A DNA stretch of 64,000 nucleotides from Arthrobacter sp. TMP15 (lineage in GTDB: Bacteria; Actinomycetota; Actinomycetes; Actinomycetales; Micrococcaceae), in NCBI RefSeq assembly GCF_039529835.1, contig NZ_CP154262.1, positions 248,001 through 312,000 of the forward strand, written 5' to 3'. The notes beneath the pieces were generated by a model. That model was not told where the DNA came from, made no database searches, and worked only from the letters and a program-made list of their open reading frames with translations. A program made the translations under genes and the position numbers. This document shows, piece by piece, positions 1 through 64,000 of this stretch (position 1 is its first letter; the number at the start of each line of letters is the position of its first letter).

Positions 1-275
1 TGGGCGATGGCAGCTATCGCTTAGTTGGTCTGCCGGGGCATGCGCAAGGACACATGGGTGCACTGGTTGAAGAGCGCGCCCTGCTGGCCGGGGATGCCTC
101 CTGGGGCGAGGACTTGATGGGGGAGGTTCCGCGTATGAAGGCAGTGCCTAAGGCGATTACGCACAACTGGGTTGAATACCAGGAAACCGTCCAGCGAGTG
201 CAAAGGATGAAAGGCAATGGAATTCAACTATATTTCAGTCATGATCCCCAAGATCGCAAGCAATTGTTCTCATGA
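1..275 (+). CDS. metallo-beta-lactamase-fold hydrolase, C-terminal end (partial)
   Basis: The reading frame is open from base 3, so the start lies outside the window. About 90 C-terminal residues are visible. They contain a PGHAQGHMG motif followed by a short segment ending LLAGDAS. This is the usual fourth metal-ligand region (PGHxxGH) and the GDA/GDx metal-bridging aspartate of metallo-beta-lactamase-fold hydrolases, including lactonase-like members. A late FSHDP motif agrees with the terminal histidine of that fold. The substrate cannot be read from this fragment. The stop lies 38 bases before the condensing enzyme's start, so the two are probably co-transcribed. Confidence 0.7.
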   Translation, partial: GDGSYRLVGLPGHAQGHMGALVEERALLAGDASWGEDLMGEVPRMKAVPKAITHNWVEYQETVQRVQRMKGNGIQLYFSHDPQDRKQLFS

Positions 276-313
276 CCTGCAGGAACCAACAACACTCAAC
301 AGGGGGAAATACA

Positions 314-1273
314 ATGACGGAGCCTGGTCGAATACTCAGAATTCGTAATTGCCGTATTGCTGGATACGGAACGTACCTTCCGGAGAATCAAATAAAATTT
401 GGGAATCAGAGACGGTACCGGGTTCCGGAGGGGGTAAGTCAGCTTGACATGCTCACTTCGGCAGCCGCGGACGCTCTAGCCCGGGCCGGTGTCAAGGCGG
501 ACGAGCTGGAATGTGTCATTGGCGCCAGTGCAGCGGGCATCCAGCCTATTCCTTGCACCGCTGCCCTGGTACTTGAAAAGATTGCACCTCATGGGGTGGC
601 AGCGGCTTTCGATGTGAACTCCACCTGTACTTCCATGATTACTGCCTTGGATATTGCCTCCCGTTATATTGCCGACGGCACATACAAGAGCATTCTCATT
701 ACAGCCGGGGACGTAGGTTCCCGTTTTCTGAACCCGGAGCAGAAGGAAAGCTTTTCCCTGTTCTCCGATGCCGCCGTTGCCTTTGTGCTGACCTCCACCG
801 ATGACCCTTCTCAAGGAGTCGTGGCCAGCACCCAACGAACGTGGGCCGCTTACGCCCATGACACCGAGATTAGAGGCGGGCTAAGCCGCTCCCCGGCTCA
901 ACTCTATGCGGGGGCCGACCCTGCCGATTATCTCTTTGACATGAATGGCCGGGCAGCATTGCGGAACATGATGCGGGTACTCCCTGACTTCTTGGGCGAT
1001 TTCCTTGCCCGTTCGAGTCTTGATCTAAGTGATATTTCTCTTGTTATCCCGCATCAGGCGAGCCCGGCCCTGGGTTTGGCAATGCAGAGGATAGGAATCC
1101 CGAAGGATAGCTATATTGACTGGGTGGCCGAGATTGGAAACATGGTTTCCGCATCTGTCGGCTATGTGCTGGCGCAGGTGATGGAGCAAGAACGGGTGCG
1201 TGAGGGCCAGACAGTACTTCTTTTTGGAACGGCGGCCGGGTTGACCGCCAACGCGTTGGTGCTCCGGCTGTAA
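314..1273 (+). CDS. 3-oxoacyl-ACP synthase III-like (KAS III/FabH family) condensing enzyme
   Basis: 319 residues with the thiolase fold of FabH-type enzymes. The catalytic triad is visible: Cys105 in VNSTCTS, His247 in IPHQAS and Asn276 in EIGNMVSAS. FabH enzymes condense an acyl-CoA with a malonyl-thioester. The divergent sequence and its pairing with a metallo-beta-lactamase-fold gene argue for a secondary role, such as making a specialised acyl product, rather than housekeeping fatty-acid initiation. That is inference. The ATG at 314 is chosen because AGGGGG lies 7 bases upstream; the frame is also open 14 codons earlier, but with no ribosome binding site. A strong terminator follows. Confidence 0.8.
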   Translation: MTEPGRILRIRNCRIAGYGTYLPENQIKFGNQRRYRVPEGVSQLDMLTSAAADALARAGVKADELECVIGASAAGIQPIPCTAALVLEKIAPHGVAAAFDVNSTCTSMITALDIASRYIADGTYKSILITAGDVGSRFLNPEQKESFSLFSDAAVAFVLTSTDDPSQGVVASTQRTWAAYAHDTEIRGGLSRSPAQLYAGADPADYLFDMNGRAALRNMMRVLPDFLGDFLARSSLDLSDISLVIPHQASPALGLAMQRIGIPKDSYIDWVAEIGNMVSASVGYVLAQVMEQERVREGQTVLLFGTAAGLTANALVLRL

Positions 1274-1334
1274 AAATATGCCACCTAAGGCAATCCGCCA
1301 AACAGGAATTATGGGTTTCAGCGCAGATAACTCC

Positions 1335-1369
1335 GGCCCGGCCACCCTAAGGTGGCCGGGCCGTTTCTT
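1335..1369 (+). terminator. intrinsic terminator after the KAS III-like gene
   Basis: A perfect 12-bp stem (1335-1346 pairing with 1351-1362) with the 4-base loop CTAA is followed by a T-rich tract. It lies between the KAS III-like gene and the convergent crp gene, so it may serve both strands. Confidence 0.85.
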
Positions 1370-1407
1370 CTAGGCGGGCGCCCTAAAGTGGGCGGGTAGC
1401 CTGGTGT

Positions 1408-2085
1408 CTAGCGTGAACGCTGGCGCAAACGATTGACGTCCAAGATCACAACGGCGCGGGCTTCCAAACGAAGCCAGCCGCGCTGAACAAACTCGGCCAG
1501 CGCCTTGTTGACAGTCTCTCGCGAAGCGCCGACCAGCTGGGCCAATTCTTCCTGGGTCAGTTCGTGAGCTACCAGGATGCCGTCGGTGGCCGGGCGACCG
1601 AACCGGTCCGCTAGATCCAAGATGGCCTTGGCGACGCGGCCAGGCACGTCGGAGAACACAAGATCGGAGAGGTTGTCATTGGTGCGTCGCAGACGGCGGG
1701 CCAGAGCCTGCAGCAGCTGCATGGACACCTCGGGACGGTTGCGCAGCAGAGCGTTAAGAGATTCATTCTTCAAACCGGCGAGCCGAGTTTCAGACACGGC
1801 AGTAGCTGTGGTGCTGCGAGGTGCCGGATCAAAGAGCGCCATTTCCCCGAACAGCTCTCCTGGTCCAAGGATCGCGACCAGTGATTCGCGGCCATCAGAG
1901 GATGTTCGGCCTAGCTTCACCTTGCCTGAAACAATGAAATACAGCTGATCGCCTTGATCGCCTTCACGGAACACTGAAGCCCCGCGGGAAAGATCCACCT
2001 CGGCCAGCTCATCGGTGACAAGGCGGAAAGCCTCATCGTCGAGAGTGGCAAATAATGGTGCCCGGCGTAGTACCTCGATGTCCAT
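1408..2085 (-). CDS. crp: Crp/Fnr-family cAMP-responsive regulator (Crp/GlxR type)
   Basis: 225 residues. Residues 1-120 form a cyclic-nucleotide-binding beta roll with the phosphate-binding cassette GELFGEMALFD (76-86) followed by PRSTTA, where Arg90 is the expected phosphate contact. Residues about 176-205 form the winged helix-turn-helix (TQEELAQLVGASRETVNKAL). The cassette is close to that of GlxR of Corynebacterium and Rv3676 of M. tuberculosis, global cAMP regulators of carbon metabolism and respiration. The neighbouring nth, marP and acsA genes match the Rv3676 neighbourhood. Two TGTGA half-sites (2116 and 2156) lie upstream, but neither has a good second half. A candidate target site lies upstream of acsA at 6232. 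Confidence 0.9.
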   Translation of the reverse strand: MDIEVLRRAPLFATLDDEAFRLVTDELAEVDLSRGASVFREGDQGDQLYFIVSGKVKLGRTSSDGRESLVAILGPGELFGEMALFDPAPRSTTATAVSETRLAGLKNESLNALLRNRPEVSMQLLQALARRLRRTNDNLSDLVFSDVPGRVAKAILDLADRFGRPATDGILVAHELTQEELAQLVGASRETVNKALAEFVQRGWLRLEARAVVILDVNRLRQRSR

Positions 2086-2285
2086 GAAAACTCCTTACAG
2101 TATGTAACTAATCAGTTGTGACCTAATACTGATTGTTCCAGAACTTTTCTGCTTTTGTGACCAATTTGGCATTCGGAGCGTTCGTTATCAGCATATTGGC
2201 AGATTAGACACCGAAAAACGTCAGCACTGGCATGGTTGGGCCGGTAATATGTGGATCCGGGGCATAACGATGCCAATAAAACGCA

Positions 2286-3506
2286 ATGTGGGCTTTTGCC
2301 CGGGACAGGCTGTGCACAAGGGTGTTTGGGTTCTCGTGGCTGGATGCGGTGCTGATCATTTGGCTTTTATGGCAATTGATCTACGGCTTGAACGTTGGAC
2401 TCGTGGTTGGTTTGGGCGGTCTCGCCGGATTTGTCGCGGGAGGCGTTGCGGCCTTTTTCGCCGCGCCGCTCGTCAACCAATTCGCGCCAAGTCCAAGCTG
2501 GCGAACAGCTATGGTGATCGGCGCCACGATCGTGTTGATACTTGTTGGTCATGCTGTGGGCATCCGCTTGGGCCGAGCCATGGGACGAAGGGTTAAGTCC
2601 GAACCCATCCGTGCCGTCAACCGTCTGTTGGGTGGTGCTCTGAATCTTTTTGTTGGTGCCCTCGTTATCTCGATGCTTGCCTTTGGCGTCTCCAACTTGG
2701 GTATCCCTGCCGTCTCCACAGCATTGAGCGGTTCGCAGATTGTTTCCAGAATCGATTCCTGGACCCCCGATCCTGTTAAAGTTGCTGTCGCCCAGATCCG
2801 TTCCTTGGTGTTGGAGGAAGGCATCCCCGCGTTGCTGGCCCCGTCGGGACCCAACGTTGAGATAGCAGTCCCCAATGCGGACACGAACACAGCGGCATGG
2901 AATAAGGCGGCGCAGTCAGTCATGAAAATCTCAGGCACGGCGTTCCAGTGCGGACAAAACCAGACAGGAACCGGGTTCGTCATTTCACCAGAACGGGTGC
3001 TGACAAATGCGCACGTAGTTGCTGGCGTGTCGATGCCAGTGGTGCAGACGCAAAAACAGGGTGCGTTGCCTGCCCGGGTGGTGTACTTTAACCCGGTTCA
3101 AGACCTGGCTATCCTCGCGGTAGATTCCTTGGCTGCGGCCCCGCTACCCGCGGCGGACACGGTAACGGCAAACACGGCCACGGCATTTGCCGGCTATCCC
3201 TTGGGCGGACCCTTGCAGGTGCGGCCGGCAACGGTCCTGTCTGCCGGCCCCGTACTTGTCCCGGATATTACCGGCGGCGCCAAGTCGCTTCTGGATATCT
3301 ACCAGCTGGCCGGCACCGTTCAGTCGGGCAACTCGGGCGGACCATTGCTTGATGCGAAGGGCCAGGTGGTCGGTGTGGTCTTCGCGAAGGCCACTACAAC
3401 CGAGAACGTGGGCTTCGCACTCACAATGAAGGAAGCCGGCCCCGTCATTTCAGCGGCGCCCATGCTCAACAGTGCTGTTCCTTCAGGGGCCTGTAGGGTC
3501 GGCTAG
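2286..3506 (+). CDS. marP: MarP-family membrane-anchored serine protease
   Basis: 406 residues from this ATG. The N-terminal part (about 17-135) has four hydrophobic segments of CvpA/colicin V-production type. The C-terminal part is a trypsin-like protease with His243 (NAHVV), Asp273 (QDLAIL) and Ser350 (SGNSGGP). Cys222 and Cys403 flank the protease domain where Mtb MarP (Rv3671c) has a redox-sensitive disulfide. MarP acts in the periplasmic space in acid and oxidative stress resistance. The start is uncertain: GTG at 2322 would begin VFGFSWLDA and remove 12 poorly supported residues, but neither start has a convincing ribosome binding site. The gene is divergent from crp and convergent with aroQ. 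Confidence 0.88.
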   Translation: MWAFARDRLCTRVFGFSWLDAVLIIWLLWQLIYGLNVGLVVGLGGLAGFVAGGVAAFFAAPLVNQFAPSPSWRTAMVIGATIVLILVGHAVGIRLGRAMGRRVKSEPIRAVNRLLGGALNLFVGALVISMLAFGVSNLGIPAVSTALSGSQIVSRIDSWTPDPVKVAVAQIRSLVLEEGIPALLAPSGPNVEIAVPNADTNTAAWNKAAQSVMKISGTAFQCGQNQTGTGFVISPERVLTNAHVVAGVSMPVVQTQKQGALPARVVYFNPVQDLAILAVDSLAAAPLPAADTVTANTATAFAGYPLGGPLQVRPATVLSAGPVLVPDITGGAKSLLDIYQLAGTVQSGNSGGPLLDAKGQVVGVVFAKATTTENVGFALTMKEAGPVISAAPMLNSAVPSGACRVG

Positions 3507-3546
3507 CTGCTGGGATTATTCTGAACTAACTGGGTGCAACGGAGCG

Positions 3547-4005
3547 CTACGGCAGCGACTTCTCCAAAGCGCTCACTGCCAGGACGTAACCGTGAACTCC
3601 GGCCCCGACAATGACTGTGCTGCACACCGCCGACAGGTACGAATGCTGCCTGAATTCCTCGCGTTGGTGAACGTTTGAGATGTGCACTTCCACTGCGGGG
3701 AGCTCGACGGCGACAATCGCGTCGCGCAGCGCAACTGAGGTGTGCGTGTAGGCGCCTGCGTTGATGATAATACCTACGGCAGTGCCGCGTGCTGAATGAA
3801 TTGCATCGATCAGGGCACCCTCATGGTTTGACTGCACGCAGATGGTACTGAACCCTGCTGCCCCGGCCGCTTCTGTGGTGAGCGCTTCGACGTCGGTAAG
3901 TGTGGTTGAGCCGTAGATCTGTGGTTCGCGGGTACCCAACAGATTCAAGTTAGGTCCATTGAGGATCAGCAAAGCGCCGCGGTCAGCAGCAGTGGTTGAG
4001 GTCAT
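3547..4005 (-). CDS. aroQ: type II 3-dehydroquinate dehydratase
   Basis: 152 residues, the usual length of class II dehydroquinases, which dehydrate 3-dehydroquinate to 3-dehydroshikimate in the shikimate pathway. It opens with the typical [15 protein letters not shown] block. The expected active-site residues are present: Arg26 on the flexible loop, Tyr31, Asn82 and His88 in NAGAYTHTS, His108 in EVHISN and Arg115/Arg119 in REEFRQHS. It lies downstream of acsA on the same strand, separated by about 100 bases with a long-armed inverted repeat, so separate transcription is likely. It converges with marP. Confidence 0.95.
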
Positions 4006-4034
4006 GGCTTAATAATGCCTCAGACAAGCAACAA

Positions 4035-4093
4035 ACCCGCACTAGTGGCAGGAAATCATCACAAACTGTGGATTTTCAACAACTAGTGCGGGT
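4035..4093. terminator. 12-bp inverted repeat between acsA and aroQ
   Basis: ACCCGCACTAGT at 4035-4046 is perfectly inverted at 4082-4093 with a 35-base spacer. On the minus strand the second arm runs into GTTTGTTGCTTG, so it may terminate acsA before aroQ. The long loop makes it atypical. Confidence 0.5.
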
Positions 4094-4106
4094 CAGTTGG
4101 GAGTTG

Positions 4107-6083
4107 CTAGGCCTTTAGCGACTCGACGATCTGGTTCATGACCGTGTTATCGGCAAGGGTTGAGGAATCGCCGGCTGCACGGCCCTCCGCTACGTCCTTG
4201 AGGAGACGGCGCATGATCTTGCCTGAGCGGGTTTTGGGTAGTTCCGGCACAACCAAGATGGTTTTTGGTTTGGCGATGGGACCAATTTCCTTGCCTACGT
4301 GGTTGCGCAAGGTGGTGACGATGTCGTCATCTTCTACAGCGGAACCGCGCAGAATCACAAATGCCACAACTGCTTGACCGGTGGTTTCATCCGCTGCACC
4401 TACAACTGCTGCCTCCGCAACGGAGGGATGGCTGACAAGGGCAGATTCGATTTCCGTGGTGGAAAGTCGGTGCCCGGACACGTTCATGACGTCATCAACG
4501 CGGCCCAGCAACCAAACGTCGCCGTCTTCATCCCATTTGGCGCCGTCGCCGGCGAAGTACATGTCATCGAAACGAGACCAGTACGTGTCTTTGTAGCGTT
4601 CGTTGTCGCCCCAAATTCCACGCAACATCGCCGGCCATGGTTCGCGGATCACCAAGTAGCCGCCGTGCCCGTTGCCCACTGAAGCGCCCATCTCATCAAC
4701 CACGTCAACGGCGATCCCTGGCATGGGCACCTGAGCCGATCCGGGTTTGGTGCTGGTAACCCCGGGTAGTGGGGCAATCATGATGGCCCCAGTCTCCGTC
4801 TGCCACCACGTGTCCACGATGGGTGCTTGGTTCCCACCAATGACACGGCGGTACCACATCCAGGCCTCAGGGTTGATGGGTTCGCCCACAGAACCGAGAA
4901 GTCGAATGGAGGAAAGATCGTACTTGGCGGGGATATCCTCGCCCCACTTCATGAAAGTTCGAATCGCGGTGGGTGCAGTGTACAAAATCGATACTTTGTA
5001 CTTTTGTACGATCTCCCAAAAGCGGCCCTGGTGGGGGGAATCCGGGGTTCCCTCATACATGACCTGGGTTGCCCCGTTGATCAGTGGCGCATAGGTGACA
5101 TAGGAGTGGCCGGTGACCCATCCGACGTCGGCCGTACACCAGAAAACATCCGTTTCCGGGTGCAGGTCAAACACGGCGCGATGGGTGTAAGCCGTTTGTG
5201 TGAGGTAGCCGCCGGTGGTGTGCAGGATGCCTTTTGGCTTCCCCGTGGTCCCAGAGGTATACAGAATGAATAGCGGATGCTCGGCGGCGTGGCCAATGGC
5301 TGTGTGCTCGATCGATGCGGTGCCCACAGTGTCATCCCACCAAACATCGCGGCCCGCAACCCAGTCGACGTCCTGACCATTGCGCTTGACAACAACAACG
5401 TGCTGGACGCTGTGCCCGGGGGCACTTAAGGCTTCGTCAACAGCAGTCTTTAAGGAACTTGGCTTGCCCCGACGGAAAGTTCCATCAGCGGTGATAACAA
5501 GCTTGGCTTCGGCGTCATCTACGCGTGAACGAAGGGCGTCCGCGGAGAAGCCGCCAAAAACAACAGAATGGATGGCGCCAATGCGGGCGCAGGCAAGCAG
5601 CGTGATGACGGCTTCGGGAATCATGGGCAGGTAAACCGCCACGCGGTCACCCTTAATAAGTCCCAGAGTCTGGAAAGCGTTGGCGGCCTTTTTGACCTCT
5701 TCAGTCAACTGCGCGTACGTGTAAGTGCGAGTGTCGCCGGGCTCACCCTCAAAGTAGATGGCCACGCGGTTGCCATTGCCGGCCTCAACGTGGCGGTCCA
5801 GCGCGTTGTAGGCAGCGTTGATTTCGCCGTCCTCAAACCATGTTGCAAAAGGTGGGTTGGTCCAATCAAGTGTCTTTGTGAAGGGCTTGGACCAGCTCAG
5901 GAGTTCGCGCGCCTGCTGGGCCCAGAATTCCGGACGGTCAGCGGCGGCCTTGGCATATTCGTCACCATGGATCACCGAGTTGGCGACAAATTCCGGGCTC
6001 GGCTCGAACTGGCGGCTCTCCGTGAGTAAGTTCTCCAGCGCATCCCCGGACTGGTTGTCCGCTGCGGTTGTGACCTCAGACAT
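4107..6083 (-). CDS. acsA: acetyl-CoA synthetase
   Basis: 658 residues, full length for AMP-forming acetate-CoA ligases, which activate acetate through acetyl-AMP to acetyl-CoA. The phosphate loop [11 protein letters not shown], the [10 protein letters not shown] region and the aromatic WWQTETG motif are all present. The C-terminal [11 protein letters not shown] contains Lys622, the lysine that is reversibly acetylated in this family to switch the enzyme off. GAAGGG lies about 8 bases before the ATG. M. tuberculosis has acs at the equivalent location. A Crp-type site about 150 bases upstream suggests cAMP control of acetate use. The deacetylase-like acuC at 36.9 kb is a plausible regulatory partner. 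Confidence 0.97.
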
Positions 6084-6422
6084 CTAAAATCCCTTCGTTC
6101 CTTCTTAGCTGATGCCCCGTTGAATCCAGATGCGTGGCTTTTACCTCTTGGGAAGGCGGAGATACGCGAAATGGCTACTGGGGGGGCAACGTTTTATTCC
6201 AGCTTTAACTGTAGCCCTTTGGGGAACATAACGTGTCTGTCGTCACAGCTCAACGGGTCCAATGGCGTCATATCTGCGCTCAAGTGCATCCACAGGCTCC
6301 CTACGTTGATGGGTAGTTCTCCCCATTAGGGCATTTTAGAGCTGTTTAAGCTGTGGCTGGCTAGTGTTGCTTGGCTGGGGTAACTAGGCTGGATAGCGAA
6401 CGTGACTTTGAGGAGTAAGACC
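6084..6422. other. divergent intergenic region between acsA and a membrane-protein gene
   Basis: 339 bases without a convincing gene. They must hold the promoters for acsA (leftward) and the membrane protein (rightward). The only clear element is a Crp-type palindrome at 6232-6247. A run of seven G lies near 6180. No riboswitch-like or tRNA-like structure was recognised. Confidence 0.6.
6232..6247. promoter_or_regulatory. candidate Crp/GlxR binding site upstream of acsA
   Basis: CGTGTCTGTCGTCACA matches TGTGA-N6-TCACA at 8 of 10 fixed positions: the right half is perfect and the left half has three of five. It lies about 150 bases upstream of the acsA start and 175 upstream of the divergent gene. 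The regulator itself is encoded at 1408-2085. Confidence 0.5.
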
Positions 6423-7790
6423 ATGACAGAGCAACACACGCCTTCTAAGCAGGCAGCTACCAGCCCTGAGAACTCGGCTGTCAGCAACGCCGTAGTTGGC
6501 CCGCTGACCATACGGGACCTTGTTGTCCTGGGCGGCGTAGCGATCATTTTTATCGCCTCAGTGGTGCCGATCATTGTGACAATCGCGGGCAGCCTGAACA
6601 TCTGGAACACCAGTGGGCTGTTCTTCCTTGGGATAGGAGTCATCCTGCCGCTGGTAGTTGGTGGCCTGTTCCTGGCACGCAGGCTGAGCCCGCAAACCCA
6701 GGTCCGGGTTGGGTCACTTTCAATTGATCAGTTCGCCTCAGTGGTGGCCGCCTTCGCCACATTTTTCTTCTTCACCGGCACAGTAACCAACTTCAGTTTC
6801 GCTCTTCTGGTGGGGTTGGTTGGATCGTTGATCCTTCTGGCAGCCACCGTTTGCGCCCAGTGGATACCTTTCCTCGCCTCCGACTTTGCCGGCCGCGTTG
6901 AGGTTCCTGCACATATTGCGGCGCGTGACGCCGTACCAGCGCACAAGCGTCCCGCTGCACCCAAGCCGGTAGTCGCCAACCAGAACGGCGGCGGAGCATT
7001 TGGTCAGGGCAAGCCCCAAGGGCCCGGGGCTCAGGGGCAATATGTGCCCGGCCAGACGACGCAGGCTCCTGTAGGTGGGCAGCAGAACCAGCCGACAGGT
7101 GCTCGGCCCGCAGCACAGGAACACTCCGGGCACACCTCCGCTGGCCAAATCTTCACCCCGGCGAATAGCTCCACGGGCCCAGCTCAGGCTGGATCCGCTG
7201 CGGCGGACACGAGCCATGCCCCGGCTGCTGCGGCCGCGGCAGCCGTTGCAGCGGAGGGCGTTTCCTGGGACGGCGCAAATATCGCGGACACCCACGGGCA
7301 CGCATCCAGCTCAGCTGCGGCTCCGGCACAGCTTTCAAATCAAGCTCCCGCGCCGGCACACGGTTCCTCGGATTCAAGCACAGCCGTTCGCTCCGACGAT
7401 GGCGCAGCAACCACCTTGAACCCGCAGGTTGCGGTGCCAGCAAAGGAGAGCGCCCCCGCAAAGGGCGACTCCGCTCTTTCGCGCCCAAGCACCACTGACC
7501 CAAGCACCACTCATGGTGACGCGTCACCGGCTAAGGAGAGCATTGCTGCCACGGTTAGCCCCAAAACCAGCGCCGCAGCCGTGATTGCCGAGCCGTTCTG
7601 GTTTGCGGTGGATCGGCCACAGAACGTGATCGATGATAAATCACGCCAATTTGTTTTCAAGCTGACACCGGGCTCGTGGATTCTGGCTTTGGAGGACCGC
7701 GGGACCAGCTTCCTCGTTCAGAACAACCATGGCAAGACGGGTGTTCTGCTGGACATTGTGGGAATTGAGCGCGCCTCGGATAGTGCTTAA
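6423..7790 (+). CDS. four-helix membrane protein with long Pro/Ala-rich linker (unknown function)
   Basis: 455 residues, not assigned to a named family. Residues about 30-160 hold four hydrophobic segments, for example VVLGGVAIIFIASVVPIIV. About 215 residues rich in Ala, Pro, Gln, Ser and Thr follow and are probably disordered. The last 65 residues form a compact conserved-looking module starting PFWFAVDRPQNVID and ending VLLDIVGIERA, which could fold as a small beta domain. The ATG at 6423 follows AGGAG by 7 bases; an in-frame GTG at 6402 lacks this spacing. It ends 5 bases before nth, so they are probably co-transcribed. Confidence 0.75.
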   Translation: MTEQHTPSKQAATSPENSAVSNAVVGPLTIRDLVVLGGVAIIFIASVVPIIVTIAGSLNIWNTSGLFFLGIGVILPLVVGGLFLARRLSPQTQVRVGSLSIDQFASVVAAFATFFFFTGTVTNFSFALLVGLVGSLILLAATVCAQWIPFLASDFAGRVEVPAHIAARDAVPAHKRPAAPKPVVANQNGGGAFGQGKPQGPGAQGQYVPGQTTQAPVGGQQNQPTGARPAAQEHSGHTSAGQIFTPANSSTGPAQAGSAAADTSHAPAAAAAAAVAAEGVSWDGANIADTHGHASSSAAAPAQLSNQAPAPAHGSSDSSTAVRSDDGAATTLNPQVAVPAKESAPAKGDSALSRPSTTDPSTTHGDASPAKESIAATVSPKTSAAAVIAEPFWFAVDRPQNVIDDKSRQFVFKLTPGSWILALEDRGTSFLVQNNHGKTGVLLDIVGIERASDSA

Positions 7791-7795
7791 CGGCC

Positions 7796-8632
7796 ATGGT
7801 TGTGGCAGCGGAATCGGCGCTGGGTCTCAAGCGTCGTGCCCGCAAGATCAATCGTGAGCTGGCGCAGCTCTACCCCTATGCCCACGCAGAGCTGGATTTT
7901 CGGAATCCGTTTGAATTGCTGGTGGCCACGGTACTCTCAGCTCAAACCACTGATATCCGTGTCAATGCTGTAACTCCGGCACTTTTCGCTCGTTTTCCTA
8001 CGCCAATAATGTTGGCCCAAGCGCACAGCGTGGAGTTGGAGGAGCTGATCAAGTCAACAGGATTTTTTCGGGCCAAGTCAGCGAATCTGCTTGCCCTGGC
8101 GAACCGCCTGGTTGATGAGTACGACGGCGAGGTGCCTGGGTCGCTTGAGGCTTTAGTGACGCTGCCTGGAGTGGGGAGAAAGACGGCCAATGTGGTGTTG
8201 GGTAATGCTTTTGGGGTTCCTGGGATCACTATCGACACCCACTTCATCAGATTGGCCCGTCGTTTTGGCTGGACAGAGTCCACAGACCCTGTCCGCATTG
8301 AAGCAGACGTTGCGGCTTTGTTTGAATCCAAAGACTGGACAATGGTTTCTCATCGTGTTGTGTTTCATGGGAGGCGCATCTGCCACGCACGGAAGCCAGC
8401 GTGCGGGGTTTGCCCCATCGCCCACCTGTGCCCTTCCTACGGGGACGGTGAGGTCGATCCAGTGAAAGCGGCGAAGCTGCTCAAATATGAGTTGGCACCC
8501 GGGCAAGAGGAACTGCTGGCACGGATGCTGGCTGATGTGGATAATGCCGCTCGCTACCGTCAGGAATCCCAACTGGCGGCAAGGACCAAGAATGGGTCCC
8601 AAGAAATTTTGGCCACGGGAACCCAAGGGTGA
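7796..8632 (+). CDS. nth: endonuclease III (base-excision repair glycosylase/AP lyase)
   Basis: 278 residues. The helix-hairpin-helix LPGVGRKTA (123-131) carries catalytic Lys129, and Asp147 in IDTHF is the second catalytic residue. Cys196-x6-Cys203-x2-Cys206-x5-Cys212 forms the [4Fe-4S] cluster loop. The enzyme removes oxidised pyrimidines and nicks the resulting abasic site. The C-terminus is about 60 residues longer than E. coli Nth. GTGA overlap with the next gene indicates translational coupling to the Nudix enzyme, as in the mycobacterial neighbourhood. Confidence 0.95.
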   Translation: MVVAAESALGLKRRARKINRELAQLYPYAHAELDFRNPFELLVATVLSAQTTDIRVNAVTPALFARFPTPIMLAQAHSVELEELIKSTGFFRAKSANLLALANRLVDEYDGEVPGSLEALVTLPGVGRKTANVVLGNAFGVPGITIDTHFIRLARRFGWTESTDPVRIEADVAALFESKDWTMVSHRVVFHGRRICHARKPACGVCPIAHLCPSYGDGEVDPVKAAKLLKYELAPGQEELLARMLADVDNAARYRQESQLAARTKNGSQEILATGTQG

Positions 8633-9324
8633 GTGCCTACACGGATTTAGTAGTATTGGCTGGGAAAGCAGCAGCCACTGCGGCGCTTCCTGATGCGGCC
8701 ACATTGGGTCGGGCCACTCTGTGGAAGATGCCTATGGATCCCGCCACAACTCGCAAAGCTGCTGTGCTGATGCTCTTTGGTGCCTTGGATGACATACCTG
8801 CGGCCTCAACGAAACCGCTCGCTTCAGCAGATTTGGATGTACTGCTGATTGAGCGTGCACTCACGTTAAACGATCATCCGGGGCAGGTGGCTTTCCCCGG
8901 TGGGGGAGTGGATGTTGGAGACGCATCCATCACCGCTGCTGCATTGCGGGAAGCTGAGGAAGAAACCGGGCTCGATCCCTTGGGGATTGAAGTTCTGGGG
9001 CTGCTGCCCGAGGTCCCCTTGCCAGTGAGTAATTTTGTGGTAACTCCTGTAGTTGGCTGGTGGGCAAAACAAACACCTGTCAACGTGGTGGATTATGGCG
9101 AATCAGCCCAAGTATTTAGGGTTCCTGTCCGGGACCTCTTGGACCCGGACAACCGTTTTACGGCTGTGCTGGTCCGTGAGGGGCATACTCATCGCGGCCC
9201 CGCGTTCGCTATCAATGGCGTGGTGGTGTGGGGATTCACGGCTGGCATTCTCACGTATGTGTTTGAGGAAATGGGTTGGGCTGTGCCGTGGGACGCGCAG
9301 CGCGAAATTCCGGCGCCGCTCTAA
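8629..9324 (+). CDS. Nudix hydrolase, CoA pyrophosphatase type
   Basis: 231 residues. The segment LLIERALTLNDHPGQVAFP followed by GGG is the UPF0035-type signature that marks CoA-hydrolysing Nudix enzymes. The Nudix helix LREAEEETGL follows, although the Nudix-box glutamate before it is not in canonical register. The family cleaves CoA and its derivatives to phosphopantetheine and adenosine 3',5'-bisphosphate. GTG at 8629 overlaps the nth stop codon. It matches Rv3672c, which lies between MarP and Nth in M. tuberculosis. It converges with the polymerase gene. Confidence 0.88.
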   Translation: MSAYTDLVVLAGKAAATAALPDAATLGRATLWKMPMDPATTRKAAVLMLFGALDDIPAASTKPLASADLDVLLIERALTLNDHPGQVAFPGGGVDVGDASITAAALREAEEETGLDPLGIEVLGLLPEVPLPVSNFVVTPVVGWWAKQTPVNVVDYGESAQVFRVPVRDLLDPDNRFTAVLVREGHTHRGPAFAINGVVVWGFTAGILTYVFEEMGWAVPWDAQREIPAPL

Positions 9325-9392
9325 ATCAGGCGTCCAGCTCATCTGAGCACACCAGTCGGGGAGGTGTTTGGCCGGGCGTGATTATTTGCGTC

Positions 9393-11123
9393 CTATTTCG
9401 CATCGGCGTAGCACGGAACAACGGTGACTTTGACGGGAAATTCCAGTGGAATGTTGCCAAAGATCAGTCCAGTTGCTGCACGGGAGGACTCATGCAAAAT
9501 AGTCGTGACTTCATCCACCAAGCCAAGCGGACAATGCACCACCACCTCGTCGTGGAGGAAAGCCACCAACTGCGGTGTACCAATTGCTGGGTTGGCACCG
9601 GCAGGAGGGAGGGTGGCAGCGAGGACCCGCAAGCGACGTCTCAATTCAGCCAACCAGCAACACGCCCATTCTGCAGCCGTTCCCTGAACCACAAAATTGC
9701 GGGTAAAACGGCCTCTTGAGCGAGCTGCCGACTCTGCCCGGCGCTGTTCCTGAGCGGTAGAGCTTTGCTGCCCAGCATGCCATTCTTGGGTAGTGGCGGG
9801 TGTGCTGCGGCCCAGGTAGGTGCTGACGCGTTCGCCGCGCTCGCCGGCACGGGCGGCCTGTTCCACAAAATCCAGTGCGCGGGGATACATACGGGCAAGC
9901 TGGGGCACTAATCTGCCGGATTCCCCGGAGGTGGCGCCATAGATGGCACCAAGCAAAGCGACCTTGGCCATGCTGCGGTCACCGCCAAATCCTTGAGCCG
10001 CAATTCCGGCGTAGAGGTCCTTGTTTTTTCCGGCAGAGTCCTGACCGGCGGCGGCCATGGCGCTATCCTGTGCGAGCGCGGCCAGCACTCGAGGCTCCAG
10101 CTGAGCCGCGTCTGCGACCACGAACGTGTGCCCAGGGTCGGCAACGGCGGCCCCCCGAATCTGCGCGGGAATTTGCATGGCACCGCCACCACGGGAAGCC
10201 CACCGTCCTGACACGACACCGCCAACAACATACTCAGAGTGAAAGCGACCGACACGCACCCACTGCCTGAGCCAGTTCCAGCCGTTGGTGGTGAAAAGCC
10301 TGCTCAGTTTGCGGTACGTCAGCAGGGGTTCTATGGCAGGATGCTTGAACTCCATAAGCTCCCAGCTACGAGTTGATTTGACGTCAATTCCCGCTCTGTG
10401 CAGGGCCCGGATGAGGTCCTGTGGAGAGTCAGGATTCAGTGCGGGGGCGTTCAAAGCGGCGCGCAGCTCTGCGGCAAGCGCCTCCAATTTTTCCGGGCGG
10501 GCTTGATTTTGTGGTTCCGGACCAAGCAAGTCACTCAGCAACCTCCTATGCAGGTCTTCTCTCCAAGGCATACCTTCATACTGCATCTCTGCAGCCACTA
10601 AAGCACCAGCAGATTCTGCACTGAGCAAAAGTGTGAGCCTAGGTGGATGTGTGGAGGAACTCGTGGCTGCTTTTTGGGCGCCAAGCTCCTTCGCTACGGT
10701 GGCAAGATCCCAATCTTGACTCTCACTCTGGGTGGCGGGAGTCTGAAATAAACTTTCCTGCCCTGCCTGTGCGCCCGTGATCGATGAGTCTTCTCGCAGC
10801 AAGTGACTTTCCGGTGGCAACGAAGTGAATTGCTGGTGGTATTCGGTGAGTGCAGCAAATTCGGAGTCCAACAAAATGTTCTGACACAGGGATAGATCGT
10901 GGCACCGCTCTAGACGCACATTGGCGGCGAGCAGTGCGGGGTACCAATGTGAGGCCCTATCCCAAACCCAACGAGGATGGTGCGCATCTTCGATGTCGCG
11001 CACGAGTGAGGCTAGGGTGCCGAGGGCAACGGTTTGAAGGGAAGAAGCGGGGGCACCGTCTTCATACCTGAGCTGAACCACGGCGGTGGAAGCTTCAGGG
11101 CCTGCGGCCAGCAATGCGTACAT
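9393..11123 (-). CDS. Pol I-like bifunctional 3'-5' exonuclease/DNA polymerase
   Basis: 576 residues from the preferred ATG at 11123, which has GGAG and AGGAG just upstream; the frame stays open 74 codons further but would then run into ssd. The C-terminal half is a family A polymerase. Motif A has Asp338, Gln341 and Glu343, with Leu replaced by Pro after the glutamate. Motif B has Lys387 and Tyr395 (KVALLGAIYG, with Leu where E. coli Pol I has Phe762). Motif C is HDE at 524-526. There is no 5' nuclease domain, and the N-terminal exonuclease-like region is poorly conserved. It is probably an accessory repair polymerase beside the main PolA. Confidence 0.85.
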   Translation of the reverse strand: MYALLAAGPEASTAVVQLRYEDGAPASSLQTVALGTLASLVRDIEDAHHPRWVWDRASHWYPALLAANVRLERCHDLSLCQNILLDSEFAALTEYHQQFTSLPPESHLLREDSSITGAQAGQESLFQTPATQSESQDWDLATVAKELGAQKAATSSSTHPPRLTLLLSAESAGALVAAEMQYEGMPWREDLHRRLLSDLLGPEPQNQARPEKLEALAAELRAALNAPALNPDSPQDLIRALHRAGIDVKSTRSWELMEFKHPAIEPLLTYRKLSRLFTTNGWNWLRQWVRVGRFHSEYVVGGVVSGRWASRGGGAMQIPAQIRGAAVADPGHTFVVADAAQLEPRVLAALAQDSAMAAAGQDSAGKNKDLYAGIAAQGFGGDRSMAKVALLGAIYGATSGESGRLVPQLARMYPRALDFVEQAARAGERGERVSTYLGRSTPATTQEWHAGQQSSTAQEQRRAESAARSRGRFTRNFVVQGTAAEWACCWLAELRRRLRVLAATLPPAGANPAIGTPQLVAFLHDEVVVHCPLGLVDEVTTILHESSRAATGLIFGNIPLEFPVKVTVVPCYADAK

Positions 11124-11243
11124 AGCTCCTATTCTCCACTGATGTGGCCCGTGGTTCCTCCACAGATAGGGCTGTCCTTGATCTTCCACACTTTGATGTC
11201 CATAGCTGTGTGCTTCGGCGGAAGAGAAGCGCACAGTTGCTTC

Positions 11244-12470
11244 ATGAAGCACCGAAACAGTTTGCCCAACAGACCCGGATCGGAACAGTGGCTCCCGCGT
11301 CGCGACACCACAGTGTTGTTGCTCTCCGTTGGCACCGAGCTCCAAGGCGCAGTGGGGCGAGTCAGCGCTGCGGCGGCTGTCGAACTGATCGTGGAGGAGC
11401 GGTTGGACGCGGTTGCGGGGCCGTGGGATGAAGTGGCAGCAGTACTCATTGATGCGGTCGTAGCGGAGGAGATCGGACTGGACGTTGGATTTGCAGGGTG
11501 GCGTGGACCAACAATAATTGTTGGACTTGCGCAGGATTCAGCGTTGATGTGGCATAGCGCCGAACGGCTGGGAGCCGACAGAGTAGCTGTTCTGCCAGAT
11601 TCAGCTCCCTGGCTGGCGAACTATCTGAGTTGTTTGAAGAACCCCGTAACGGGTGCCGGCGTCGTGGGTGTTGTCGGGGGTTGCGGAGGGGCAGGCGCCT
11701 CAACGCTTGCCGTGCTTGTGGCAGCCGAGGCTGCTGAGCGAGGCACCCGGACTTTATTGGTGGACGGGGACCCATGGGGTGGCGGCTTATGTGCCGCGTT
11801 ATCTGCCGAGGCCAGCCCAGGGTTGCGTTGGCCGGAATTATTAATGGCTTCCGGGGCGATTAATCCAGAACAACTTGCCATGTCCCTTCCTCAGGTTGCG
11901 GGGCTGACCCTGTTGTCCTGGGGCAGCGGCCATAACGCAGGGAACGCCGGGACCATGGACGGGTCATTCTCCGGTCTATCTAGGGGTGGCGCGACTCCAG
12001 CTCCCGGAGAGGATGCCACCCACACGCGGACGGCTATTGGAGAGGTGATGAGGTCCGCACGTGGAGCCTTTGGACTAATTGTCGTGGATTTGGGCAGAAC
12101 ACCGGAAGCCTTTAGTTCGTTGGCGTTGCAATGCGACGGGTTAGTGGTGGTGATCCCTGCACGGGCGCGTGCTCTAGCAGCTACACGGCAAATGATGACT
12201 GTCCTGCCGCCAATGCCGGTAGGTGCAGTTGTGCGTGGGGCGCTGGGGGAGGGGCTGGATGCAACTATGGTTGCTAGCGCTGTGGGGCTGCCTCTTGTGG
12301 GCAGACTGCCACAACTGCGCGGGGTCAGCGAGGCTTTGGAGTCGCAGCGCCTGTTGGAACTGTTGCGGCGTAGACCCGTGCGAGTTGTTGTCGCCAACAT
12401 CTTAGACTGGATGGTTGGGGATAGCCCGCGCAGTGACACTGGCACCGGTTTAAACGGGAGCAAACCATGA
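11244..12470 (+). CDS. ssd: septum site-determining protein Ssd (CpaE/MinD-like)
   Basis: 408 residues from ATG 11244; upstream in-frame starts exist but would overlap the divergent polymerase gene. After a receiver-like N-terminal part (about 20-130), a MinD/ParA-type domain begins with VVGGCGGAGASTLAV. In this deviant Walker A the expected lysine is Ala152, as I recall for Ssd proteins of this group. LLVDGDPWGGG (about 171-181) supplies the Walker A' aspartates. Ssd (Rv3660c) heads the tad locus in M. tuberculosis and affects septation. CpaE-like proteins localise Tad pilus machinery. It overlaps tadA by four bases (ATGA). Confidence 0.85.
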   Translation: MKHRNSLPNRPGSEQWLPRRDTTVLLLSVGTELQGAVGRVSAAAAVELIVEERLDAVAGPWDEVAAVLIDAVVAEEIGLDVGFAGWRGPTIIVGLAQDSALMWHSAERLGADRVAVLPDSAPWLANYLSCLKNPVTGAGVVGVVGGCGGAGASTLAVLVAAEAAERGTRTLLVDGDPWGGGLCAALSAEASPGLRWPELLMASGAINPEQLAMSLPQVAGLTLLSWGSGHNAGNAGTMDGSFSGLSRGGATPAPGEDATHTRTAIGEVMRSARGAFGLIVVDLGRTPEAFSSLALQCDGLVVVIPARARALAATRQMMTVLPPMPVGAVVRGALGEGLDATMVASAVGLPLVGRLPQLRGVSEALESQRLLELLRRRPVRVVVANILDWMVGDSPRSDTGTGLNGSKP

Positions 12471-13885
12471 ATGCGCAACGGCAGACCGGCAGCCACACAC
12501 CAGACCCTTGGGGAGGGCCAGTCGACGCGGACCTGTTGGACGTTGTCAGGCGCAGCGTTCTTTCCCGATCGGGCCCGGTGACAGACCTGCAGATGGCTGC
12601 GGCAGTAAGGGAAAGCGGCAGGCTGCTTGGGGCAGCTGGATCTTTGCTTGCCATGGAGCGAATCGCGGCGGAACTCAATGGACTGGGGCCGTTGCAAGGA
12701 TTGGCCAAAGACCCTCATGTGACCGATATTTTCGTCAATGCCCCTGACTCTGTTTGGCAGGACCGTGGCGATGGGCCCGAACGAGTGCCAGTGGAATTTT
12801 CCACTGAGGAAGAACTTCGCGCATTCGCAGTGCGGCTGGTTGCCAGTGGCGGACGCAGACTCGATGAAAGTAGTCCGTGTGTCGACGTGAAAATAGCCTG
12901 CGGCTATCGAATCCACGCTGTTTTGCCGCCGATCTCTGCCGCAGGGACACTGCTTTCCATCCGAATCAAACGCCGCACTGTCCTGACGTTGGCAGAAATG
13001 GTTGCGACTGGGAGCATCCACCCTTTTCTAGCCCAAGTGCTGGTTGCCGTAGTGGAGCGGAGGCTGAACTTTCTCATCAGTGGTGCAACAGGGGCTGGCA
13101 AAACCACACTGTTGTCAACGCTTTTGGGCTTGTGCCCTGCCAGAGAACGGCTGGTACTCATAGAGGATGCAGCCGAGCTGGACCCGGAGCATCCGCACGT
13201 TGTGACTTTGGAAGCGCGTCATGAAAATGCGGAAGGGGCTGGCGCTTTAGATTTGGCGGAATTGGTCCGCCACGCCCTGCGCATGAACCCGGGTCGGCTC
13301 ATTGTTGGCGAGTGCCGAGGAAAGGAAGTTCGCGAACTGTTGATGGCCATGAACACCGGTCATAGCGGCGGCGGCGGAACAATCCACGCAAATAGCGCTC
13401 ACGACGTCCCAGCCAGGTTGGCAGCTTTAGGAGCACTTGCCTCCATGAGCCCGGAAGCGGTGTTTTTACAAGGCGCCAGCGCATTGGATATTGTCATCCA
13501 CCTAGTGAGGATCAGGGGGCTCCGGGTGGTCTCTGAGGTGGCCGTCGTAGCTTTGCACAACAAGGGACTTGATATTATTCCAGCGCTCTCACTTGCTGCT
13601 TGTGGGAACGGCATGGAGGCTGAGGCCAAGGAATCCGTTGAACAGCAGTGGGTGGCTCGAGGAAGGGCTGGCAGGCACGCAGGTCAGCCTGACAGTCTGG
13701 CCAGTAGGGATTCAGCTAGCCTCACTCCCAAAGACTCTGAGCGGATATCATCCGAATTGATCAAAGGCCCCGGCTGGCCCATACTGGCGGCGCGACTAGG
13801 CTTCGATGAGCGTCTCGATGCGCAACCCAGCGAAAAATATACTGCCAACAAAATCGCTGCCGACAAACTCAATGAGAAGCCATGA
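12467..13885 (+). CDS. tadA: TadA/CpaF-type pilus assembly ATPase
   Basis: 472 residues. The secretion ATPase core has Walker A GATGAGKT (206-213, Lys212), an aspartate box EDAAELD, Walker B RLIVGECRG (Glu282) and the histidine box GTIHANSAHD. CpaF/TadA hexamers power assembly and retraction of Tad (Flp) pili. About 90 residues after the core are rich in charged and Ser residues and are not conserved in the family. ATGA overlaps link it to ssd upstream and tadB downstream. Confidence 0.93.
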   Translation: MNAQRQTGSHTPDPWGGPVDADLLDVVRRSVLSRSGPVTDLQMAAAVRESGRLLGAAGSLLAMERIAAELNGLGPLQGLAKDPHVTDIFVNAPDSVWQDRGDGPERVPVEFSTEEELRAFAVRLVASGGRRLDESSPCVDVKIACGYRIHAVLPPISAAGTLLSIRIKRRTVLTLAEMVATGSIHPFLAQVLVAVVERRLNFLISGATGAGKTTLLSTLLGLCPARERLVLIEDAAELDPEHPHVVTLEARHENAEGAGALDLAELVRHALRMNPGRLIVGECRGKEVRELLMAMNTGHSGGGGTIHANSAHDVPARLAALGALASMSPEAVFLQGASALDIVIHLVRIRGLRVVSEVAVVALHNKGLDIIPALSLAACGNGMEAEAKESVEQQWVARGRAGRHAGQPDSLASRDSASLTPKDSERISSELIKGPGWPILAARLGFDERLDAQPSEKYTANKIAADKLNEKP

Positions 13886-14754
13886 ACGCCGGTGTATTGC
13901 TTGCCCTTGTAGGCGCAGCATTTTTCCTCTTTGCCGTCAACAACTCGCATTCGTGGGCAGGCTCGAGGTCATACACAAGGCGCCGGCACAGAATCTGGAC
14001 TCGTGGTTCTGTGCCGTCAGCAGAGTCCCTATCCCGGATGGTTCGCCAACTGGCATCCCTGTTGGCAGCAGGCCGAAGCGGACCAGCCCTGTGGGGAGCC
14101 ATGGCATATGTTCTGGGTGCGGAACAATACCGGGTCGACAATGGTGCCAAGGTTCTGCGCCGAGTCTCGGCAGTCAATGCCGTTAGGACGCCGCAACAAA
14201 TACCAGGCGCAGGGGCAATTCCACCCACTGCTGGGGAATCGAACGCCACACTACTGTTGGTACTTGCTGTCCAACGAGCCAGCGCCATGGGACTGCCAAC
14301 TGCAACAGCGATCCGCAATGCCTGCGCAGCTGATTTTGAGCATGGCCGCAGAATCACGCACGGCCGCAATGCTCGGAGAACCCAACAGCATAGGACCTGG
14401 TTGGATTTAGCGGCATGCTTTGAGCTGTGTGAGACAAGCGGGGCTCCGGTTGCGGCCGTGTTAGAGCGTCTTGCGTGCAGCATCGATGCCGATAACGATG
14501 CCGCTGCGCTTCGTGAAACTGCGCTCGCGGGTCCTCGTGCAACAGCACGGCTGTTAAGCTGGCTGCCTTTTATTGGGCTTGGATTAGGCATGGTGATGGG
14601 CGTTGACCCATTGGCCGCACTCCTTGGCAGTCCTATGGGCTGGATGGTGCTGATGGTAGGGGTGGGATTTACTATGGTGGGCAAATTATGGTCAGCAAAA
14701 ATGATCGGTGATGCTGCACGGCCCGTTTATGCCAAGCCCGGTGGGCGGCGGTGA
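13882..14754 (+). CDS. tadB: TadB-like inner-membrane platform protein
   Basis: 290 residues of the type II secretion F family. There is one N-terminal hydrophobic segment (about 3-17), a cytoplasmic helical domain, and a C-terminal pair of helices from WLPFIGLGLGMVMG and MGWMVLMVGVGFTMV. TadB and TadC form the membrane platform contacted by the TadA ATPase. The start overlaps the tadA stop, and the end overlaps the tadC start by four bases. Confidence 0.85.
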   Translation: MNAGVLLALVGAAFFLFAVNNSHSWAGSRSYTRRRHRIWTRGSVPSAESLSRMVRQLASLLAAGRSGPALWGAMAYVLGAEQYRVDNGAKVLRRVSAVNAVRTPQQIPGAGAIPPTAGESNATLLLVLAVQRASAMGLPTATAIRNACAADFEHGRRITHGRNARRTQQHRTWLDLAACFELCETSGAPVAAVLERLACSIDADNDAAALRETALAGPRATARLLSWLPFIGLGLGMVMGVDPLAALLGSPMGWMVLMVGVGFTMVGKLWSAKMIGDAARPVYAKPGGRR

Positions 14755-15365
14755 CCGTGAATGGGTGGCTAGCAATGACGCTATCTATGCTGGCATTCCT
14801 CTGTCTGTGGGGTGGGTCCTGCCCAGGACTATTCCGAGGCCAAGTGGCGCGGGATAGAAAGAAAACCTCTGGGACGCGATTTCTTGCAGGTATTCCAAAT
14901 AGCTATGGCTCCTTCGCAGCTGAAGGTAGCGCTGGCGGCGTGACCTCTGTGCCACTCTTACTGGACTTCCTTGGAACAGCCTTGGACGCCGGACTTACGC
15001 TCCCAAGCGCCTTGCGCGTGGTTGCCGCGGTGGCAGAACAAGATATGCGTGAGAGTTTGCTCAGGGTGGTGGCAGGTATGGAGATTGGGGCCTCGTGGCA
15101 AGACTCGTGGGATGGAAATTTTATCCGTAGCGATGTCGCACAAATCCATGAAGCACTAAGTTTTGGGGCACTCACTGGGGCATCCGCAGCACCCTTGCTG
15201 TACGCCGAGGCGAAACAATGCCGAGTAGCAGCCGCTCGCAGTGCTGAGAAATGTGCAGCAGCCCTGGGCGTGAAGCTTGTGCTGCCACTGGGGCTCTGCT
15301 CGTTGCCGGCTTTCATTGCGTTGGGCGTGGTTCCGGTAGTGATGGCGATGATTCCGACTTTCTAG
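14751..15365 (+). CDS. tadC: TadC-like inner-membrane platform protein
   Basis: 204 residues from GTG at 14751, which overlaps the tadB stop. There is an N-terminal helix, then a domain resembling the F-family repeat (VPLLLDFLGTALDAGLTL and later EALSFGALTGASAAPLL), ending in a C-terminal helix (LVLPLGLCSLPAFIALGVVP). This is the second platform subunit of the Tad apparatus. The locus layout matches Rv3657c-Rv3659c. The gene for the prepilin follows after a 305-base gap. Confidence 0.85.
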   Translation: MTVNGWLAMTLSMLAFLCLWGGSCPGLFRGQVARDRKKTSGTRFLAGIPNSYGSFAAEGSAGGVTSVPLLLDFLGTALDAGLTLPSALRVVAAVAEQDMRESLLRVVAGMEIGASWQDSWDGNFIRSDVAQIHEALSFGALTGASAAPLLYAEAKQCRVAAARSAEKCAAALGVKLVLPLGLCSLPAFIALGVVPVVMAMIPTF

Positions 15366-15670
15366 TTTCATTTTTCTAGCCCCGTCAGGCCGTCTCCGGG
15401 AGTCGGTAAACAGGTTTTTTGCTGGTTCTTCACGGGATCAATTTATCCACAGGTAGGGCTGTCATCTCACAAGTCCACTAACGCTGGAAGGTACCTTTCG
15501 CGAAGCTCCGATGAGGAGAAGAGTTGCTTTACCAGCCGAAAGTGGGCGGGGTTCACAGCAGACCTCGCAACAACATTTAGTGCGTGAAGGCAAGAAAAAG
15601 CAAGTGAGAAAAACTACTCGTACAACCTATTCGCACAAGCGATTGATTCAAATTAATTCAAGGAGTGAAA
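15366..15670. other. gap between tadC and the prepilin gene
   Basis: About 305 bases without a gene I can support. A short open frame (15511-15819) is basic and featureless. An isolated TTATCCACA (15443-15451) matches a DnaA box, but one copy means little. The AT-rich stretch at 15600-15660 before the AGGAG of the pilin gene is the likeliest promoter area, allowing the pilin to be expressed more strongly than the assembly genes. Confidence 0.5.
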
Positions 15671-16027
15671 ATGACCACCAACGAAGCCGCCAGAGGACAC
15701 CTCCCAGGCAAAGAGGGAGTTTTTGCGGCAGAGAACGTCCGCGAAATTTTTGTGGGGGCCTGCAGCAGCCCGCCTGTGGTGAACTATTTAGTGCCACCAG
15801 GCCACGCGAGGAAGCATGAGCATTCAAGCCGTTGGACAAGCCGTTGGACAAGCCGTTGGGCAAGCCGTTGGGCAAAGTCAGGCAGGGAAGCGGGCATGGC
15901 GACAGCTGAATATGCCATCGCAACGTTGGCGGCTGTGGGGTTTGCCGGGCTCCTTGTTGTAATTCTCAAAAGTGACGAGGTACGGGGATTCTTGCTGAAC
16001 ATTATCCGAACAGCCCTGAGCTTCTAG
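15671..16027 (+). CDS. DUF4244-family Flp-type prepilin with long repeat-bearing leader
   Basis: 118 residues from ATG 15671, with AGGAG 5 bases upstream. A class IV prepilin cleavage site is visible at Gly75-Met76, followed by ATAEYAIATL. Glu80 is at the +5 position expected for pilins, and Tyr81 follows it. Cleavage would leave a 43-residue mature pilin that is mostly one hydrophobic helix. The 75-residue leader is unusually long and contains four SRW[T/A] tetrapeptides (residues 53-68). The protein corresponds to the Flp-like Rv3656c position of the mycobacterial locus. No prepilin peptidase gene is in the window. Confidence 0.8.
   Translation: MTTNEAARGHLPGKEGVFAAENVREIFVGACSSPPVVNYLVPPGHARKHEHSSRWTSRWTSRWASRWAKSGREAGMATAEYAIATLAAVGFAGLLVVILKSDEVRGFLLNIIRTALSF
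15826..15873 (+). repeat. four 12-bp tandem repeats inside the prepilin leader
   Basis: Four units of AAGCCGTTGGRC, differing only at the penultimate base (A in units 1-2, G in 3-4). They encode SRWT, SRWT, SRWA, SRWA. The 12-bp length keeps the frame, so copy number could vary without breaking the gene. Confidence 0.9.
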
Positions 16028-16078
16028 CCCCGGAAAAAGGCACCAATCACCGGGCGTGCGTGTGGGAGGAGGAAAGTA

Positions 16079-16711
16079 ATGCAGCCACAGGAAAAACATA
16101 GACGGGTGATCCGAATGCGGCGCCAGCATTCAGTCTGGCCAGGCAGGGGCCGCAGAGTATCTGTCCTTAGGAAAGAGACATTAGGTGGAGTCCGGAATGC
16201 GAAAGCTGATACAGGATCGGTGACAGCTGAATTCGCCATTTTACTGCCGGCGATGACGGTTCTTCTTGCTATTTTGCTGTTCAGTGTTGCGGCTGGCATC
16301 TTGCAATTGCGTTTGGAGGAGGGTGCTAGAGCAGGGGCTCGCGCTCTGGCTCGAGGCGATTCTTCAGTGGAGGTCCTGGAAATTGTGGCCCGGGTGTCGG
16401 GGCAGAAAGTAGATGTCTCCGTGGGGACGTCCGGCGGCTATGCCACCGTTACAGTTCAGGGCAGAGTTGGAGGGGTTCTCTCCGGTCTCATTCAATGGAC
16501 CCAAACTGCGCATTCCAGCGTCAAGGTAGAAGTACAAACGGCACTTTTACTTGTCCGGCACAAGCCAATAGAAAGGAATCTTCTTGGCGGAGCTAGGACG
16601 CTCAGGGCCGCACTGTGGCGGTGGGCCCGGTCTGGTGAATGTCAGTTTCGATCGGGTCTGTGTGGGAGATCGGCCGTAGCTCTGAGCGGTAGTTGTGTTG
16701 TCCGCGGGTGA
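16079..16711 (+). CDS. TadE-like minor pilin
   Basis: 210 residues; GGAGGA lies about 6 bases before the ATG. A 46-residue basic leader ends at Gly46, then SVTAEFAILLPAM gives Glu51 at +5 as in TadE minor pilins, followed by one transmembrane helix. Residues to about 155 are typical of TadE-like pseudopilins (Rv3655c position). The last 50 residues, rich in Arg, Gly and Cys, look unlike the family and may be drift past the ancestral stop. Its end overlaps the next gene by 17 bases. Confidence 0.8.
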   Translation: MQPQEKHRRVIRMRRQHSVWPGRGRRVSVLRKETLGGVRNAKADTGSVTAEFAILLPAMTVLLAILLFSVAAGILQLRLEEGARAGARALARGDSSVEVLEIVARVSGQKVDVSVGTSGGYATVTVQGRVGGVLSGLIQWTQTAHSSVKVEVQTALLLVRHKPIERNLLGGARTLRAALWRWARSGECQFRSGLCGRSAVALSGSCVVRG

Positions 16712-17069
16712 GCGAGGCTCGGGAACGGTATTGGCTGCCGGGCTTGCGCTGACCATGCTGATACTCATGGTTTTGATCCTAGGGTTAGCTCAAGCAGCGG
16801 CCGCAGCTGCCAAGGCAGCCACCGCCGCGGATATGGCCGCCCTTGCGGCGGCAGATGCTCACCGAGGGCTTGCAGAGGGAGAGCCGTGCCTCGTTGCTGC
16901 TGACGTGGCAGGGCGGCACGGAGCCATCCTTACTGGGTGCATTGCGGCAGGTGATTTCTCGGTACAGGTAGAGGTGCACTTTGCAACTGGTATGGGGGTT
17001 CCCTTGCAGGCAACCGGTAAGGCCAGAGCAGGCCCACCTCCGGACTCCAGCCCACCGCTGCAGCCCTGA
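16695..17069 (+). CDS. Rv3654c-type small TadE-like protein
   Basis: 124 residues from GTG 16695; a GTG at 16707 is an alternative. After a short leader, GSGTVLAAGLALTMLILMVL forms one hydrophobic helix. An Ala-rich segment (AAAAAAKAATAADMAALAAADA) and two cysteines in the extracytoplasmic part follow. The +5 glutamate of true pilins is absent, as expected for this helicase-neighbourhood TadE-like group. It is the last gene of the tad locus and converges with the helicase gene, as in M. tuberculosis. Confidence 0.75.
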   Translation: MLSAGERGSGTVLAAGLALTMLILMVLILGLAQAAAAAAKAATAADMAALAAADAHRGLAEGEPCLVAADVAGRHGAILTGCIAAGDFSVQVEVHFATGMGVPLQATGKARAGPPPDSSPPLQP

Positions 17070-17206
17070 TAGATGTCACAAAGCCTGACTTAACGTTGGT
17101 TCCTACGCTGTTTTCCACCATGACTACCCGGGGCCTAATCAGGCCAATTACTCCAGGTCCTTCTTTGCGGTGATTTGCTTCCAGGACCTTCATTGCGGCC
17201 CCATCG

Positions 17207-19537
17207 TTACGGTGCGTTGTTAAGCAAGATCTGCAGCAGCAGGACTGCGCCGGCTTTATCCAAGGGGTTATTCTTGTTGCCGCATTTAGGGGATTGGACA
17301 CATGAGGGGCACCCGGACTGACACTCACACGCTTGGATAGCTTCCATGGTGGCCCTGAGCCAGACACGAGCCATGTCGAATCCTCGCTCGGCAAACCCCG
17401 CACCTCCGGGGTGGCCGTCATAGACAAATACTGTTGGTTGTCCTGTGTCAGCGTGAATGGCGGTGGATACGCCGCCAACATCCCATCTATCGCTGGAGGC
17501 GACTAGTGGGAGCAGGCCGATGGCTGCGTGCTCGGCGGCGTGCAGGGCACCCGGAAATTGTGGTTCCACCAGGCCACCGGCTAGCAGCGTCGAATTGTCC
17601 ACGGTGAACCAGACCGCCTTGGTGAAGAGGTCCCTGGCTTCTAGCTCCAGCGGTTCCTCGCCCAGTACTTCATTGGAGATGATGGCCTTACGTTGGAAGG
17701 AAACAACTTGGGTTTGGACTTGGACGGATCCAAAGTGCATTTCCACCGGGCCCCACAATTCGTGTTTTGTCGATTCCAGCACCTCGATCTGTGTGACATC
17801 TCGTGCAGTGGTGTAGAAATCTGGTGTGCCACGGCGTACCAGGGCGCAATGCTCTGCCTCATTGAGTTCAAGCACCACGTAATTTGTCCCCTGATGAACG
17901 TAGACGGCGCCTGTATGAGCTTGATAGTGGGACTGCGGCGAGCCCATTGTTCCCAGCAGAGTACCGGTGTCTGCCTCAATGATGTTGATGGGCCCACCAC
18001 CGTCTTCACGCAGATTTACCATGGCGGCTGCGTTTTGAGGATGTGTCCAAAACCAACCGGCTGGACGTTTTCGTAAATATCCCTGCGCTACCAACTGCTC
18101 CAGTAAAGCAGGAGTAGTTGAGTCAAAAAGGGCCAAGTCTTGTTCAGTGATGGGAAGCTCCGCGGCAGCTGCACAGAGGTGCGGACCAAGAACGTATGGA
18201 TTGGCAGGATCGAACACTGTAGCCTCCACCGCCCGGTCAAAGATTGCTTCCGGATGGTGAACCAGGAATGTGTCCAACGGGTCATCGCTTGCCACAAACG
18301 CGGCCAAGGCGTCTTGGCCGGACCGCCCTGCCCTGCCGATCTGTTGAAAGAAGGAGGCTCTAGTGCCTGGCCAGCCAGCAACTAGGACGGCGTCCAGGCC
18401 GGAGATGTCAATGCCAAGTTCCAGTGCAGGAGTACTTGAAACACCCAGAAGGTCTCCCGCACGCAAAGCCTTCTCAAGCTCACGGCGCTCCTCCGGCAAA
18501 TAACCTGAACGGTAAGCAGCAACCCGAGGAGGAAGACTCGGATCCACGTCCTCCAAGAGTCTTTTGGTCACGCTAGAGATGGTTTCAGCGCCGCGCCTGG
18601 ACTTTATGAATGCAATGGTCCGAACATGCGAGGAGACAAGGTTAGCTAACAAATCAGAGGTTTCAGCAATGGCAGTGCGACGGGACTTGGCTCCGTTCTC
18701 ACCCTTAAAGTCGGTTAACTCCGGCTCCCACAAGGCAACTGTGGTTGCACCATGAGGGGAGCAGTCTTCAGTGATGGTCGTGACGTCTGCTCCGATTAGA
18801 CGAGAAAAGGCAGTGCCGGGATCCGCAGAAGTGGCTGAAGCCCCAATGAAAACAGGCTCTGACCCGTAGTGCGCGCATATCCGGCGCAATCGACGAAGGA
18901 GCACGGCCACATGGGAGCCGAAAACGCCGCGGTAACTGTGGGCTTCATCGACGATGACATATTTCAGACGCTTGAAAAAATGGGCCCACCATGTGTGGTT
19001 GGGCAGGACACCAAAATGGAGCATATCCGGATTGCACAAGATGAAATTACTGTGGTCCCGAATCCAACGACGGTCAGTTGTGGCAGTGTCACCGTCGTAC
19101 GTGGAAGCACGAAGAGTGGACAGTTTCAGTGCGTTCAACGCGGCCAGTTGGTCTGCGGCGAGCGCCTTGGTGGGAGAAAGATACAAGGCAACTGCGCCGT
19201 TGGCCTCTAGTTGGCCAGGATTTTCCCTTACCGCAAGTGCGGCTCTATGAACAGCATCGACCGCGGGCAGCTGATACGCCAGGGACTTCCCCGAAGCTGT
19301 TCCTGTTGCGATGATTGTGTGCTGGCCCTGGTGGGCGGCGTTAGCTCCTAGTATCTGGTGACGCCACGGCTGCACCACGCCAAGGAATGAATAGGCGCTG
19401 ACAAGGTCGGGATGGACCCACTCGGGCCATGCCTCGTTGATGGCTTGCCGGGACGGAATCCTGTGGACGTGTTGCAATTGCGGAGGATTCATTCCTCCGC
19501 CCAGCAAAGAGATCAGCGAAGTATTTGTGGGCATCAC
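17207..19537 (-). CDS. DEAH-box helicase of the Rv3649/MrfA type with C-terminal cysteine cluster
   Basis: 776 residues. Superfamily 2 motifs are in order: IIATGTASGKS (Walker A, about 75-85), VIVDEAHSYRG (motif II), GASATSADPG (motif III) and QIGRAGRSGQ (motif VI). The C-terminal part resembles DUF1998 and ends with Cys737, Cys739, Cys743, Cys746 and Cys752, a likely zinc site. Relatives such as Bacillus MrfA act in repair of mitomycin-type crosslinks; that role is inferred here. It converges with the tad locus and starts 21 bases after the end of the GNAT gene on the same strand, so the two may share a transcript. Confidence 0.88.
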   Translation of the reverse strand: MMPTNTSLISLLGGGMNPPQLQHVHRIPSRQAINEAWPEWVHPDLVSAYSFLGVVQPWRHQILGANAAHQGQHTIIATGTASGKSLAYQLPAVDAVHRAALAVRENPGQLEANGAVALYLSPTKALAADQLAALNALKLSTLRASTYDGDTATTDRRWIRDHSNFILCNPDMLHFGVLPNHTWWAHFFKRLKYVIVDEAHSYRGVFGSHVAVLLRRLRRICAHYGSEPVFIGASATSADPGTAFSRLIGADVTTITEDCSPHGATTVALWEPELTDFKGENGAKSRRTAIAETSDLLANLVSSHVRTIAFIKSRRGAETISSVTKRLLEDVDPSLPPRVAAYRSGYLPEERRELEKALRAGDLLGVSSTPALELGIDISGLDAVLVAGWPGTRASFFQQIGRAGRSGQDALAAFVASDDPLDTFLVHHPEAIFDRAVEATVFDPANPYVLGPHLCAAAAELPITEQDLALFDSTTPALLEQLVAQGYLRKRPAGWFWTHPQNAAAMVNLREDGGGPINIIEADTGTLLGTMGSPQSHYQAHTGAVYVHQGTNYVVLELNEAEHCALVRRGTPDFYTTARDVTQIEVLESTKHELWGPVEMHFGSVQVQTQVVSFQRKAIISNEVLGEEPLELEARDLFTKAVWFTVDNSTLLAGGLVEPQFPGALHAAEHAAIGLLPLVASSDRWDVGGVSTAIHADTGQPTVFVYDGHPGGAGFAERGFDMARVWLRATMEAIQACECQSGCPSCVQSPKCGNKNNPLDKAGAVLLLQILLNNAP

Positions 19538-19558
19538 ATCATTGTGCCACCGCTACCA

Positions 19559-20272
19559 TTACAGCCTTGTCATCTGCGCCAGTCGCTCCTTGGGCACCAG
19601 AACAGTGACGGGGCTTAGAGAGGCCCAGCCAAGTTTGCTGTACAGGCGTTGGCCGCGCGTGCTGGCCAAGAGCAGACCGGTGGTCACAGGGTAGTCAAGG
19701 GCCTTGGCGGTGAGAGTTTTCATCATGAGCATCCCGAATCCGCGGCGGCGGTAGGCGGCACGCGTTTTTAGCCCGTCAAAAATCGCATTCTCACCATATA
19801 TGCCGACCGTTCCTCTGGCCATGACTGTTTCTCCCCGCACGATGGCCACTGAAAAACGGGCTTGGCAGGGAGAGGTAGTGCGTTTTCCACCAAATTTTTT
19901 GACCAGTAGAGTCAACTCAGGATCACCAAGGAAAGGGTCTTGGTTATCTTGGTTTTCCATGTCACACATCATGAGATGTTCAGAGGTTGAGACCATGCCC
20001 ATTTTGGCGTGGTGCGCAAGCTTTACATATTCATGCACACGAGGTCCGATCACGCATAACGCCCGTTTCGGCGAAGCCGCTACTTCAGCAGCCAAGGCTG
20101 TAAAAGCAGCAGGGGAAGGATCGCAGGTGAAATACTCCCAGTCACTGCTTCGATCAAGCCTTAGGGCGGCCCAATAGTCTTCCCCCGAGCGGGTTTGATA
20201 GCTTCGTAGCGCGCTCCAGCCGGTAAACCATGCCTCTGCATGCTCTCTCAGTTCTTTGGCACCAACCAACAT
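19559..20272 (-). CDS. GNAT-family N-acetyltransferase
   Basis: 237 residues. The acetyl-CoA-binding motif A is AAYRRRGFGMLMMKTL in the C-terminal third, followed by LLLASTRGQRLYSKLGW, which matches the conserved GNAT motif B. The N-terminal half is less conserved and may hold a second degenerate acetyltransferase fold. The substrate is unknown. It lies directly upstream of the helicase gene and is divergent from trhO. Confidence 0.8.
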   Translation of the reverse strand: MLVGAKELREHAEAWFTGWSALRSYQTRSGEDYWAALRLDRSSDWEYFTCDPSPAAFTALAAEVAASPKRALCVIGPRVHEYVKLAHHAKMGMVSTSEHLMMCDMENQDNQDPFLGDPELTLLVKKFGGKRTTSPCQARFSVAIVRGETVMARGTVGIYGENAIFDGLKTRAAYRRRGFGMLMMKTLTAKALDYPVTTGLLLASTRGQRLYSKLGWASLSPVTVLVPKERLAQMTRL

Positions 20273-20347
20273 GTCCTCAGCCTAGCCCCGGACGGTGGGG
20301 TCAGCCGTGAATGCCGGCATTTGGTGGCGCAAAGTAGGCTTTAAGAC

Positions 20348-21241
20348 GTGTCGATGAACAAAATTGTGCTTTTTTATGGTTTTACCCCGCTCAGTGATCC
20401 GACGGCGATCAGACTGTGGCAGCGCGCGTTGGGTGAGAAGCTGCACCTCAAGGGTCGCATCATCATCTCCAAGGATGGCATCAACGCCACTGTGGGTGGT
20501 GACATCAGAGACCTGAAACAATACCTAAAAGCCACGCGTGAGTATCCCGGTTTTAAGGACATGGACATCAAATGGTCCGATGGCATGGGGGATGATTTTC
20601 CTCGTCTGAGTGTGAAAGTCCGTGAGGAAATTGTCAGCTTCGGCGCGCCCGGTGAGCTCAAAGTAGATCAAAACGGCGTCGTGGGAGGGGGCACTCACCT
20701 GCAACCCGAAGAACTCCACGAGCTCGTTGCCGCCAAGGAAGCCAACGGCGATGAAGTTGTGTTCTTCGACGGCCGCAACGCTTTCGAAGCCCAAATCGGT
20801 AAGTTTAAAGATGCCATAGTCCCGGACGTCGCCACCACAGCAGACTTCATCAAGGAACTGGACTCCGGTAAATACGACGGGCTCAAAGACAAACCGGTTG
20901 TCACGTACTGCACGGGTGGGATCCGCTGTGAAGTCCTCAGCTCGCTTATGATCAACCGTGGTTTTAAAGAGGTCTACCAAATGGACGGCGGCATAGTCCG
21001 CTACGGAGAAACGTTCAAGGACAAAGGCCTGTGGGAAGGCTCGCTCTATGTGTTTGACAAGCGCATGCACCTTGAATTCAGTGACGAAGCTCTAGAAATC
21101 GGCCATTGCATCCGATGCAATAAACCCAGCAATAAGTTTGAGAACTGCTCCAACCCGAGCTGTCGAAATCTCAATCTTTACTGTGCTGACTGCGCCAGCA
21201 CACCCGAAACGTTGCTCTGCCCCCAAGGCTGCACCGACTAG
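20348..21241 (+). CDS. trhO: tRNA uridine(34) hydroxylase, rhodanese-domain protein TrhO (YceA)
   Basis: 297 residues. The N-terminal domain starts [14 protein letters not shown] rhodanese domain follows with the active loop [10 protein letters not shown] (Cys188). A cysteine-rich C-terminus (CIRCNKP, CSNPSC, CADC, CPQGC) is typical of the family. TrhO uses oxygen to hydroxylate U34 of certain tRNAs, the first step towards 5-methoxy- or carboxymethoxyuridine. GTG at 20348 or ATG at 20354 could be the start; neither has a strong ribosome binding site. The stop codon lies directly against a 57-bp tandem array. Confidence 0.92.
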
Positions 21242-21243
21242 TC

Positions 21244-21483
21244 CCCACGCCCTCCCAACACTCGCAAGCTCGTGCCGGGTCCCCCGGGCGCGTGGGCCCA
21301 CCCACGCCCTCCCAACACTCGCAAGCTCGTGCCGGGTCCCCCGGGCGCGTGGGCCCACCCACGCCCTCCCAACACTCGCAAGCTCGTGCCGGGTCCCCCG
21401 GGCGCGTGGGCCCACCCACGCCCTCCCAACACTCGCAAGCTCGTGCCGGGTCCCCCGGGCGCGTGGGCCCACCCACGCCCTCC
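21244..21483. repeat. tandem array of four identical 57-bp units
   Basis: Units start at 21247, 21304, 21361 and 21418, identical by eye over all 57 bases, with a 9-base partial fifth copy (21475-21483). Each unit contains the palindrome GTGGGCCCAC. Unit junctions can form a 7-bp GCGTGGG/CCCACGC hairpin with a CCCA loop. The array fills the space between the trhO stop and the leader of the TPR gene. Because 57 is divisible by three and the DNA is GC-rich, it leaves long spurious open frames on both strands. Confidence 0.97.
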
Positions 21484-21562
21484 ACAGCCTCCCGTGGGAA
21501 TCTGGTGAGTGTGGCACTACCGGCGCCCTCCCGCTTTATCGGTGCGTGGGAGAATGATCGGC

Positions 21563-22078
21563 ATGACCTTGAATGACGAGCTTGACCATCTTTTAGCCAC
21601 CCGGGACCGCAACAACATGGCGCCAACGATCAAGGCTGTGGTGTGCCTCCATGCAGCTCATCCCGAGAACGCTCGCGTGCTTTATGAGGTTGCGGGCGCT
21701 TATGACACGGCAGGTCAAGAACAAGTAGCGCAGGGGTTTTACGAGCGAGCTCTTGAGGCCGGTCTGGAAGGTGATCTTCTTCGCCGATGCTATGTTCAAT
21801 ATGGTTCCACCCTCCGGAACGTGGGTGAGTTCGGGAAGTCCCGTGATGTTTTTGCAGCAGCCCGCAAAGAGTTCCCCGATTCCCCTGCGTTGGCTGTATT
21901 TGAAGCAATCACGTTCCATGCAGAGGGACGAGCAAATGAAGCTTTTGCTTCGCTACTCGAGCTGACGGTGGACTACGTAGAAAGTTCCGATATAGATCGT
22001 TACAAGAGCGCTATTAGCGGAAACGCAGCTTACATCCGGTCTCTGGACAGAAACGAAGCACCTGCCTCAGGCACGTAA
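21563..22078 (+). CDS. tetratricopeptide-repeat protein
   Basis: 171 residues from ATG 21563, which has GGGAG 10 bases upstream; an ATG at 21554 is too close to it. The sequence is nearly all helical, with TPR-like pairs such as NARVLYEVAGAYDTAGQEQVAQGFYERAL and the LRRCYVQYGSTLRNVGEFGKSRDVF segment. Proteins like this are usually protein-binding scaffolds; no partner is evident. The promoter would have to lie in or just after the 57-bp array. Confidence 0.75.
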   Translation: MTLNDELDHLLATRDRNNMAPTIKAVVCLHAAHPENARVLYEVAGAYDTAGQEQVAQGFYERALEAGLEGDLLRRCYVQYGSTLRNVGEFGKSRDVFAAARKEFPDSPALAVFEAITFHAEGRANEAFASLLELTVDYVESSDIDRYKSAISGNAAYIRSLDRNEAPASGT

Positions 22079-22185
22079 CGCCGAGCAATCAAGTAACCGG
22101 TCATCGGCATAAAGGAATCTGCATAAGTTTGTTGGTGCCAGGTAGCGCCAGGATGACAGAAATAGATCTTCAGGAAGGCAGCATC

Positions 22186-22734
22186 ATGTGGAATGAATTT
22201 GGCTTGACTTGGGGCGATGCTGGCCGGGTAGTGCTCTCCGCAGTGGGGTTGTACGCTCTTGTGCTGCTTCTGATTCGGTTCATGGGCCAGCGCACTATGG
22301 CGAACTTGTCCAGCTTTGATCTCGCGGCCGCGGTTGCCCTCGGCGCTGTTGTGGGACGGGCAATACTGGGTTACACCCCTACGTTGGTGGCCGGAGCCTT
22401 GGGCTTGGTGACGTTGCTGGTTCTGCAGGCGCTCACGGGGCAGCTGCGCCGCTTTCCCGGAGGCCTAGCCGCGGTCAATAACCGCGCGTATCTACTCATG
22501 GCTGGAAGCGAGATCGTTGTCTCAAACCTTCGCAGAACGCACGTCTCGGAGGCGGAAATTACCGCGCGACTACGCGTGGCCGGTATCCGCAGCCGCAAGG
22601 AAGTCGCCTGTGTGATCTTTGAATCGACAGGAGAAATCAGTGTGTTGCGAGCAGGTTTCCCTATTGAACCGGAGTTTCTTGCCAATGTGAAGGGTGCGGA
22701 GCTAATTCCAGCATCATATCTAGCCGTCCCCTAG
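22186..22734 (+). CDS. DUF421-family membrane protein (YetF-like)
   Basis: 182 residues; AGGAAGG lies 7 bases before the ATG. Three N-terminal transmembrane segments are followed by a small cytoplasmic alpha/beta domain. It contains the family motifs FMGQRTMANLSSFDLAAAVALG and GIRSRKEVACVIFESTGEISV. DUF421 (YetF/YrbG) proteins are widespread, partly linked to spore or membrane functions in Firmicutes, with no settled biochemical role. It stands alone between the TPR gene and the WYL regulator. Confidence 0.85.
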   Translation: MWNEFGLTWGDAGRVVLSAVGLYALVLLLIRFMGQRTMANLSSFDLAAAVALGAVVGRAILGYTPTLVAGALGLVTLLVLQALTGQLRRFPGGLAAVNNRAYLLMAGSEIVVSNLRRTHVSEAEITARLRVAGIRSRKEVACVIFESTGEISVLRAGFPIEPEFLANVKGAELIPASYLAVP

Positions 22735-22794
22735 TCCTCCGCCGGCTACTGCTTGCCCGAGCGCAACCTGTGTGAACGCCGAAAAAAGACAGCG

Positions 22795-23775
22795 TCAACC
22801 CTCCTGCTGAGCCTGCGGACGCCCTGCTGGATTAGGGCCGTATAAGTGAACCAACTCCGCCCCTAGAGCGGCCAAATGAGTTTTGACCGCTTCAGGTTCC
22901 AGTACTTCCACGCCACCTCCCCAACCCGCGAGCTGTTCTGCGATCGAGCGGGCCATTGGCGCCGCGACTTGCAACCGAACCCGTCCGTCAGCATCGAGGC
23001 CGAGCTCCTGGCAGTGACGGCCAAAATGTTCGCGAAGTGGCAGAACCAGGCCAGGATCGGTAAGTATTGTGGCCTGGACCAGGGAGCGTCGCTGCTCGAG
23101 GTCCTCAACTATAAGCCCCCATTCACGCGTCAGCTCGAAGTTGCTGGGACGGGTAGAGGCAAGGTCGCTAACTACTGTCTCAATGATCCGCTCTATACGG
23201 AACGTGCGCTGCCCCGCCTCGGTTCCGGCGATGAGGTACCAGATATTGTTTTTGCTAACTACGCCCCACGGGTCAACCAAGCGTCGGGTTAATTCATGGG
23301 CATGATTTTCATATTCGAGCGTGACCTTGCGGCCAGCAACAATGGCGTCCTGAAGTGCAGCAACCGGTTCGGGGCGGAGGTGCTCATGCTCACCCCACGG
23401 CGTGGGATCGAGAGCCATGGCAGTGGCCGCCGTTTGAGCCTGAGCGCGAAAGGTCTGGGGCAGGGCCTGCACAAGCTTCGACAGAGCAGAACGCGCCGTG
23501 GAATCCAATGTTGCGGCAGAACCTGTGAGCAAAAACAGGGCCCTTACTTCACCCAAAGTCAGGCCCGTCAGATCCGTGCGAGCACCACCGAGCAATGTCC
23601 AGCCGCCACCACGCCCTGGTTGCGCGTACACAGGAATGCCCGCCGTGGACAGCGCCACGAAATCACGCCGGCTGGTCGCCAGAGACACCTCGAGCTCTGC
23701 TGCGACTTCGGCGGCGGTAACCCGGCCGCGGGCCTGCATTAGCAACAACGTGGCAAGCAGCCTGTCCGCTCTCAT
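22795..23775 (-). CDS. WYL-domain helix-turn-helix transcriptional regulator
   Basis: 326 residues from ATG 23775 (MRADRLLATLLLMQARGRV), the typical N-terminus of this family. A DeoR-like winged helix (about 1-60, AAEVAAELEVSLATSRRDF) precedes a WYL domain with YENHAHELTRRLVDPWGVV and WYLIAGTEAGQRTFRIERI, and a C-terminal WCX-like extension. Such regulators bind ligands or nucleic acid through the WYL domain. The gene is divergent from a VOC-family protein, with a 33-bp perfect palindrome between them, so it probably controls itself and its neighbour. Confidence 0.88.
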   Translation of the reverse strand: MRADRLLATLLLMQARGRVTAAEVAAELEVSLATSRRDFVALSTAGIPVYAQPGRGGGWTLLGGARTDLTGLTLGEVRALFLLTGSAATLDSTARSALSKLVQALPQTFRAQAQTAATAMALDPTPWGEHEHLRPEPVAALQDAIVAGRKVTLEYENHAHELTRRLVDPWGVVSKNNIWYLIAGTEAGQRTFRIERIIETVVSDLASTRPSNFELTREWGLIVEDLEQRRSLVQATILTDPGLVLPLREHFGRHCQELGLDADGRVRLQVAAPMARSIAEQLAGWGGGVEVLEPEAVKTHLAALGAELVHLYGPNPAGRPQAQQEG

Positions 23776-23790
23776 GGCATAAGTTTGACA

Positions 23791-23823
23791 GATGAAAGTG
23801 CTCACCAGGTGAGCACTTTCATC
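23791..23823. promoter_or_regulatory. 33-bp perfect palindrome, probable WYL-regulator operator
   Basis: Arms GATGAAAGTGCTCACC (23791-23806) and its exact complement (23808-23823) flank a single central A. It starts 16 bases upstream of the WYL regulator start. A second, shorter inverted repeat TGAGCAG/CTGCTCA (23846-23852, 23861-23867) shares the core TGAGCA and lies just upstream of the VOC gene. Confidence 0.75.
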
Positions 23824-23895
23824 CGTCATGCTGATGGATATCAAGTGAGCAGCCACACACCTGCTCAGATAACCGCATCAGCAAAGGGAGCAACG

Positions 23896-24315
23896 ATGTT
23901 TCAAGGACTAGCCACTATAAGTTTCTACGCGGACGACCTGGTCGCGGCAGCACACTGGTACACCGAGTTGCTCGGGGTCGAACCTTATTACGTGTTTCCT
24001 GCGCAGCCTGCGCCCGCGGCGTACATCGAGTTTAGAGTTGGCGGGGACCAAGCCGAGCTTGGTTTCATCGATCGCAAGTATGCACCGTCCGCAGCCTCCA
24101 GCGGTTCGGGCGGTGCCGTGGCATTTTGGCATGTGGATGACCTGTCCGCGACTGTGAATGAACTGGTGGCAATGGGAGCCAGCGAATATGAGCCGTTGAC
24201 GGAGCGCGAATCCGGGTTCGCCACTGCATCGTTCATTGACCCCTTCGGCAACATTTTGGGTGTGATGACAAACCCGCACTTCCTAGAAATGCGGACGCGC
24301 CGCAACAGCGTCTAA
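23896..24315 (+). CDS. VOC (glyoxalase/bleomycin resistance) family protein
   Basis: 139 residues; AAGGGAG lies 5 bases before the ATG. Two beta-alpha-beta-beta-beta modules are visible: LATISFYADDLVAAAHWYTELLGVEP at the start, then VAFWHVDDLSATVNELVAMGA and the terminal SFIDPFGNILGVMTNPHF. Members bind small toxic compounds or act as metal-dependent enzymes; the substrate here is unknown. The frame is open further upstream (to about 23785) but that would cover the operator. It is likely controlled by the divergent WYL regulator. Confidence 0.85.
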   Translation: MFQGLATISFYADDLVAAAHWYTELLGVEPYYVFPAQPAPAAYIEFRVGGDQAELGFIDRKYAPSAASSGSGGAVAFWHVDDLSATVNELVAMGASEYEPLTERESGFATASFIDPFGNILGVMTNPHFLEMRTRRNSV

Positions 24316-24344
24316 GCGCCTGAAAGAGTCGTTAAGCTTGGTGT

Positions 24345-25994
24345 ATGACTGACTTCTCCACAGTGCCAGATGCCCCGCGCAGCGACAACCCTGACCTGCT
24401 AGCCGCCCTGGCTGCCGATTTGCTCGCCCTTGATTACACGGTCGACGGCGTGGCGGAGCTCCTGGGTGAGGAAGCTCACCAAGCCTTGGGCAGGGACCAG
24501 ACAGTGCCCGCCGTTCTGGTGTTGCGTGAGAGTACGGAGCCACTGGCAACTGTGTGCAAGCTTTGGCTGTTGGCCCAAGACATCCAGAACAAGGAGCTGA
24601 GCGTGGTACTGCCCAGCTTGAGCATCGAGACGCTTTCATTGCTTGGGCTCATTGAAGCGGTTCCGGGTGCGGACAGGGTGCGCGCTGCCATCGATCTGCG
24701 TCCTTATGGCTGGCCGGCTGACGGGAAAGGTGGAAATGATACAAATCTGTGGGTGGCTAGCGATCTCGGCGCACACCAGCGTCCCGGGGTTCTGCGTCAT
24801 GATCATGTTTTGGGCATCGGGCAGGCTTCACTGACTTTGGCTCAGGGCACCATCCGCCGTGAAGTAAATAAGGCATTGGATGTGGGAACGGGCTGTGGCA
24901 TCCAGCTTTTCCATCTACTCCAGCACGCCAAAACCGTTGTAGCCACCGATATTTCCGTCCGCGCGCTAGCGTTCACCCGTTTCAATCTGCTCCTGAACGC
25001 TCCCGCACTGGGCCTCAACGTTGGTGACTTGGAGCCCAATGATGTGAACCCTGCCGGGAACCCAGAGCGGGTTGCCCCGCGCGTTTCTCTGCGCCTTGGC
25101 AGCTTGCTGGAGCCCGTCGCCGGGGAGAGCTTCGATCTCATTGTTTCCAACCCGCCCTTCGTCATCACTCCTCGTCACTTCGGTGAAGATGCGGGCCAAC
25201 AGTTCACCTACCGGGACGGCGGCCTGGCCGGGGATGCAATAGTGGAGAGGCTGGTTCGGGAACTACCTGCAGTTCTTGCTCCCGGTGGTACGGCGCAAAT
25301 GTTGGGCAACTGGGAGATCAAGACCACCGCGAACGACGCCGGCGCCCCAGTTGAGTGGTCCGACCGCCCCCGTCTGTGGATACCAGAGGGGGTACAGGCC
25401 TGGTTTATCCAGCGAGAGCAGGTTAGTCCCGGCGGCTACGCCGAAACGTGGCTGCAGGATGCTTCCCAAGGGCGGGAGTCCCAGGCTTATGTGACCGCCT
25501 ACGAGAACTATGTGCTGGACTTTGCCTCCCGTGCCGTGGCTGGAATTGGATTCGGCTACATCTTGCTGCGCACACCCGCTGCAGGAGAGGGTGTGCCAGA
25601 AGCGCGCTTTGAGGAAATTCTGTACCCCATTGAACAACCCGTAGGTCCCCACCTGGCCGCCGCGTTGGACCGGGAAAGGTGGCTGGAGCACCGAGAGTCC
25701 ATCCATGATGAACTCCTTGTGGTGGCTGAGGATGTCACCGAGGAACGCCATCAACGCCCGGGCGCCGAACATCCCGGAGTCATCCTGCTGCGGCAGGGCG
25801 CTGGGCTGCGCCGCACCAACTTGCTCAGCACCGAACTCGCCGGGTTCGTCTCCGCCAGCGACGGCGATCTCACCGTAGCAGCGCTGATTGGTGCGCTCGC
25901 GGATCTCCTGGATCGGCCTGACGCCGAATTTTCCCGGAACCTCTACTCCGAGGTGTGCAACCTGGTGCGCGATGGCTTTCTCCTCCCCGCATGA
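24345..25994 (+). CDS. class I SAM-dependent methyltransferase with extra N- and C-terminal domains
   Basis: 549 residues. A SAM-binding motif I, ALDVGTGCGIQLF (about 177-189), and the catalytic SNPPFVI (NPPF at 269-272) identify an N-methyltransferase core of the HemK/RsmC type. About 150 N-terminal residues (helical, winged-helix-like) and 180 C-terminal residues are characteristic of a large actinobacterial version. NPPF enzymes methylate glutamine, adenine or guanine amino groups, so a ribosomal RNA or protein target is likely, but the substrate is not shown. Confidence 0.82.
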   Translation: MTDFSTVPDAPRSDNPDLLAALAADLLALDYTVDGVAELLGEEAHQALGRDQTVPAVLVLRESTEPLATVCKLWLLAQDIQNKELSVVLPSLSIETLSLLGLIEAVPGADRVRAAIDLRPYGWPADGKGGNDTNLWVASDLGAHQRPGVLRHDHVLGIGQASLTLAQGTIRREVNKALDVGTGCGIQLFHLLQHAKTVVATDISVRALAFTRFNLLLNAPALGLNVGDLEPNDVNPAGNPERVAPRVSLRLGSLLEPVAGESFDLIVSNPPFVITPRHFGEDAGQQFTYRDGGLAGDAIVERLVRELPAVLAPGGTAQMLGNWEIKTTANDAGAPVEWSDRPRLWIPEGVQAWFIQREQVSPGGYAETWLQDASQGRESQAYVTAYENYVLDFASRAVAGIGFGYILLRTPAAGEGVPEARFEEILYPIEQPVGPHLAAALDRERWLEHRESIHDELLVVAEDVTEERHQRPGAEHPGVILLRQGAGLRRTNLLSTELAGFVSASDGDLTVAALIGALADLLDRPDAEFSRNLYSEVCNLVRDGFLLPA

Positions 25995-26081
25995 CAGCAG
26001 TGGGCCCGCAGGACGGCAGTGGAGTAGTACGGTGAGGGCACGGCACGAGGACAATAAGGGAACCTGAATGAGGCAGTCGAT

Positions 26082-26831
26082 ATGATGTTGGCCAGCAATG
26101 CTCCTTGGTGGGCCATTTTGCTGTGCTTGCTTGCCGCCGTCGTGCTTCCCACGCTGATTGGGCTGGAACGGCAGATCAACAACAAGTCAGCAGGCATGCG
26201 TACTCACGCCCTCGTTGGGTTGGGTGCGGCGCTTTTTGTGGTGGTCAGCAAATACGGATTTTCTGATGTGCTTGAGGTTGATCTGGTCCGGTTGGATCCG
26301 TCTCGGGTGGCTTCACAGATTGTGACAGGTATTGGTTTCATTGGCGCAGGGCTGGTGTTTGTGCGCAGAAACAAGGTGCGGGGGCTGACCACGGCGTCCT
26401 CAGTTTGGCTCACGGCCGCCGTGGGTTCGGCAGCCGGGGCCGGGCTCGTGTTGCCAGCAGTCTTCGCCACCGGTGCATATTTCCTGGTGGTAGTGGTGTA
26501 TGCCAAGGTCATTGCGCGGTTGCGGGTATCCGGACGGCGTTACCACGCGCTGCAGGTTACGTATGTGGACGGGACAGGTGCCCTGCGAGAAATCCTGCAA
26601 CATTGTACGAGTCTTGGCTTTCAGGTCCAGGGATTCACCACACGGCCGTTGGAACATTCAGGCAGCGGGGTACTAGGCCGGGTGCTCAATGACGAAACTG
26701 ATGCCAACGGAACTGACTTTATCGAAGTTGAGCTGGAAATTGAGGGACTGGCGCCACGTGGGACGCTCCTCCAAGAGCTTTCGGCGCTACCCGGTATTAA
26801 GGCTATTTCCTTTGACGATGAGAACGAATAG
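26082..26831 (+). CDS. MgtC/SapB-family membrane protein
   Basis: 249 residues. Four to five hydrophobic segments carry the conserved MgtC motifs: LPTLIGLERQINNKSAGMRTHALVGLGAAL, GIGFIGAGLVF and RGLTTASSVWLTAAVG. The C-terminal 80 residues form a small soluble, ACT-like domain. MgtC proteins help survival at low magnesium and in host cells, in part by modulating the F1Fo ATPase; in free-living actinobacteria the role is unclear. It is a single gene upstream of topA. Confidence 0.9.
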   Translation: MMLASNAPWWAILLCLLAAVVLPTLIGLERQINNKSAGMRTHALVGLGAALFVVVSKYGFSDVLEVDLVRLDPSRVASQIVTGIGFIGAGLVFVRRNKVRGLTTASSVWLTAAVGSAAGAGLVLPAVFATGAYFLVVVVYAKVIARLRVSGRRYHALQVTYVDGTGALREILQHCTSLGFQVQGFTTRPLEHSGSGVLGRVLNDETDANGTDFIEVELEIEGLAPRGTLLQELSALPGIKAISFDDENE

Positions 26832-26956
26832 CGACGGTGTGTGGGGCCTAGATTTTGCGTTCAGATTTGGGTCCAATACGCGTTCGTGACAAAAATATGG
26901 TGAACTAGGCTCTTGGGGACGCCGTTCGTCCACCTTTCATTCCCCGTAGGAGTACA

Positions 26957-29722
26957 GTGCCCAGCAAGGCAGCAGCCAGCAAGCCCAAGACCGGTAAAAA
27001 GCTCGTAATTGTAGAGTCCCCGGCCAAAAGCAAGACCATCGCCAAGTACCTGGGCGAGGGTTTCGTCGTCGAAGCCTCCATTGGTCACATCCGTGACCTG
27101 CCGCAGCCTTCCGAGCTGCCCGCGGAGCTGAAGAAGTCTTCAATCGGTAAGTTTGCCGTGGATCTTGAGGACGATTTCAAGCCCTACTACGTCATCTCTT
27201 CCGACAAGAAAAAGAAGGTGGCGGAGCTCAAAGCACAGCTCAAAGACGCCGACGAACTTTACCTCGCAACTGATGGGGATCGCGAAGGCGAAGCCATCGC
27301 GTGGCATTTACTTGAGGTGCTCAAGCCCAAGGTGCCGGTGCACCGGATGACATTTGCGGAAATCACCAAGGAATCACTGCAGCGCGCTCTCGGGAACCTG
27401 CGGGAGCTGGACACTGACTTGGTGGATGCGCAGGAAACGCGCCGTGTGGTTGACCGCTTGTTTGGCTACGAACTGTCCCCGGTGCTGTGGCGCAAGGTGG
27501 CACCAAAGCTCTCGGCGGGTCGAGTTCAGTCCGTGGTAACCCGCATGGTGGTTGAGCGTGAGCGTGAGCGTATGGCGTTCCGTACCGCCAACTATTGGGA
27601 CCTAGCTGGTACGTTCGCTTCAGTGAACGGTCAAGAGCCGTTCAACGCCAAACTGGCCGCTTTGGATGGCAAACGGGTGGCTTCAGGACGGGACTTCAAC
27701 GACAAGGGTGAGTTGACGGGCAAGAACGTTGCCCACCTGGACGAGGTTGCCGCCAAGGCTCTCGCCTCAGCCTTGCAAGATGCGCCCTTCGCCGTCCGCT
27801 CAGTTGAGCACAAGCCGTACACCCGCCGTCCCGCTGCGCCGTTTACGACCTCGACCCTGCAGCAGGAGGCCGGGCGCAAGTTGCGCTTCTCCTCAAAATC
27901 CACCATGCAGACAGCCCAGCGTCTGTATGAAAACGGTTACATCACGTATATGCGTACCGATTCATCCTCGCTCAGCGATGAGGCAGTGAACGCAGCACGC
28001 CGCCAGGCCTCGGAGCTGTACGGCCCCGAATTTGTGCCCGCCGCCAAGCGGGTTTACGCCAGCAAGAGCGCGAACGCCCAAGAAGCGCACGAGGCCATCC
28101 GCCCCGCCGGTGACTCATTCCGCACCCCGGCACAAGTGGCAAGCGCCTTGGGCAAGGATGAGTTCAAACTGTACGAGCTGATTTGGAAGCGCACAGTTGC
28201 CTCCCAGATGGCTGATGCGAAAGGTTCCACGGCCACCATTAAGTTGGGCGCCACCGCTTCCGGCGGTGCTGCAGATGGTCAGGATGCGGAGTTCTCTGCC
28301 TCCGGTACTGTCATCACCTTCCGCGGCTTCCTGGCTGCCTACGAGGAAGGCCGTGACGAGTCCCGCAACGACTCCGAGGATTCGGACCGCCGCCTGCCCA
28401 ACGTCAAGGAAAAGGACACTCTCAGCGCCACCGAAGTCAAGGCCAACGGCCATGACACCTCACCACCGCCACGCTTCACCGAAGCATCGCTGACGAAGGA
28501 AATGGAAGAACGCGGCATTGGCCGCCCATCCACCTACGCCTCGACCTTGTCCACCATCATGGACCGCGGCTACGTGAGCAAACAGGGCTCGGCTCTGGTT
28601 CCGAGCTGGATTGCGTTCTCTGTGGTGCGCCTGCTGGAACTGCACTTCACCGACTACGTGGACTACGAGTTCACCGCCGGCATGGAAAAAGGCTTGGACA
28701 GGATTGCCAACGGCCAAGAGCAGGGCTCCGACTGGCTCAAGCACTTCTACTTTGGTGATGACGGCAACCGTGGACTGCAAGACATTGTCAATAACTTGGG
28801 CGAGATTGACGCACGGGACATCAACTCCATGCCCATCACCGACACCCTGGTACTGCGGGTGGGCAAATTTGGTCCGTATCTGGAGAGCACCGTCCCCACC
28901 CTGGATGCCAAAACCGGCGAGATCATTGAGGCCGCACGCGCCAACGTGCCCGAGGACCTGGCCCCGGATGAGCTCACGCCTGATAAAGCGCAAGAACTCA
29001 TGGATACAGCCGCCCCCGAGGAGCGTGTTCTTGGTATTGACGACGTTTCCGGGCACACGATTGTTGCCAAGAACGGCCGCTACGGTCCTTACGTCACCGA
29101 ACTGATCCCGGAGATGACAGAAGAAGAGATCGCCAATCAGCCGGTGGAGTACTACAAGAACGGGAAACCAAAGCCCGCGAAGAAGCCAGTCAAGGCCAAA
29201 CCGCGTACTGGTTCGTTGTTTAAAACCATGAGCGTTGACAGTGTCACTTTGGAGGAGGCGCTGGCGATTATGAGCCTGCCTCGAGTCCTAGGAACCGATG
29301 CTGAAGAGAATGAAATCACGGTTCAAAACGGCCGTTTCGGACCCTATCTGAAGAAGGGCTCAGACTCACGTTCCATCGGCACTGAGGAGGAGATCTTCAG
29401 CATCACCTTGGAGGCCGCGCTGGAGATCTACTCGCAGCCCAAGCAGCGCGGAGCTCGTGCAGCAGTGGCTCCGCTGGCTGAGTTCGGTGAAGATCCCGTC
29501 TCAGGGAAAAATATTGTGGTCAAGGAAGGCCGCTTCGGCGCCTACATCACCGACGGCATCACCAACATTACTGTGCCCCGCGGTACTGATGTTGAGGAGC
29601 TGACCCGGGAAACCGCCGTTGAACTTTTGGCCGATAAACGTGAGCGTGGACCTGTTAAGCGGGCTACAAAAGCGCCAGCCAAGAAAGCTGCACCCAAGAA
29701 AAAAGCCGCCGCTAAGAAGTAA
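26957..29722 (+). CDS. topA: DNA topoisomerase I (type IA)
   Basis: 921 residues from GTG 26957, preceded by TAGGAG. The Toprim domain starts KLVIVESPAKSKTIAKYLG and has the metal-binding DGDREGEAIAWHL. The catalytic tyrosine is Tyr331 in GYITYMRTDS. The C-terminal region has repeated topoisomerase-C modules (NGRYGPYVTE, NGRFGPYLKKG, EGRFGAYIT) rather than zinc fingers, and a Lys/Ala-rich tail, both typical of actinobacterial TopA. It relaxes negative supercoils. A very strong terminator follows. Confidence 0.98.
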   Translation: MPSKAAASKPKTGKKLVIVESPAKSKTIAKYLGEGFVVEASIGHIRDLPQPSELPAELKKSSIGKFAVDLEDDFKPYYVISSDKKKKVAELKAQLKDADELYLATDGDREGEAIAWHLLEVLKPKVPVHRMTFAEITKESLQRALGNLRELDTDLVDAQETRRVVDRLFGYELSPVLWRKVAPKLSAGRVQSVVTRMVVERERERMAFRTANYWDLAGTFASVNGQEPFNAKLAALDGKRVASGRDFNDKGELTGKNVAHLDEVAAKALASALQDAPFAVRSVEHKPYTRRPAAPFTTSTLQQEAGRKLRFSSKSTMQTAQRLYENGYITYMRTDSSSLSDEAVNAARRQASELYGPEFVPAAKRVYASKSANAQEAHEAIRPAGDSFRTPAQVASALGKDEFKLYELIWKRTVASQMADAKGSTATIKLGATASGGAADGQDAEFSASGTVITFRGFLAAYEEGRDESRNDSEDSDRRLPNVKEKDTLSATEVKANGHDTSPPPRFTEASLTKEMEERGIGRPSTYASTLSTIMDRGYVSKQGSALVPSWIAFSVVRLLELHFTDYVDYEFTAGMEKGLDRIANGQEQGSDWLKHFYFGDDGNRGLQDIVNNLGEIDARDINSMPITDTLVLRVGKFGPYLESTVPTLDAKTGEIIEAARANVPEDLAPDELTPDKAQELMDTAAPEERVLGIDDVSGHTIVAKNGRYGPYVTELIPEMTEEEIANQPVEYYKNGKPKPAKKPVKAKPRTGSLFKTMSVDSVTLEEALAIMSLPRVLGTDAEENEITVQNGRFGPYLKKGSDSRSIGTEEEIFSITLEAALEIYSQPKQRGARAAVAPLAEFGEDPVSGKNIVVKEGRFGAYITDGITNITVPRGTDVEELTRETAVELLADKRERGPVKRATKAPAKKAAPKKKAAAKK

Positions 29723-29742
29723 TCAAGAGAAAACCGCTCCGC

Positions 29743-29789
29743 AAAAAGCAGCCCCGCATTCCCGAAAGGGAGCGCGGGGCTGCTTTTTT
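29743..29789 (+). terminator. intrinsic terminator after topA
   Basis: A perfect 15-bp stem (29743-29757 with 29774-29788), GC-rich in the centre, ends in a T run. Flanking A and T runs make it usable in both directions. Confidence 0.95.
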
Positions 29790-29880
29790 ATGGTGCATAT
29801 CCTGACACAAACCCACCTCGGGTGGGAGGAGCGGTGCGGCCATTGGCGTGGAAAGGGGGTGGAGGGGGAATAATGGCCTC

Positions 29881-30903
29881 ATGAGATTAGGCGTGCTCGA
29901 TATCGGCTCAAATACTGTCCACCTGCTCCTTGTTGATGCCCGCCCGGGGGCTAATCCTGTGCCATACGCCTCGCACAAGCGGCCGTTGAGCCTGGTGAAA
30001 TACTTGGATGCCGAGGGCAACATCAGTGATGAAGGCCAACATGAACTGATTGAGTTCATTCTTGAAGCGTGGGAATTCGCGGCCAAGCACAAGGCCAAGG
30101 ACCTGTTGGCGTTTTGTACCTCCGCCATCCGGGAGTCAACCAACGGTGCCGCAGTGCTGGAGCGGGTGCAACATGAAACCACCATCCGGCTGACCGAACT
30201 CACCGGTGAAGAAGAGTCAGCTATGACCTTCTTTGCTGTGCGGCGTTGGCATGGTTGGGGTGCGGGCACGATTTTGAATCTGGACATTGGCGGCGGGTCC
30301 TTTGAAATCTCCCAAGGCAGCAACGAGTTGCCTGAGCTGGCACATTCAGTACAGCTAGGTGCGGGCCGGTTGACCCGGGAATGGCTGGAGGAGGATCCTC
30401 CCACGGCCAAGAGTGTGAAACGGCTGCGCAAGCACATCAAAGAGACACTGAAGGATCCTGTGGCCGCCACCAAGACTCTTGGCGTACCAAATATTGTCAC
30501 TGGATCTTCCAAGACGTTCCGGGCACTGGCACGCATAACGGGAGCAGCGCCGTCGTCCATGGGACCCTATGTTCGCAGGGAACTGCACCTAAGTGACTTA
30601 GGGTTATGGTCTCAACGGTTATCGGCAATGTCCTCGGCCGACAGGCTGCACCTTCCAGGAGTGTCCGCCGCACGAGCCCCACAGGTGCTGGCCGGGGCGC
30701 TGGTGGCACAAACCGCATTAGAAATGTTCAATGTGACGAGCATGCAGATTAGCCCGTGGGCGTTGCGTGAAGGGCTGATTTTACGCCGCCTTGATCAGTT
30801 GGTGTTTGACGGCCCGCTGGACCCGCCCGCCCACGTTGGTAAGCTGAGCAATTCGGAGACAAAACAAGGAAAAAATGACCCAAACACCCATGAATTCCAC
30901 TGA
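29881..30903 (+). CDS. ppx: Ppx/GppA-family phosphatase (exopolyphosphatase-like)
   Basis: 340 residues from ATG 29881; the frame is open 11 codons earlier. It has the ASKHA phosphate-1 motif VLDIGSNTVHLL, the FCTSAIRES segment and the phosphate-2 motif LDIGGGSFEI. Family members hydrolyse polyphosphate and/or (p)ppGpp, linking phosphate storage to stringent response. The gene order Ppx/GppA, TIM-barrel, ProC is conserved in actinobacteria (Rv0496, Rv0498, Rv0500). It overlaps the next gene by 29 bases. Confidence 0.9.
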   Translation: MRLGVLDIGSNTVHLLLVDARPGANPVPYASHKRPLSLVKYLDAEGNISDEGQHELIEFILEAWEFAAKHKAKDLLAFCTSAIRESTNGAAVLERVQHETTIRLTELTGEEESAMTFFAVRRWHGWGAGTILNLDIGGGSFEISQGSNELPELAHSVQLGAGRLTREWLEEDPPTAKSVKRLRKHIKETLKDPVAATKTLGVPNIVTGSSKTFRALARITGAAPSSMGPYVRRELHLSDLGLWSQRLSAMSSADRLHLPGVSAARAPQVLAGALVAQTALEMFNVTSMQISPWALREGLILRRLDQLVFDGPLDPPAHVGKLSNSETKQGKNDPNTHEFH

Positions 30904-31726
30904 CGATCAAGGCGCTGATGATTTCGGTGTGGCCCGCGCTCACATTCCTGTGGCACTGTCCACCGCCTCGGTGTATCCGCTCTCGGTTCATGACGGCTTT
31001 GCCGTGGCTGCAGACCTCGGGTACGACGGCGTTGAGGTGCTTGTGACGCATAACGGCGACAGTCAGGATGCGTCAGCACTAATGCGGCTCTCGGAGCGCT
31101 ACGAGCAACCCATTCTCGCTATCCATGCCCCTACACTGCTTCTGACTCAACAGGTCTGGGGCAGTGCATGGAATAAAGTCCAGCGCTCCGCGCAAATGGC
31201 TGTGGATGTTGGCGCGGACGTTGTTGTGGTGCATCCGCCGTTCCGCTGGCAAAACGATTACGCGGAAACGTTCGCCCAGGGTGTGCGTGACATTGCTGAT
31301 GCGTTTGGGGTCAAGATCGCTGTTGAAAACATGTACCCGTGGAGGCTGCGCGGCCGCGAGGCGTTAGCATATCTGCCGCATTGGGATCCGGTTCCGCAAG
31401 ATTACAAAGACGTCACCTGGGATTTCTCCCATGCAGCTTCTGCGGGAGCCTCCAGCCTTGACGCTGTGAAGGCCTTGGGTTCACGTTTGCGGCACATTCA
31501 CCTCACTGACGGTGTCTCACCCTCCACCAAGGATCAGCATTTGATTCCAGGTCACGGCACTCAAGAGTGTGTTGAGGTGTTGGAGCACATTGCCAACAAC
31601 GGGTTCGACGGCGCAGTGGTGGCGGAAATATCCACCCGCAAAGCCAAGGGAGCCGGGCAGCGCGAAGAATGGCTGGCGGAAACGTTGGAGTTTGCCCGGA
31701 TGCACTTGGGCCAGAAGGCCAAATAG
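30875..31726 (+). CDS. sugar phosphate isomerase/epimerase-type TIM-barrel protein
   Basis: 283 residues; AAGGA lies about 6 bases before the ATG, inside the 3' end of ppx. It has the xylose-isomerase-like barrel with metal-ligand segments VEVLVTHNG, IAVENMYPW (glutamate), WDFSHAA (aspartate, histidine), RHIHLTDG and VVAEIST. The substrate is unknown. The homologue Rv0498 sits in the same arrangement near proC. Translation is probably coupled to ppx. Confidence 0.85.
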   Translation: MTQTPMNSTDDQGADDFGVARAHIPVALSTASVYPLSVHDGFAVAADLGYDGVEVLVTHNGDSQDASALMRLSERYEQPILAIHAPTLLLTQQVWGSAWNKVQRSAQMAVDVGADVVVVHPPFRWQNDYAETFAQGVRDIADAFGVKIAVENMYPWRLRGREALAYLPHWDPVPQDYKDVTWDFSHAASAGASSLDAVKALGSRLRHIHLTDGVSPSTKDQHLIPGHGTQECVEVLEHIANNGFDGAVVAEISTRKAKGAGQREEWLAETLEFARMHLGQKAK

Positions 31727-31754
31727 GGTCGGCGCTAAACAGCGCGTTAACGTG

Positions 31755-31815
31755 AAATCGCCGGAGACGCTTCACCAGTGGAGGGGGGATTCACTGGCGA
31801 GGTCTCCGGCGATTT
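31755..31815 (+). terminator. two-tier hairpin after the ppx-TIM operon
   Basis: A perfect 14-bp outer stem (31755-31768 with 31802-31815) encloses a second CCAGTG/CACTGG pairing. It ends in ATTTGATT. It lies between the TIM-barrel gene and proC, so proC probably has its own promoter. Confidence 0.75.
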
Positions 31816-32010
31816 GATTGACCTTCAGGACAAGGTCAATCCGATCATCACTCGCACCCTTATGAGGTAATTAAAAGAATACGTCCCCCGTTTGGGAATT
31901 GCCGGGGCACAAGCTGTGCGTTTGCCCTGAACGGCTATTTATTGGCGGGATTCGTTGGCTGCAGCAACCGCGCGTTTGCATGCCTTGGCCCAGCATAGAA
32001 GTATGGAACG

Positions 32011-32847
32011 ATGATGAAAAAGATTGTATTTCTTGGCTGTGGTTCCATGGGTGAAGCTATTCTTGCTGGTTTGTTGGCTTCCGGTGTATCTCCGCAGTCA
32101 GTGGTTGTTACTGTTCGCAGGCCGGAGCGGGCCACTGAACTAGCCAGTCGCCACGGCGTCACCGCTATGGCCACAAATGAGGAAGCCGGGGCCAACGTCC
32201 AGGCCGTCGAGGGTGCCAGTGTAGTGATTCTGGCGGTTAAACCCATCGGGATCATGGATATGTGCCTAGAAGTTGCCCAGGCCCTGGATTCCAATACGGT
32301 AGTGGTCAGCGTCGCGGCTGCTGTTTCCTTGGCGCAGATGGAAAGCGCACTCTCACCCGGGCAGCCTGCTGTGCGCTCAATGCCCAATACGCCGCTGAAG
32401 GTGGGCCGCGGAGTGGTCGCCCTTTCTGCTGGCTCCGCCGTCAAGGAGGAGCACCTGAACGCAGTTCACGAGATCTTCAATGGCGCTGGCGTGGTCCTGG
32501 ATGTACCGGAGGAGGCACAAAACGCGGTGTCGGCCATCAGTGGCTCCGGACCCGCCTACACGTTCTTCCTGGCCGAGGCCATGGCTGCCGCTGGCGAAGC
32601 CATGGGCCTTACCCCCGAAGTCGCTCAGGTGCTGGCACGCGAAACCGTCGCAGGCGCGGGCATCATGCTGACCGAGCCCGGTGCCGATGCACAAAAGCTG
32701 CGTCGTGCTGTCACCAGCCCCAACGGCACTACCGAACAGGCCATTAAAAGCTTCGAACGGGACAATCTGGGAGAAGTTATCAAAACTGGTGCTCAGGCCG
32801 CTGCTGCCAGGGCCGCTCAGATCACCGAAGAGCTCAACTCAAAGTAG
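32011..32847 (+). CDS. proC: pyrroline-5-carboxylate reductase
   Basis: 278 residues. The N-terminal Rossmann motif is IVFLGCGSMGEAIL, followed by the AVKP dinucleotide segment. The C-terminal dimerisation domain carries the signature SGSGPAYTFFLAEAMAAAGEAMGL and ends with TSPNGTTEQAIKSFE. It reduces pyrroline-5-carboxylate to proline with NAD(P)H. ATG at 32011 and 32014 are adjacent alternatives. The position after ppx and the TIM-barrel gene matches other actinobacteria. Confidence 0.96.
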   Translation: MMKKIVFLGCGSMGEAILAGLLASGVSPQSVVVTVRRPERATELASRHGVTAMATNEEAGANVQAVEGASVVILAVKPIGIMDMCLEVAQALDSNTVVVSVAAAVSLAQMESALSPGQPAVRSMPNTPLKVGRGVVALSAGSAVKEEHLNAVHEIFNGAGVVLDVPEEAQNAVSAISGSGPAYTFFLAEAMAAAGEAMGLTPEVAQVLARETVAGAGIMLTEPGADAQKLRRAVTSPNGTTEQAIKSFERDNLGEVIKTGAQAAAARAAQITEELNSK

Positions 32848-32869
32848 GCGGCACTGCGAACGGCGCCGG

Positions 32870-32898
32870 TGGCAGCTGGGCCACTGGTGCGGCTGCCA
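32870..32898. terminator. weak hairpin between convergent proC and ogt genes
   Basis: TGGCAGC (32870-32876) is inverted at 32892-32898 with a 15-base loop. There is no T run, so termination is only suggested by its position between convergent genes. Confidence 0.35.
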
Positions 32899-32921
32899 GC
32901 GGACGCTGAGGCTGTCAGGGG

Positions 32922-33551
32922 CTAAGTTGTTAATTCCAGCTCCAAGGCCAGCAGGGTTGCTTTGGCTTCCGGCCCGCCCAGATAGGCTCCCTGTCCTCCA
33001 TCGGTACGGATAACTCGATGGCACGGGACCACTAGCGGGAGAGGATTGCGGGCACAGGCAGTTCCTACGGCCCGCACCGCACGCGGGCTTGAGGTCATGG
33101 CTGCCAGGGCGGCGTAGCTGGCTGTGTGGCCGTAGGCAATACGAGGCAAATATCCCAGGACCTCGCGTCGGAAGCCCTGAGTCAGCCGGAAATCCAGGGG
33201 TAGGTCAAAGGACTGGCGCCGGTGCGCAAAGTACTCCTCGAGTTCCCTCGCGGCATCATCCAGCCGGCCAGGTGCAAATAAAACGCGGGGGCTGATAGTT
33301 GCTGCCAATGATTCCAGCACTGCCTCGTGGCCTTCCCGCGCGAAAGCCACACGGACCAAACCGGCACTCGTCGCGGCCAGGAGTAACTCTCCAACAGGAG
33401 AGTCCACAATCCTGTAAGCAACATCGACGAGCCCAGCAGCTACAGCTGCCTGAGACAGTGCCCGGCCCAAGTGCGTCAGTTTCGTAGGCTCTGCATCGTG
33501 TAAGGACTCGAGCCGTTCAGGTACTTCATGCCTAGAGAGCATCCCCGTCAT
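32922..33551 (-). CDS. ogt: methylated-DNA-protein-cysteine methyltransferase, second paralogue
   Basis: 209 residues. The alkyl-acceptor motif is VVPCHRVIRTDGG, preceded by the arginine-finger region SPRAVRAVGTACARNPLPL. Residues from about 45 follow the usual Ogt fold (VAYRIVDSPVGELLLAAT). The first 45 residues are an extra N-terminal extension of unknown role. It removes O6-alkyl groups from guanine by a single-turnover transfer to its cysteine. Its start overlaps the sigma-factor stop (ATGA), making it the third gene of an ogt-sigma-ogt operon. Confidence 0.88.
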   Translation of the reverse strand: MTGMLSRHEVPERLESLHDAEPTKLTHLGRALSQAAVAAGLVDVAYRIVDSPVGELLLAATSAGLVRVAFAREGHEAVLESLAATISPRVLFAPGRLDDAARELEEYFAHRRQSFDLPLDFRLTQGFRREVLGYLPRIAYGHTASYAALAAMTSSPRAVRAVGTACARNPLPLVVPCHRVIRTDGGQGAYLGGPEAKATLLALELELTT

Positions 33552-34168
33552 CCTTTTCTTCCGGTGGCGCTAGTTTCCGGTGGCGATAGTAGCGTGCGCA
33601 ACGTCTTCATCCCATCCGCAGAGGCTCGCCGTGAAGCAGCCTCGGAGTTGCCCAAAAGTTCGGCCACCACAGCATGGCGGAGCCCGGCCAGATGATGATA
33701 AACCACCGCCTCCCGTTGTGTTGGTGGCAGCTTGGCTAGCGCCGCCCATACCTCAGTGGCAGCCCCACCGGCTTCCACTGCGCGCACCACGCTGTCACAG
33801 CCATTGTCGCCAGAAGCACCTCCTGACGGTCGTGGGGACCCGACCGGGCTGGCATCCGGTGGCCGCCCGTCCCGGGATGCGCCAGCAATGGACCCAAAGC
33901 CGTCCAGGGGGTTATTCATGGGGATGGGGAGCCTGATAGCTTTACGGTGGTGGTCAATGGACTTGTTCCGGGCGATCGAGACCAACCAGGCCTCCCAGTT
34001 GTGCACGTTCGTTGAGCTTGGGTAGACGCGCAAGGCTGCTAGGAACGTTTCCTGCCAAATATCGTCGGCGTCAACAACTCCCACCAGTCCCCGGGCCACC
34101 CGCAATACGCAGGCGCCGTGGGCGCTCACAAGAGTTTCAAAGGGTGGCAACGCGGCAGCGGTGCTCAA
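33548..34168 (-). CDS. ECF-type RNA polymerase sigma factor
   Basis: 206 residues. Sigma region 2 (about 8-75) includes DADDIWQETFLAALRV and WLVSIARNKSIDHHRK. Region 4 (about 138-190) includes LAKLPPTQREAVVYHHLAGLRHAVVAELLGNSEAASRRAS. The linker of about 60 residues is long and Gly/Pro-rich. No anti-sigma gene is adjacent. Four-base overlaps with an Ogt gene on each side imply co-translation, so it may control the alkylation response or be co-expressed with it. Confidence 0.88.
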   Translation of the reverse strand: MSTAAALPPFETLVSAHGACVLRVARGLVGVVDADDIWQETFLAALRVYPSSTNVHNWEAWLVSIARNKSIDHHRKAIRLPIPMNNPLDGFGSIAGASRDGRPPDASPVGSPRPSGGASGDNGCDSVVRAVEAGGAATEVWAALAKLPPTQREAVVYHHLAGLRHAVVAELLGNSEAASRRASADGMKTLRTLLSPPETSATGRKG

Positions 34169-34677
34169 AAGAGCGCTTCTGTGTGGAACCTCAACGGGTT
34201 TTCCAACTCAAGCAGGAACTGTTTGCGTTCAAGTCCCCCTGCGTAGCCAACGAGGGAGCCGTTGGCCCCCACCACCCGGTGACACGGCACGATGATGCTG
34301 ATGGGGTTGCGGCCGTTGGCTGATCCCACCGCTTGGGCCATGGATTTATCGCCCAACAACGCGGCGAGCTCACCGTAACTGCGTAGCTCACCGAAAGGAA
34401 TTTCACTAAGCGCAGCCCAGACACGATGCTGGAATTCACTGCCCTGCGGCGCCAACGGAATAGAAAATGTACGCCGGTCACTTCCAAAGTACTCGCCCAA
34501 TTGTGCCTCCGTCGCAGCCAGAACGGGCCAGGCAGAGCCAGCCACCCGTTCACCAAACGTAGCCAATGCCGGGCGGCGCACATGTTCCGCCATGTACACA
34601 GCTGCCAGTGCGCCGTCGTTCGCCACTGCCGTCAACAGGCCCAAAGGCGAGTCAAAAATTGAGTGCCTGAGCATCAA
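34165..34677 (-). CDS. ogt: methylated-DNA-protein-cysteine methyltransferase, first paralogue
   Basis: 170 residues, the standard Ogt length. It has FQHRVWAALSEIPFGELRSYGELA, the arginine-finger segment AVGSANGRNPISIIVPCHRV with the acceptor Cys in PCHRV, and the C-terminal GYAGGLERKQFLLELE. It repairs O6-methylguanine and related lesions stoichiometrically. It is the first gene of the leftward operon; the stop overlaps the sigma-factor start by four bases. Confidence 0.93.
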   Translation of the reverse strand: MMLRHSIFDSPLGLLTAVANDGALAAVYMAEHVRRPALATFGERVAGSAWPVLAATEAQLGEYFGSDRRTFSIPLAPQGSEFQHRVWAALSEIPFGELRSYGELAALLGDKSMAQAVGSANGRNPISIIVPCHRVVGANGSLVGYAGGLERKQFLLELENPLRFHTEALF

Positions 34678-34725
34678 AATTACCTCCTTGTCCTGTAGAC
34701 GCGGCGCGATGGGAAAACGTGAGTT

Positions 34726-35412
34726 TTAGGGTCGGGAGGCGAAGCGCTCAAGGAGGTCAACATAGCCGGAGACAATGAGCATGTCCCGGCTGGAAACCCG
34801 GGTGTTCGGCTGTGCGTAGGTAAAATCTTCACCCGGGGACTTCACTCCCACCACCGTCACCCCATACTTGGAGCGCACCTTGGACTCCTCGAGAGTGAAG
34901 CCCTGGGTTTCCTTGGGTGGGTACATTTTTACGATGGCGAAATCGTCATCGAACTCAATGAAGTCAAGCATTCGCCCGCCCACCAAGTGTGCGGCACGGA
35001 CGCCAGCGTCAGCCTCAGGATAAATGACGTGATTGGCGCCAATTCGGGTCAGGATTTTCCCGTGCGACTGTGTGATGGCTTTAACCCACAGGTGTGCGAT
35101 GCCCAGGTCCACTAGATTCACCGTGATGAGCACGCTGGATTCAATGGAGGTACCCACTCCGACGACGGCGGAGCTGAAGTCCTGTGCGCCGAGCTGGCGG
35201 AGGGCATCAATATTTGTGGCGTCCGCCTCAACCACGTGGGTGAGTACGCCGGCCCACTTCTGCACAAGGGCGGGATCGCGCTCAATAGCCAGCACTTCAC
35301 GTCCCTGTTTGACAAGTTGGTGAGCGGTGGCTGCCCCAAAGCGGCCCAGTCCAATGACGAGTACCGGCGCGTTGTGCGGGGGACGATTGCTGGAGTCTAT
35401 TTTCTCAGCCAA
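34726..35412 (-). CDS. trkA: TrkA/KtrA-type potassium channel regulatory subunit
   Basis: 228 residues from TTG 35412, chosen because GAAAGG lies 7 bases upstream and because it overlaps the trkH stop by 8 bases; the frame stays open a further 30 codons. An RCK-N Rossmann domain starts VLVIGLGRFGAATAHQLV and ends its nucleotide site with VVEADATN. A C-terminal RCK-C domain follows (VVGVKSPGEDFTYAQPNTRV). It binds nucleotide and gates the partner TrkH/KtrB channel. Confidence 0.92.
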   Translation of the reverse strand: MAEKIDSSNRPPHNAPVLVIGLGRFGAATAHQLVKQGREVLAIERDPALVQKWAGVLTHVVEADATNIDALRQLGAQDFSSAVVGVGTSIESSVLITVNLVDLGIAHLWVKAITQSHGKILTRIGANHVIYPEADAGVRAAHLVGGRMLDFIEFDDDFAIVKMYPPKETQGFTLEESKVRSKYGVTVVGVKSPGEDFTYAQPNTRVSSRDMLIVSGYVDLLERFASRP

Positions 35413-36811
35413 TGATTGGCCTTTCTTCCGGGTAGTGGAACAGCTGACGACGCTGACGCAAGGCCAAAGCGGCTGCCAGAGTGATGGAACCGACGCGACC
35501 AAAGAACATCATGGCACTAAGCACGTACTTGCCCGAGGGTGGCAGCTCCCCGCTGAGCCCCGTGCTCAAGCCCACCGTGGCGAATGCCGAAATGGTTTCA
35601 AAAAGTACCCTGTCAAGGCTTTCCCCAGAGATTGCCAACAGCAAACCGCAGGCGATCATTACGAACGTTGCGCCCATCATGATTACTGAAATGGCGACCC
35701 GCATGGTGCCTTGGGGAATGGTACGGCCATAGATTTTTACATCATTATCCCCTCGCGCCTCGGCGACGATCGCTAAGAACATCACGGCCAGTGTAGTGAC
35801 TTTGATACCGCCGGCCGTTGAGGCGGAACCTCCTCCCACAAACATCAGGGCATCGGTGAGCAACATGGTGGAGGAGTGCATGGAATTCATATCCACCAAG
35901 TTGAAACCAAGGGAGCGTGTCATCACCGAAGCAAACAGAGAGTGCGTGATTTTATCTCCCACGCTTAACCCGCCAATGGTGTCCGGATTAGTCCACTCCA
36001 TGGCACCCCACAAAATGGTGCCAGTGAGAAGAAGCATCAAAGAGACCTGAATGGTGAGCTTGGCGTGCAGGGTCCACTTTTTGAAGCGGAATCCGGTGGC
36101 CAGCAGAACCATCAACACTGGGAAACCGAGGCTGCCGATGAACCCGCCAATCATCAGCGGGGTCAGGATCCACAGGTCCGCCTCGTAGGGGACAACTCCG
36201 TCTGAGTGTGGTGTGAAACCAGCATTGTTGAAAGCGGAGATGGAGTAGAAGGCCGCATGCCAGATTGCCTCCGGCAAGGACTCTCCCAAGATGAGAAAGC
36301 GTGGTGCCAGTGCAAGGGCAAGCACCAGTTCAATGGCTACGGAGGTGCTGATAACAATGCGCAGCAGGGTACCAACTTCACCTAGCCGCCCGGCATTCAT
36401 GGCTTCTTGGGCAATAAGTTTCCCACGCACACCGAGGCGCTTGCTCACCATGAGTGACATCAGGGAGGCCAGCGTGAGGATGCCCAGACCACCAACAAAA
36501 ATACCAATCAAAATGACGAGCTGACCAAAAAAAGACCAGTGCAAGGCAGTTGAAACAGTTGTCAGCCCCGTCACGCAGACAGCTGAAGCGGCTGTGAACA
36601 ATGCGTCATGAAAAGCCGTTGGCTGGCCGTCACGGGACGCTGCGGGCAGGCACAACGTTAGGGTGAAGGCAAGGATGACCAGGGCAAAAACAATAAGCGC
36701 CAATCTGGCAGGTGAGCTGTTGGCAACCTTGTCAACAAAGTCGCGGACGCTCACCACAACTCTTAAAGGCCATTGTGGCAGCCGCTGGGAAAGTGTCGAA
36801 TTAGCGCTCAA
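35405..36811 (-). CDS. trkH: TrkH/KtrB-type potassium uptake membrane subunit
   Basis: 468 residues with the multiple membrane-pore-membrane repeats of the Trk/Ktr superfamily. Pore-loop segments are recognisable, for example ASAVCVTGLTTV, FNNAGFTPHSDG, ASVMTRSLGFNLVD and SAFATVGLSTGLSG, each with the selectivity-filter glycine. The N-terminal 30 residues are cytoplasmic and basic. With the TrkA-type gene it forms a complete potassium uptake system, and the two overlap by 8 bases. It is divergent from acuC with only 82 bases between. Confidence 0.93.
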   Translation of the reverse strand: MSANSTLSQRLPQWPLRVVVSVRDFVDKVANSSPARLALIVFALVILAFTLTLCLPAASRDGQPTAFHDALFTAASAVCVTGLTTVSTALHWSFFGQLVILIGIFVGGLGILTLASLMSLMVSKRLGVRGKLIAQEAMNAGRLGEVGTLLRIVISTSVAIELVLALALAPRFLILGESLPEAIWHAAFYSISAFNNAGFTPHSDGVVPYEADLWILTPLMIGGFIGSLGFPVLMVLLATGFRFKKWTLHAKLTIQVSLMLLLTGTILWGAMEWTNPDTIGGLSVGDKITHSLFASVMTRSLGFNLVDMNSMHSSTMLLTDALMFVGGGSASTAGGIKVTTLAVMFLAIVAEARGDNDVKIYGRTIPQGTMRVAISVIMMGATFVMIACGLLLAISGESLDRVLFETISAFATVGLSTGLSGELPPSGKYVLSAMMFFGRVGSITLAAALALRQRRQLFHYPEERPIIG

Positions 36812-36893
36812 CGCTCTATTGCCCCTCCTGCCAGAAACTATTTAGATGCCGCGGATACGGCAATTGTGGCCAGACTTCGGTAGCCTGTGAGGA

Positions 36894-38105
36894 ATGTCAT
36901 CCTTTGTCAGCTCAGGGCCAGTGGCCGTCCCGACAAGCATAGTCTGCGATGCAGCTATGTCTGCGTACAACTTCGGCCCAAATCATCCCATGTCGCCCAA
37001 GCGCCTTGACCTTACTGCCTCGCTGGCGCGAGAGCTGGGGATCTTCGATATGCCACAGGTGGATGTTGTTGAGTCTTACGTGGCCTCTGACGACGAACTG
37101 GCCACCGTACATACCCCTGACTACATTGCGGCGGTGCGCCGGGTTGGAGATGACCCCACACTGACCGATCCTGATCACGGGCTAGGCACCGAAGACGACC
37201 CGGCGTTTGCTGGAATTCATGAAGCCAGTGCACGGCTTGGCGGTGGATCAATAGTGTGCGCCAACGCCCTCATCAGTGGTGCAGTCCCGCGGGCGGTAAA
37301 TTTCGGTGGTGGTATGCACCACGCTTTTCCGGAAAAGGCCAGTGGATTCTGCATTTACAACGACACGGCGTTATCCATCAAGAAGTTGCTGGACTCCGGT
37401 GTTTCTAAAGTTGCCTACATCGACATAGACGCGCACCACGGGGATGGCACCGAACGCATCTTTTGGGATGATCCGCGCGTGCTAACAATTTCACTACATG
37501 AAACAGGCCTGACGCTGTTTCCCGGCACGGGCTTCGCCAACGATCTAGGCGGCCCGCAGGCTGTGGGCTCAGCCGTGAACGTCGCCCTGCCAGCGGGCAC
37601 CTCGGATGCCGGCTGGTTGCGAGCCTTCCACGCCGTGGTACCTCAACTCGTTGAAGCCTTCGGCCCCGAAGTTATAGTCAGCCAGCACGGCTGTGACTCC
37701 CACCGAGACGATGAGCTGACCCACCTAAACACATCGGTAGACGGTCAACGAGAGGCAGCCCTGAGCATCGCCGCCTTGGCCGATAAGGTGTGCGGTGGTC
37801 GCTGGATCGCCACCGGAGGCGGTGGATACAACATTGTCTCCGTGGTGCCACGGGTCTGGTCACATCTGATGGCGATAGTGGCCGGAAAACCGGTACCGCT
37901 GCGCACCCCCGTACCCGAGTCGTGGCGAAACTACGTGGCCGAAAAATACGGCAAAGTCGCTCCGCTGCTGATGGGTGAAGACGCTGATACGTGGTGGCGC
38001 TCATGGGAAGTTGGGTACAACCCATCGGATGCGTTGGATCGCACAGTCATGGCCACCAGAAAAGCCGTTTTTCCCTTGTACGGGCTTGACCCGTGGTTTG
38101 ACTAG
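36894..38105 (+). CDS. acuC: AcuC-type histone deacetylase-family protein
   Basis: 403 residues. Class I deacetylase motifs are present: NFGGGMHHAFPEKASGFCIYND, VAYIDIDAHHGDGTE (zinc-binding Asp and His) and the later GCDSHRDDELTHL and GGGGYN segments. In Bacillus, AcuC deacetylates and activates acetyl-CoA synthetase, so the acsA product at 4.1-6.1 kb (acceptor Lys622) is a plausible substrate; this is inference. GAGGA sits almost against the ATG. It is divergent from trkH. Confidence 0.92.
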   Translation: MSSFVSSGPVAVPTSIVCDAAMSAYNFGPNHPMSPKRLDLTASLARELGIFDMPQVDVVESYVASDDELATVHTPDYIAAVRRVGDDPTLTDPDHGLGTEDDPAFAGIHEASARLGGGSIVCANALISGAVPRAVNFGGGMHHAFPEKASGFCIYNDTALSIKKLLDSGVSKVAYIDIDAHHGDGTERIFWDDPRVLTISLHETGLTLFPGTGFANDLGGPQAVGSAVNVALPAGTSDAGWLRAFHAVVPQLVEAFGPEVIVSQHGCDSHRDDELTHLNTSVDGQREAALSIAALADKVCGGRWIATGGGGYNIVSVVPRVWSHLMAIVAGKPVPLRTPVPESWRNYVAEKYGKVAPLLMGEDADTWWRSWEVGYNPSDALDRTVMATRKAVFPLYGLDPWFD

Positions 38106-38241
38106 TGCCCGCCAGCCTGCGGAATAAATCGCCGAAGTAATCTCTGCAGAACCTAACCAGTTTGGATCATTTTGCACATAGGCACCGGCGGATCTTATCT
38201 TTCAAGATGCTGTGCCGGACATATGTCGTTAGGGTAGTGGA

Positions 38242-39000
38242 ATGGTTGCAGAAAAAGTCTTCGCGGTAATTGCCGAAAGCACCCGCCGGGACATCTTGGC
38301 AGCGCTGGCCCAGGAGAGCAAAGCTGTGGGCCAGCTGGTGGATGAACTCGGGGTTTCGCAGCCAACAGTGTCCAAACACTTGCGTGTTCTGCGTGAGGCC
38401 GGAGTGGTGACTATGCGAGCCCAGGGGCAGAAACGCTTCTACGGCATTAACACCGAGCCCTTGACATTGGTCTCGCTCTGGCTGGAATCGCTCGGCGCAG
38501 GCGCCCCTGACGGCGCCAGCACGAGTTCAGCGGCTGCTCGCGTTTCCGCTTCTGGTGCGCAGCCCGGAAAAGTCGATTACGGCGTTGGGACGGCCCTACC
38601 TGCGGCCCTATCTGAGCTGGTGCCCAAGGCGGCACTCCTTCCGGAGCGAGAAGAGAGGGGGCAGCAGATAGTTAGGCCATCTGTCAGTGCAGCGGCTGTG
38701 AACCGCCAGTCTTCTCATGCCGCTAATGTTCTAGCCACTGAGGCAGCCGCCGGAGCAGACTCAGCCGCCGGAGCGCAGACTGCAAAAAATACTGTCAACG
38801 GCACTGGTGCAACCCCCAGTCAATCTTCGCTTAATGCCGTCCCCAGCTCTTCAGCGCAGGTGGGCGTTGTGCAATCGAGCGAGGCCGACGGCGGTGTGCA
38901 GGGGCAAATTAGCCGCAGCGTAGGCCGAGCGGCGAACAAGGCTGCTGATTTACTGGCGAACCTCCCAGCTCTACCTACATTCAGGCGACGAAAAGACTGA
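38242..39000 (+). CDS. ArsR-type winged-helix regulator with long low-complexity tail
   Basis: 252 residues. The first 85 form an ArsR winged helix (STRRDILAALAQESKAVGQLVDELGVSQPTVSKHLRVLREAGVV) without an obvious metal-binding cysteine pair. The next 165 residues are rich in Ala, Ser, Gln and Val and are probably disordered. A short conserved-looking end reads NKAADLLANLPALPTFRRR. Function of the tail is unknown. It lies between acuC and gdhA in the same orientation; neither is an assured target. Confidence 0.82.
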   Translation: MVAEKVFAVIAESTRRDILAALAQESKAVGQLVDELGVSQPTVSKHLRVLREAGVVTMRAQGQKRFYGINTEPLTLVSLWLESLGAGAPDGASTSSAAARVSASGAQPGKVDYGVGTALPAALSELVPKAALLPEREERGQQIVRPSVSAAAVNRQSSHAANVLATEAAAGADSAAGAQTAKNTVNGTGATPSQSSLNAVPSSSAQVGVVQSSEADGGVQGQISRSVGRAANKAADLLANLPALPTFRRRKD

Positions 39001-39045
39001 AAAGTACCACAGAATGTTCGTCCTGAACTAACAATATACGCATGA

Positions 39046-40503
<1,458 letters not shown>

Positions 40504-40533
40504 GGGCTTTTCTGTACAAAGTCTCTGAACACT

Positions 40534-40571
40534 CGACGGCGCGTCCCGGATCATCCCGGGGCGCGCCGTCG
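40534..40571 (+). terminator. hairpin after gdhA
   Basis: A 10-bp perfect GC-rich arm pair (40534-40543 with 40562-40571) extends inward through a CCCGG/CCGGG pairing. The 3' side runs into a weak T-rich stretch (ATTTATTG). Confidence 0.7.
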
Positions 40572-40620
40572 CAGCATTTATTGCCGAGCTATATATTTGT
40601 ATGTCAGAACACCGTATATG

Positions 40621-40644
40621 GAAACTGAAACTGAAACTGAAACT
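40621..40644 (+). repeat. four tandem GAAACT hexamers
   Basis: Four perfect copies of GAAACT lie between gdhA and the DUF1961 gene. In one frame (40597-40794) they encode Glu-Thr pairs within a 65-codon open frame whose TGA overlaps the ATG of the next gene. That frame has no ribosome binding site or family resemblance I recognise. Confidence 0.85.
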
Positions 40645-40790
40645 GAGAGTCGGAGAATGAGAACCCTGCTGAGCGGCGAGAGTAGTGGCACCGGTGGCCC
40701 CGGTGACGGGGTAGTGGGAGACGGAGCCACCTGTGGCTACTTCGGGACCGAGCCGCTCCGGTGCAGGATTCTGCGTCTCCGGGGACACAA

Positions 40791-41471
40791 ATGAGTGCCT
40801 CCAGCCAACCAGAACGCATCCTGTACAGCAATAAGATGTCGGCTGATTCGTTGGCGGACTGGGTGGGGGAGGGGCCGGTCTCCGTCGCTGATGGCGAGGG
40901 TGGTGCTGTGCTGAGCAGCTATGCGGGCGCGGAGGAACTCGGCAAACAGGCCCACTTCCTCTTGTGGTGTCCGGAAAAATTCCCCGATCACATCCGGATT
41001 TCCTGGGAATACTACCCTCTGGAGGGCCAGGGTCTTGCCATGTTGTTCTTTAGTGCAGAAGGCGAGGAGAATTTGGATTTATTCTCCCCGGAACTCGCCT
41101 CGCGCAAGGGCGTTTATCCGCAGTATCATTCCTCAGATATCAATACGTTGCATGTCTCTTACCATCGGCGAAAATTTGCCTCTGAACGGGCCTTTCGGAC
41201 CTGTAATTTGCGCAAAAGTCCCGGCGCGCACCTGGTTGCCCAAGGGGCAGATCCGCTGCCGCCACCTGAAGAAGCGGACGGTTTTTACCGGATGGAAGTG
41301 TGTAAGGACGGTGCCCGGGTGCGTTTGCGCATCAATAATCTTGTCATTTTTGACTGGATGGACGACGATCCCTCCACAGGGCCGCAGTTAGGCGGCGGTT
41401 ATATAGGGTTTCGGCAGATGGCACCGTTGCGGGCAGCCTATAGAAATCTTGTGGTCACTGAGCTGGGTTGA
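40791..41471 (+). CDS. DUF1961-family protein (YesU-like)
   Basis: 226 residues from ATG 40791; GTG 40761 is an in-frame alternative. It resembles the DUF1961/YesU family, predicted to have a concanavalin-like beta-sandwich related to polysaccharide-active proteins: WEYYPLEGQGLAMLFFSAEG, NTLHVSYHRRK, TCNLRKSPGAHLVAQGADP and GGYIGFRQMAPLRAAYRNL. In Bacillus yesU lies in a rhamnogalacturonan-use cluster. Here it is isolated from sugar genes. There is no signal peptide, so it is probably cytoplasmic. Confidence 0.75.
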   Translation: MSASSQPERILYSNKMSADSLADWVGEGPVSVADGEGGAVLSSYAGAEELGKQAHFLLWCPEKFPDHIRISWEYYPLEGQGLAMLFFSAEGEENLDLFSPELASRKGVYPQYHSSDINTLHVSYHRRKFASERAFRTCNLRKSPGAHLVAQGADPLPPPEEADGFYRMEVCKDGARVRLRINNLVIFDWMDDDPSTGPQLGGGYIGFRQMAPLRAAYRNLVVTELG

Positions 41472-41582
41472 GGGTGCAATCCTTGGATCCGCGTGATTGC
41501 GAGAACCTCCAACCCAAACGCGGTTAGGCTGGTGCTAGTACCGGCAGTAAAGTGGCCGGCCAACGCGCGAGGAGAGTGAATC

Positions 41583-42842
41583 GTGGTCAGTGCAAAGGCG
41601 CCTGAGCATGTGGTTATTGTAGGTGCAGGAATCATTGGGCTGTCCACTGCGTGGTATCTGCAGGAGCACGGCATTAAAGTCACCATCGTTGACCGTGGCG
41701 GTGTGGCCGCAGGTTCCTCGTGGGGAAACGCAGGCTGGATCACTCCGGCACTAACATTGCCGCTGAGCGAGCCAGCCGTGCTGAAATATGGGCTCAAGGC
41801 CATGTTGGATCCGGCATCCCCGCTGTATATTCCGTTTTCCACTGACCCCTCGCTATTGAAATTCCTTCTTGGCTTTGCCCGGAACTGCACTCCAGCGAGA
41901 TGGCGGGCGGCCATGGCAGTCTTTGCCGAAATCGGCCGCACTGGGATAGATGCCTTCGACGAGCTTGCCGCCGGGACGCCTCCGCTGACTGAAACGACTC
42001 ATCCAGCCGAACCGTTCCTGACTGGATTCGCTTCACTGAAGGACCGTGACGCCCTCGTCAAAGAGTTCCACGTGATCCGCGAAACGGGCGGCCAGGTCGA
42101 TTTCAACCTCATCACCGGGGATGAGATCCGGCAGCTGGAACCCACCCTGGGTGCTGGCGTTGTTGCCGGAATAGAAATCCGCAATCAAAAGTTCATTAAC
42201 CCACCTGCGTTTATGGACTCCCTGGCGCAGACTGTGGTGGCCAGAGGCGCCACGCTGGTGAATTCCTTCAACGTTCTTGACGTCCGTGACACCGGCACCG
42301 CAGTGGAAGTGATTGGCTCGGAAGGACGCTCACTTACGGCCGACGCCGTCGTCCTCGCCACAGGTGCGTGGCTGGGTGCCCTTGCGCGTAAATTTGGTGT
42401 GAAAGCCGTGGTTCAGGCTGGTCGCGGCTACAGTTTCACGGTGGTTCCCGAAGCCATGCCCAGTCACCCCATCTACTTTCCGGCGCAGCGTGTTGCTTGC
42501 ACACCCTTGGGGGACAGGTTCAGGGTTGCGGGGATGATGGAGTTTCGCAACGTTGATGCAACCTTGGATCCGCGGCGCATCAAGGCGATCGTGGAGGCCG
42601 CATCTCCCATGTTCACAGGCATTGACTGGGAGAACCGTGCCGAAGAATGGGTGGGGGCGCGGCCGTGCACCACCGACGGTTTCCCATTGGTAGGGGCCAC
42701 AAGGTCTCCACGCGTCCACGTTGCCGGCGGCCACGGTATGTGGGGAATCGCGCTAGGTCCGCTGACGGGCAAAATGATTGCCGCACAAATGACGGCAAAC
42801 ACCCCGCCACCGAGCATGCGCCACTTCAACCCCCTGCGCTAG
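41583..42842 (+). CDS. dadA: D-amino-acid dehydrogenase-like FAD oxidoreductase
   Basis: 419 residues from GTG 41583, preceded by a GGAGAG sequence. The N-terminal FAD motif is HVVIVGAGIIGLSTAWYL, followed by GSSWGNAGWITPA. The C-terminal flavin site reads RPCTTDGFPLVGATR and GGHGMWGIALGP. DadA-type enzymes deaminate D-amino acids to 2-oxo acids and pass electrons to the respiratory chain. The exact substrate is open, since sarcosine- and glycine-oxidase-like relatives share the fold. Confidence 0.85.
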   Translation: MVSAKAPEHVVIVGAGIIGLSTAWYLQEHGIKVTIVDRGGVAAGSSWGNAGWITPALTLPLSEPAVLKYGLKAMLDPASPLYIPFSTDPSLLKFLLGFARNCTPARWRAAMAVFAEIGRTGIDAFDELAAGTPPLTETTHPAEPFLTGFASLKDRDALVKEFHVIRETGGQVDFNLITGDEIRQLEPTLGAGVVAGIEIRNQKFINPPAFMDSLAQTVVARGATLVNSFNVLDVRDTGTAVEVIGSEGRSLTADAVVLATGAWLGALARKFGVKAVVQAGRGYSFTVVPEAMPSHPIYFPAQRVACTPLGDRFRVAGMMEFRNVDATLDPRRIKAIVEAASPMFTGIDWENRAEEWVGARPCTTDGFPLVGATRSPRVHVAGGHGMWGIALGPLTGKMIAAQMTANTPPPSMRHFNPLR

Positions 42843-42847
42843 TACGC

Positions 42848-43536
42848 TCAGTGGGTCCGCACTACCATTTCAGTTCTTGTGGTGGCGGGCCCACGGGCGC
42901 CCAGTTCGGCAAAAGTGGCTTGCGCCCACATCGCGCGCCCTATCCACGCCTCAGCGTCGGCGATGACTGGGTATGCATCCTGCCCCTCTCCCACGCAGTT
43001 GATGTACGTAGCGGGGATGATTTGGGGAGCCTCGGCCGTGCGCACTGCCTCCAGTACGCGCACAAAGGCGCCGCCGTTCTCTAGCGAGCCCAGCACGGCA
43101 GTGCCGTGAACGCTCACGAATCGTTCCATCTGAGAAGGTGCACAGAGCGTCAAGGCGCTTACAACTGTGGCCCCACCCTAGGCGTGATGCTCACTGTGGA
43201 AGTGTCATCGCCTTCGATGTCGTGGGCGCCGTGCAGATCGGTCTCTACGGATTCAACGGCATCCCCGGAGTGAATCCCGGCAATGCTAGGGAACCTCGCG
43301 AGTGGAAGCCAACTTAAACCGCTCCGCGTGTGAGCTCTGCGACGGCGCGTAGCTCCTGGAATTGTGACATGGAGGCAGCTGTTGGCTCTTTGCATATATA
43401 CACCGGCGCCGGCGGCCAGGACAGCGACCCCTAGGGCAGCATGAGTGTGGATAGATATGGCGATGATGAGGCGATCCGGGGCTACCACCGCTGCGAGCAA
43501 TTCAGGTCGGGCAAGATCTGCACATTTGCTGACAGG
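42848..43536 (-). pseudogene. decayed Gfo/Idh/MocA-family oxidoreductase
   Basis: Four fragments in order on the minus strand match one Gfo/Idh/MocA oxidoreductase. Fragment 1, 43536-43390: LIIAISIHTHAALGVAVLAAG, the end of the Rossmann domain. Fragment 2, shifted frame 43391-43314: KEPTAASMSQFQELRAVAEL, ending at a TAA. Fragment 3, 43263-43180: ESVETDLHGAHDIEGDDTST. Fragment 4, another frame 43150-42886: VSVHGTAVLGSLENGGAFVRV then VGEGQDAYPVIAD. The first Rossmann half and roughly 100 central residues are missing. At least two frameshifts, a stop and deletions make it non-functional. Confidence 0.8.
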
Positions 43537-43594
43537 CTGAGGGCTGCTTTGTGACGAAACAGATTTGTTGACCGAATAAATTCGGGAGTATGGT

Positions 43595-43660
43595 GTGTGC
43601 ATGACAAACCGTTGGTATGCGTATTTTTCGTTGGCTCTGGAGGGGCCTGCGTCTAACTGA
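43595..43660 (+). CDS. aromatic leader peptide upstream of DAHP synthase
   Basis: A short frame encodes MCMTNRWYAYFSLALEGPASN from GTG 43595 (GGGAG 6 bases upstream), or 19 residues from ATG 43601. Trp, Tyr, Tyr and Phe codons are clustered at codons 7-11 (W-Y-A-Y-F). It stops 121 bases before aroF and is followed by an antiterminator-like stem and a terminator-like hairpin. This is the layout of ribosome-mediated attenuation. A comparable aromatic leader (aroR) is known upstream of aroF in Corynebacterium. A small palindrome, CCGAAT/ATTCGG (43572-43585), overlaps the ribosome-binding region. Confidence 0.75.
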   Translation: MCMTNRWYAYFSLALEGPASN

Positions 43661-43725
43661 CACGCATCCAATCACCTTCAGAGCCAACAGGACAGAGAAA
43701 TCTTTCTCTGTCCTTCGCTATTTTC
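43631..43725 (+). promoter_or_regulatory. transcription attenuator upstream of aroF
   Basis: Stem 1 pairs 43631-43643, inside the leader coding region, with 43675-43687 (13 bp, one G-U). Stem 2 pairs 43690-43699 with 43704-43713 (10 bp, loop ATCT) and is followed by TTCGCTATTTTC, a terminator-like ending. A CAGAG sequence occurs in the right arm of stem 1 and the left arm of stem 2, so alternative pairings are possible. A ribosome stalled at the aromatic codons would cover the left arm of stem 1. Confidence 0.7.
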
Positions 43726-43781
43726 AAGCGGGTTCCGAAGTGGGGGCTCGCTGCCAGCTCCCACCAAAGGAAATTCTTTCC

Positions 43782-44909
43782 ATGAGCCTTACAGCAGCCA
43801 AAAAAATCCCGGCCACGCCGCACACCACAGCCAACCTGCGTGTCAGCCAATTCACCGCGTTGGTGTCTCCTGCGGAGTTGGCCGCTAAGCTACCGATCGA
43901 CGACTACGCCAGCACCGTCGTCGAACGCGGCCGTGATCAGGTTCGGGCCATCATGAACGGGCTCGATGACAGACTGCTGGTGGTGGTTGGTCCTTGCTCA
44001 ATTCACGACACCGAAGCCGGGCTGGAATACGCTCGCCGGCTCGCCGAAGTGGCTACGGAGCATCAAGCGGACCTGTTGATAGTGATGCGTGCGTACTTTG
44101 AGAAGCCCCGAACCACTGTGGGCTGGAAGGGGCTGATCAACGATCCAGGACTTGATGGCAGCCACGATGTGGCCAGGGGACTTGAGCTGGCGCGTAGTTT
44201 CTTGCTGGAGGTTGCCCGACTGGGCGTGCCTACCGGCACCGAATTCCTTGAACCGATCAGCCCGCAGTACACGGCAGATCTTATCTCCTGGGGCGCCATA
44301 GGGGCCAGGACTGCCGAAAGTCAGATTCACCGCCAACTCTCTTCGGGGCTGTCCATGCCGGTGGGTTTCAAGAACGGGACCGACGGCGGACTTCAAGTGG
44401 CCCTTGACGCGTGCAACGCCGCGTTGGCTGCTCAGTCGTTCTTAGGGATCGACGCCGATGGCCGGGCCGCCCTTGTCAGCACCTCCGGGAACTTGGATGC
44501 GCACATCATCCTGCGTGGTGGGCGCGACGCACCGAATTACCGAAGCGCTGACGTCGCCCAGGCCACGGCGGCTGCGACAACGGCTGGAGTCAATCCACGC
44601 CTGATCATTGATGCCAGTCACGCAAATTCTGGGAAAAGTCACCACCGTCAGGCCCAGGTTGCGTTGGAAATTGGTGCCCAGCTGGAAGCGGGTGACGCCT
44701 CGGCGCACACCATTGCCGGGGTCATGTTGGAGAGCTTTCTTGTAGGCGGAGCCCAGAACCTCAACGTGGAGCAGATTGCCGCCGGCGGTTCAGAGCTGGT
44801 CTACGGGCAGAGCGTCACGGACGCCTGCATGGACTGGGAAGTAACGGCAGAGGTGCTGGCAAAGTTGGCTTACGCCTCCAGTGCACGCCGTACAGAGAAG
44901 AGGGGCTAG
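43782..44909 (+). CDS. aroF: class I 3-deoxy-7-phosphoheptulonate (DAHP) synthase
   Basis: 375 residues from ATG 43782, with AAAGGAAA upstream. It has the AroF/G/H-type motifs LLVVVGPCSIHD, VMRAYFEKPRTTVGWKG, GTEFLEPISPQY, GARTAESQIHRQLSSGLSMPVGFKNGTDG and IIDASHANSGK. The enzyme condenses phosphoenolpyruvate and erythrose 4-phosphate, the first committed step of aromatic biosynthesis. The upstream leader peptide and hairpins suggest attenuation by charged aromatic tRNA. AroQ of the same pathway is encoded at 3.5-4.0 kb. Confidence 0.95.
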   Translation: MSLTAAKKIPATPHTTANLRVSQFTALVSPAELAAKLPIDDYASTVVERGRDQVRAIMNGLDDRLLVVVGPCSIHDTEAGLEYARRLAEVATEHQADLLIVMRAYFEKPRTTVGWKGLINDPGLDGSHDVARGLELARSFLLEVARLGVPTGTEFLEPISPQYTADLISWGAIGARTAESQIHRQLSSGLSMPVGFKNGTDGGLQVALDACNAALAAQSFLGIDADGRAALVSTSGNLDAHIILRGGRDAPNYRSADVAQATAAATTAGVNPRLIIDASHANSGKSHHRQAQVALEIGAQLEAGDASAHTIAGVMLESFLVGGAQNLNVEQIAAGGSELVYGQSVTDACMDWEVTAEVLAKLAYASSARRTEKRG

Positions 44910-44950
44910 CACGCTCTCAGGTCGTCATTTGAGGGAACAGCTTTCACATA

Positions 44951-44994
44951 AGCACCTTCAGCACCTACAGTTAGCTCTAGGAGCGGAAGGTGCT
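44951..44994 (+). terminator. hairpin between aroF and bldC
   Basis: AGCACCTTC (44951-44959) is inverted at 44986-44994 with a 26-base loop. The following sequence is only weakly T-rich, so termination is uncertain. Confidence 0.4.
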
Positions 44995-45045
44995 GTGCTC
45001 CGGCAGCTAGATCTTTTCTAATGGAAATGGATACCGAGGACAGCG

Positions 45046-45282
45046 ATGACGCAGGAGCAGAATTTCTCCAATGTGACCTTTTTGACGGTTCAGGAAGTGG
45101 CCGAGCTCATGCGCGTGTCCAAAATGACCGTCTACCGCATGGTTCATGCTGGAGAACTGCCTGCCGTACGTTTTGGCCGGTCATATCGGGTGCCTGCCAA
45201 CGCAGTTGAGAGCTATTTGCGCTCGGCCGTGGTGGATGGCACAGAGACTCACGGCCCCTCCGGTTCGGCGCATACAGGGTAA
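45046..45282 (+). CDS. bldC: BldC-type MerR-like DNA-binding protein
   Basis: 78 residues; GAGGA lies upstream of the ATG. Almost the whole protein is one winged-helix domain: FLTVQEVAELMRVSKMTVYRMVHAGELPAVRFGRSYRVP. It matches the BldC/excisionase-like group. In Streptomyces BldC binds DNA as head-to-tail oligomers and delays development. In M. tuberculosis the homologue Rv0500A lies next to the bS22 gene, as here. Confidence 0.93.
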   Translation: MTQEQNFSNVTFLTVQEVAELMRVSKMTVYRMVHAGELPAVRFGRSYRVPANAVESYLRSAVVDGTETHGPSGSAHTG

Positions 45283-45395
45283 AGGCGGTACCCTAGGAAA
45301 GATCCATTTTCGGCTAGACCGATTCCTGCGATCGGTCAACCTAATCGTTTACGGCCTCATTCGAGGTTGTTCTATGCAGTTTGTGAGGAACTTTC

Positions 45396-45494
45396 ATGGG
45401 TTCAGTAGTTAAGAAGCGCCGCAAGCGGATGTCCAAGAAGAAGCACCGTAAGCAGCTTCGTAAGACGCGTCACCAGCGTCGTAACAAGAAGTAA
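45396..45494 (+). CDS. 30S ribosomal protein bS22 (AURKAIP1/COX24-domain peptide)
   Basis: A 32-residue, extremely basic peptide starting MGSVVKKRRKRMSKKKHRKQ; GAGGAA lies 6 bases before the ATG. It matches the short AURKAIP1/COX24-domain protein of actinobacteria, found as bS22 on the mycobacterial small subunit (Rv0500B). It is easily missed by gene callers. It follows bldC and ends before a clear terminator. Confidence 0.93.
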   Translation: MGSVVKKRRKRMSKKKHRKQLRKTRHQRRNKK

Positions 45495-45508
45495 AGCTTC
45501 GTCTTCAC

Positions 45509-45547
45509 AAAAATACCCGTTCACCGTTGTGGTGTGCGGGTGTTTTT
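45509..45547 (+). terminator. intrinsic terminator after the bS22 gene
   Basis: An 11-bp stem (45509-45519 with 45537-45547, one G-U pair) has an inner CACC/GGTG pairing and ends in five T. It separates bS22 from the convergent HAD gene. Confidence 0.88.
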
Positions 45548-45609
45548 ATGTCCGGGCAAACTTAGCGTGTGAGATTTCTGCTTCCGGTTTAGTACGTGGC
45601 CAGCATCAT

Positions 45610-46422
45610 TTAGCGCTTACGCACCATCGCGACGCCTTTCCACAATCCGTAGACCACTCCGGCACCCGTTGCGGCTTGTAGGCCCAGAGTTGCGGCCCGA
45701 CGCCCTGAACGGTAATCGTAAACGGGCCAATTATTTTCCCGTGCATGCTTTCGCAACTTGGCGTCGGGATTGATGGCAACCGGATTACCTACGGCTGTTA
45801 GCAGCGGGATGTCGTTGTAAGAGTCGCTGTAGGCCCAGCTGCGCGAAAGATCCACACCTTCTCTGTGTGCCAGTTCACGCACGGCACGTGACTTTGCTGC
45901 GCCGTGGAGGATCTCACCCACCAGGCGGCCGGTGTAGATGCCGTCTTCTATCTCGGCCACAGTGCCAAGGGCGCCCGTAAGGTTCAGCCGAGTCGCAATG
46001 ACAGCAGCAACCTCAACAGGGGTGGCTGTCACGAGCCACACTTGCCGCCCAGATTTGAGGTGTTCTTTCGTCAGGGCTTTGGTGCCGGGCCAAATCTTAG
46101 ATTCAATCATCTCGTCATAGACTTCTTCGCCGAGTTGGCGGATAAAATCGGCACTGATTCCAGCGGCCAGCTTCTGTGCTGAGTCCTGAACGGAATGAAC
46201 GTCGTTCATGTTCTCGCCGCGCATGATGAATTTGGTTTGTTTCCACGCGAAGCCAGCGACATCAGTCAACGTGAATGCCTTTTTTTGATACATTTTTCGT
46301 GCCACGTGGAACAAGCTGGCACCCTTCATCAATGTGTTATCCACATCAAAGAAAGCGGCCTCACCCTGGTGTTGCGCAGTGGTCGAGGCGGCCTCGGCAC
46401 TGTTGGTAATCACGTCGGGCAT
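45610..46422 (-). CDS. HAD-IB family phosphatase (SerB-like)
   Basis: 270 residues. HAD motif I is AAFFDVDNTLMKGAS (nucleophile Asp26, Asp28), motif II is the WLVTATPVEV segment, and motif III/IV is SWAYSDSYNDIPLL. The C-terminus has a hydrophobic stretch (LGLQAATGAGVVYGLWKGVAMV) that may anchor it to the membrane. It corresponds to the Rv0505c-type SerB1 proteins. Phosphoserine or lysophospholipid phosphatase activity is possible; the substrate is not shown. Confidence 0.88.
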   Translation of the reverse strand: MPDVITNSAEAASTTAQHQGEAAFFDVDNTLMKGASLFHVARKMYQKKAFTLTDVAGFAWKQTKFIMRGENMNDVHSVQDSAQKLAAGISADFIRQLGEEVYDEMIESKIWPGTKALTKEHLKSGRQVWLVTATPVEVAAVIATRLNLTGALGTVAEIEDGIYTGRLVGEILHGAAKSRAVRELAHREGVDLSRSWAYSDSYNDIPLLTAVGNPVAINPDAKLRKHARENNWPVYDYRSGRRAATLGLQAATGAGVVYGLWKGVAMVRKR

Positions 46423-46607
46423 GGAATGAGTCTAGTCAATCCAGACACGCTCTGCCCGCTCCGCCACCGGAGGCAGCGGTTAACTGTGGTGAAACTTTCA
46501 TTTACCGTTTGGTGGAGAAACCCGCTCTTTACGCAGCAGAGCCCGTCCTGACGCTGCCAAAGGAACAGATGCGGCACCACACACTTTGACTAGGTACCGT
46601 TATAGAC

Positions 46608-46901
46608 ATGGAATATGCTGCCAACCATCCGGCCACAAGTGATGTCTCTACCGCAGGCAATGCTCACGTTCCATTACTGGAGCTGGTCACCAAGTCCAAT
46701 TGCCACTTGTGTGAGGCTGCCCGCACAGTCGTCGCCGAAGTAGCAGGCAGTCTTGGCTTGACCTGGTCCGAGCTGAGCATTGATAACAACCCCGAGCTCA
46801 TAGCGCGTTACGGGGAAGAAATCCCGGTGGTGCTTGTGGACGGGATCCAGAGAGACTTCTGGCATATAGACCCTGCCCGTCTCCGGCGCCTCCTGAGCTA
46901 G
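46608..46901 (+). CDS. glutaredoxin-like protein (DUF836)
   Basis: 97 residues. The thioredoxin fold starts LLELVTKSNCHLCEAART with the redox pair Cys32 and Cys35, and includes the cis-proline EIPVVLVDG. It belongs to the DUF836 glutaredoxin-like group (Rv0508 position). It lies upstream of the rex gene in the same direction, in a redox-themed neighbourhood. Confidence 0.9.
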   Translation: MEYAANHPATSDVSTAGNAHVPLLELVTKSNCHLCEAARTVVAEVAGSLGLTWSELSIDNNPELIARYGEEIPVVLVDGIQRDFWHIDPARLRRLLS

Positions 46902-47044
46902 CCGCTTGCCCTGATGCTCTGCCTTGATGCTTGGTCTGGGCTGCGTATTTTTGGCTATGGCCGTGCCACGACTTACAGTGGGTGAAGGTCGGTGCGGACC
47001 TCACGGACACGTGTTCAGCATCTGGGCGCGGCCTTAGTTTGAGA

Positions 47045-47758
47045 ATGTGGAGTGAAGTCTTGACCTCAGCGCAGACCTCGGATGGTCAGCCGGACGAGCC
47101 AGCCCGGCAGTTACCCTCTGCCACCGTTTCGCGCTTGACGCTGTACCTTCGTACGCTCAACGCGCTCCTTGCTGAAGGTGCCGAAAGCGTATCGTCTGAG
47201 GCTCTCGCGGAGTCGGCCGGCGTGGGCTCATCAAATGTCAGGAAAGATCTTTCTTACCTCGGGACCTACGGGACACGTGGGGTTGGCTACGATGTGGCCA
47301 ATCTGAGCCGCAAAATCTCCCAAGCGCTTGGCTTAACCAACGAATGGCGGGTAGCCATTGTCGGTGCGGGAAACCTGGGCCGGGCTCTTGCACGGTACGC
47401 CGGATTTGAATCGCGTGGATTCGACGTTGTGGCACTACTGGATGCAGACCAGATGATCATTGGCAGTGAAATCGGTTGGTTGCGTGTCAGCGATGCGGCA
47501 AATCTGGAAGATGTGGTTGAGAGCGCCAGGGTGAACATGGTTGTTTTAGCACTCCCTGCTTCCGTGGCTCAAGCGGTATGCGACAGGGTTGTGGCAGCCG
47601 GGGTGCGCAGCGTGCTGAGCTTTGCTCCCATTGCACTGACGGTGGCGGATCACGTGAATCTGCGCAAAGTGGACATGGCTACCGAGCTGCAGATTCTGGC
47701 TTATCACGCCCAACGTCTGCAAGAACCCTCCCTCATACAGGATCTGCCGGGAGCATAA
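47045..47758 (+). CDS. rex: redox-sensing transcriptional repressor Rex
   Basis: 237 residues from ATG 47045; TTG 47060 with GGAGTG upstream is an alternative start. An N-terminal winged helix (about 24-80, ATVSRLTLYLRTLNALLAEG and AGVGSSNVRKDLSYLG) is followed by a Rossmann domain with VAIVGAGNLGRAL (GAGNLG at 107-112). Rex binds its operators when NADH is low and releases them when NADH rises, controlling respiratory and fermentative genes. No good TTGTGAA-type Rex box was found in the window. Confidence 0.94.
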   Translation: MWSEVLTSAQTSDGQPDEPARQLPSATVSRLTLYLRTLNALLAEGAESVSSEALAESAGVGSSNVRKDLSYLGTYGTRGVGYDVANLSRKISQALGLTNEWRVAIVGAGNLGRALARYAGFESRGFDVVALLDADQMIIGSEIGWLRVSDAANLEDVVESARVNMVVLALPASVAQAVCDRVVAAGVRSVLSFAPIALTVADHVNLRKVDMATELQILAYHAQRLQEPSLIQDLPGA

Positions 47759-47791
47759 ACCCCTACGGGTGCTATTTTTGTGGCCGATCCT

Positions 47792-47854
47792 TCGCCAGTT
47801 GCCACTTATGGCGCCCAAAACGTGTGTTTGGGCGCCATAAGTGGCAACTGGCGA
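47792..47854. repeat. 28-bp perfect inverted repeat between rex and a convergent gene
   Basis: The arm 47792-47819 (starting TCGCCAGTTGCCACTTATGG) is exactly complementary to 47827-47854; the 7-base loop is ACGTGTG. It ends 25 bases before the convergent membrane-protein stop. There is no T tract outside the stem, so it is not a typical terminator. Confidence 0.95.
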
Positions 47855-47878
47855 CGCGCAGCGCCGGGTTTGAACGGA

Positions 47879-48589
47879 TTACCGCTTCAATGCGTTCCGT
47901 TTGGCCTTGTGTGCCAAGAAGAATTCCTTCGCCGGGGACCTGAACAGCATGAATACGGCGACTAACCCCAAAATGATGCGGGCACCGGAATAAAACGCAT
48001 ATGATCCACCTTCCGGGACAAGAACAATCGAGACGATGGCGAAGACTAGCGCGGTGGTCCGGGCCCAATTACGGCCTCGGCGCAGCTTGGCGGCAATCCA
48101 AAAATAGCCGGCAGCGCAGGTGAGCTGAATGATGCCCATAAAGATGGCCACTGTAATGAAAAGCTGCTGGGCGCTGACGGTGGCCGCCGCTTCCGGGTTC
48201 GTAGCCATGGCTTGCCCGACGGCGGATCTCAGGACCTCTTGTCCGCCCGGTGTCGTTAGGGCAAACGCCCAAATTAGCAGTGCAATGAGTTGCAAGATTC
48301 CGGCAGCCATAATGAACTTGGTAGCCAGCAGCACCCTCTTTGGCGCTTCCGTAGGTGCCCCAGAGTCCTCCCGAGCGCCAGGCTGTAGGCCCGTAAATCC
48401 GGGATACGCCGACGATGGGGTGATTGAGCCTGGCTGCGAGGTGCCCTTCTGTGCGTCTATAACGTCCTGAGGCGGTTCCCACCCGACCGGAGCGTACTGG
48501 CCGTAGCGCGGCACGCCTGGGGCGATCTCACCGTAGCTTCCCGGGCGGGAAGCAGGTTGCTCTTGGGGTTCTTCACCATGGGTGCTCAT
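47879..48589 (-). CDS. integral membrane protein of unknown function, Pro-rich N-terminus
   Basis: 236 residues from ATG 48589; the frame is open 22 codons further. The first 90 residues are polar and rich in Pro, Gly, Gln and Tyr. Four hydrophobic helices follow (FIMAAGILQLIALLIWAFAL, LFITVAIFMGIIQLTCAAGYFW, ALVFAIVSIVLV, IILGLVAVFMLF). It shares its layout with the next gene at 48779, so the two may be distant paralogues. No function is recognised. Confidence 0.75.
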   Translation of the reverse strand: MSTHGEEPQEQPASRPGSYGEIAPGVPRYGQYAPVGWEPPQDVIDAQKGTSQPGSITPSSAYPGFTGLQPGAREDSGAPTEAPKRVLLATKFIMAAGILQLIALLIWAFALTTPGGQEVLRSAVGQAMATNPEAAATVSAQQLFITVAIFMGIIQLTCAAGYFWIAAKLRRGRNWARTTALVFAIVSIVLVPEGGSYAFYSGARIILGLVAVFMLFRSPAKEFFLAHKAKRNALKR

Positions 48590-48693
48590 GACAGCTGCTC
48601 TTTCAGTGTGGCCGATTTCGGTATTGCTGAGGATTTGGCCGAAAGTGCGGGCCAAATGATTACGCCGGAACGTGGCACCAGAAGAAGAAAGGC

Positions 48694-48722
48694 CGCGTCG
48701 GGTTTGTTACAAACCCTACGCG
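48694..48722 (-). terminator. hairpin after the 48.8-49.5 kb membrane-protein gene
   Basis: CGCGT/ACGCG and GGGTTTG/CAAACCC pair around a TTA loop with one mismatch. On the minus strand the stem is followed by CCTTTCTTCTTC, so it probably ends the gene at 48779-49543. Confidence 0.65.
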
Positions 48723-48778
48723 ACCTCCTCCAACTCAACCACCTGATCAAGTTGACTTAGAACTGTGTGCTCAAACTA

Positions 48779-49543
48779 CTATCTAACTCCCTTGGACCTG
48801 GAATTCAGCCATGCAGTGGATTCTGGCAGCCACATCAACACGGCGGCCACTACGCTCAACAAACCGCCACCACGGCTGCTGGTCACGAACAAGAAGATGC
48901 TGATCAGTGCGATGGTCGAAAGGGCTATCCTCGCCCACTGCATTCCTTCCTTGAGTTTCATGGCACAGACTACGATCGCAGCGATCAGCGCCAAGGAAAT
49001 GATGGAGATGACGATTCCCCGCACACCTGAACCGCGGTAGTAAGAAGAGCTCAACAGGAACAGCGAACCGATAAACGCGAAGAAAGTGAAAAACAGCCAA
49101 AGGGCCGCTGTCACCAGCCAGATGATGTAAGAGATCTTCAGTAGCTGAGGCAAATCGCCCATTTTAAAAATGCCGGTGAAGCCACCCGCTGGCATGACAT
49201 CTTTGATTGACCGGGGCATGTCCGCTGGCATCTCAAACTTCCCGCTGCCCGCAGGTGCTCCAGGCTGCTGGTATCGAGGCTGCTGGTATGTGCCAGGGGC
49301 TTGCTGGTAACCCGGCGGAGGCTGATTGCCAGCTGGCGGCTGATTATTCGGAGGTGGCTGGTAGCCCGCAGGAGGCTGTTGCCCCGGGGCGCCCTGGTAG
49401 CCAGGGGGAGGCTGCGTAGCACCAGTGGGCGTAGCGCCAGTGGGTGCTGGTGGCGTATTTGGATCACGCTGGGATCCATAACCGGGAGCAGATGGCTCGG
49501 AGGCGGGCTGCTCGGGACCTGGGAACTCATTTGATGTGCTCAT
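48779..49543 (-). CDS. integral membrane protein of unknown function, Pro/Gln-rich N-terminus
   Basis: 254 residues from ATG 49543. Residues about 25-105 are a run of PPPGYQ-, PPAGNQ- and PGTYQQ-like repeats, typical of actinobacterial membrane proteins with flexible cytoplasmic tails. Four hydrophobic helices follow (ISYIIWLVTAALWLFF, GIVISIISLALIAAIVV, ALSTIALISIFLFV, LLSVVAAVLMWLP). The layout resembles the preceding gene. No function is recognised. Confidence 0.75.
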   Translation of the reverse strand: MSTSNEFPGPEQPASEPSAPGYGSQRDPNTPPAPTGATPTGATQPPPGYQGAPGQQPPAGYQPPPNNQPPAGNQPPPGYQQAPGTYQQPRYQQPGAPAGSGKFEMPADMPRSIKDVMPAGGFTGIFKMGDLPQLLKISYIIWLVTAALWLFFTFFAFIGSLFLLSSSYYRGSGVRGIVISIISLALIAAIVVCAMKLKEGMQWARIALSTIALISIFLFVTSSRGGGLLSVVAAVLMWLPESTAWLNSRSKGVR

Positions 49544-49599
49544 AGCATGAACCCTAGTCGGGGGAAGAACGGTTGTATAGGCACGCAAACAGCACGTAA

Positions 49600-49632
49600 A
49601 AGGCCGGTCCACCACGCTGACGGACCGGCCTT
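49600..49632 (-). terminator. intrinsic terminator after the yceI gene
   Basis: A perfect 11-bp GC-rich stem (49600-49610 with 49622-49632) has an 11-base loop. Read on the minus strand it ends in a short T run, placing it after the YceI-family gene. Confidence 0.8.
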
Positions 49633-49672
49633 GAGGTGCGTGTGCTAAAGATCTGGACTTTAGCGCAACGGC

Positions 49673-50230
49673 CTAGGCGCTCTTCACAAATGCCACATCC
49701 AGTGAAATTGTGACTTTATCTGAAACTAGGACTCCGCCGGCTTCCAGGGCTGCATTCCACGTCAAACCGAACTCCTTGCGACTGATGACGGTTTTAGCTT
49801 CAAAGCCGGCACGAGTTGCGCCGAAGGGGTCTACTGCGACGCCGTTAAACTCGCCCTTAAACGTGACAGGGACTGTAATTCCGTGGATCGTCAGCTCGCC
49901 TGTGAGCGCAAAGTCCTGTGCATCCCCAGTCACGGCGGAAGATACAAATGTCAGGGTGGGGTGCTCCTGAACGTCCAGGAAGTCGGCGCCGCGGACATGC
50001 CCGTCGCGGTTTTCATCGCCGGAGTTGAAGCTCGCGGCCTGAATAGTGGCCGTGACAACGGATTGTGCCAATGTTTCCCCGAGTGTCAGTGAGGCGCTGA
50101 GGTCGGTGAATTTTCCGCGAACTTTAGAGATGCCTGCGTGGCGAACCGTGAAACCCACCTCCGAGTGCGAGGCGTCGAAGTTCCAGTTGCCTTGGGTGAG
50201 GCCGGTTGACTCAATGGTGGTGACTGACAT
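49673..50230 (-). CDS. YceI-family protein
   Basis: 185 residues without a signal peptide. The lipocalin-like barrel opens GNWNFDASHSEVGFTVRHAGISKVRGKF and includes the conserved RDGHVRGADFLDVQEHPTLTF and TVPVTFKGEF segments. YceI proteins bind long-chain isoprenoids or amides in a hydrophobic pocket; their physiological role in actinobacteria is unclear. It is divergent from the phosphatase gene at 50393 and has its own terminator. Confidence 0.93.
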   Translation of the reverse strand: MSVTTIESTGLTQGNWNFDASHSEVGFTVRHAGISKVRGKFTDLSASLTLGETLAQSVVTATIQAASFNSGDENRDGHVRGADFLDVQEHPTLTFVSSAVTGDAQDFALTGELTIHGITVPVTFKGEFNGVAVDPFGATRAGFEAKTVISRKEFGLTWNAALEAGGVLVSDKVTISLDVAFVKSA

Positions 50231-50392
50231 GTGGAGCTCCTTTTAATTTTGTCCGCACATGGGCGCAATGGCCCGTGTCCTTGACTTCCACCCCGTATAA
50301 GCATGCGTTTGCATATACTATTCCCGTGCCCTGAAAAAACTTTCCAGAGCCGGATTAACCTCTTGGTCACTAACTTTGAGAAACTGGCAGAC

Positions 50393-51055
50393 ATGTCCCG
50401 AGTAACAGTTCATCTTCTGCGCCACGGCGAGGTATTCAATCCCGATGGCGTCCTTTACGGTCGACTCCCTGAATTTCATCTTTCCGAGCGTGGCCGCGCC
50501 ATGGCCGTTATGGTCAGTGAGCACTTCGCAGCTATGGCGAACGACGGCGGCGCACCGGTTTATCTTGTTGCCTCACCACTGACGCGTGCCCAAGAAACCG
50601 CACAGCCCACGGCTGAGGCGTTGGGTCTGGAGATTGTGACCGATCCGCGGATCATAGAAGCGGAGAATCATTTCGAGGGCCTGCGCATGAGCAAGACTGA
50701 GTTAGGCAAGCCCAAACATTGGCCATATTTCCTCAATCCGTTCCGCCCCTCCTGGGGCGAGGCGTACGCGGCGCAGGCTCAGCGCATGATTGAAGCGGCG
50801 CGGGATGCTGCCAGATGTGCACTGGAGATTGGTGGTGATGGCGCTCAGGCCGTTATGGTGAGCCACCAGTTGCCGATCTGGTCCACACGGCGCAGTGCAG
50901 AGGGGAAGCGGCTGTGGCATGACCCGCGGAACCGAGAGTGCACACTTGCCTCCCTGACTTCTTTGACATTTGACGGCGATGACATTGTGGATGTCCACTA
51001 CAGCGAACCCGCTGCCGCGCTGCTCCCCGGTGCGGCCACCACCCCAGGGGCCTAG
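50393..51055 (+). CDS. histidine phosphatase-superfamily protein (phosphoglycerate mutase-like)
   Basis: 220 residues from ATG 50393; the frame is open 30 codons further upstream. The catalytic VHLLRHGEVFNPDGVLYGRLP motif is at the N-terminus, and ASPLTRAQETAQPTAEAL and VMVSHQLPIW supply the second half of the phosphohistidine site. The substrate is unknown. The homologue Rv0525 also precedes the cytochrome c maturation genes in M. tuberculosis, so the linkage is old. Confidence 0.9.
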   Translation: MSRVTVHLLRHGEVFNPDGVLYGRLPEFHLSERGRAMAVMVSEHFAAMANDGGAPVYLVASPLTRAQETAQPTAEALGLEIVTDPRIIEAENHFEGLRMSKTELGKPKHWPYFLNPFRPSWGEAYAAQAQRMIEAARDAARCALEIGGDGAQAVMVSHQLPIWSTRRSAEGKRLWHDPRNRECTLASLTSLTFDGDDIVDVHYSEPAAALLPGAATTPGA

Positions 51056-51074
51056 CGCCGAAGGCGTTACACTC

Positions 51075-51089
51075 AGCTGACAGTCAGCT
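51075..51089. promoter_or_regulatory. 15-bp palindrome upstream of the TlpA-like gene
   Basis: AGCTGAC and its complement GTCAGCT flank one A, followed by TTTT. It could be an operator for the cytochrome c maturation operon or a weak terminator of the preceding gene. Confidence 0.4.
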
Positions 51090-51165
51090 TTTCGACGTAG
51101 CGTAGAAGAATGTGTCATGTCTGCGTCAGTGACGTGGCTTCCCAATGAAATGAAAGACTTGCGCC

Positions 51166-51765
51166 GTGACTTCTTCGATGAGCCGTAGATCGCTTTTGGC
51201 CGCTGGTGGCGCCGTGCTCACTATGGCACTAGCCGCCTGCACCAGCAACGACCCGCTGGCACAGCAGGCTAACGCCGGTGATAATAAAAATTATATTGCC
51301 GGAGACGGCTCAGTAACCGAGTACGGGGCAGCGGACCGCAAGGAACCCGTCACATTCACAGGCACACTTTTCGATGGTGGAAAGATTGATGCCGCCGATT
51401 TTCCTGGCCAAGTCACTGTTATGAATTTTTGGTATGCAGCTTGTGCACCGTGTCGTCTGGAGGCTCCGGATTTGCAGGCACTCCATGCGGAGATGGGACC
51501 CCAGGGTGTTGCTTTCTTAGGAGTCAACGTCAGGGATGAAAAAGCCACCGCAGAAGCGTTTGAACGCAATTTCTCCCTGACTTACCCGAGCATCGCTGAC
51601 AAAGATGGCGGGGTGCTGTTGGCGCTGACAAAGTTTGTTCCTCCGGCAGCCGTTCCCACCACCCTGATTCTGGACAAGAAGGGCAGGGTCTCCGCCCGCA
51701 TCCTGGGCGTCGCCGACAAGGGCACTTTGAAAGCCCTTATCACCACCGCGCTGGCAGAAAAATAG
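51166..51765 (+). CDS. TlpA/ResA-like thioredoxin lipoprotein
   Basis: 199 residues from GTG 51166 or ATG 51178. A twin-arginine-like SRRSLL and hydrophobic stretch end in the lipobox LAAC with Cys25. The thioredoxin domain has WYAACAPCRLEAPDLQ (Cys93, Cys96) and the cis-proline region AVPTTLILDKKG. It probably acts outside the membrane, keeping apocytochrome c cysteines reduced for haem attachment, with electrons from the adjacent CcdA. It matches Rv0526. Confidence 0.92.
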   Translation: MTSSMSRRSLLAAGGAVLTMALAACTSNDPLAQQANAGDNKNYIAGDGSVTEYGAADRKEPVTFTGTLFDGGKIDAADFPGQVTVMNFWYAACAPCRLEAPDLQALHAEMGPQGVAFLGVNVRDEKATAEAFERNFSLTYPSIADKDGGVLLALTKFVPPAAVPTTLILDKKGRVSARILGVADKGTLKALITTALAEK

Positions 51766-51781
51766 CAGCCGCCCCCACCCT

Positions 51782-52537
51782 ATGAACAATCCATTTGCCG
51801 AAACAATCCTCAACGGGTCAATGCTGCTGGCCATCCCCGTTGCCCTGCTCGCCGGGCTAGTCTCCTTCCTGTCACCCTGCGTACTACCGCTTGTTCCAGG
51901 GTATTTAGGCTATGTGAGCGGGCTCAGTGGTGCTGATCTTCAGGACCAGCGGCGTGGGCGGATGTTTGCCGGAATCGGCCTTTTCGTGCTGGGCTTCTCA
52001 GTTGTCTTTATGCTCATCGGCGCCGTATTCGGCCAGTTGGGTGCGTGGCTGATGGGGCCCGACGCCGCGTGGGTCACGCAAGTGCTTGGTGTTGTTGTGA
52101 TCCTGATGGGTGTTGTCTTCCTTGGTGGCATGGGTTGGTTTCAGTCAGAAGCCAAAATTCATGCGAAACCGCCTGCTGGACTGTGGGGTGCGCCTGTTTT
52201 GGGGCTAACCTTTGGATTGGGCTGGGCGCCTTGTATAGGCCCCACCTTCAGCGCCGTACAGTTGTTGGCGGTCTCGGACGGACCAAATGCAATTAAGGGC
52301 GCGTTCCTAACGTTTATTTACTGCCTGGGGCTGGGTTTGCCCTTCCTGCTGATTGCGCTGGGCGCACGCAGGGGATTGGGTGCTTTAGCTTTCTTCCGCA
52401 AACACCGCCGCGGGTTGCAGTACTTTGGCGGTGGCATGTTGATTGTGTTGGGTCTGCTGATGGTTTCTGGGTTGTGGGGAACATGGATCAATCAACTGCA
52501 GTTCTGGTTTGCCAATGATGTGAGATTGCCAATCTAA
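51782..52537 (+). CDS. ccdA: CcdA-type thiol-disulfide electron transporter
   Basis: 251 residues with six hydrophobic segments. The two redox cysteines are Cys33 in FLSPCVLPLVPGYLGYVSG and Cys151 in GLGWAPCIGPTFSA, as in CcdA/DsbD core proteins. It carries reducing equivalents from cytoplasmic thioredoxin to the extracytoplasmic TlpA-like protein. It starts 16 bases after the TlpA gene, and its stop overlaps the resB start (TAATG). Confidence 0.95.
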   Translation: MNNPFAETILNGSMLLAIPVALLAGLVSFLSPCVLPLVPGYLGYVSGLSGADLQDQRRGRMFAGIGLFVLGFSVVFMLIGAVFGQLGAWLMGPDAAWVTQVLGVVVILMGVVFLGGMGWFQSEAKIHAKPPAGLWGAPVLGLTFGLGWAPCIGPTFSAVQLLAVSDGPNAIKGAFLTFIYCLGLGLPFLLIALGARRGLGALAFFRKHRRGLQYFGGGMLIVLGLLMVSGLWGTWINQLQFWFANDVRLPI

Positions 52538-54246
52538 TGAAAGAGACAGTGGTGAAAGAAGCCAAGAGCAAAAAGCCGAAGACGAGTGGCCAGGAAGCCG
52601 TCCTGCCGCAACTCGGGTTTGTCGGTATGCTCCGCTGGGCTTGGCGGCAGTTGACAAGCATGCGCACGGCCTTGTTCCTGCTGCTGATGCTTGCCGTGGC
52701 TGCAGTACCCGGTTCACTCTTCCCGCAACGCCCGTCAGCACCGGCGGAAGTTGCTCAGTACCTGAAGGACAATCCTGGCTCCGGGCCCGTAATGGACTGG
52801 TTCAAACTCTTCGATGTTTACTCATCACCCTGGTTCGCAGCCATCTACCTGCTGTTGTTCACTTCTCTGGTTGGCTGTGTATTGCCGCGAGCCAAAATTC
52901 ACTGGAAGGCTATGCGTTCGGCTCCGCCACGTACGCCTAAACGTCTCTCGCGCCTGGCTGAATACGGCACGGTGGAGATCCCCGCCGGCAGTGGCATTGA
53001 CGCAGAGACGGCAGTAAAAGATGCAGCAGATATTCTTAAGAGCCGCCGCTACCGGGTGGATGTGCGCGATCTTGATACAGATCGTCCCTCAGTGGGCGCT
53101 GAGGTGGGCTTCCTCAAAGAAGTAGGGAACCTGCTCTTTCATACGGCCATGATTGGTGTCCTTGCGGCAATCGCGTTCAGCGGGCTCTTTGGCTACAGCG
53201 GTCAGCGAGTTTTGGTGGAGGGCGAGACATTCGTCAATACACTCACGGGTTATGACACGTTCACGCCCGGAGCCAATTTTAGTGACGAGAGCTTGAGCCC
53301 CTACTCTGTTCAGTTAGACCGGTTGGTAGTTAAATATGATCGCTCAACAGAAGCTCATTACGGGCAGCCGCTAGACTTCAACGCCACGCTCACGCTCAAA
53401 GACAAGCCCGGAGCGGCGCCGGAAAAAAAGACGCTTAAAGTCAACGAACCGGTAGCTGTGGGCGGAACGAACGTGTATTTGGTGGGTAATGGTTATGCCC
53501 CGATCATCACTGTCAAGGACGGGCAGGGCAAAGTTGCTTTTCAGGGCCCAGTCATCACCATCCCCACTGATGGTGCTTATACGTCTTTGATGGTTGTCAA
53601 GGTCCCTGACGCCAAGCCGAAGCAGCTTGGCTTTGTCGGATTTTTTCTGCCTACGGCACTCATTGATGAAAAAGGCGTTGCTTTCGGCTCCGACCCTGAT
53701 CCGTTTAATCCCCAGCTGAACCTGAACGCTTATACAGGCGATCTGGGTTTGGATAATGGTGTACCGCGCAACGTGTACACGCTGGATACCTCAGAGCTGA
53801 AAGAGATCAACTCCAGGAGCCTTGACTCGGGAGGCATTGTGCTGGTGCCGGGCCAAAGCTACACATTGCCTGAAGGTAGCGGCACCATTAGCTTTGATGG
53901 AATCAAACGATTTGCTGCTCTGGACATCAGGCACGATCCGGGACAGATATATGTTTTGGTGTTCGCACTTATAGCGCTGGCCGGGCTCATGGGCTCACTG
54001 TTCCTGAACCGTCGTCGTGTATGGGTACGCACAGGAAATCACCCTGATGGACGCACCATGGTCGAGTTCGGCCTACTCGCTCGAGGTGAGGACCACCGGC
54101 TGGCTGGCGAATACGCTGCAATCAACAAAGCTCTGCATGCCAAATGGCTGGTGCCATTTGATGTTGCAGGGCAAAATGGTGAGCAGGCACAACCAATAAT
54201 CAACGACTCCGCACAAAGCGTCACCGCGGCAAGTAAGGATCAGTAA
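52537..54246 (+). CDS. resB: cytochrome c biogenesis protein ResB (Ccs1)
   Basis: 569 residues. Membrane helices occur near residues 42-60 (TALFLLLMLAVAAVPGSLFPQ), 105-122, 195-215 and 465-485, with a large extracytoplasmic domain of about 250 residues before the last helix. The family motif WGFLKEVGNLLFH-type segment reads EVGFLKEVGNLLFHTAMIG here. ResB and CcsB together form the system II cytochrome c synthase that delivers haem. It overlaps ccdA and ccsB by one base each. Confidence 0.93.
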   Translation: MKETVVKEAKSKKPKTSGQEAVLPQLGFVGMLRWAWRQLTSMRTALFLLLMLAVAAVPGSLFPQRPSAPAEVAQYLKDNPGSGPVMDWFKLFDVYSSPWFAAIYLLLFTSLVGCVLPRAKIHWKAMRSAPPRTPKRLSRLAEYGTVEIPAGSGIDAETAVKDAADILKSRRYRVDVRDLDTDRPSVGAEVGFLKEVGNLLFHTAMIGVLAAIAFSGLFGYSGQRVLVEGETFVNTLTGYDTFTPGANFSDESLSPYSVQLDRLVVKYDRSTEAHYGQPLDFNATLTLKDKPGAAPEKKTLKVNEPVAVGGTNVYLVGNGYAPIITVKDGQGKVAFQGPVITIPTDGAYTSLMVVKVPDAKPKQLGFVGFFLPTALIDEKGVAFGSDPDPFNPQLNLNAYTGDLGLDNGVPRNVYTLDTSELKEINSRSLDSGGIVLVPGQSYTLPEGSGTISFDGIKRFAALDIRHDPGQIYVLVFALIALAGLMGSLFLNRRRVWVRTGNHPDGRTMVEFGLLARGEDHRLAGEYAAINKALHAKWLVPFDVAGQNGEQAQPIINDSAQSVTAASKDQ

Positions 54247-55346
54247 TGCCAGAGATCAATGAAAGCTTTGCCCAGCTCAGCGAGCAGCTCATGCTGGTTG
54301 CCGGGCTGGCGTATGCTGTCGCGTTTTGTGCCTACGCGTGGGACCTGGTGACATTTAACCAAGCGGTTAAGAAAGGTTTGGCAGGCCAAGAAACAGCAGG
54401 CAAGGCTGCTGGTCAGGGCGCCGAGGCTAGAGAACTGGCGCTTAGTGGTGTTGGCGCGCGCAGCTCCGAGGGACAGGATCTAGGCTCCGGCCCGTTGGAC
54501 CGCGCCACGCGTCCCAGCAGTAAGACCCATACCGTCTCCGACGGTGTTACCGCCGGAGACTCCATGCTTTACGGCAAGGAACGCCGGGTTGTTGCCCGCG
54601 TGGCCGTGGCACTGACAGTTGTGGCCGCCGTCGTACAAGGTTTTGCGGTGCTTTTCCGCGGACTGGCTGCAGGGCGTGTTCCGTGGGGCAACATGTACGA
54701 ATTTTGCACGACGGGCAGCTTCGTTGTTGCGATAGTGTTCCTGCTGGTCCTCACCCGCCGGGACCTGCGGTTCCTTGGGACGTTCGTCATTGGCCTGGTG
54801 CTGGTGATGATTGTTGCCGCGTCCGTCTCGTTCTGGACGCCTGTGGGCCACCTGGTGCCCGCTCTGCAAAGCTACTGGCTGATCATCCACGTCTCCATTG
54901 CCGTGCTGTCCTCAGCATTCTTCACTATTACCTTTGCCATGTCGGTTCTGCAGCTTATTCAGGGCCGCCGCGAGGCCTCGATCGCTCTGGGCAAAAAAGA
55001 CAAGGCACCTGTTTTGCGTCTTGTGCCCAACGCGCTAAGCCTTGAAAATCTCTCCTACCGGATCAACGGTATTGCGTTTGTGGGCTGGACATTGACGCTC
55101 ATGTTCGGTGCCATCTGGGCTGAAAAGGCGTGGGGACGTTTCTGGGGCTGGGATACCAAGGAAGTTTGGACGTTCGTAATCTGGGTGGTTTACGCGGGCT
55201 ACCTGCACGCCCGGGCTACCAAGGGCTGGACAGGGACGCGCGCTGCTTGGCTTTCCATAGTTGGCTACCTTTGCGTTGTCTTTAACTTCACCATCGTGAA
55301 CGTGTACTTCTCCGGATTGCACTCATACGCAGGAGTGGGCAGCTAA
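54246..55346 (+). CDS. ccsB: cytochrome c biogenesis protein CcsB (ResC)
   Basis: 366 residues. An N-terminal helix and a polar loop of about 100 residues precede six or more membrane helices. The haem-binding region reads AWGRFWGWDTKEVWTFVIWVVYAGYLHAR, the WWD-type motif of system II synthases, with conserved histidines in YWLIIHVSIAV and LHSYAGVGS. It partners ResB to attach haem to apocytochromes c. It is the last gene of the tlpA-ccdA-resB-ccsB operon. Confidence 0.95.
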   Translation: MPEINESFAQLSEQLMLVAGLAYAVAFCAYAWDLVTFNQAVKKGLAGQETAGKAAGQGAEARELALSGVGARSSEGQDLGSGPLDRATRPSSKTHTVSDGVTAGDSMLYGKERRVVARVAVALTVVAAVVQGFAVLFRGLAAGRVPWGNMYEFCTTGSFVVAIVFLLVLTRRDLRFLGTFVIGLVLVMIVAASVSFWTPVGHLVPALQSYWLIIHVSIAVLSSAFFTITFAMSVLQLIQGRREASIALGKKDKAPVLRLVPNALSLENLSYRINGIAFVGWTLTLMFGAIWAEKAWGRFWGWDTKEVWTFVIWVVYAGYLHARATKGWTGTRAAWLSIVGYLCVVFNFTIVNVYFSGLHSYAGVGS

Positions 55347-55360
55347 CCCCCGTTAGGCGC

Positions 55361-55405
55361 CAACGCCCCGGAACGCATTTTCGCGTTTTGGGGCGTTGCT
55401 GTTTG
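55361..55405 (+). terminator. terminator after the cytochrome c maturation operon
   Basis: Nested pairs AACGCCCC/GGGGCGTT (55362-55369 with 55390-55397) and AACGC/GCGTT form a long hairpin followed by GCTGTTTGT. It also faces the convergent DoxX-like gene. Confidence 0.8.
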
Positions 55406-55423
55406 TGCACCCAATAGGCCTGA

Positions 55424-55885
55424 TCAGCGCTTTTGTGGTGAGCGCAGACCTGGCTTGGTGTATGTGCGCGCAAGAAGGGCCAGGGCGATGGCTGCCACCA
55501 TCAGGCCAAAGTCACGCAGCGCCACATCGTAGAACCCGGAGTAGGTGAGCAGGTTCATGATGATCCCCGCCAGCCACAAGGCCACCACATAGGCTGCATA
55601 CCGCGGCCGCAAGGCAACAGAGATAGCTGCGATGATCTCAACAACGCCAATGGCCATCATGGTGCCCTGGGCGCTCAAGGGTGAAATATTCGCGATCCAC
55701 GGAGCCAAGTAGCTTTCCCAATTGGCGAGGACGTTGAAGAACTTATCCAGTCCCATGATCATTGGGATTGCGATAAAGCCAACCCGCAGCAGCAAGAATG
55801 CGCCGTAGGCTGGCTCGGACCTGGCCCGCGTCAGTGCCTGTGATCTCCATCCACTGGATGGGGTGGGGATTGAATGCGTTGTCAT
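55424..55885 (-). CDS. DoxX-like small membrane protein
   Basis: 153 residues; GGAGGAG lies directly before the ATG. Four hydrophobic segments (FLLLRVGFIAIPMIMGLDKFF, QGTMMAIGVVEIIAAISVAL, AAYVVALWLAGIIMNLLT, FGLMVAAIALALLA) have the DoxX/SURF4-like layout. Members are linked to thiosulfate or oxidative-stress systems in some bacteria; no specific role is shown. A 25-bp operator-like palindrome sits just upstream. Confidence 0.75.
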   Translation of the reverse strand: MTTHSIPTPSSGWRSQALTRARSEPAYGAFLLLRVGFIAIPMIMGLDKFFNVLANWESYLAPWIANISPLSAQGTMMAIGVVEIIAAISVALRPRYAAYVVALWLAGIIMNLLTYSGFYDVALRDFGLMVAAIALALLARTYTKPGLRSPQKR

Positions 55886-55896
55886 GACTCCTCCAT

Positions 55897-55921
55897 CTAA
55901 AAACTGTTCTTATGTTTTTAG
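55897..55921. promoter_or_regulatory. operator-like inverted repeat before the DoxX-like gene
   Basis: CTAAAAAC (55897-55904) is perfectly inverted as GTTTTTAG (55914-55921) with a 9-base AT-rich spacer. It lies 12 bases before the start codon, overlapping the probable 5' leader. The regulator is not in the adjacent genes. Confidence 0.55.
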
Positions 55922-55975
55922 AATGCGCCTGATGCGATTGCATGTCAATGCCTCGAAGGGTCTTATTTTTTTGCA

Positions 55976-56017
55976 GCTTGGGGCTTGTCGGAATCAACCT
56001 CCCGGCTAGCCCCAAGC
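55976..56017. repeat. inverted repeat downstream of the trimethylamine monooxygenase gene
   Basis: GCTTGGGGCT (55976-55985) pairs with 56008-56017. Outer tracts of seven T (5') and seven A (3', ending 56043) could extend the stem. It may be the end of the tmm transcript, though the T run is on the wrong side for a standard minus-strand terminator. Confidence 0.5.
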
Positions 56018-56043
56018 CACGCTGTTCTCCGGTGCAAAAAAAG

Positions 56044-57444
56044 CTACTTGGCGGGCATTTCCTCTGTGACAGCTTTTAGCGTGCCAGTATCAATATCCTG
56101 CGATGGGCCGTTGAGGTAGCGTCCTAGGGAATCATCCATAGCGTTGATCCAGCGCGTGTGGTGTTTTGTGGCCATCGTTCCGGTAATTACCGAGCGGTGG
56201 ATAGTGTCGCGGTAACCCAGAATGTCCGTTTCCTTCTGTCTCATCCAATCCTTAAACAGCTGCGAAACGGCGTCAAGATCGAAGGTCGGGTAGTCGGTTG
56301 CTGCGATGAGCTCGCGCAGGTACTCCGACTGGAAATCGGCTTGGGCGTTGTGATCGGGCAGGGCCGCTTGACGTTCCAACCAGAGCTGAATATTTGCTTC
56401 GCGCTCAGCCGGGGCCGGTAGCTCGATGGCGCCACTGATGACGTCCCTGGCAAACCATGCCTGTGCGTCAAACATGTTGAAGGTGTAATACTGGTCCTGC
56501 GCGCCCAAGTAGAACAGGTTGGTGTTTTCTTGCCACACCACGCCCTTGTACAGGTTGGCAGGGTAGAGCACATTTTTGGATTTCAGGCTCAGCTCACTGG
56601 GTAGGAACGGGTATTTGTGCTGGTACCCGGTGCAAAGTACCACGGCGTCAAATTCCCCGCAGGTGCCATCACTGAAGTGCGCGGTGCTGCCCTGGAAGTG
56701 GCTGACGAGGGGGCGTTCAACTGTGTTTTCTGGCCAGTCAAAGCCCATCGGAGCTGTGCGGTAGCTGAAAGTAATGGAGGCCGCACCCATTTTATGGGCT
56801 TGCATGCCAATGTCTTCGGCCGAGTAACTGCTGCCGATCATGAGTAGATTTTTGGTTGCGAAGCGTTCTGCACCGCGGAAGTCATGAGCGTGGAGGACTT
56901 CGCCGGGGAAGGTGTTGATACCAGTGAATTCCGGCACGGCAGGAGTGGAGAAGTGGCCCGTAGCGACTACCAGTTTATCGAAGACGTGATCAGTAGTGGT
57001 GGCCGTGGTTAGATCCTCCACTGTCACGGTGAATTCTTCTGTGTCCGGGTTGTAGCTGGTGTGGCGGGCCACAGTGTTGAACTGGACATATTTGCGAACA
57101 TCGGAGCTTTCAACGCGGCCCTTGATGTAATCAAAAAGGACTTCACGGGGCGGGAATGATGAGATGGCGCGGCCAAAGTGCTCATCAAAGGAGTAGTCGG
57201 CGAATTCCAGGCACTCTTTGGGGCCGTTGGACCACAGGTGGCGGTACATGCTGGAGTGCACAGGCTCGCCATGCTCATCCAAACCGGTGCGCCAACTACT
57301 ATTCCATTGGCCACCCCAGTTGTTCTGCTTTTCAAAACACAAAATCTCAGGGATATCCGCGCCGTTTTGCCGGGCAGACTCAAACGCCCGCAACTGAGCC
57401 ATACCGCTGGGCCCGGCACCAATGATTCCAACTCGTAATCTCAT
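56044..57444 (-). CDS. tmm: trimethylamine monooxygenase-like flavin monooxygenase
   Basis: 466 residues from ATG 57444, with GAGGAGAG upstream. FAD motif GAGPSG (9-14), the flavin-monooxygenase fingerprint FPGEVLHAHDF (179-189) and NADPH motif GSSYSAED (204-211) are intact. Long segments such as EKQNNWGGQWNSSWRTGLDE and YRHLWSNGPKECLEFADYSF strongly resemble bacterial trimethylamine monooxygenase (Tmm), which oxidises trimethylamine to its N-oxide. Other tertiary amines or sulfides are possible substrates. The frame stays open 80 codons upstream with no recognisable domain. No N-oxide demethylase or transporter gene is adjacent. Confidence 0.85.
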   Translation of the reverse strand: MRLRVGIIGAGPSGMAQLRAFESARQNGADIPEILCFEKQNNWGGQWNSSWRTGLDEHGEPVHSSMYRHLWSNGPKECLEFADYSFDEHFGRAISSFPPREVLFDYIKGRVESSDVRKYVQFNTVARHTSYNPDTEEFTVTVEDLTTATTTDHVFDKLVVATGHFSTPAVPEFTGINTFPGEVLHAHDFRGAERFATKNLLMIGSSYSAEDIGMQAHKMGAASITFSYRTAPMGFDWPENTVERPLVSHFQGSTAHFSDGTCGEFDAVVLCTGYQHKYPFLPSELSLKSKNVLYPANLYKGVVWQENTNLFYLGAQDQYYTFNMFDAQAWFARDVISGAIELPAPAEREANIQLWLERQAALPDHNAQADFQSEYLRELIAATDYPTFDLDAVSQLFKDWMRQKETDILGYRDTIHRSVITGTMATKHHTRWINAMDDSLGRYLNGPSQDIDTGTLKAVTEEMPAK

Positions 57445-57807
57445 GCTGCTCTCCTCATCACTTGGATCCTCTGTGTCTTCATGAATCGACGCTTCGAATC
57501 CACGCTCAGTGGCTATGTTGCGAGGTGCCGTGATCGGTTCCTCAAGGTAGAGCGTCAAAGGCGCGTAATGCGCGGCGGCAGATAAAGACTGCGGCAAATG
57601 TTCGGGCGGTTGATCGCCTGCGGTTATGCCGAACTCAAGCGCCAGTGGCACTGTCCGGAACCGGGGTTGGGTGTTTGTGAGCACCCGGATTCGTTAAGCG
57701 GTTTGCCGCAGATCCAAGAAGCAGCAAACCTGTAACCATTGCAACATTTTAGGAAAAATAAGTCAAAATCAACAAATAGTTTATTTTTGCTTACTGATCA
57801 AGGCGTT
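57445..57807. other. upstream region of tmm
   Basis: 363 bases between the ABC-F stop and tmm. The frame of tmm stays open to 57684, encoding a featureless 80-residue extension (starting MLTNTQPRFRTVPLALEFGI) with no supporting ribosome binding site; it may be a relic of a longer gene. The stretch 57740-57795 is strikingly AT-rich, with AAAAATA and TATTTTT as inverted heptamers, and is the best candidate promoter or regulatory area. Confidence 0.5.
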
Positions 57808-59445
57808 TTAAAGCTCTGTGACCTGACCGCCATCGACAGCCCACCTGGTGTCAAGGGAAACGTTCTCCAATAGCCGCCTGTCATGGGTGACAAGTAGCAG
57901 TGTGCCTTCGTAACTATCCAGAGCCTGCTCCAGTTGCTCGATCGCAGGCAGATCCAGATGATTGGTTGGTTCATCCAGCACCAGGACGTTCACTCCGCGT
58001 GCCTGCAGAAGCGCCAAGGATGCACGGGTGCGCTCCCCGGGGGAGAGGGCGCCCACGACGCTACTCACTTGGTCAGCCTTCAAGCCAAACTTGGCCAAGA
58101 GCGTCCTGACCTCGCCTTGGTTTAGCTCCGGCACAAGCTCTTCAAAAGCAGCACCCAGGGGCTTGTCTTCGGGGAACTGGCTGCGGGTTTGGTCTACTTC
58201 TCCGATTGAGACATTTGCCCCCAGGGACGCTGTTCCGCTGTCAGGGGCGCGCTGGCCAAGCAGCAATCGCAGCAGGGTCGATTTGCCTGCGCCATTGGGG
58301 CCTGTGATGCCAATCCGTTCGCCAGCGTTGACTTGCACCGAGACCGGGCCCATGGTGAAGCTGCCTTGAGTGAGAACGGCGGCATTTAATGTGCAAACGA
58401 CAGTACTGGAACGCGGTGCTTCACCAATGCGAAATTGCAGTGCCCATTCTTTGCGTGGTTCTTCTACTTCATCGAGCCGGGCAATGCGGGACTCCATTTG
58501 GCGTACCTTTTGGGCCTGCTTCTCGGAGGACTCGGCGCTGGCGCGACGACGGATTTTGTCATTGTCCGGGCTCTTCTTCATGGCGTTGCGTACACCCTGA
58601 GAGCTCCACTCACGCTGGGTCCGTGCACGCCCTACGAGGTCAGCCTTTTTATCGGAAAATTCGTCATAAGCTTCGCGGGCGTGCCGTTTGGCGATGGCGC
58701 GCTCCTCCAGAAACGAGTCATAGCCACCTTCATAAACAGCTACCTTGTTTTGTGCCTGGTCCAGCTCCACCACCGAAGTTATACACCTCGAAAGAAATTC
58801 CCGGTCGTGAGAAACAAGCACCACACCACCGCGTAGTCCCTTCACGAAATCTTCGAGCCGGGCAAGTCCGGCCAAATCGAGGTCGTTGGTGGGCTCGTCC
58901 AGCAGGACGATGTCAAAACGGCTCAGCAGCAGCGCGGCAAGCGCTACGCGAGCGGCCTGACCGCCGGAAAGTCCTGTCATGGCGCCATGGGGATCAACGG
59001 TGAGTCCCAGTTCTGCCAGTATCGCAGGGATGCGCTCCGCAAGATCAACGGCGCCAGAGGCCAGCCAGCGATCAAGCGCGGCAGCATACCTGTCATTATC
59101 CGCAGAGGTGCCCGTGCCCAACGCCTCAGCTGAGGTCTCCATCTCAACCGTTGCTTGGGTGCAGCCGGTACGCCGGCCAATGTAGGAGGCAATTGATTCG
59201 CCCTCAATCCGTTCATGTTCCTGCGGCAGCCAGCCGATAAAGGCATCCTGCGGGGCCGTGCTGACGGAGCCGCCCTGCGGTATCGATGCACCCGCTAAGA
59301 GACTGAGCAGCGTTGATTTCCCGGCACCATTAGCGCCCACAACGCCAATCACATCGCCTGGGGCCACGGTGAAAGAAAGGTTATTGAACAAGGTGCGGTG
59401 TGCGTGGCCGCCGGCAAGGTCCTTTGCCACAAGTGTTGCGCTCAT
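57808..59445 (-). CDS. ABC-F family ATPase
   Basis: 545 residues with two fused ATP-binding cassettes and no membrane segments. Walker A motifs are GANGAGKST (N-terminal) and GPNGAGKST (C-terminal); signatures are LSGGQAARV and LSPGERTRA; Walker B motifs are DIVLLDEPTNDLD and VLVLDEPTNHLD. A charged linker of about 80 residues lies between the cassettes. ABC-F proteins act on ribosomes, as translation factors or in antibiotic resistance; this sequence does not decide between them. Confidence 0.92.
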   Translation of the reverse strand: MSATLVAKDLAGGHAHRTLFNNLSFTVAPGDVIGVVGANGAGKSTLLSLLAGASIPQGGSVSTAPQDAFIGWLPQEHERIEGESIASYIGRRTGCTQATVEMETSAEALGTGTSADNDRYAAALDRWLASGAVDLAERIPAILAELGLTVDPHGAMTGLSGGQAARVALAALLLSRFDIVLLDEPTNDLDLAGLARLEDFVKGLRGGVVLVSHDREFLSRCITSVVELDQAQNKVAVYEGGYDSFLEERAIAKRHAREAYDEFSDKKADLVGRARTQREWSSQGVRNAMKKSPDNDKIRRRASAESSEKQAQKVRQMESRIARLDEVEEPRKEWALQFRIGEAPRSSTVVCTLNAAVLTQGSFTMGPVSVQVNAGERIGITGPNGAGKSTLLRLLLGQRAPDSGTASLGANVSIGEVDQTRSQFPEDKPLGAAFEELVPELNQGEVRTLLAKFGLKADQVSSVVGALSPGERTRASLALLQARGVNVLVLDEPTNHLDLPAIEQLEQALDSYEGTLLLVTHDRRLLENVSLDTRWAVDGGQVTEL

Positions 59446-59703
59446 GACTCCATCTTAAGTTGCTTCGGAGCACTCTCTGAACCTCAGCGAAGTGTGCCCT
59501 CTCACTCCTTGGCATCTGTTGACCCGCAAGGGGGTGGCCCGGTGCTGGAAGATGATTCCCGGCGTCGTACTGGGCAAGGGGCCACAGCCGCCCAAGTATT
59601 GCAAGATGTGACGAACGGTTTGAAGCCGCCAGTGGTGGGTGGTCACACTGAAGAATCAAGAATTTCAACCACAGGCACTGGCCCGCAATCAAAGGAAACG
59701 CAG

Positions 59704-60252
59704 ATGAGCGAAGCAACTCTTACCGAAAACAGCAACGACGCGGCACAGCGTTCGGCCCGGTTGGGTGAGGCCGGGGCAGCCTGGGCGCAGCGGATCGATC
59801 TCAACGCCGAGAATGCCAAGCTGACGTACAAGGTGGCTGGTGTGGGTGTCGGCTCGGTAGCCACGCGACTCAACGCTGGCAAGCACCAATTCACTGTGGA
59901 TGAGCCGGCAGCGCTGGCCGGGGACGACGCGGCGGCCAGTCCGGTGGAGTACGTGCTGGGCGCTGTCATCGCCTGCCAGGTGGTGGTGTACCGGCTATAT
60001 GCCGAACAACTCGGGATCCAGATCGATGACATCACCATTAACGCCGAAGGGGATTTGGACGTGCGCGGCCTGTTTGGGATCGACCCCGCCGTGCGGCCTG
60101 GATTCAGTGATATCCGGTTGGCTGTTTCGATCTCCGGCCCCGAAACGCAGGAACGCTATGAGGAACTTGCCCGTACAGTGGAGGCGCGCTGTCCCGTGCA
60201 GGACATGCTCAGCAACTCCACACCCGTGAGCGCTGTGGTTAGGAAAAGCTAG
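59704..60252 (+). CDS. OsmC-family peroxiredoxin-like protein
   Basis: 182 residues from ATG 59704, with AAAGGAAAC upstream. The two reactive cysteines are Cys91 in GAVIACQVVVYR and Cys163 in EARCPVQDM, as in OsmC/Ohr proteins that reduce organic hydroperoxides with thiol reductants. The N-terminus (about 40 residues) is longer than in Ohr and agrees with the wider OsmC group. It is divergent from the ABC-F gene, and convergent with the GntR regulator. Confidence 0.88.
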   Translation: MSEATLTENSNDAAQRSARLGEAGAAWAQRIDLNAENAKLTYKVAGVGVGSVATRLNAGKHQFTVDEPAALAGDDAAASPVEYVLGAVIACQVVVYRLYAEQLGIQIDDITINAEGDLDVRGLFGIDPAVRPGFSDIRLAVSISGPETQERYEELARTVEARCPVQDMLSNSTPVSAVVRKS

Positions 60253-60276
60253 TCGCCGCTGGCACTTTAGGTGCAC

Positions 60277-60930
60277 TTAGTTTTGTATCTGAGTATCCAG
60301 TGACAACCAGTTGTCCCGGGTGGCCAGCGAGGCGGCTTCGGTGTCCCCAAGGCTGGCCAGTTTAATGATCTGCGCATGTGCCGTGACCGAATGCCGTGCC
60401 TGATCGGAACTAAAGCGCTGATACTCCATCCGCCGCAGCACAGGCATGCTCTGATCAAGCACCAGCGGAATCATTGCGTTGGCGCAGGCTGCAACCATTT
60501 CGGCATGAAACTGATCGTCGGCAGCTAAGGCGGCATCGACGTCGTCGGTCTCCAGCGCGGCGGAGAACTTGGCGTTGGCCGTGACCATATTGGCAAGATG
60601 TTCTTCGGTCAGGACCGGGACAGCCAATCTGGTTGCCAGCTCATGCATCGCCGCCACCACCTGCCGGGCATCCTTTGTGGCGGCAGGGTCCAAGGACGCC
60701 ACCATCGTGGCCCTGCCCGGCTGGGAAACAATCAGCCCGGCCCGTTCCAAACGAAGCAAAGCTTCCCGAATCGGGGTCCTGCTCACGCCCAGCCACGCTT
60801 CCAGTTCAGGATCACGCAACCGCTCGCCGGCGGCGAAGGTGCCATCAATGATGGCGTCGCGAATGGATTCATAGACATCATTGCGCAGCAGAGACCGTTT
60901 GTGGATTCCGTGGGGCAGGGGAGTGGGCAT
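60277..60930 (-). CDS. GntR/FadR-family (FCD) transcriptional regulator
   Basis: 217 residues from ATG 60930. The GntR winged helix (about 15-75) reads VYESIRDAIIDGTFAAGERL, then ELEAWLGVSRTPIREALLRLERAGLI. The FCD effector domain follows, with histidines positioned for metal binding (FHAEMVAAC, SVTAHAQII). It is divergent from acdS with a perfect palindrome in the shared promoter, so it is the probable regulator of ACC deaminase. The effector is unknown. Confidence 0.9.
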   Translation of the reverse strand: MPTPLPHGIHKRSLLRNDVYESIRDAIIDGTFAAGERLRDPELEAWLGVSRTPIREALLRLERAGLIVSQPGRATMVASLDPAATKDARQVVAAMHELATRLAVPVLTEEHLANMVTANAKFSAALETDDVDAALAADDQFHAEMVAACANAMIPLVLDQSMPVLRRMEYQRFSSDQARHSVTAHAQIIKLASLGDTEAASLATRDNWLSLDTQIQN

Positions 60931-61033
60931 GCAACATAGGATATATCGCCAAGCCGCGTGGTGGGCGCACGTGGGACGGTACGAATGCTGAAAGCCAGAA
61001 TGCTGAAGGCGTGCCAACACCTGAACGGCGCCC

Positions 61034-61071
61034 TTGACAAGAGTGTATTAATGGAATGCAATATATTGCAT
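61034..61071 (+). promoter_or_regulatory. acdS promoter with overlapping palindromic operator
   Basis: A consensus -35 TTGACA (61034-61039) is followed 17 bases later by TGCAAT (61057-61062) as -10. The perfect 16-bp palindrome ATGCAATATATTGCAT (61056-61071) covers the -10 element. Binding by the divergent GntR protein there would block transcription. Confidence 0.7.
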
Positions 61072-61106
61072 ACCTAGTGTGTTTCACTCTAAAGTTCAAG
61101 GACGTC

Positions 61107-62114
61107 ATGGCAATCTCAGATTTCGAGCGTTATCCCCTGACTTTTGGCCCCAGTCCCATCCATGACCTGCCACGCTTAAGTGAGCACCTGGGCGGGGCAA
61201 AAATCTGGGCAAAACGCGAGGATGTGAACAGTGGCCTGGCTTTTGGCGGCAACAAAACACGCAAACTGGAATACATCGTCCCGGACGCCATCGCCCAAGG
61301 CGCTGACACTTTGGTGTCCATTGGCGGCTACCAGTCCAACCACACCCGCCAAGTAGCTGCCGTTGCCGCCAAACTCGGGATGAAAGCCCGGCTCGTGCAG
61401 GAAAACTGGGTGGACTGGCCTGACCCACTCAGTGATCGTGTGGGCAATATCCAGCTAAGCCGCATCATGGGTGCTGAGGTCCACCTCGACTCCGCGGGCT
61501 TTGACATTGGCATTCGCAACAGCTGGGAGCAGGCCATCAAAGATGTGCAAGACGCTGGCGGCGAGCCCTATCCCATTCCCGCTGGAGCCTCGGAGCACCA
61601 CCTAGGCGGACTTGGTTTCGCGAACTGGGCCTACGAAGTTGAAAAACAGGAACAGGAACTTGGCATCTTTTTCGACACGATCGTGGTCTGTACAGTGACA
61701 GGATCCACCCACGCAGGGATGATCGCGGGGTTCGCCGGACAGGACCGCCCGCGGCGAGTCATTGGCATTGACGCCTCCGCAACGATCGAAAAAACTCGTG
61801 CTCAGGTGGCAAGGATCGCCCGCCATACCGCGGCACTGATTGGCTTGGAGCGCGACATTCGCGATGATGAGATCACCGTCCTGGAAGGCTGGGCCGGTGA
61901 CTACTACGGGATTCCCGTGGATTCCACCCTGGAAGCTATCCGCCTCTCCGGCACACTCGAGGGAATGATTATTGATCCCGTCTATGAGGGCAAGTCCATG
62001 GCCGGACTCATTGATCTGGTCAGCTCCAAGGACATCCCGACTACTAGCAACGTCCTCTACGCGCACCTCGGCGGACAACTGGCGCTCAACGCCTACAGCG
62101 GGCTGTTTCGCTAG
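61107..62114 (+). CDS. acdS: 1-aminocyclopropane-1-carboxylate (ACC) deaminase
   Basis: 335 residues from ATG 61107, with AAGGA upstream. It has the ACC deaminase signatures [20 protein letters not shown] (pyridoxal-phosphate lysine Lys50), [43 protein letters not shown] and DPVYEGKSM, with Tyr293 and Glu294 at the positions of Pseudomonas Tyr294/Glu295. These residues support true ACC deaminase rather than D-cysteine desulfhydrase. It splits ACC, the plant ethylene precursor, to 2-oxobutyrate and ammonia. The adjacent GntR gene probably regulates it. Confidence 0.92.
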
Positions 62115-62145
62115 GATTTTTTACTAGCGGTTGGTTAAGGAGCTT

Positions 62146-62165
62146 TGTTAGGGAGCTCCCCAACA
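62146..62165. promoter_or_regulatory. palindrome after acdS
   Basis: GGGAGCTCCC (62151-62160) is flanked by TGTT and AACA across one mismatched pair. It is 31 bases after the acdS stop. It may be a terminator stem without T tail or an operator of the following ABC gene. Confidence 0.35.
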
Positions 62166-62374
62166 GCCAGCCAGTCACCGGACGCGGTCAGCCAGCCAAT
62201 GAATTTGTGGTGGCCCGCTCTTTGGTGAACAATCTCAACCCGATGTGCACTAGAGTAAATACTTGTGAGATAGATAACGCAGCCTCCGCCCCACGCCGAT
62301 CGCTCCGCATTGCCTGCGGACTGCTGGATCGCGTCAGAAATGCCTGCCAATCCGCAATGTGTTAGAAGGCCGTA

Positions 62375-64000
62375 GTGCGCTCTTTTCCTTACAAATCCGC
62401 TAAAAAACCGAATCTGAGCTCCCCTGGCCGTTATCTTCTGTGGTTGGCTGGCGCTCAGCGTGGGACCCTCTTGATTGGCATCGTGTACGGCTCCATTTGG
62501 ACTGTTTGCCAAGCGCTGACTCCCTATGTACTGGGTCAGGCGATTGACCAGGGCATTCTGCCCGGCAACTTCGCCCGCCTCTCTACCTGGGTGGGCGTAT
62601 TGGTTGCGTTGACAATCGTGCAGTCCATCTCCGCTACCTTGCGTCACCGCGCAGCCGTGAGTAATTGGTTGCAGGCCGCGTACCGTTCCGCCCAAGTGGT
62701 GGGTTACAAGGTGACCCGCAGTGGAGATGCGTTGCCGCAAAAATTCTCCACGGGGGAAGTGGTCTCCACTTGTGCCTCCGATGCCATGCGCATTGGGGAG
62801 ATCTTTGACGTGGCCGCGCGCTTGGCCGGTTCCGTGGTGGGCTACCTGCTGGTCTCCTTTTTGGTCTTCCAATCATCGTGGCAGTTGGGATTGGTGGTGT
62901 TATTTGGTGTGCCGCTATGCGGTGCCGCACTGATGTTCGTGATCCGGCCTTTGCAAAGGCGTCAAAAGGAACAGCGTGAGGCCGCCGGCCAGATGACTGC
63001 CTTGGGCGCAGACACCGTAACGGGCCTGCGCGTTTTGCGGGGCATTGGCGGGGAGCACATCTTCGTTCAGCGTTACAGGGAGCGTTCACGTACTACGCAG
63101 CTGGCGGGTAATAAGGTGGCGTATTCGCTGGCCGATTTGGATGCTGCGCAGGTCTTGGTGGTTGGCGTGTTCAGCGTGGCCTTCACCTGGATCGGCGCCC
63201 TGCAGGCATTATCCGGACAAATCGACACCGGCCAGCTCGTGGCTCTTTATGGGTACGCGGTATTCCTGGTGTCCCCCATCCGCACCGCAGCCGATGCAGT
63301 TTCGCGTTTTATTCGCGCCCAAGTGGGAGCCCGGCGCATCATTGATGTTTTGGCCACCCCTTCTGCCGTGCACGACGTCGAGGCTACAGTGCCGGCCCCC
63401 TTCGCACCGAGCGCTTTGTTCGATTCGGCAACGGGGGTGGTGATTGCACCAGGTACGCTAACCGCCGTCGTCTCCGGCGATCCTGCCCAGTCAGCAAATC
63501 TAGCCCGGCGGCTTGGCCGGTTTGAGGATGCGGTGTTGCGTGAGGCGGAGGTGCGCTGGGGTGCCGAAGCGCTGCACCTGATGCCGCTGCGTGAGGTCCG
63601 CTCACGGATCGTTGTCTCTGATGCTGAGCCGCAGTTATTCACCGGAACGCTGCGGGAGGAACTGGATCCTACGGGAAAGCATACCGATGCCCAGATCATG
63701 GATGCCATTGAGGTAGCTAGTGCCCATGACGTATTTGATGGTCTGGACAACGGACTAGATGACGAAGTGACGGAGAAAGGACGCGGTTTCTCCGGCGGGC
63801 AGCGCCAACGTTTAACTTTGGCGCGCGCAGTGCTGACAGAAGCGGAAGTGCTGGTGCTGATTGAACCGACCAGTGCCGTTGATGCGCACACCGAATCCCG
63901 GATCGCCACGGCCCTGCAACGCACTCGCGGGGTACCTGAGAACACCACAGTGGTGGTCAGTGTTAGCCCGCTGCTACTGGGCGCTATGGATACTGTGGTG
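62375..64000 (+). CDS. ABC exporter half-transporter with degenerate nucleotide site (partial)
   Basis: The frame runs from GTG 62375 (AGAAGG upstream) past the window end; 542 codons are visible. An N-terminal permease domain with about six helices (to residue 310) precedes an ATPase domain. The signature GFSGGQRQRLTLARAVL (about 470) is intact. The Walker A region reads VVSGDPAQSAN, lacking the GxxGxGKS lysine, and Walker B reads VLVLIEPTSAVD, with Ile replacing the aspartate. Such a degenerate half usually pairs with a canonical partner, expected just downstream. Substrate unknown. Confidence 0.85.
   Translation, partial: MRSFPYKSAKKPNLSSPGRYLLWLAGAQRGTLLIGIVYGSIWTVCQALTPYVLGQAIDQGILPGNFARLSTWVGVLVALTIVQSISATLRHRAAVSNWLQAAYRSAQVVGYKVTRSGDALPQKFSTGEVVSTCASDAMRIGEIFDVAARLAGSVVGYLLVSFLVFQSSWQLGLVVLFGVPLCGAALMFVIRPLQRRQKEQREAAGQMTALGADTVTGLRVLRGIGGEHIFVQRYRERSRTTQLAGNKVAYSLADLDAAQVLVVGVFSVAFTWIGALQALSGQIDTGQLVALYGYAVFLVSPIRTAADAVSRFIRAQVGARRIIDVLATPSAVHDVEATVPAPFAPSALFDSATGVVIAPGTLTAVVSGDPAQSANLARRLGRFEDAVLREAEVRWGAEALHLMPLREVRSRIVVSDAEPQLFTGTLREELDPTGKHTDAQIMDAIEVASAHDVFDGLDNGLDDEVTEKGRGFSGGQRQRLTLARAVLTEAEVLVLIEPTSAVDAHTESRIATALQRTRGVPENTTVVVSVSPLLLGAMDTVV

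Follow-up and report, generated by a model that had tools for sequence, protein, structure and literature searches.

The window analysed here, a stretch of 64,000 nucleotides of the genome of Arthrobacter sp. TMP15 (contig NZ_CP154262.1, positions 248,001 to 312,000, from an assembly of 2 contigs), carries a tandem repeat array directly behind trhO and upstream of a codirectional gene for a TPR protein (Table 1). An earlier note on this DNA had described four identical 57-bp tandem units behind trhO, which TRF confirmed (window positions 21244–21483, period 57, 4.2 copies, 100% matches, 0 indels). The same note placed the start of the array two bases after the stop codon, and this stands for the repeat as called by TRF; the element proper, however, starts at 0 nt, because the bases TC that follow the trhO stop TAG (21239–21241) are included in single copies elsewhere and thus belong to the element, and the first unit was redefined to begin at the base directly 3' of the stop. 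The palindrome GTGGGCCCAC described for each unit is indeed found once per unit, at 21292, 21349, 21406 and 21463. The reading frames through the array are open, and a coding repeat was rejected on the grounds that unit lengths vary (56–58, with a 48-base period in locus L010), the stems covary and three such frames, when searched, had no Pfam family; the earlier view that the coding content does not explain the array is supported. A separate 12-bp tandem repeat lies in the window at 15825–15875 (4.2 copies, 97% match).

Table 1. Coordinates of the repeat array and of the neighbouring genes in the window
Feature	Position	Strand	Evidence
trhO (tRNA uridine(34) hydroxylase), ORF of 297 aa	20348..21241	+	NCBIfam NF001133, 240 bits (cut-off 170); Pfam UPF0176_N, Rhodanese, Rhodanese_C
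Element copy 1, ends TCCCC...GTGGGCC, adjoins the stop	21242..21298	+	Boundaries from single and nested copies
Copy 1, arms of stem P1	21248-21252 / 21286-21290	+	Covariation
Copy 1, arms of stem P2; loop TCGCAAGCTC	21254-21261 / 21272-21279; loop 21262-21271	+	Covariation
Element copy 2, first bases CACCCA in place of TCCCCA	21299..21355	+	Sequence, TRF
Element copy 3	21356..21412	+	Sequence, TRF
Element copy 4	21413..21469	+	Sequence, TRF
Partial fifth copy, CACCCACGCCCTCC	21470..21483	+	Sequence, TRF
Next gene, TPR protein, codirectional (context, outside the element)	21566..22078	+	Pfam TPR_5, E=7e-17

Copy number at trhO and at other loci

In a second strain of the same species, the trhO site holds 2 copies with a different tail, a count taken from a 20-contig draft genome and possibly too low. 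More than one copy at this site in the second strain makes a plain assembly artefact, in which TMP15 would have a single copy, unlikely, and the difference of 4 vs. 2 copies between conspecific strains bears out the suggestion of a strain-variable minisatellite; together with the concerted changes seen in other arrays, it also agrees with the recent expansion or homogenisation that had been proposed. Counted as the number of right-end motifs per locus, TMP15 and the second strain also differ at L023 (1 vs. at least 6, with an assembly gap) and L046 (3 vs. 5 right ends), and they are equal at several loci, e.g., L018, L019, L021, L024, and L025. At L037 a unit has been lost and the scar TCCCCACCC left behind the stop. 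Of the 19 loci compared between the two strains, 17 were filled in both, the others being L037, with its loss, and L040, where the downstream sequence is unrelated, and no fresh insertion was found among them. Base changes in both repeat copies at once, observed at L018 and L023, indicate that the copies homogenise.

The gene trhO is present in all 23 genus genomes searched, and 22 of the orthologues were read (L098 was left out). TCCCC directly follows the stop in six of these 22 (G000, G038, G013, G001, G006, and G004), as a truncated remnant in G001 and G006, and other remnants lie behind trhO in G021, G019, and G016. The element is thus not a conserved part of trhO, and the site appears to have been used more than once or to have decayed repeatedly. 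A trhO-specific role, one of those that the earlier note had in mind, is disfavoured by the occurrence of the element behind many unrelated genes and by the fact that most trhO orthologues read have no intact copy. The array would most likely be near-neutral for trhO, or at most a modifier of its 3' end, and a strong regulatory role for this gene seems unlikely.

A dispersed family of hairpin elements

A private minisatellite was refuted by the dispersed family to which the unit belongs, a family that the earlier note had not recognised, as it had neither its placement at 0 nt from stops nor its nesting in itself. A blastn search of the unit against the TMP15 genome gave 20 matches at E≤0.001, and a covariance model (R1) gave 34 at E≤1, with no match in the window outside the trhO array among the candidates scored (about 137–150 per genome); this model was built from 8 units and includes TAGTC columns, so that its counts lean to TAG. 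The comparison of the unit with other Arthrobacter genomes, which had been proposed as a check, found it dispersed in all 22 same-genus genomes (9–87 matches each at E≤0.001 with the covariance model, again among about 137–150 candidates scored per genome) and in none of 16 genomes outside the genus. A pattern blind to the stop codon had matches in 22 of the 23 genus genomes, its reversed-pattern control giving 0, and a stricter pattern was found in 6 of 24 genomes of the family and in 0 of 273 from other families of the order. A second stop-blind scan, which is informative about presence only and not about absence, yielded at least 113 stretches (116 copies), and the 80 loci listed by name come from Arthrobacter, Pseudarthrobacter, Paenarthrobacter, Specibacter, Psychromicrobium, and Sinomonas. 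A plasmid or phage origin was rejected: one plasmid record, from Arthrobacter sp. ERGS1:01, carries the element at 4 places, and phage records contained no match to it. The hosts upstream of copies in TMP15 include groEL, purH, prfA, grpE, and a dapA-like gene, the grpE and dapA assignments being profile matches below their curated cut-offs.

A known RNA family was rejected as an identity, given that nothing over the element exceeded a gathering score: the Rfam covariance models produced no listed match over it (17 loci at E≤1; 9 loci at E≤0.5), with two weak exceptions, and the sub-threshold matches beside or over copies were mir-483 at L024 (31.4 bits vs. 60) and BjrC68 at L047 (20.7 vs. 39). 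Among the open-licence PMC papers listed in literature searches, none was recognised as describing a 57-nt family with the ends TCCCC...GTGGGCC. A ZMP/ZTP riboswitch above its gathering score is located at L021:2489–2576. A second tandem array, of 55 bp and 4.8 copies, was observed at L009:5637–5898 (G000:C1, about 3019136–3019397); it has the loop CTCGCTTCGCTCGG and a similar GGGGCCCCTCGG part, and may represent a sister hairpin family.

Each unit has 57 nt and two covarying stems between the ends TCCCC...GTGGGCC. When 167 distinct copies of 57 nt were compared, the nine column pairs that covary most strongly, out of 1596, all belonged to the two stems (columns 7–10 with 46–49, and 16–20 with 31–35), and most of the covarying pairs are represented by all four Watson–Crick types. 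Hardly any variation occurs at the ends, in the T-CCC or in the loop, a conservation that is partly imposed by the search pattern, in which these motifs are partly set and the stem columns are free. In 8 aligned copies, 97.2% of the cells are paired, vs. 83.3% when shuffled and at most 45.8% when slid. The folding of the transcript, also suggested as a check, gave a divided result, the whole trhO array folding better than shuffled sequences (z −2.69) and a single unit no better (z −0.77).

The stem mismatches of the sense strand are mostly of one kind, A.C/C.A outnumbering G.T/T.G by 91 vs. 8 in all copies (P1, 15 vs. 2; P2, 76 vs. 6) and, with distinct arms counted once, by 12 vs. 2 in P1 and 52 vs. 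6 in P2 (110 P2 arm types); the composition-corrected one-sided p values are 0.023 for P1 and 5e-5 for P2. An A.C on one strand is a G.T on the complementary strand, and since a fold of the sense strand should tolerate G.T, we propose, on moderate evidence, that the folded form is probably the opposite strand, either as DNA or as antisense RNA. This is a statistical argument, with little force in the case of P1; the pair 6–52 has the opposite trend (14 G.T, 0 A.C) and, given its 22 unpaired cases, may not be a true pair. For REPs, G.T pairing has been used as evidence of RNA action (PMC3733652).

Stop codons and hairpin loops at the sites of the element

The left end of the element lies 0 nt from the in-frame stop of a long frame in 21 of the 116 copies listed in the stop-blind scan (TAG 12, TGA 5, TAA 4), with 7 more copies at 1 nt and a mean of 0.39 in each distance bin from 2 to 200 nt. 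The largest other bin, 10 copies at 27 nt, corresponds to the length of the outer left arm and therefore fits nested copies whose outer copy adjoins a stop. Within the subset of 80 listed loci, 17 of 83 copies are at 0 nt, and the background stops are TGA 159, TAG 132, and TAA 67. The first stop-blind pattern placed 17 of 43 copies at 0 nt (TAG 6, TAA 6, TGA 5), in 40 loci hand-picked among the matches listed from six genomes, and a second set of copies from this pattern had 7 of 26 there (TAG 7); the stop-blind patterns demand a T before CCCC, and the first one also a non-A three places before this T, which raises the share of stops. When the stop triplets directly before copies were considered (116 listed), 21 of 26 close a frame of at least 120 codons, compared with 10.9% of the stop triplets at any position in the 80 loci listed by name (p=2e-16), so it is the real stop that is favoured and not the triplet as such, with the proviso that genes in GC-rich DNA may be misjudged by an open-frame test (at least 100 or 120 codons). 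No comparable spike was found at the right end with respect to convergent genes. In TMP15 itself, the element begins immediately behind an in-frame stop at 15 of 19 loci (13 TAG, 2 TAA), the preceding frames being open over 184 to 500 codons or more, and does not at the other four; this set leans to TAG through the model holding TAGTC, and it excludes two weaker matches (E 0.28 and 0.61).

The idea that the stop codon is carried by the element is not supported; an empty relative keeps the same stop in 7 of 11 gene groups, a figure that takes the trhO group from the orthologue reading; the stop differs in the other four filled/empty groups, including L122 (TAA) vs. L335/L339 (TGA), at 91% identity. 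The clearest unchanged stop in empty relatives is TGA, in L297 and L168 and in L234 and L224.

Most sites of the 116 copies listed are not directly behind a stop, and the triplets preceding the element are TAG, TAA, TGA, AAG, CCG, CGC, and others, 26 of the 83 sites in the 80 listed loci falling outside every class named here. The loop of another copy is a frequent site, 25 of the 116 copies listed following TCGCAAG; in a wider collection of loci, 33 such loop junctions were listed. In a pool of 188 elements, which mixes TAG-biased and unbiased copies, 23 are nested in sense and 0 in reverse, the latter searched with one exact pattern. The junctions read by eye are TCGCAAG|TCCCC...GTGGGCC|CTCG, apparently without the target-site duplication that marks a MITE of a DDE transposon. 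In L280, one insertion encloses another and their right arms match; in L307 and L101, inner left arms number three but right arms are fewer, so that part of this structure is the duplication of one arm. Further copies were seen by eye in loops or at the feet of other hairpin families, and in genome G010 none of the 20 copies examined adjoins a stop, most of them lying inside another dispersed repeat.

Several observations were made on these neighbouring repeats. In G010 (L129–L148), 37 of 48 pattern matches listed follow CGC, and the host repeat reads GGTCTCG ... GCTCGACCACCG. A separate palindromic repeat, AAGTACGACGCCGG...CCGGCGTCGTACTT, occupies L047:1768–1825, and elsewhere elements are found at the foot of palindromes resembling that of L047 (CGTCGT|TCCCC). 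In L225, L233, L276, L287, L296, L314, and L322, copies sit on the arm of a larger hairpin with a variable outer stem, GCCCG before the copy and a CGCGG-like stretch after it; Rfam gave no match over this larger hairpin in the five of the seven loci scanned. In addition, both strains carry at L027 (G000:C1:3260190–3260255) an in-frame copy close to the beginning of a coding region, which adds about 18 residues relative to L234, a relative without it.

Origin of the element and comparison with known repeats

We consider it probable that the trhO array represents the tandem expansion of a REP-like element of the Arthrobacter group, a miniature mobile hairpin that is non-coding, and the family of REP-like hairpin repeats as a whole is probably mobile. 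The element would move as, or be recognised as, the folded single strand opposite the mRNA, by an enzyme, and a single insertion behind the trhO stop would have been multiplied by slippage or recombination. Against this reading count the outcome of the search for a mobiliser (Y1 transposase in 2 of 23 genus genomes, integron integrase above its cut-off in none), the lack of a fresh insertion among the loci compared between the two strains, the copies kept behind grpE in several species, which selection for a function would explain as well, the weakness of the strand argument for P1 and the contrary pair 6–52, the single unit that folds no better than shuffled sequence, and the 26 of 83 sites outside every class. 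An alternative that we regard as rather unlikely is that of a functional 3' element of the mRNA, a hairpin kept behind the stop to terminate or protect the transcript or to slow the terminating ribosome, with the exact distance being the product of selection. The preference for real stops over stop-like triplets, the grpE-associated copies kept in several species, the better folding of the array and a TMP15 variant, L017, with a long stem followed by TTCGTTTTT, would all be in keeping with this, as would the REPs near stops in E. coli, those at no more than 15 nt from the stop being reported to slow the terminating ribosome (PMC12306157). However, the stem mismatches of the sense strand have the pattern expected of folding on the other strand, a simple consensus scan for a terminator (GC-rich hairpin then T run) found no site in the trhO array, and one TMP15 copy lies between grpE and dnaJ, the next gene, all of which weaken the stacked terminator or mRNA stabiliser of the earlier note. 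Moreover, the majority of the stop-blind sites listed are not directly behind a stop, intact copies are missing from most trhO orthologues read, and a distance of exactly 0 nt is not obviously demanded by selection.

The mobile element that we favour could also have its landing defined by translation, in sense only, at the base after any in-frame stop or else in hairpin loops, as if it were inserted at the RNA level, on terminating ribosomes or close to them, and a resident reverse transcriptase then copied it back into DNA, which we find improbable. The corresponding route, in which the element joins mRNA or cDNA at the stop in the A site and in exposed hairpin loops and returns by reverse transcription, is quite improbable. 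It would account for nesting in sense only, adjacency to stops at the left end only, the use of in-frame stops of all three kinds over other stop-like triplets and the loops as another target class, and the reverse transcriptase domain RVT_1 is encoded in 21 of the 23 genus genomes, with a retron-like enzyme at least 54% identical (54–99.8%) to that of TMP15 in 17 of 18 fetched loci. Nevertheless, neither an RNA intermediate nor a joined molecule was seen, elements occur also in the two genomes that lack RVT_1, a pattern scan of the 18 reverse transcriptase loci found no clear copy of the element, and the folding of the opposite strand would need cDNA as the folded form. The TMP15 reverse transcriptase is located at L325:2759–4228 (G000:C1, about 2057258–2058727), near nrdF, and has the PADLOC RT_other and the retron outgroup models as best matches. 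Retron DNA was rejected as the source of the element, with no match by eye upstream of the TMP15 gene and none clear in the 18 loci. A true REP mobilised by a RAYT (IS200/IS605 tyrosine transposase) would likewise be a short palindromic repeat with a loop, an internal mismatch and many copies, and GTAG REPs are reported often to supply a TAG stop (PMC3733652), but we hold this to be very improbable: the Y1 transposase (Y1_Tnp, PF01797) was found in 2 of the 23 genus genomes and not in TMP15, there is no fixed GTAG or CGTC foot, and the stop may be TAG, TAA, or TGA. The identity with REP/RAYT was rejected on the missing transposase, and that with integrons on the integron integrase (TIGR02249), above its cut-off in 0 of 23 genus genomes. 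Least credible of all is a plain minisatellite of no wider meaning; repeats do homogenise and copy numbers vary by strain at trhO and other loci, but the solitary copies found at numerous sites, the covariation of the stems and the registration with stops speak against it.

The mobile hairpin element outlined above shares features with several known systems. As integron attC sites, whose structure is conserved over sequence, whose opposite strand is the folded one and which place a hairpin close behind a stop, it has a structure conserved more than its sequence, an opposite strand that seems to be folded and a hairpin close behind the stop; unlike them, it has no integron integrase above the cut-off in 23 genomes and is found nested inside its own loop. 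Tandem arrays whose copy number varies by strain are also typical of the MIRU of Mycobacterium, and are described for Renibacterium VNTR loci (PMC4029610). The element is likened to these minisatellites by description and not by sequence, and differs from them in having as its unit a hairpin with covarying stems, which also occurs singly, in nested form and inside a gene. Rickettsia palindromic elements insert in frame inside genes, as the copy in L027 does, the single in-gene case seen among the loci examined here. With REPs and REPINs and their RAYTs, the likeness lies in repeats that are short, palindromic and without coding content, numerous in each genome, frequently placed behind genes and proposed to be mobile, and some REPs are reported to supply TAG stops (PMC3733652). 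The present element, in contrast, has 57 nt and two stems, adjoins any of the three stops without a GTAG/CGTC foot, forms head-to-tail arrays, nests in itself and is accompanied by no Y1 transposase that could be found in 21 of 23 genomes.

The choice of sites by the common short palindromic repeats of bacteria is poorly understood. The element described here follows a sharp, testable rule, namely 0 bases after a real stop, any stop, in sense only, with its own loop as the second site, and this rule calls either for a mobilising enzyme of a new kind or for selection linked to the termination of translation. The element is, besides, abundant in soil bacteria, and its arrays are usable as strain markers.
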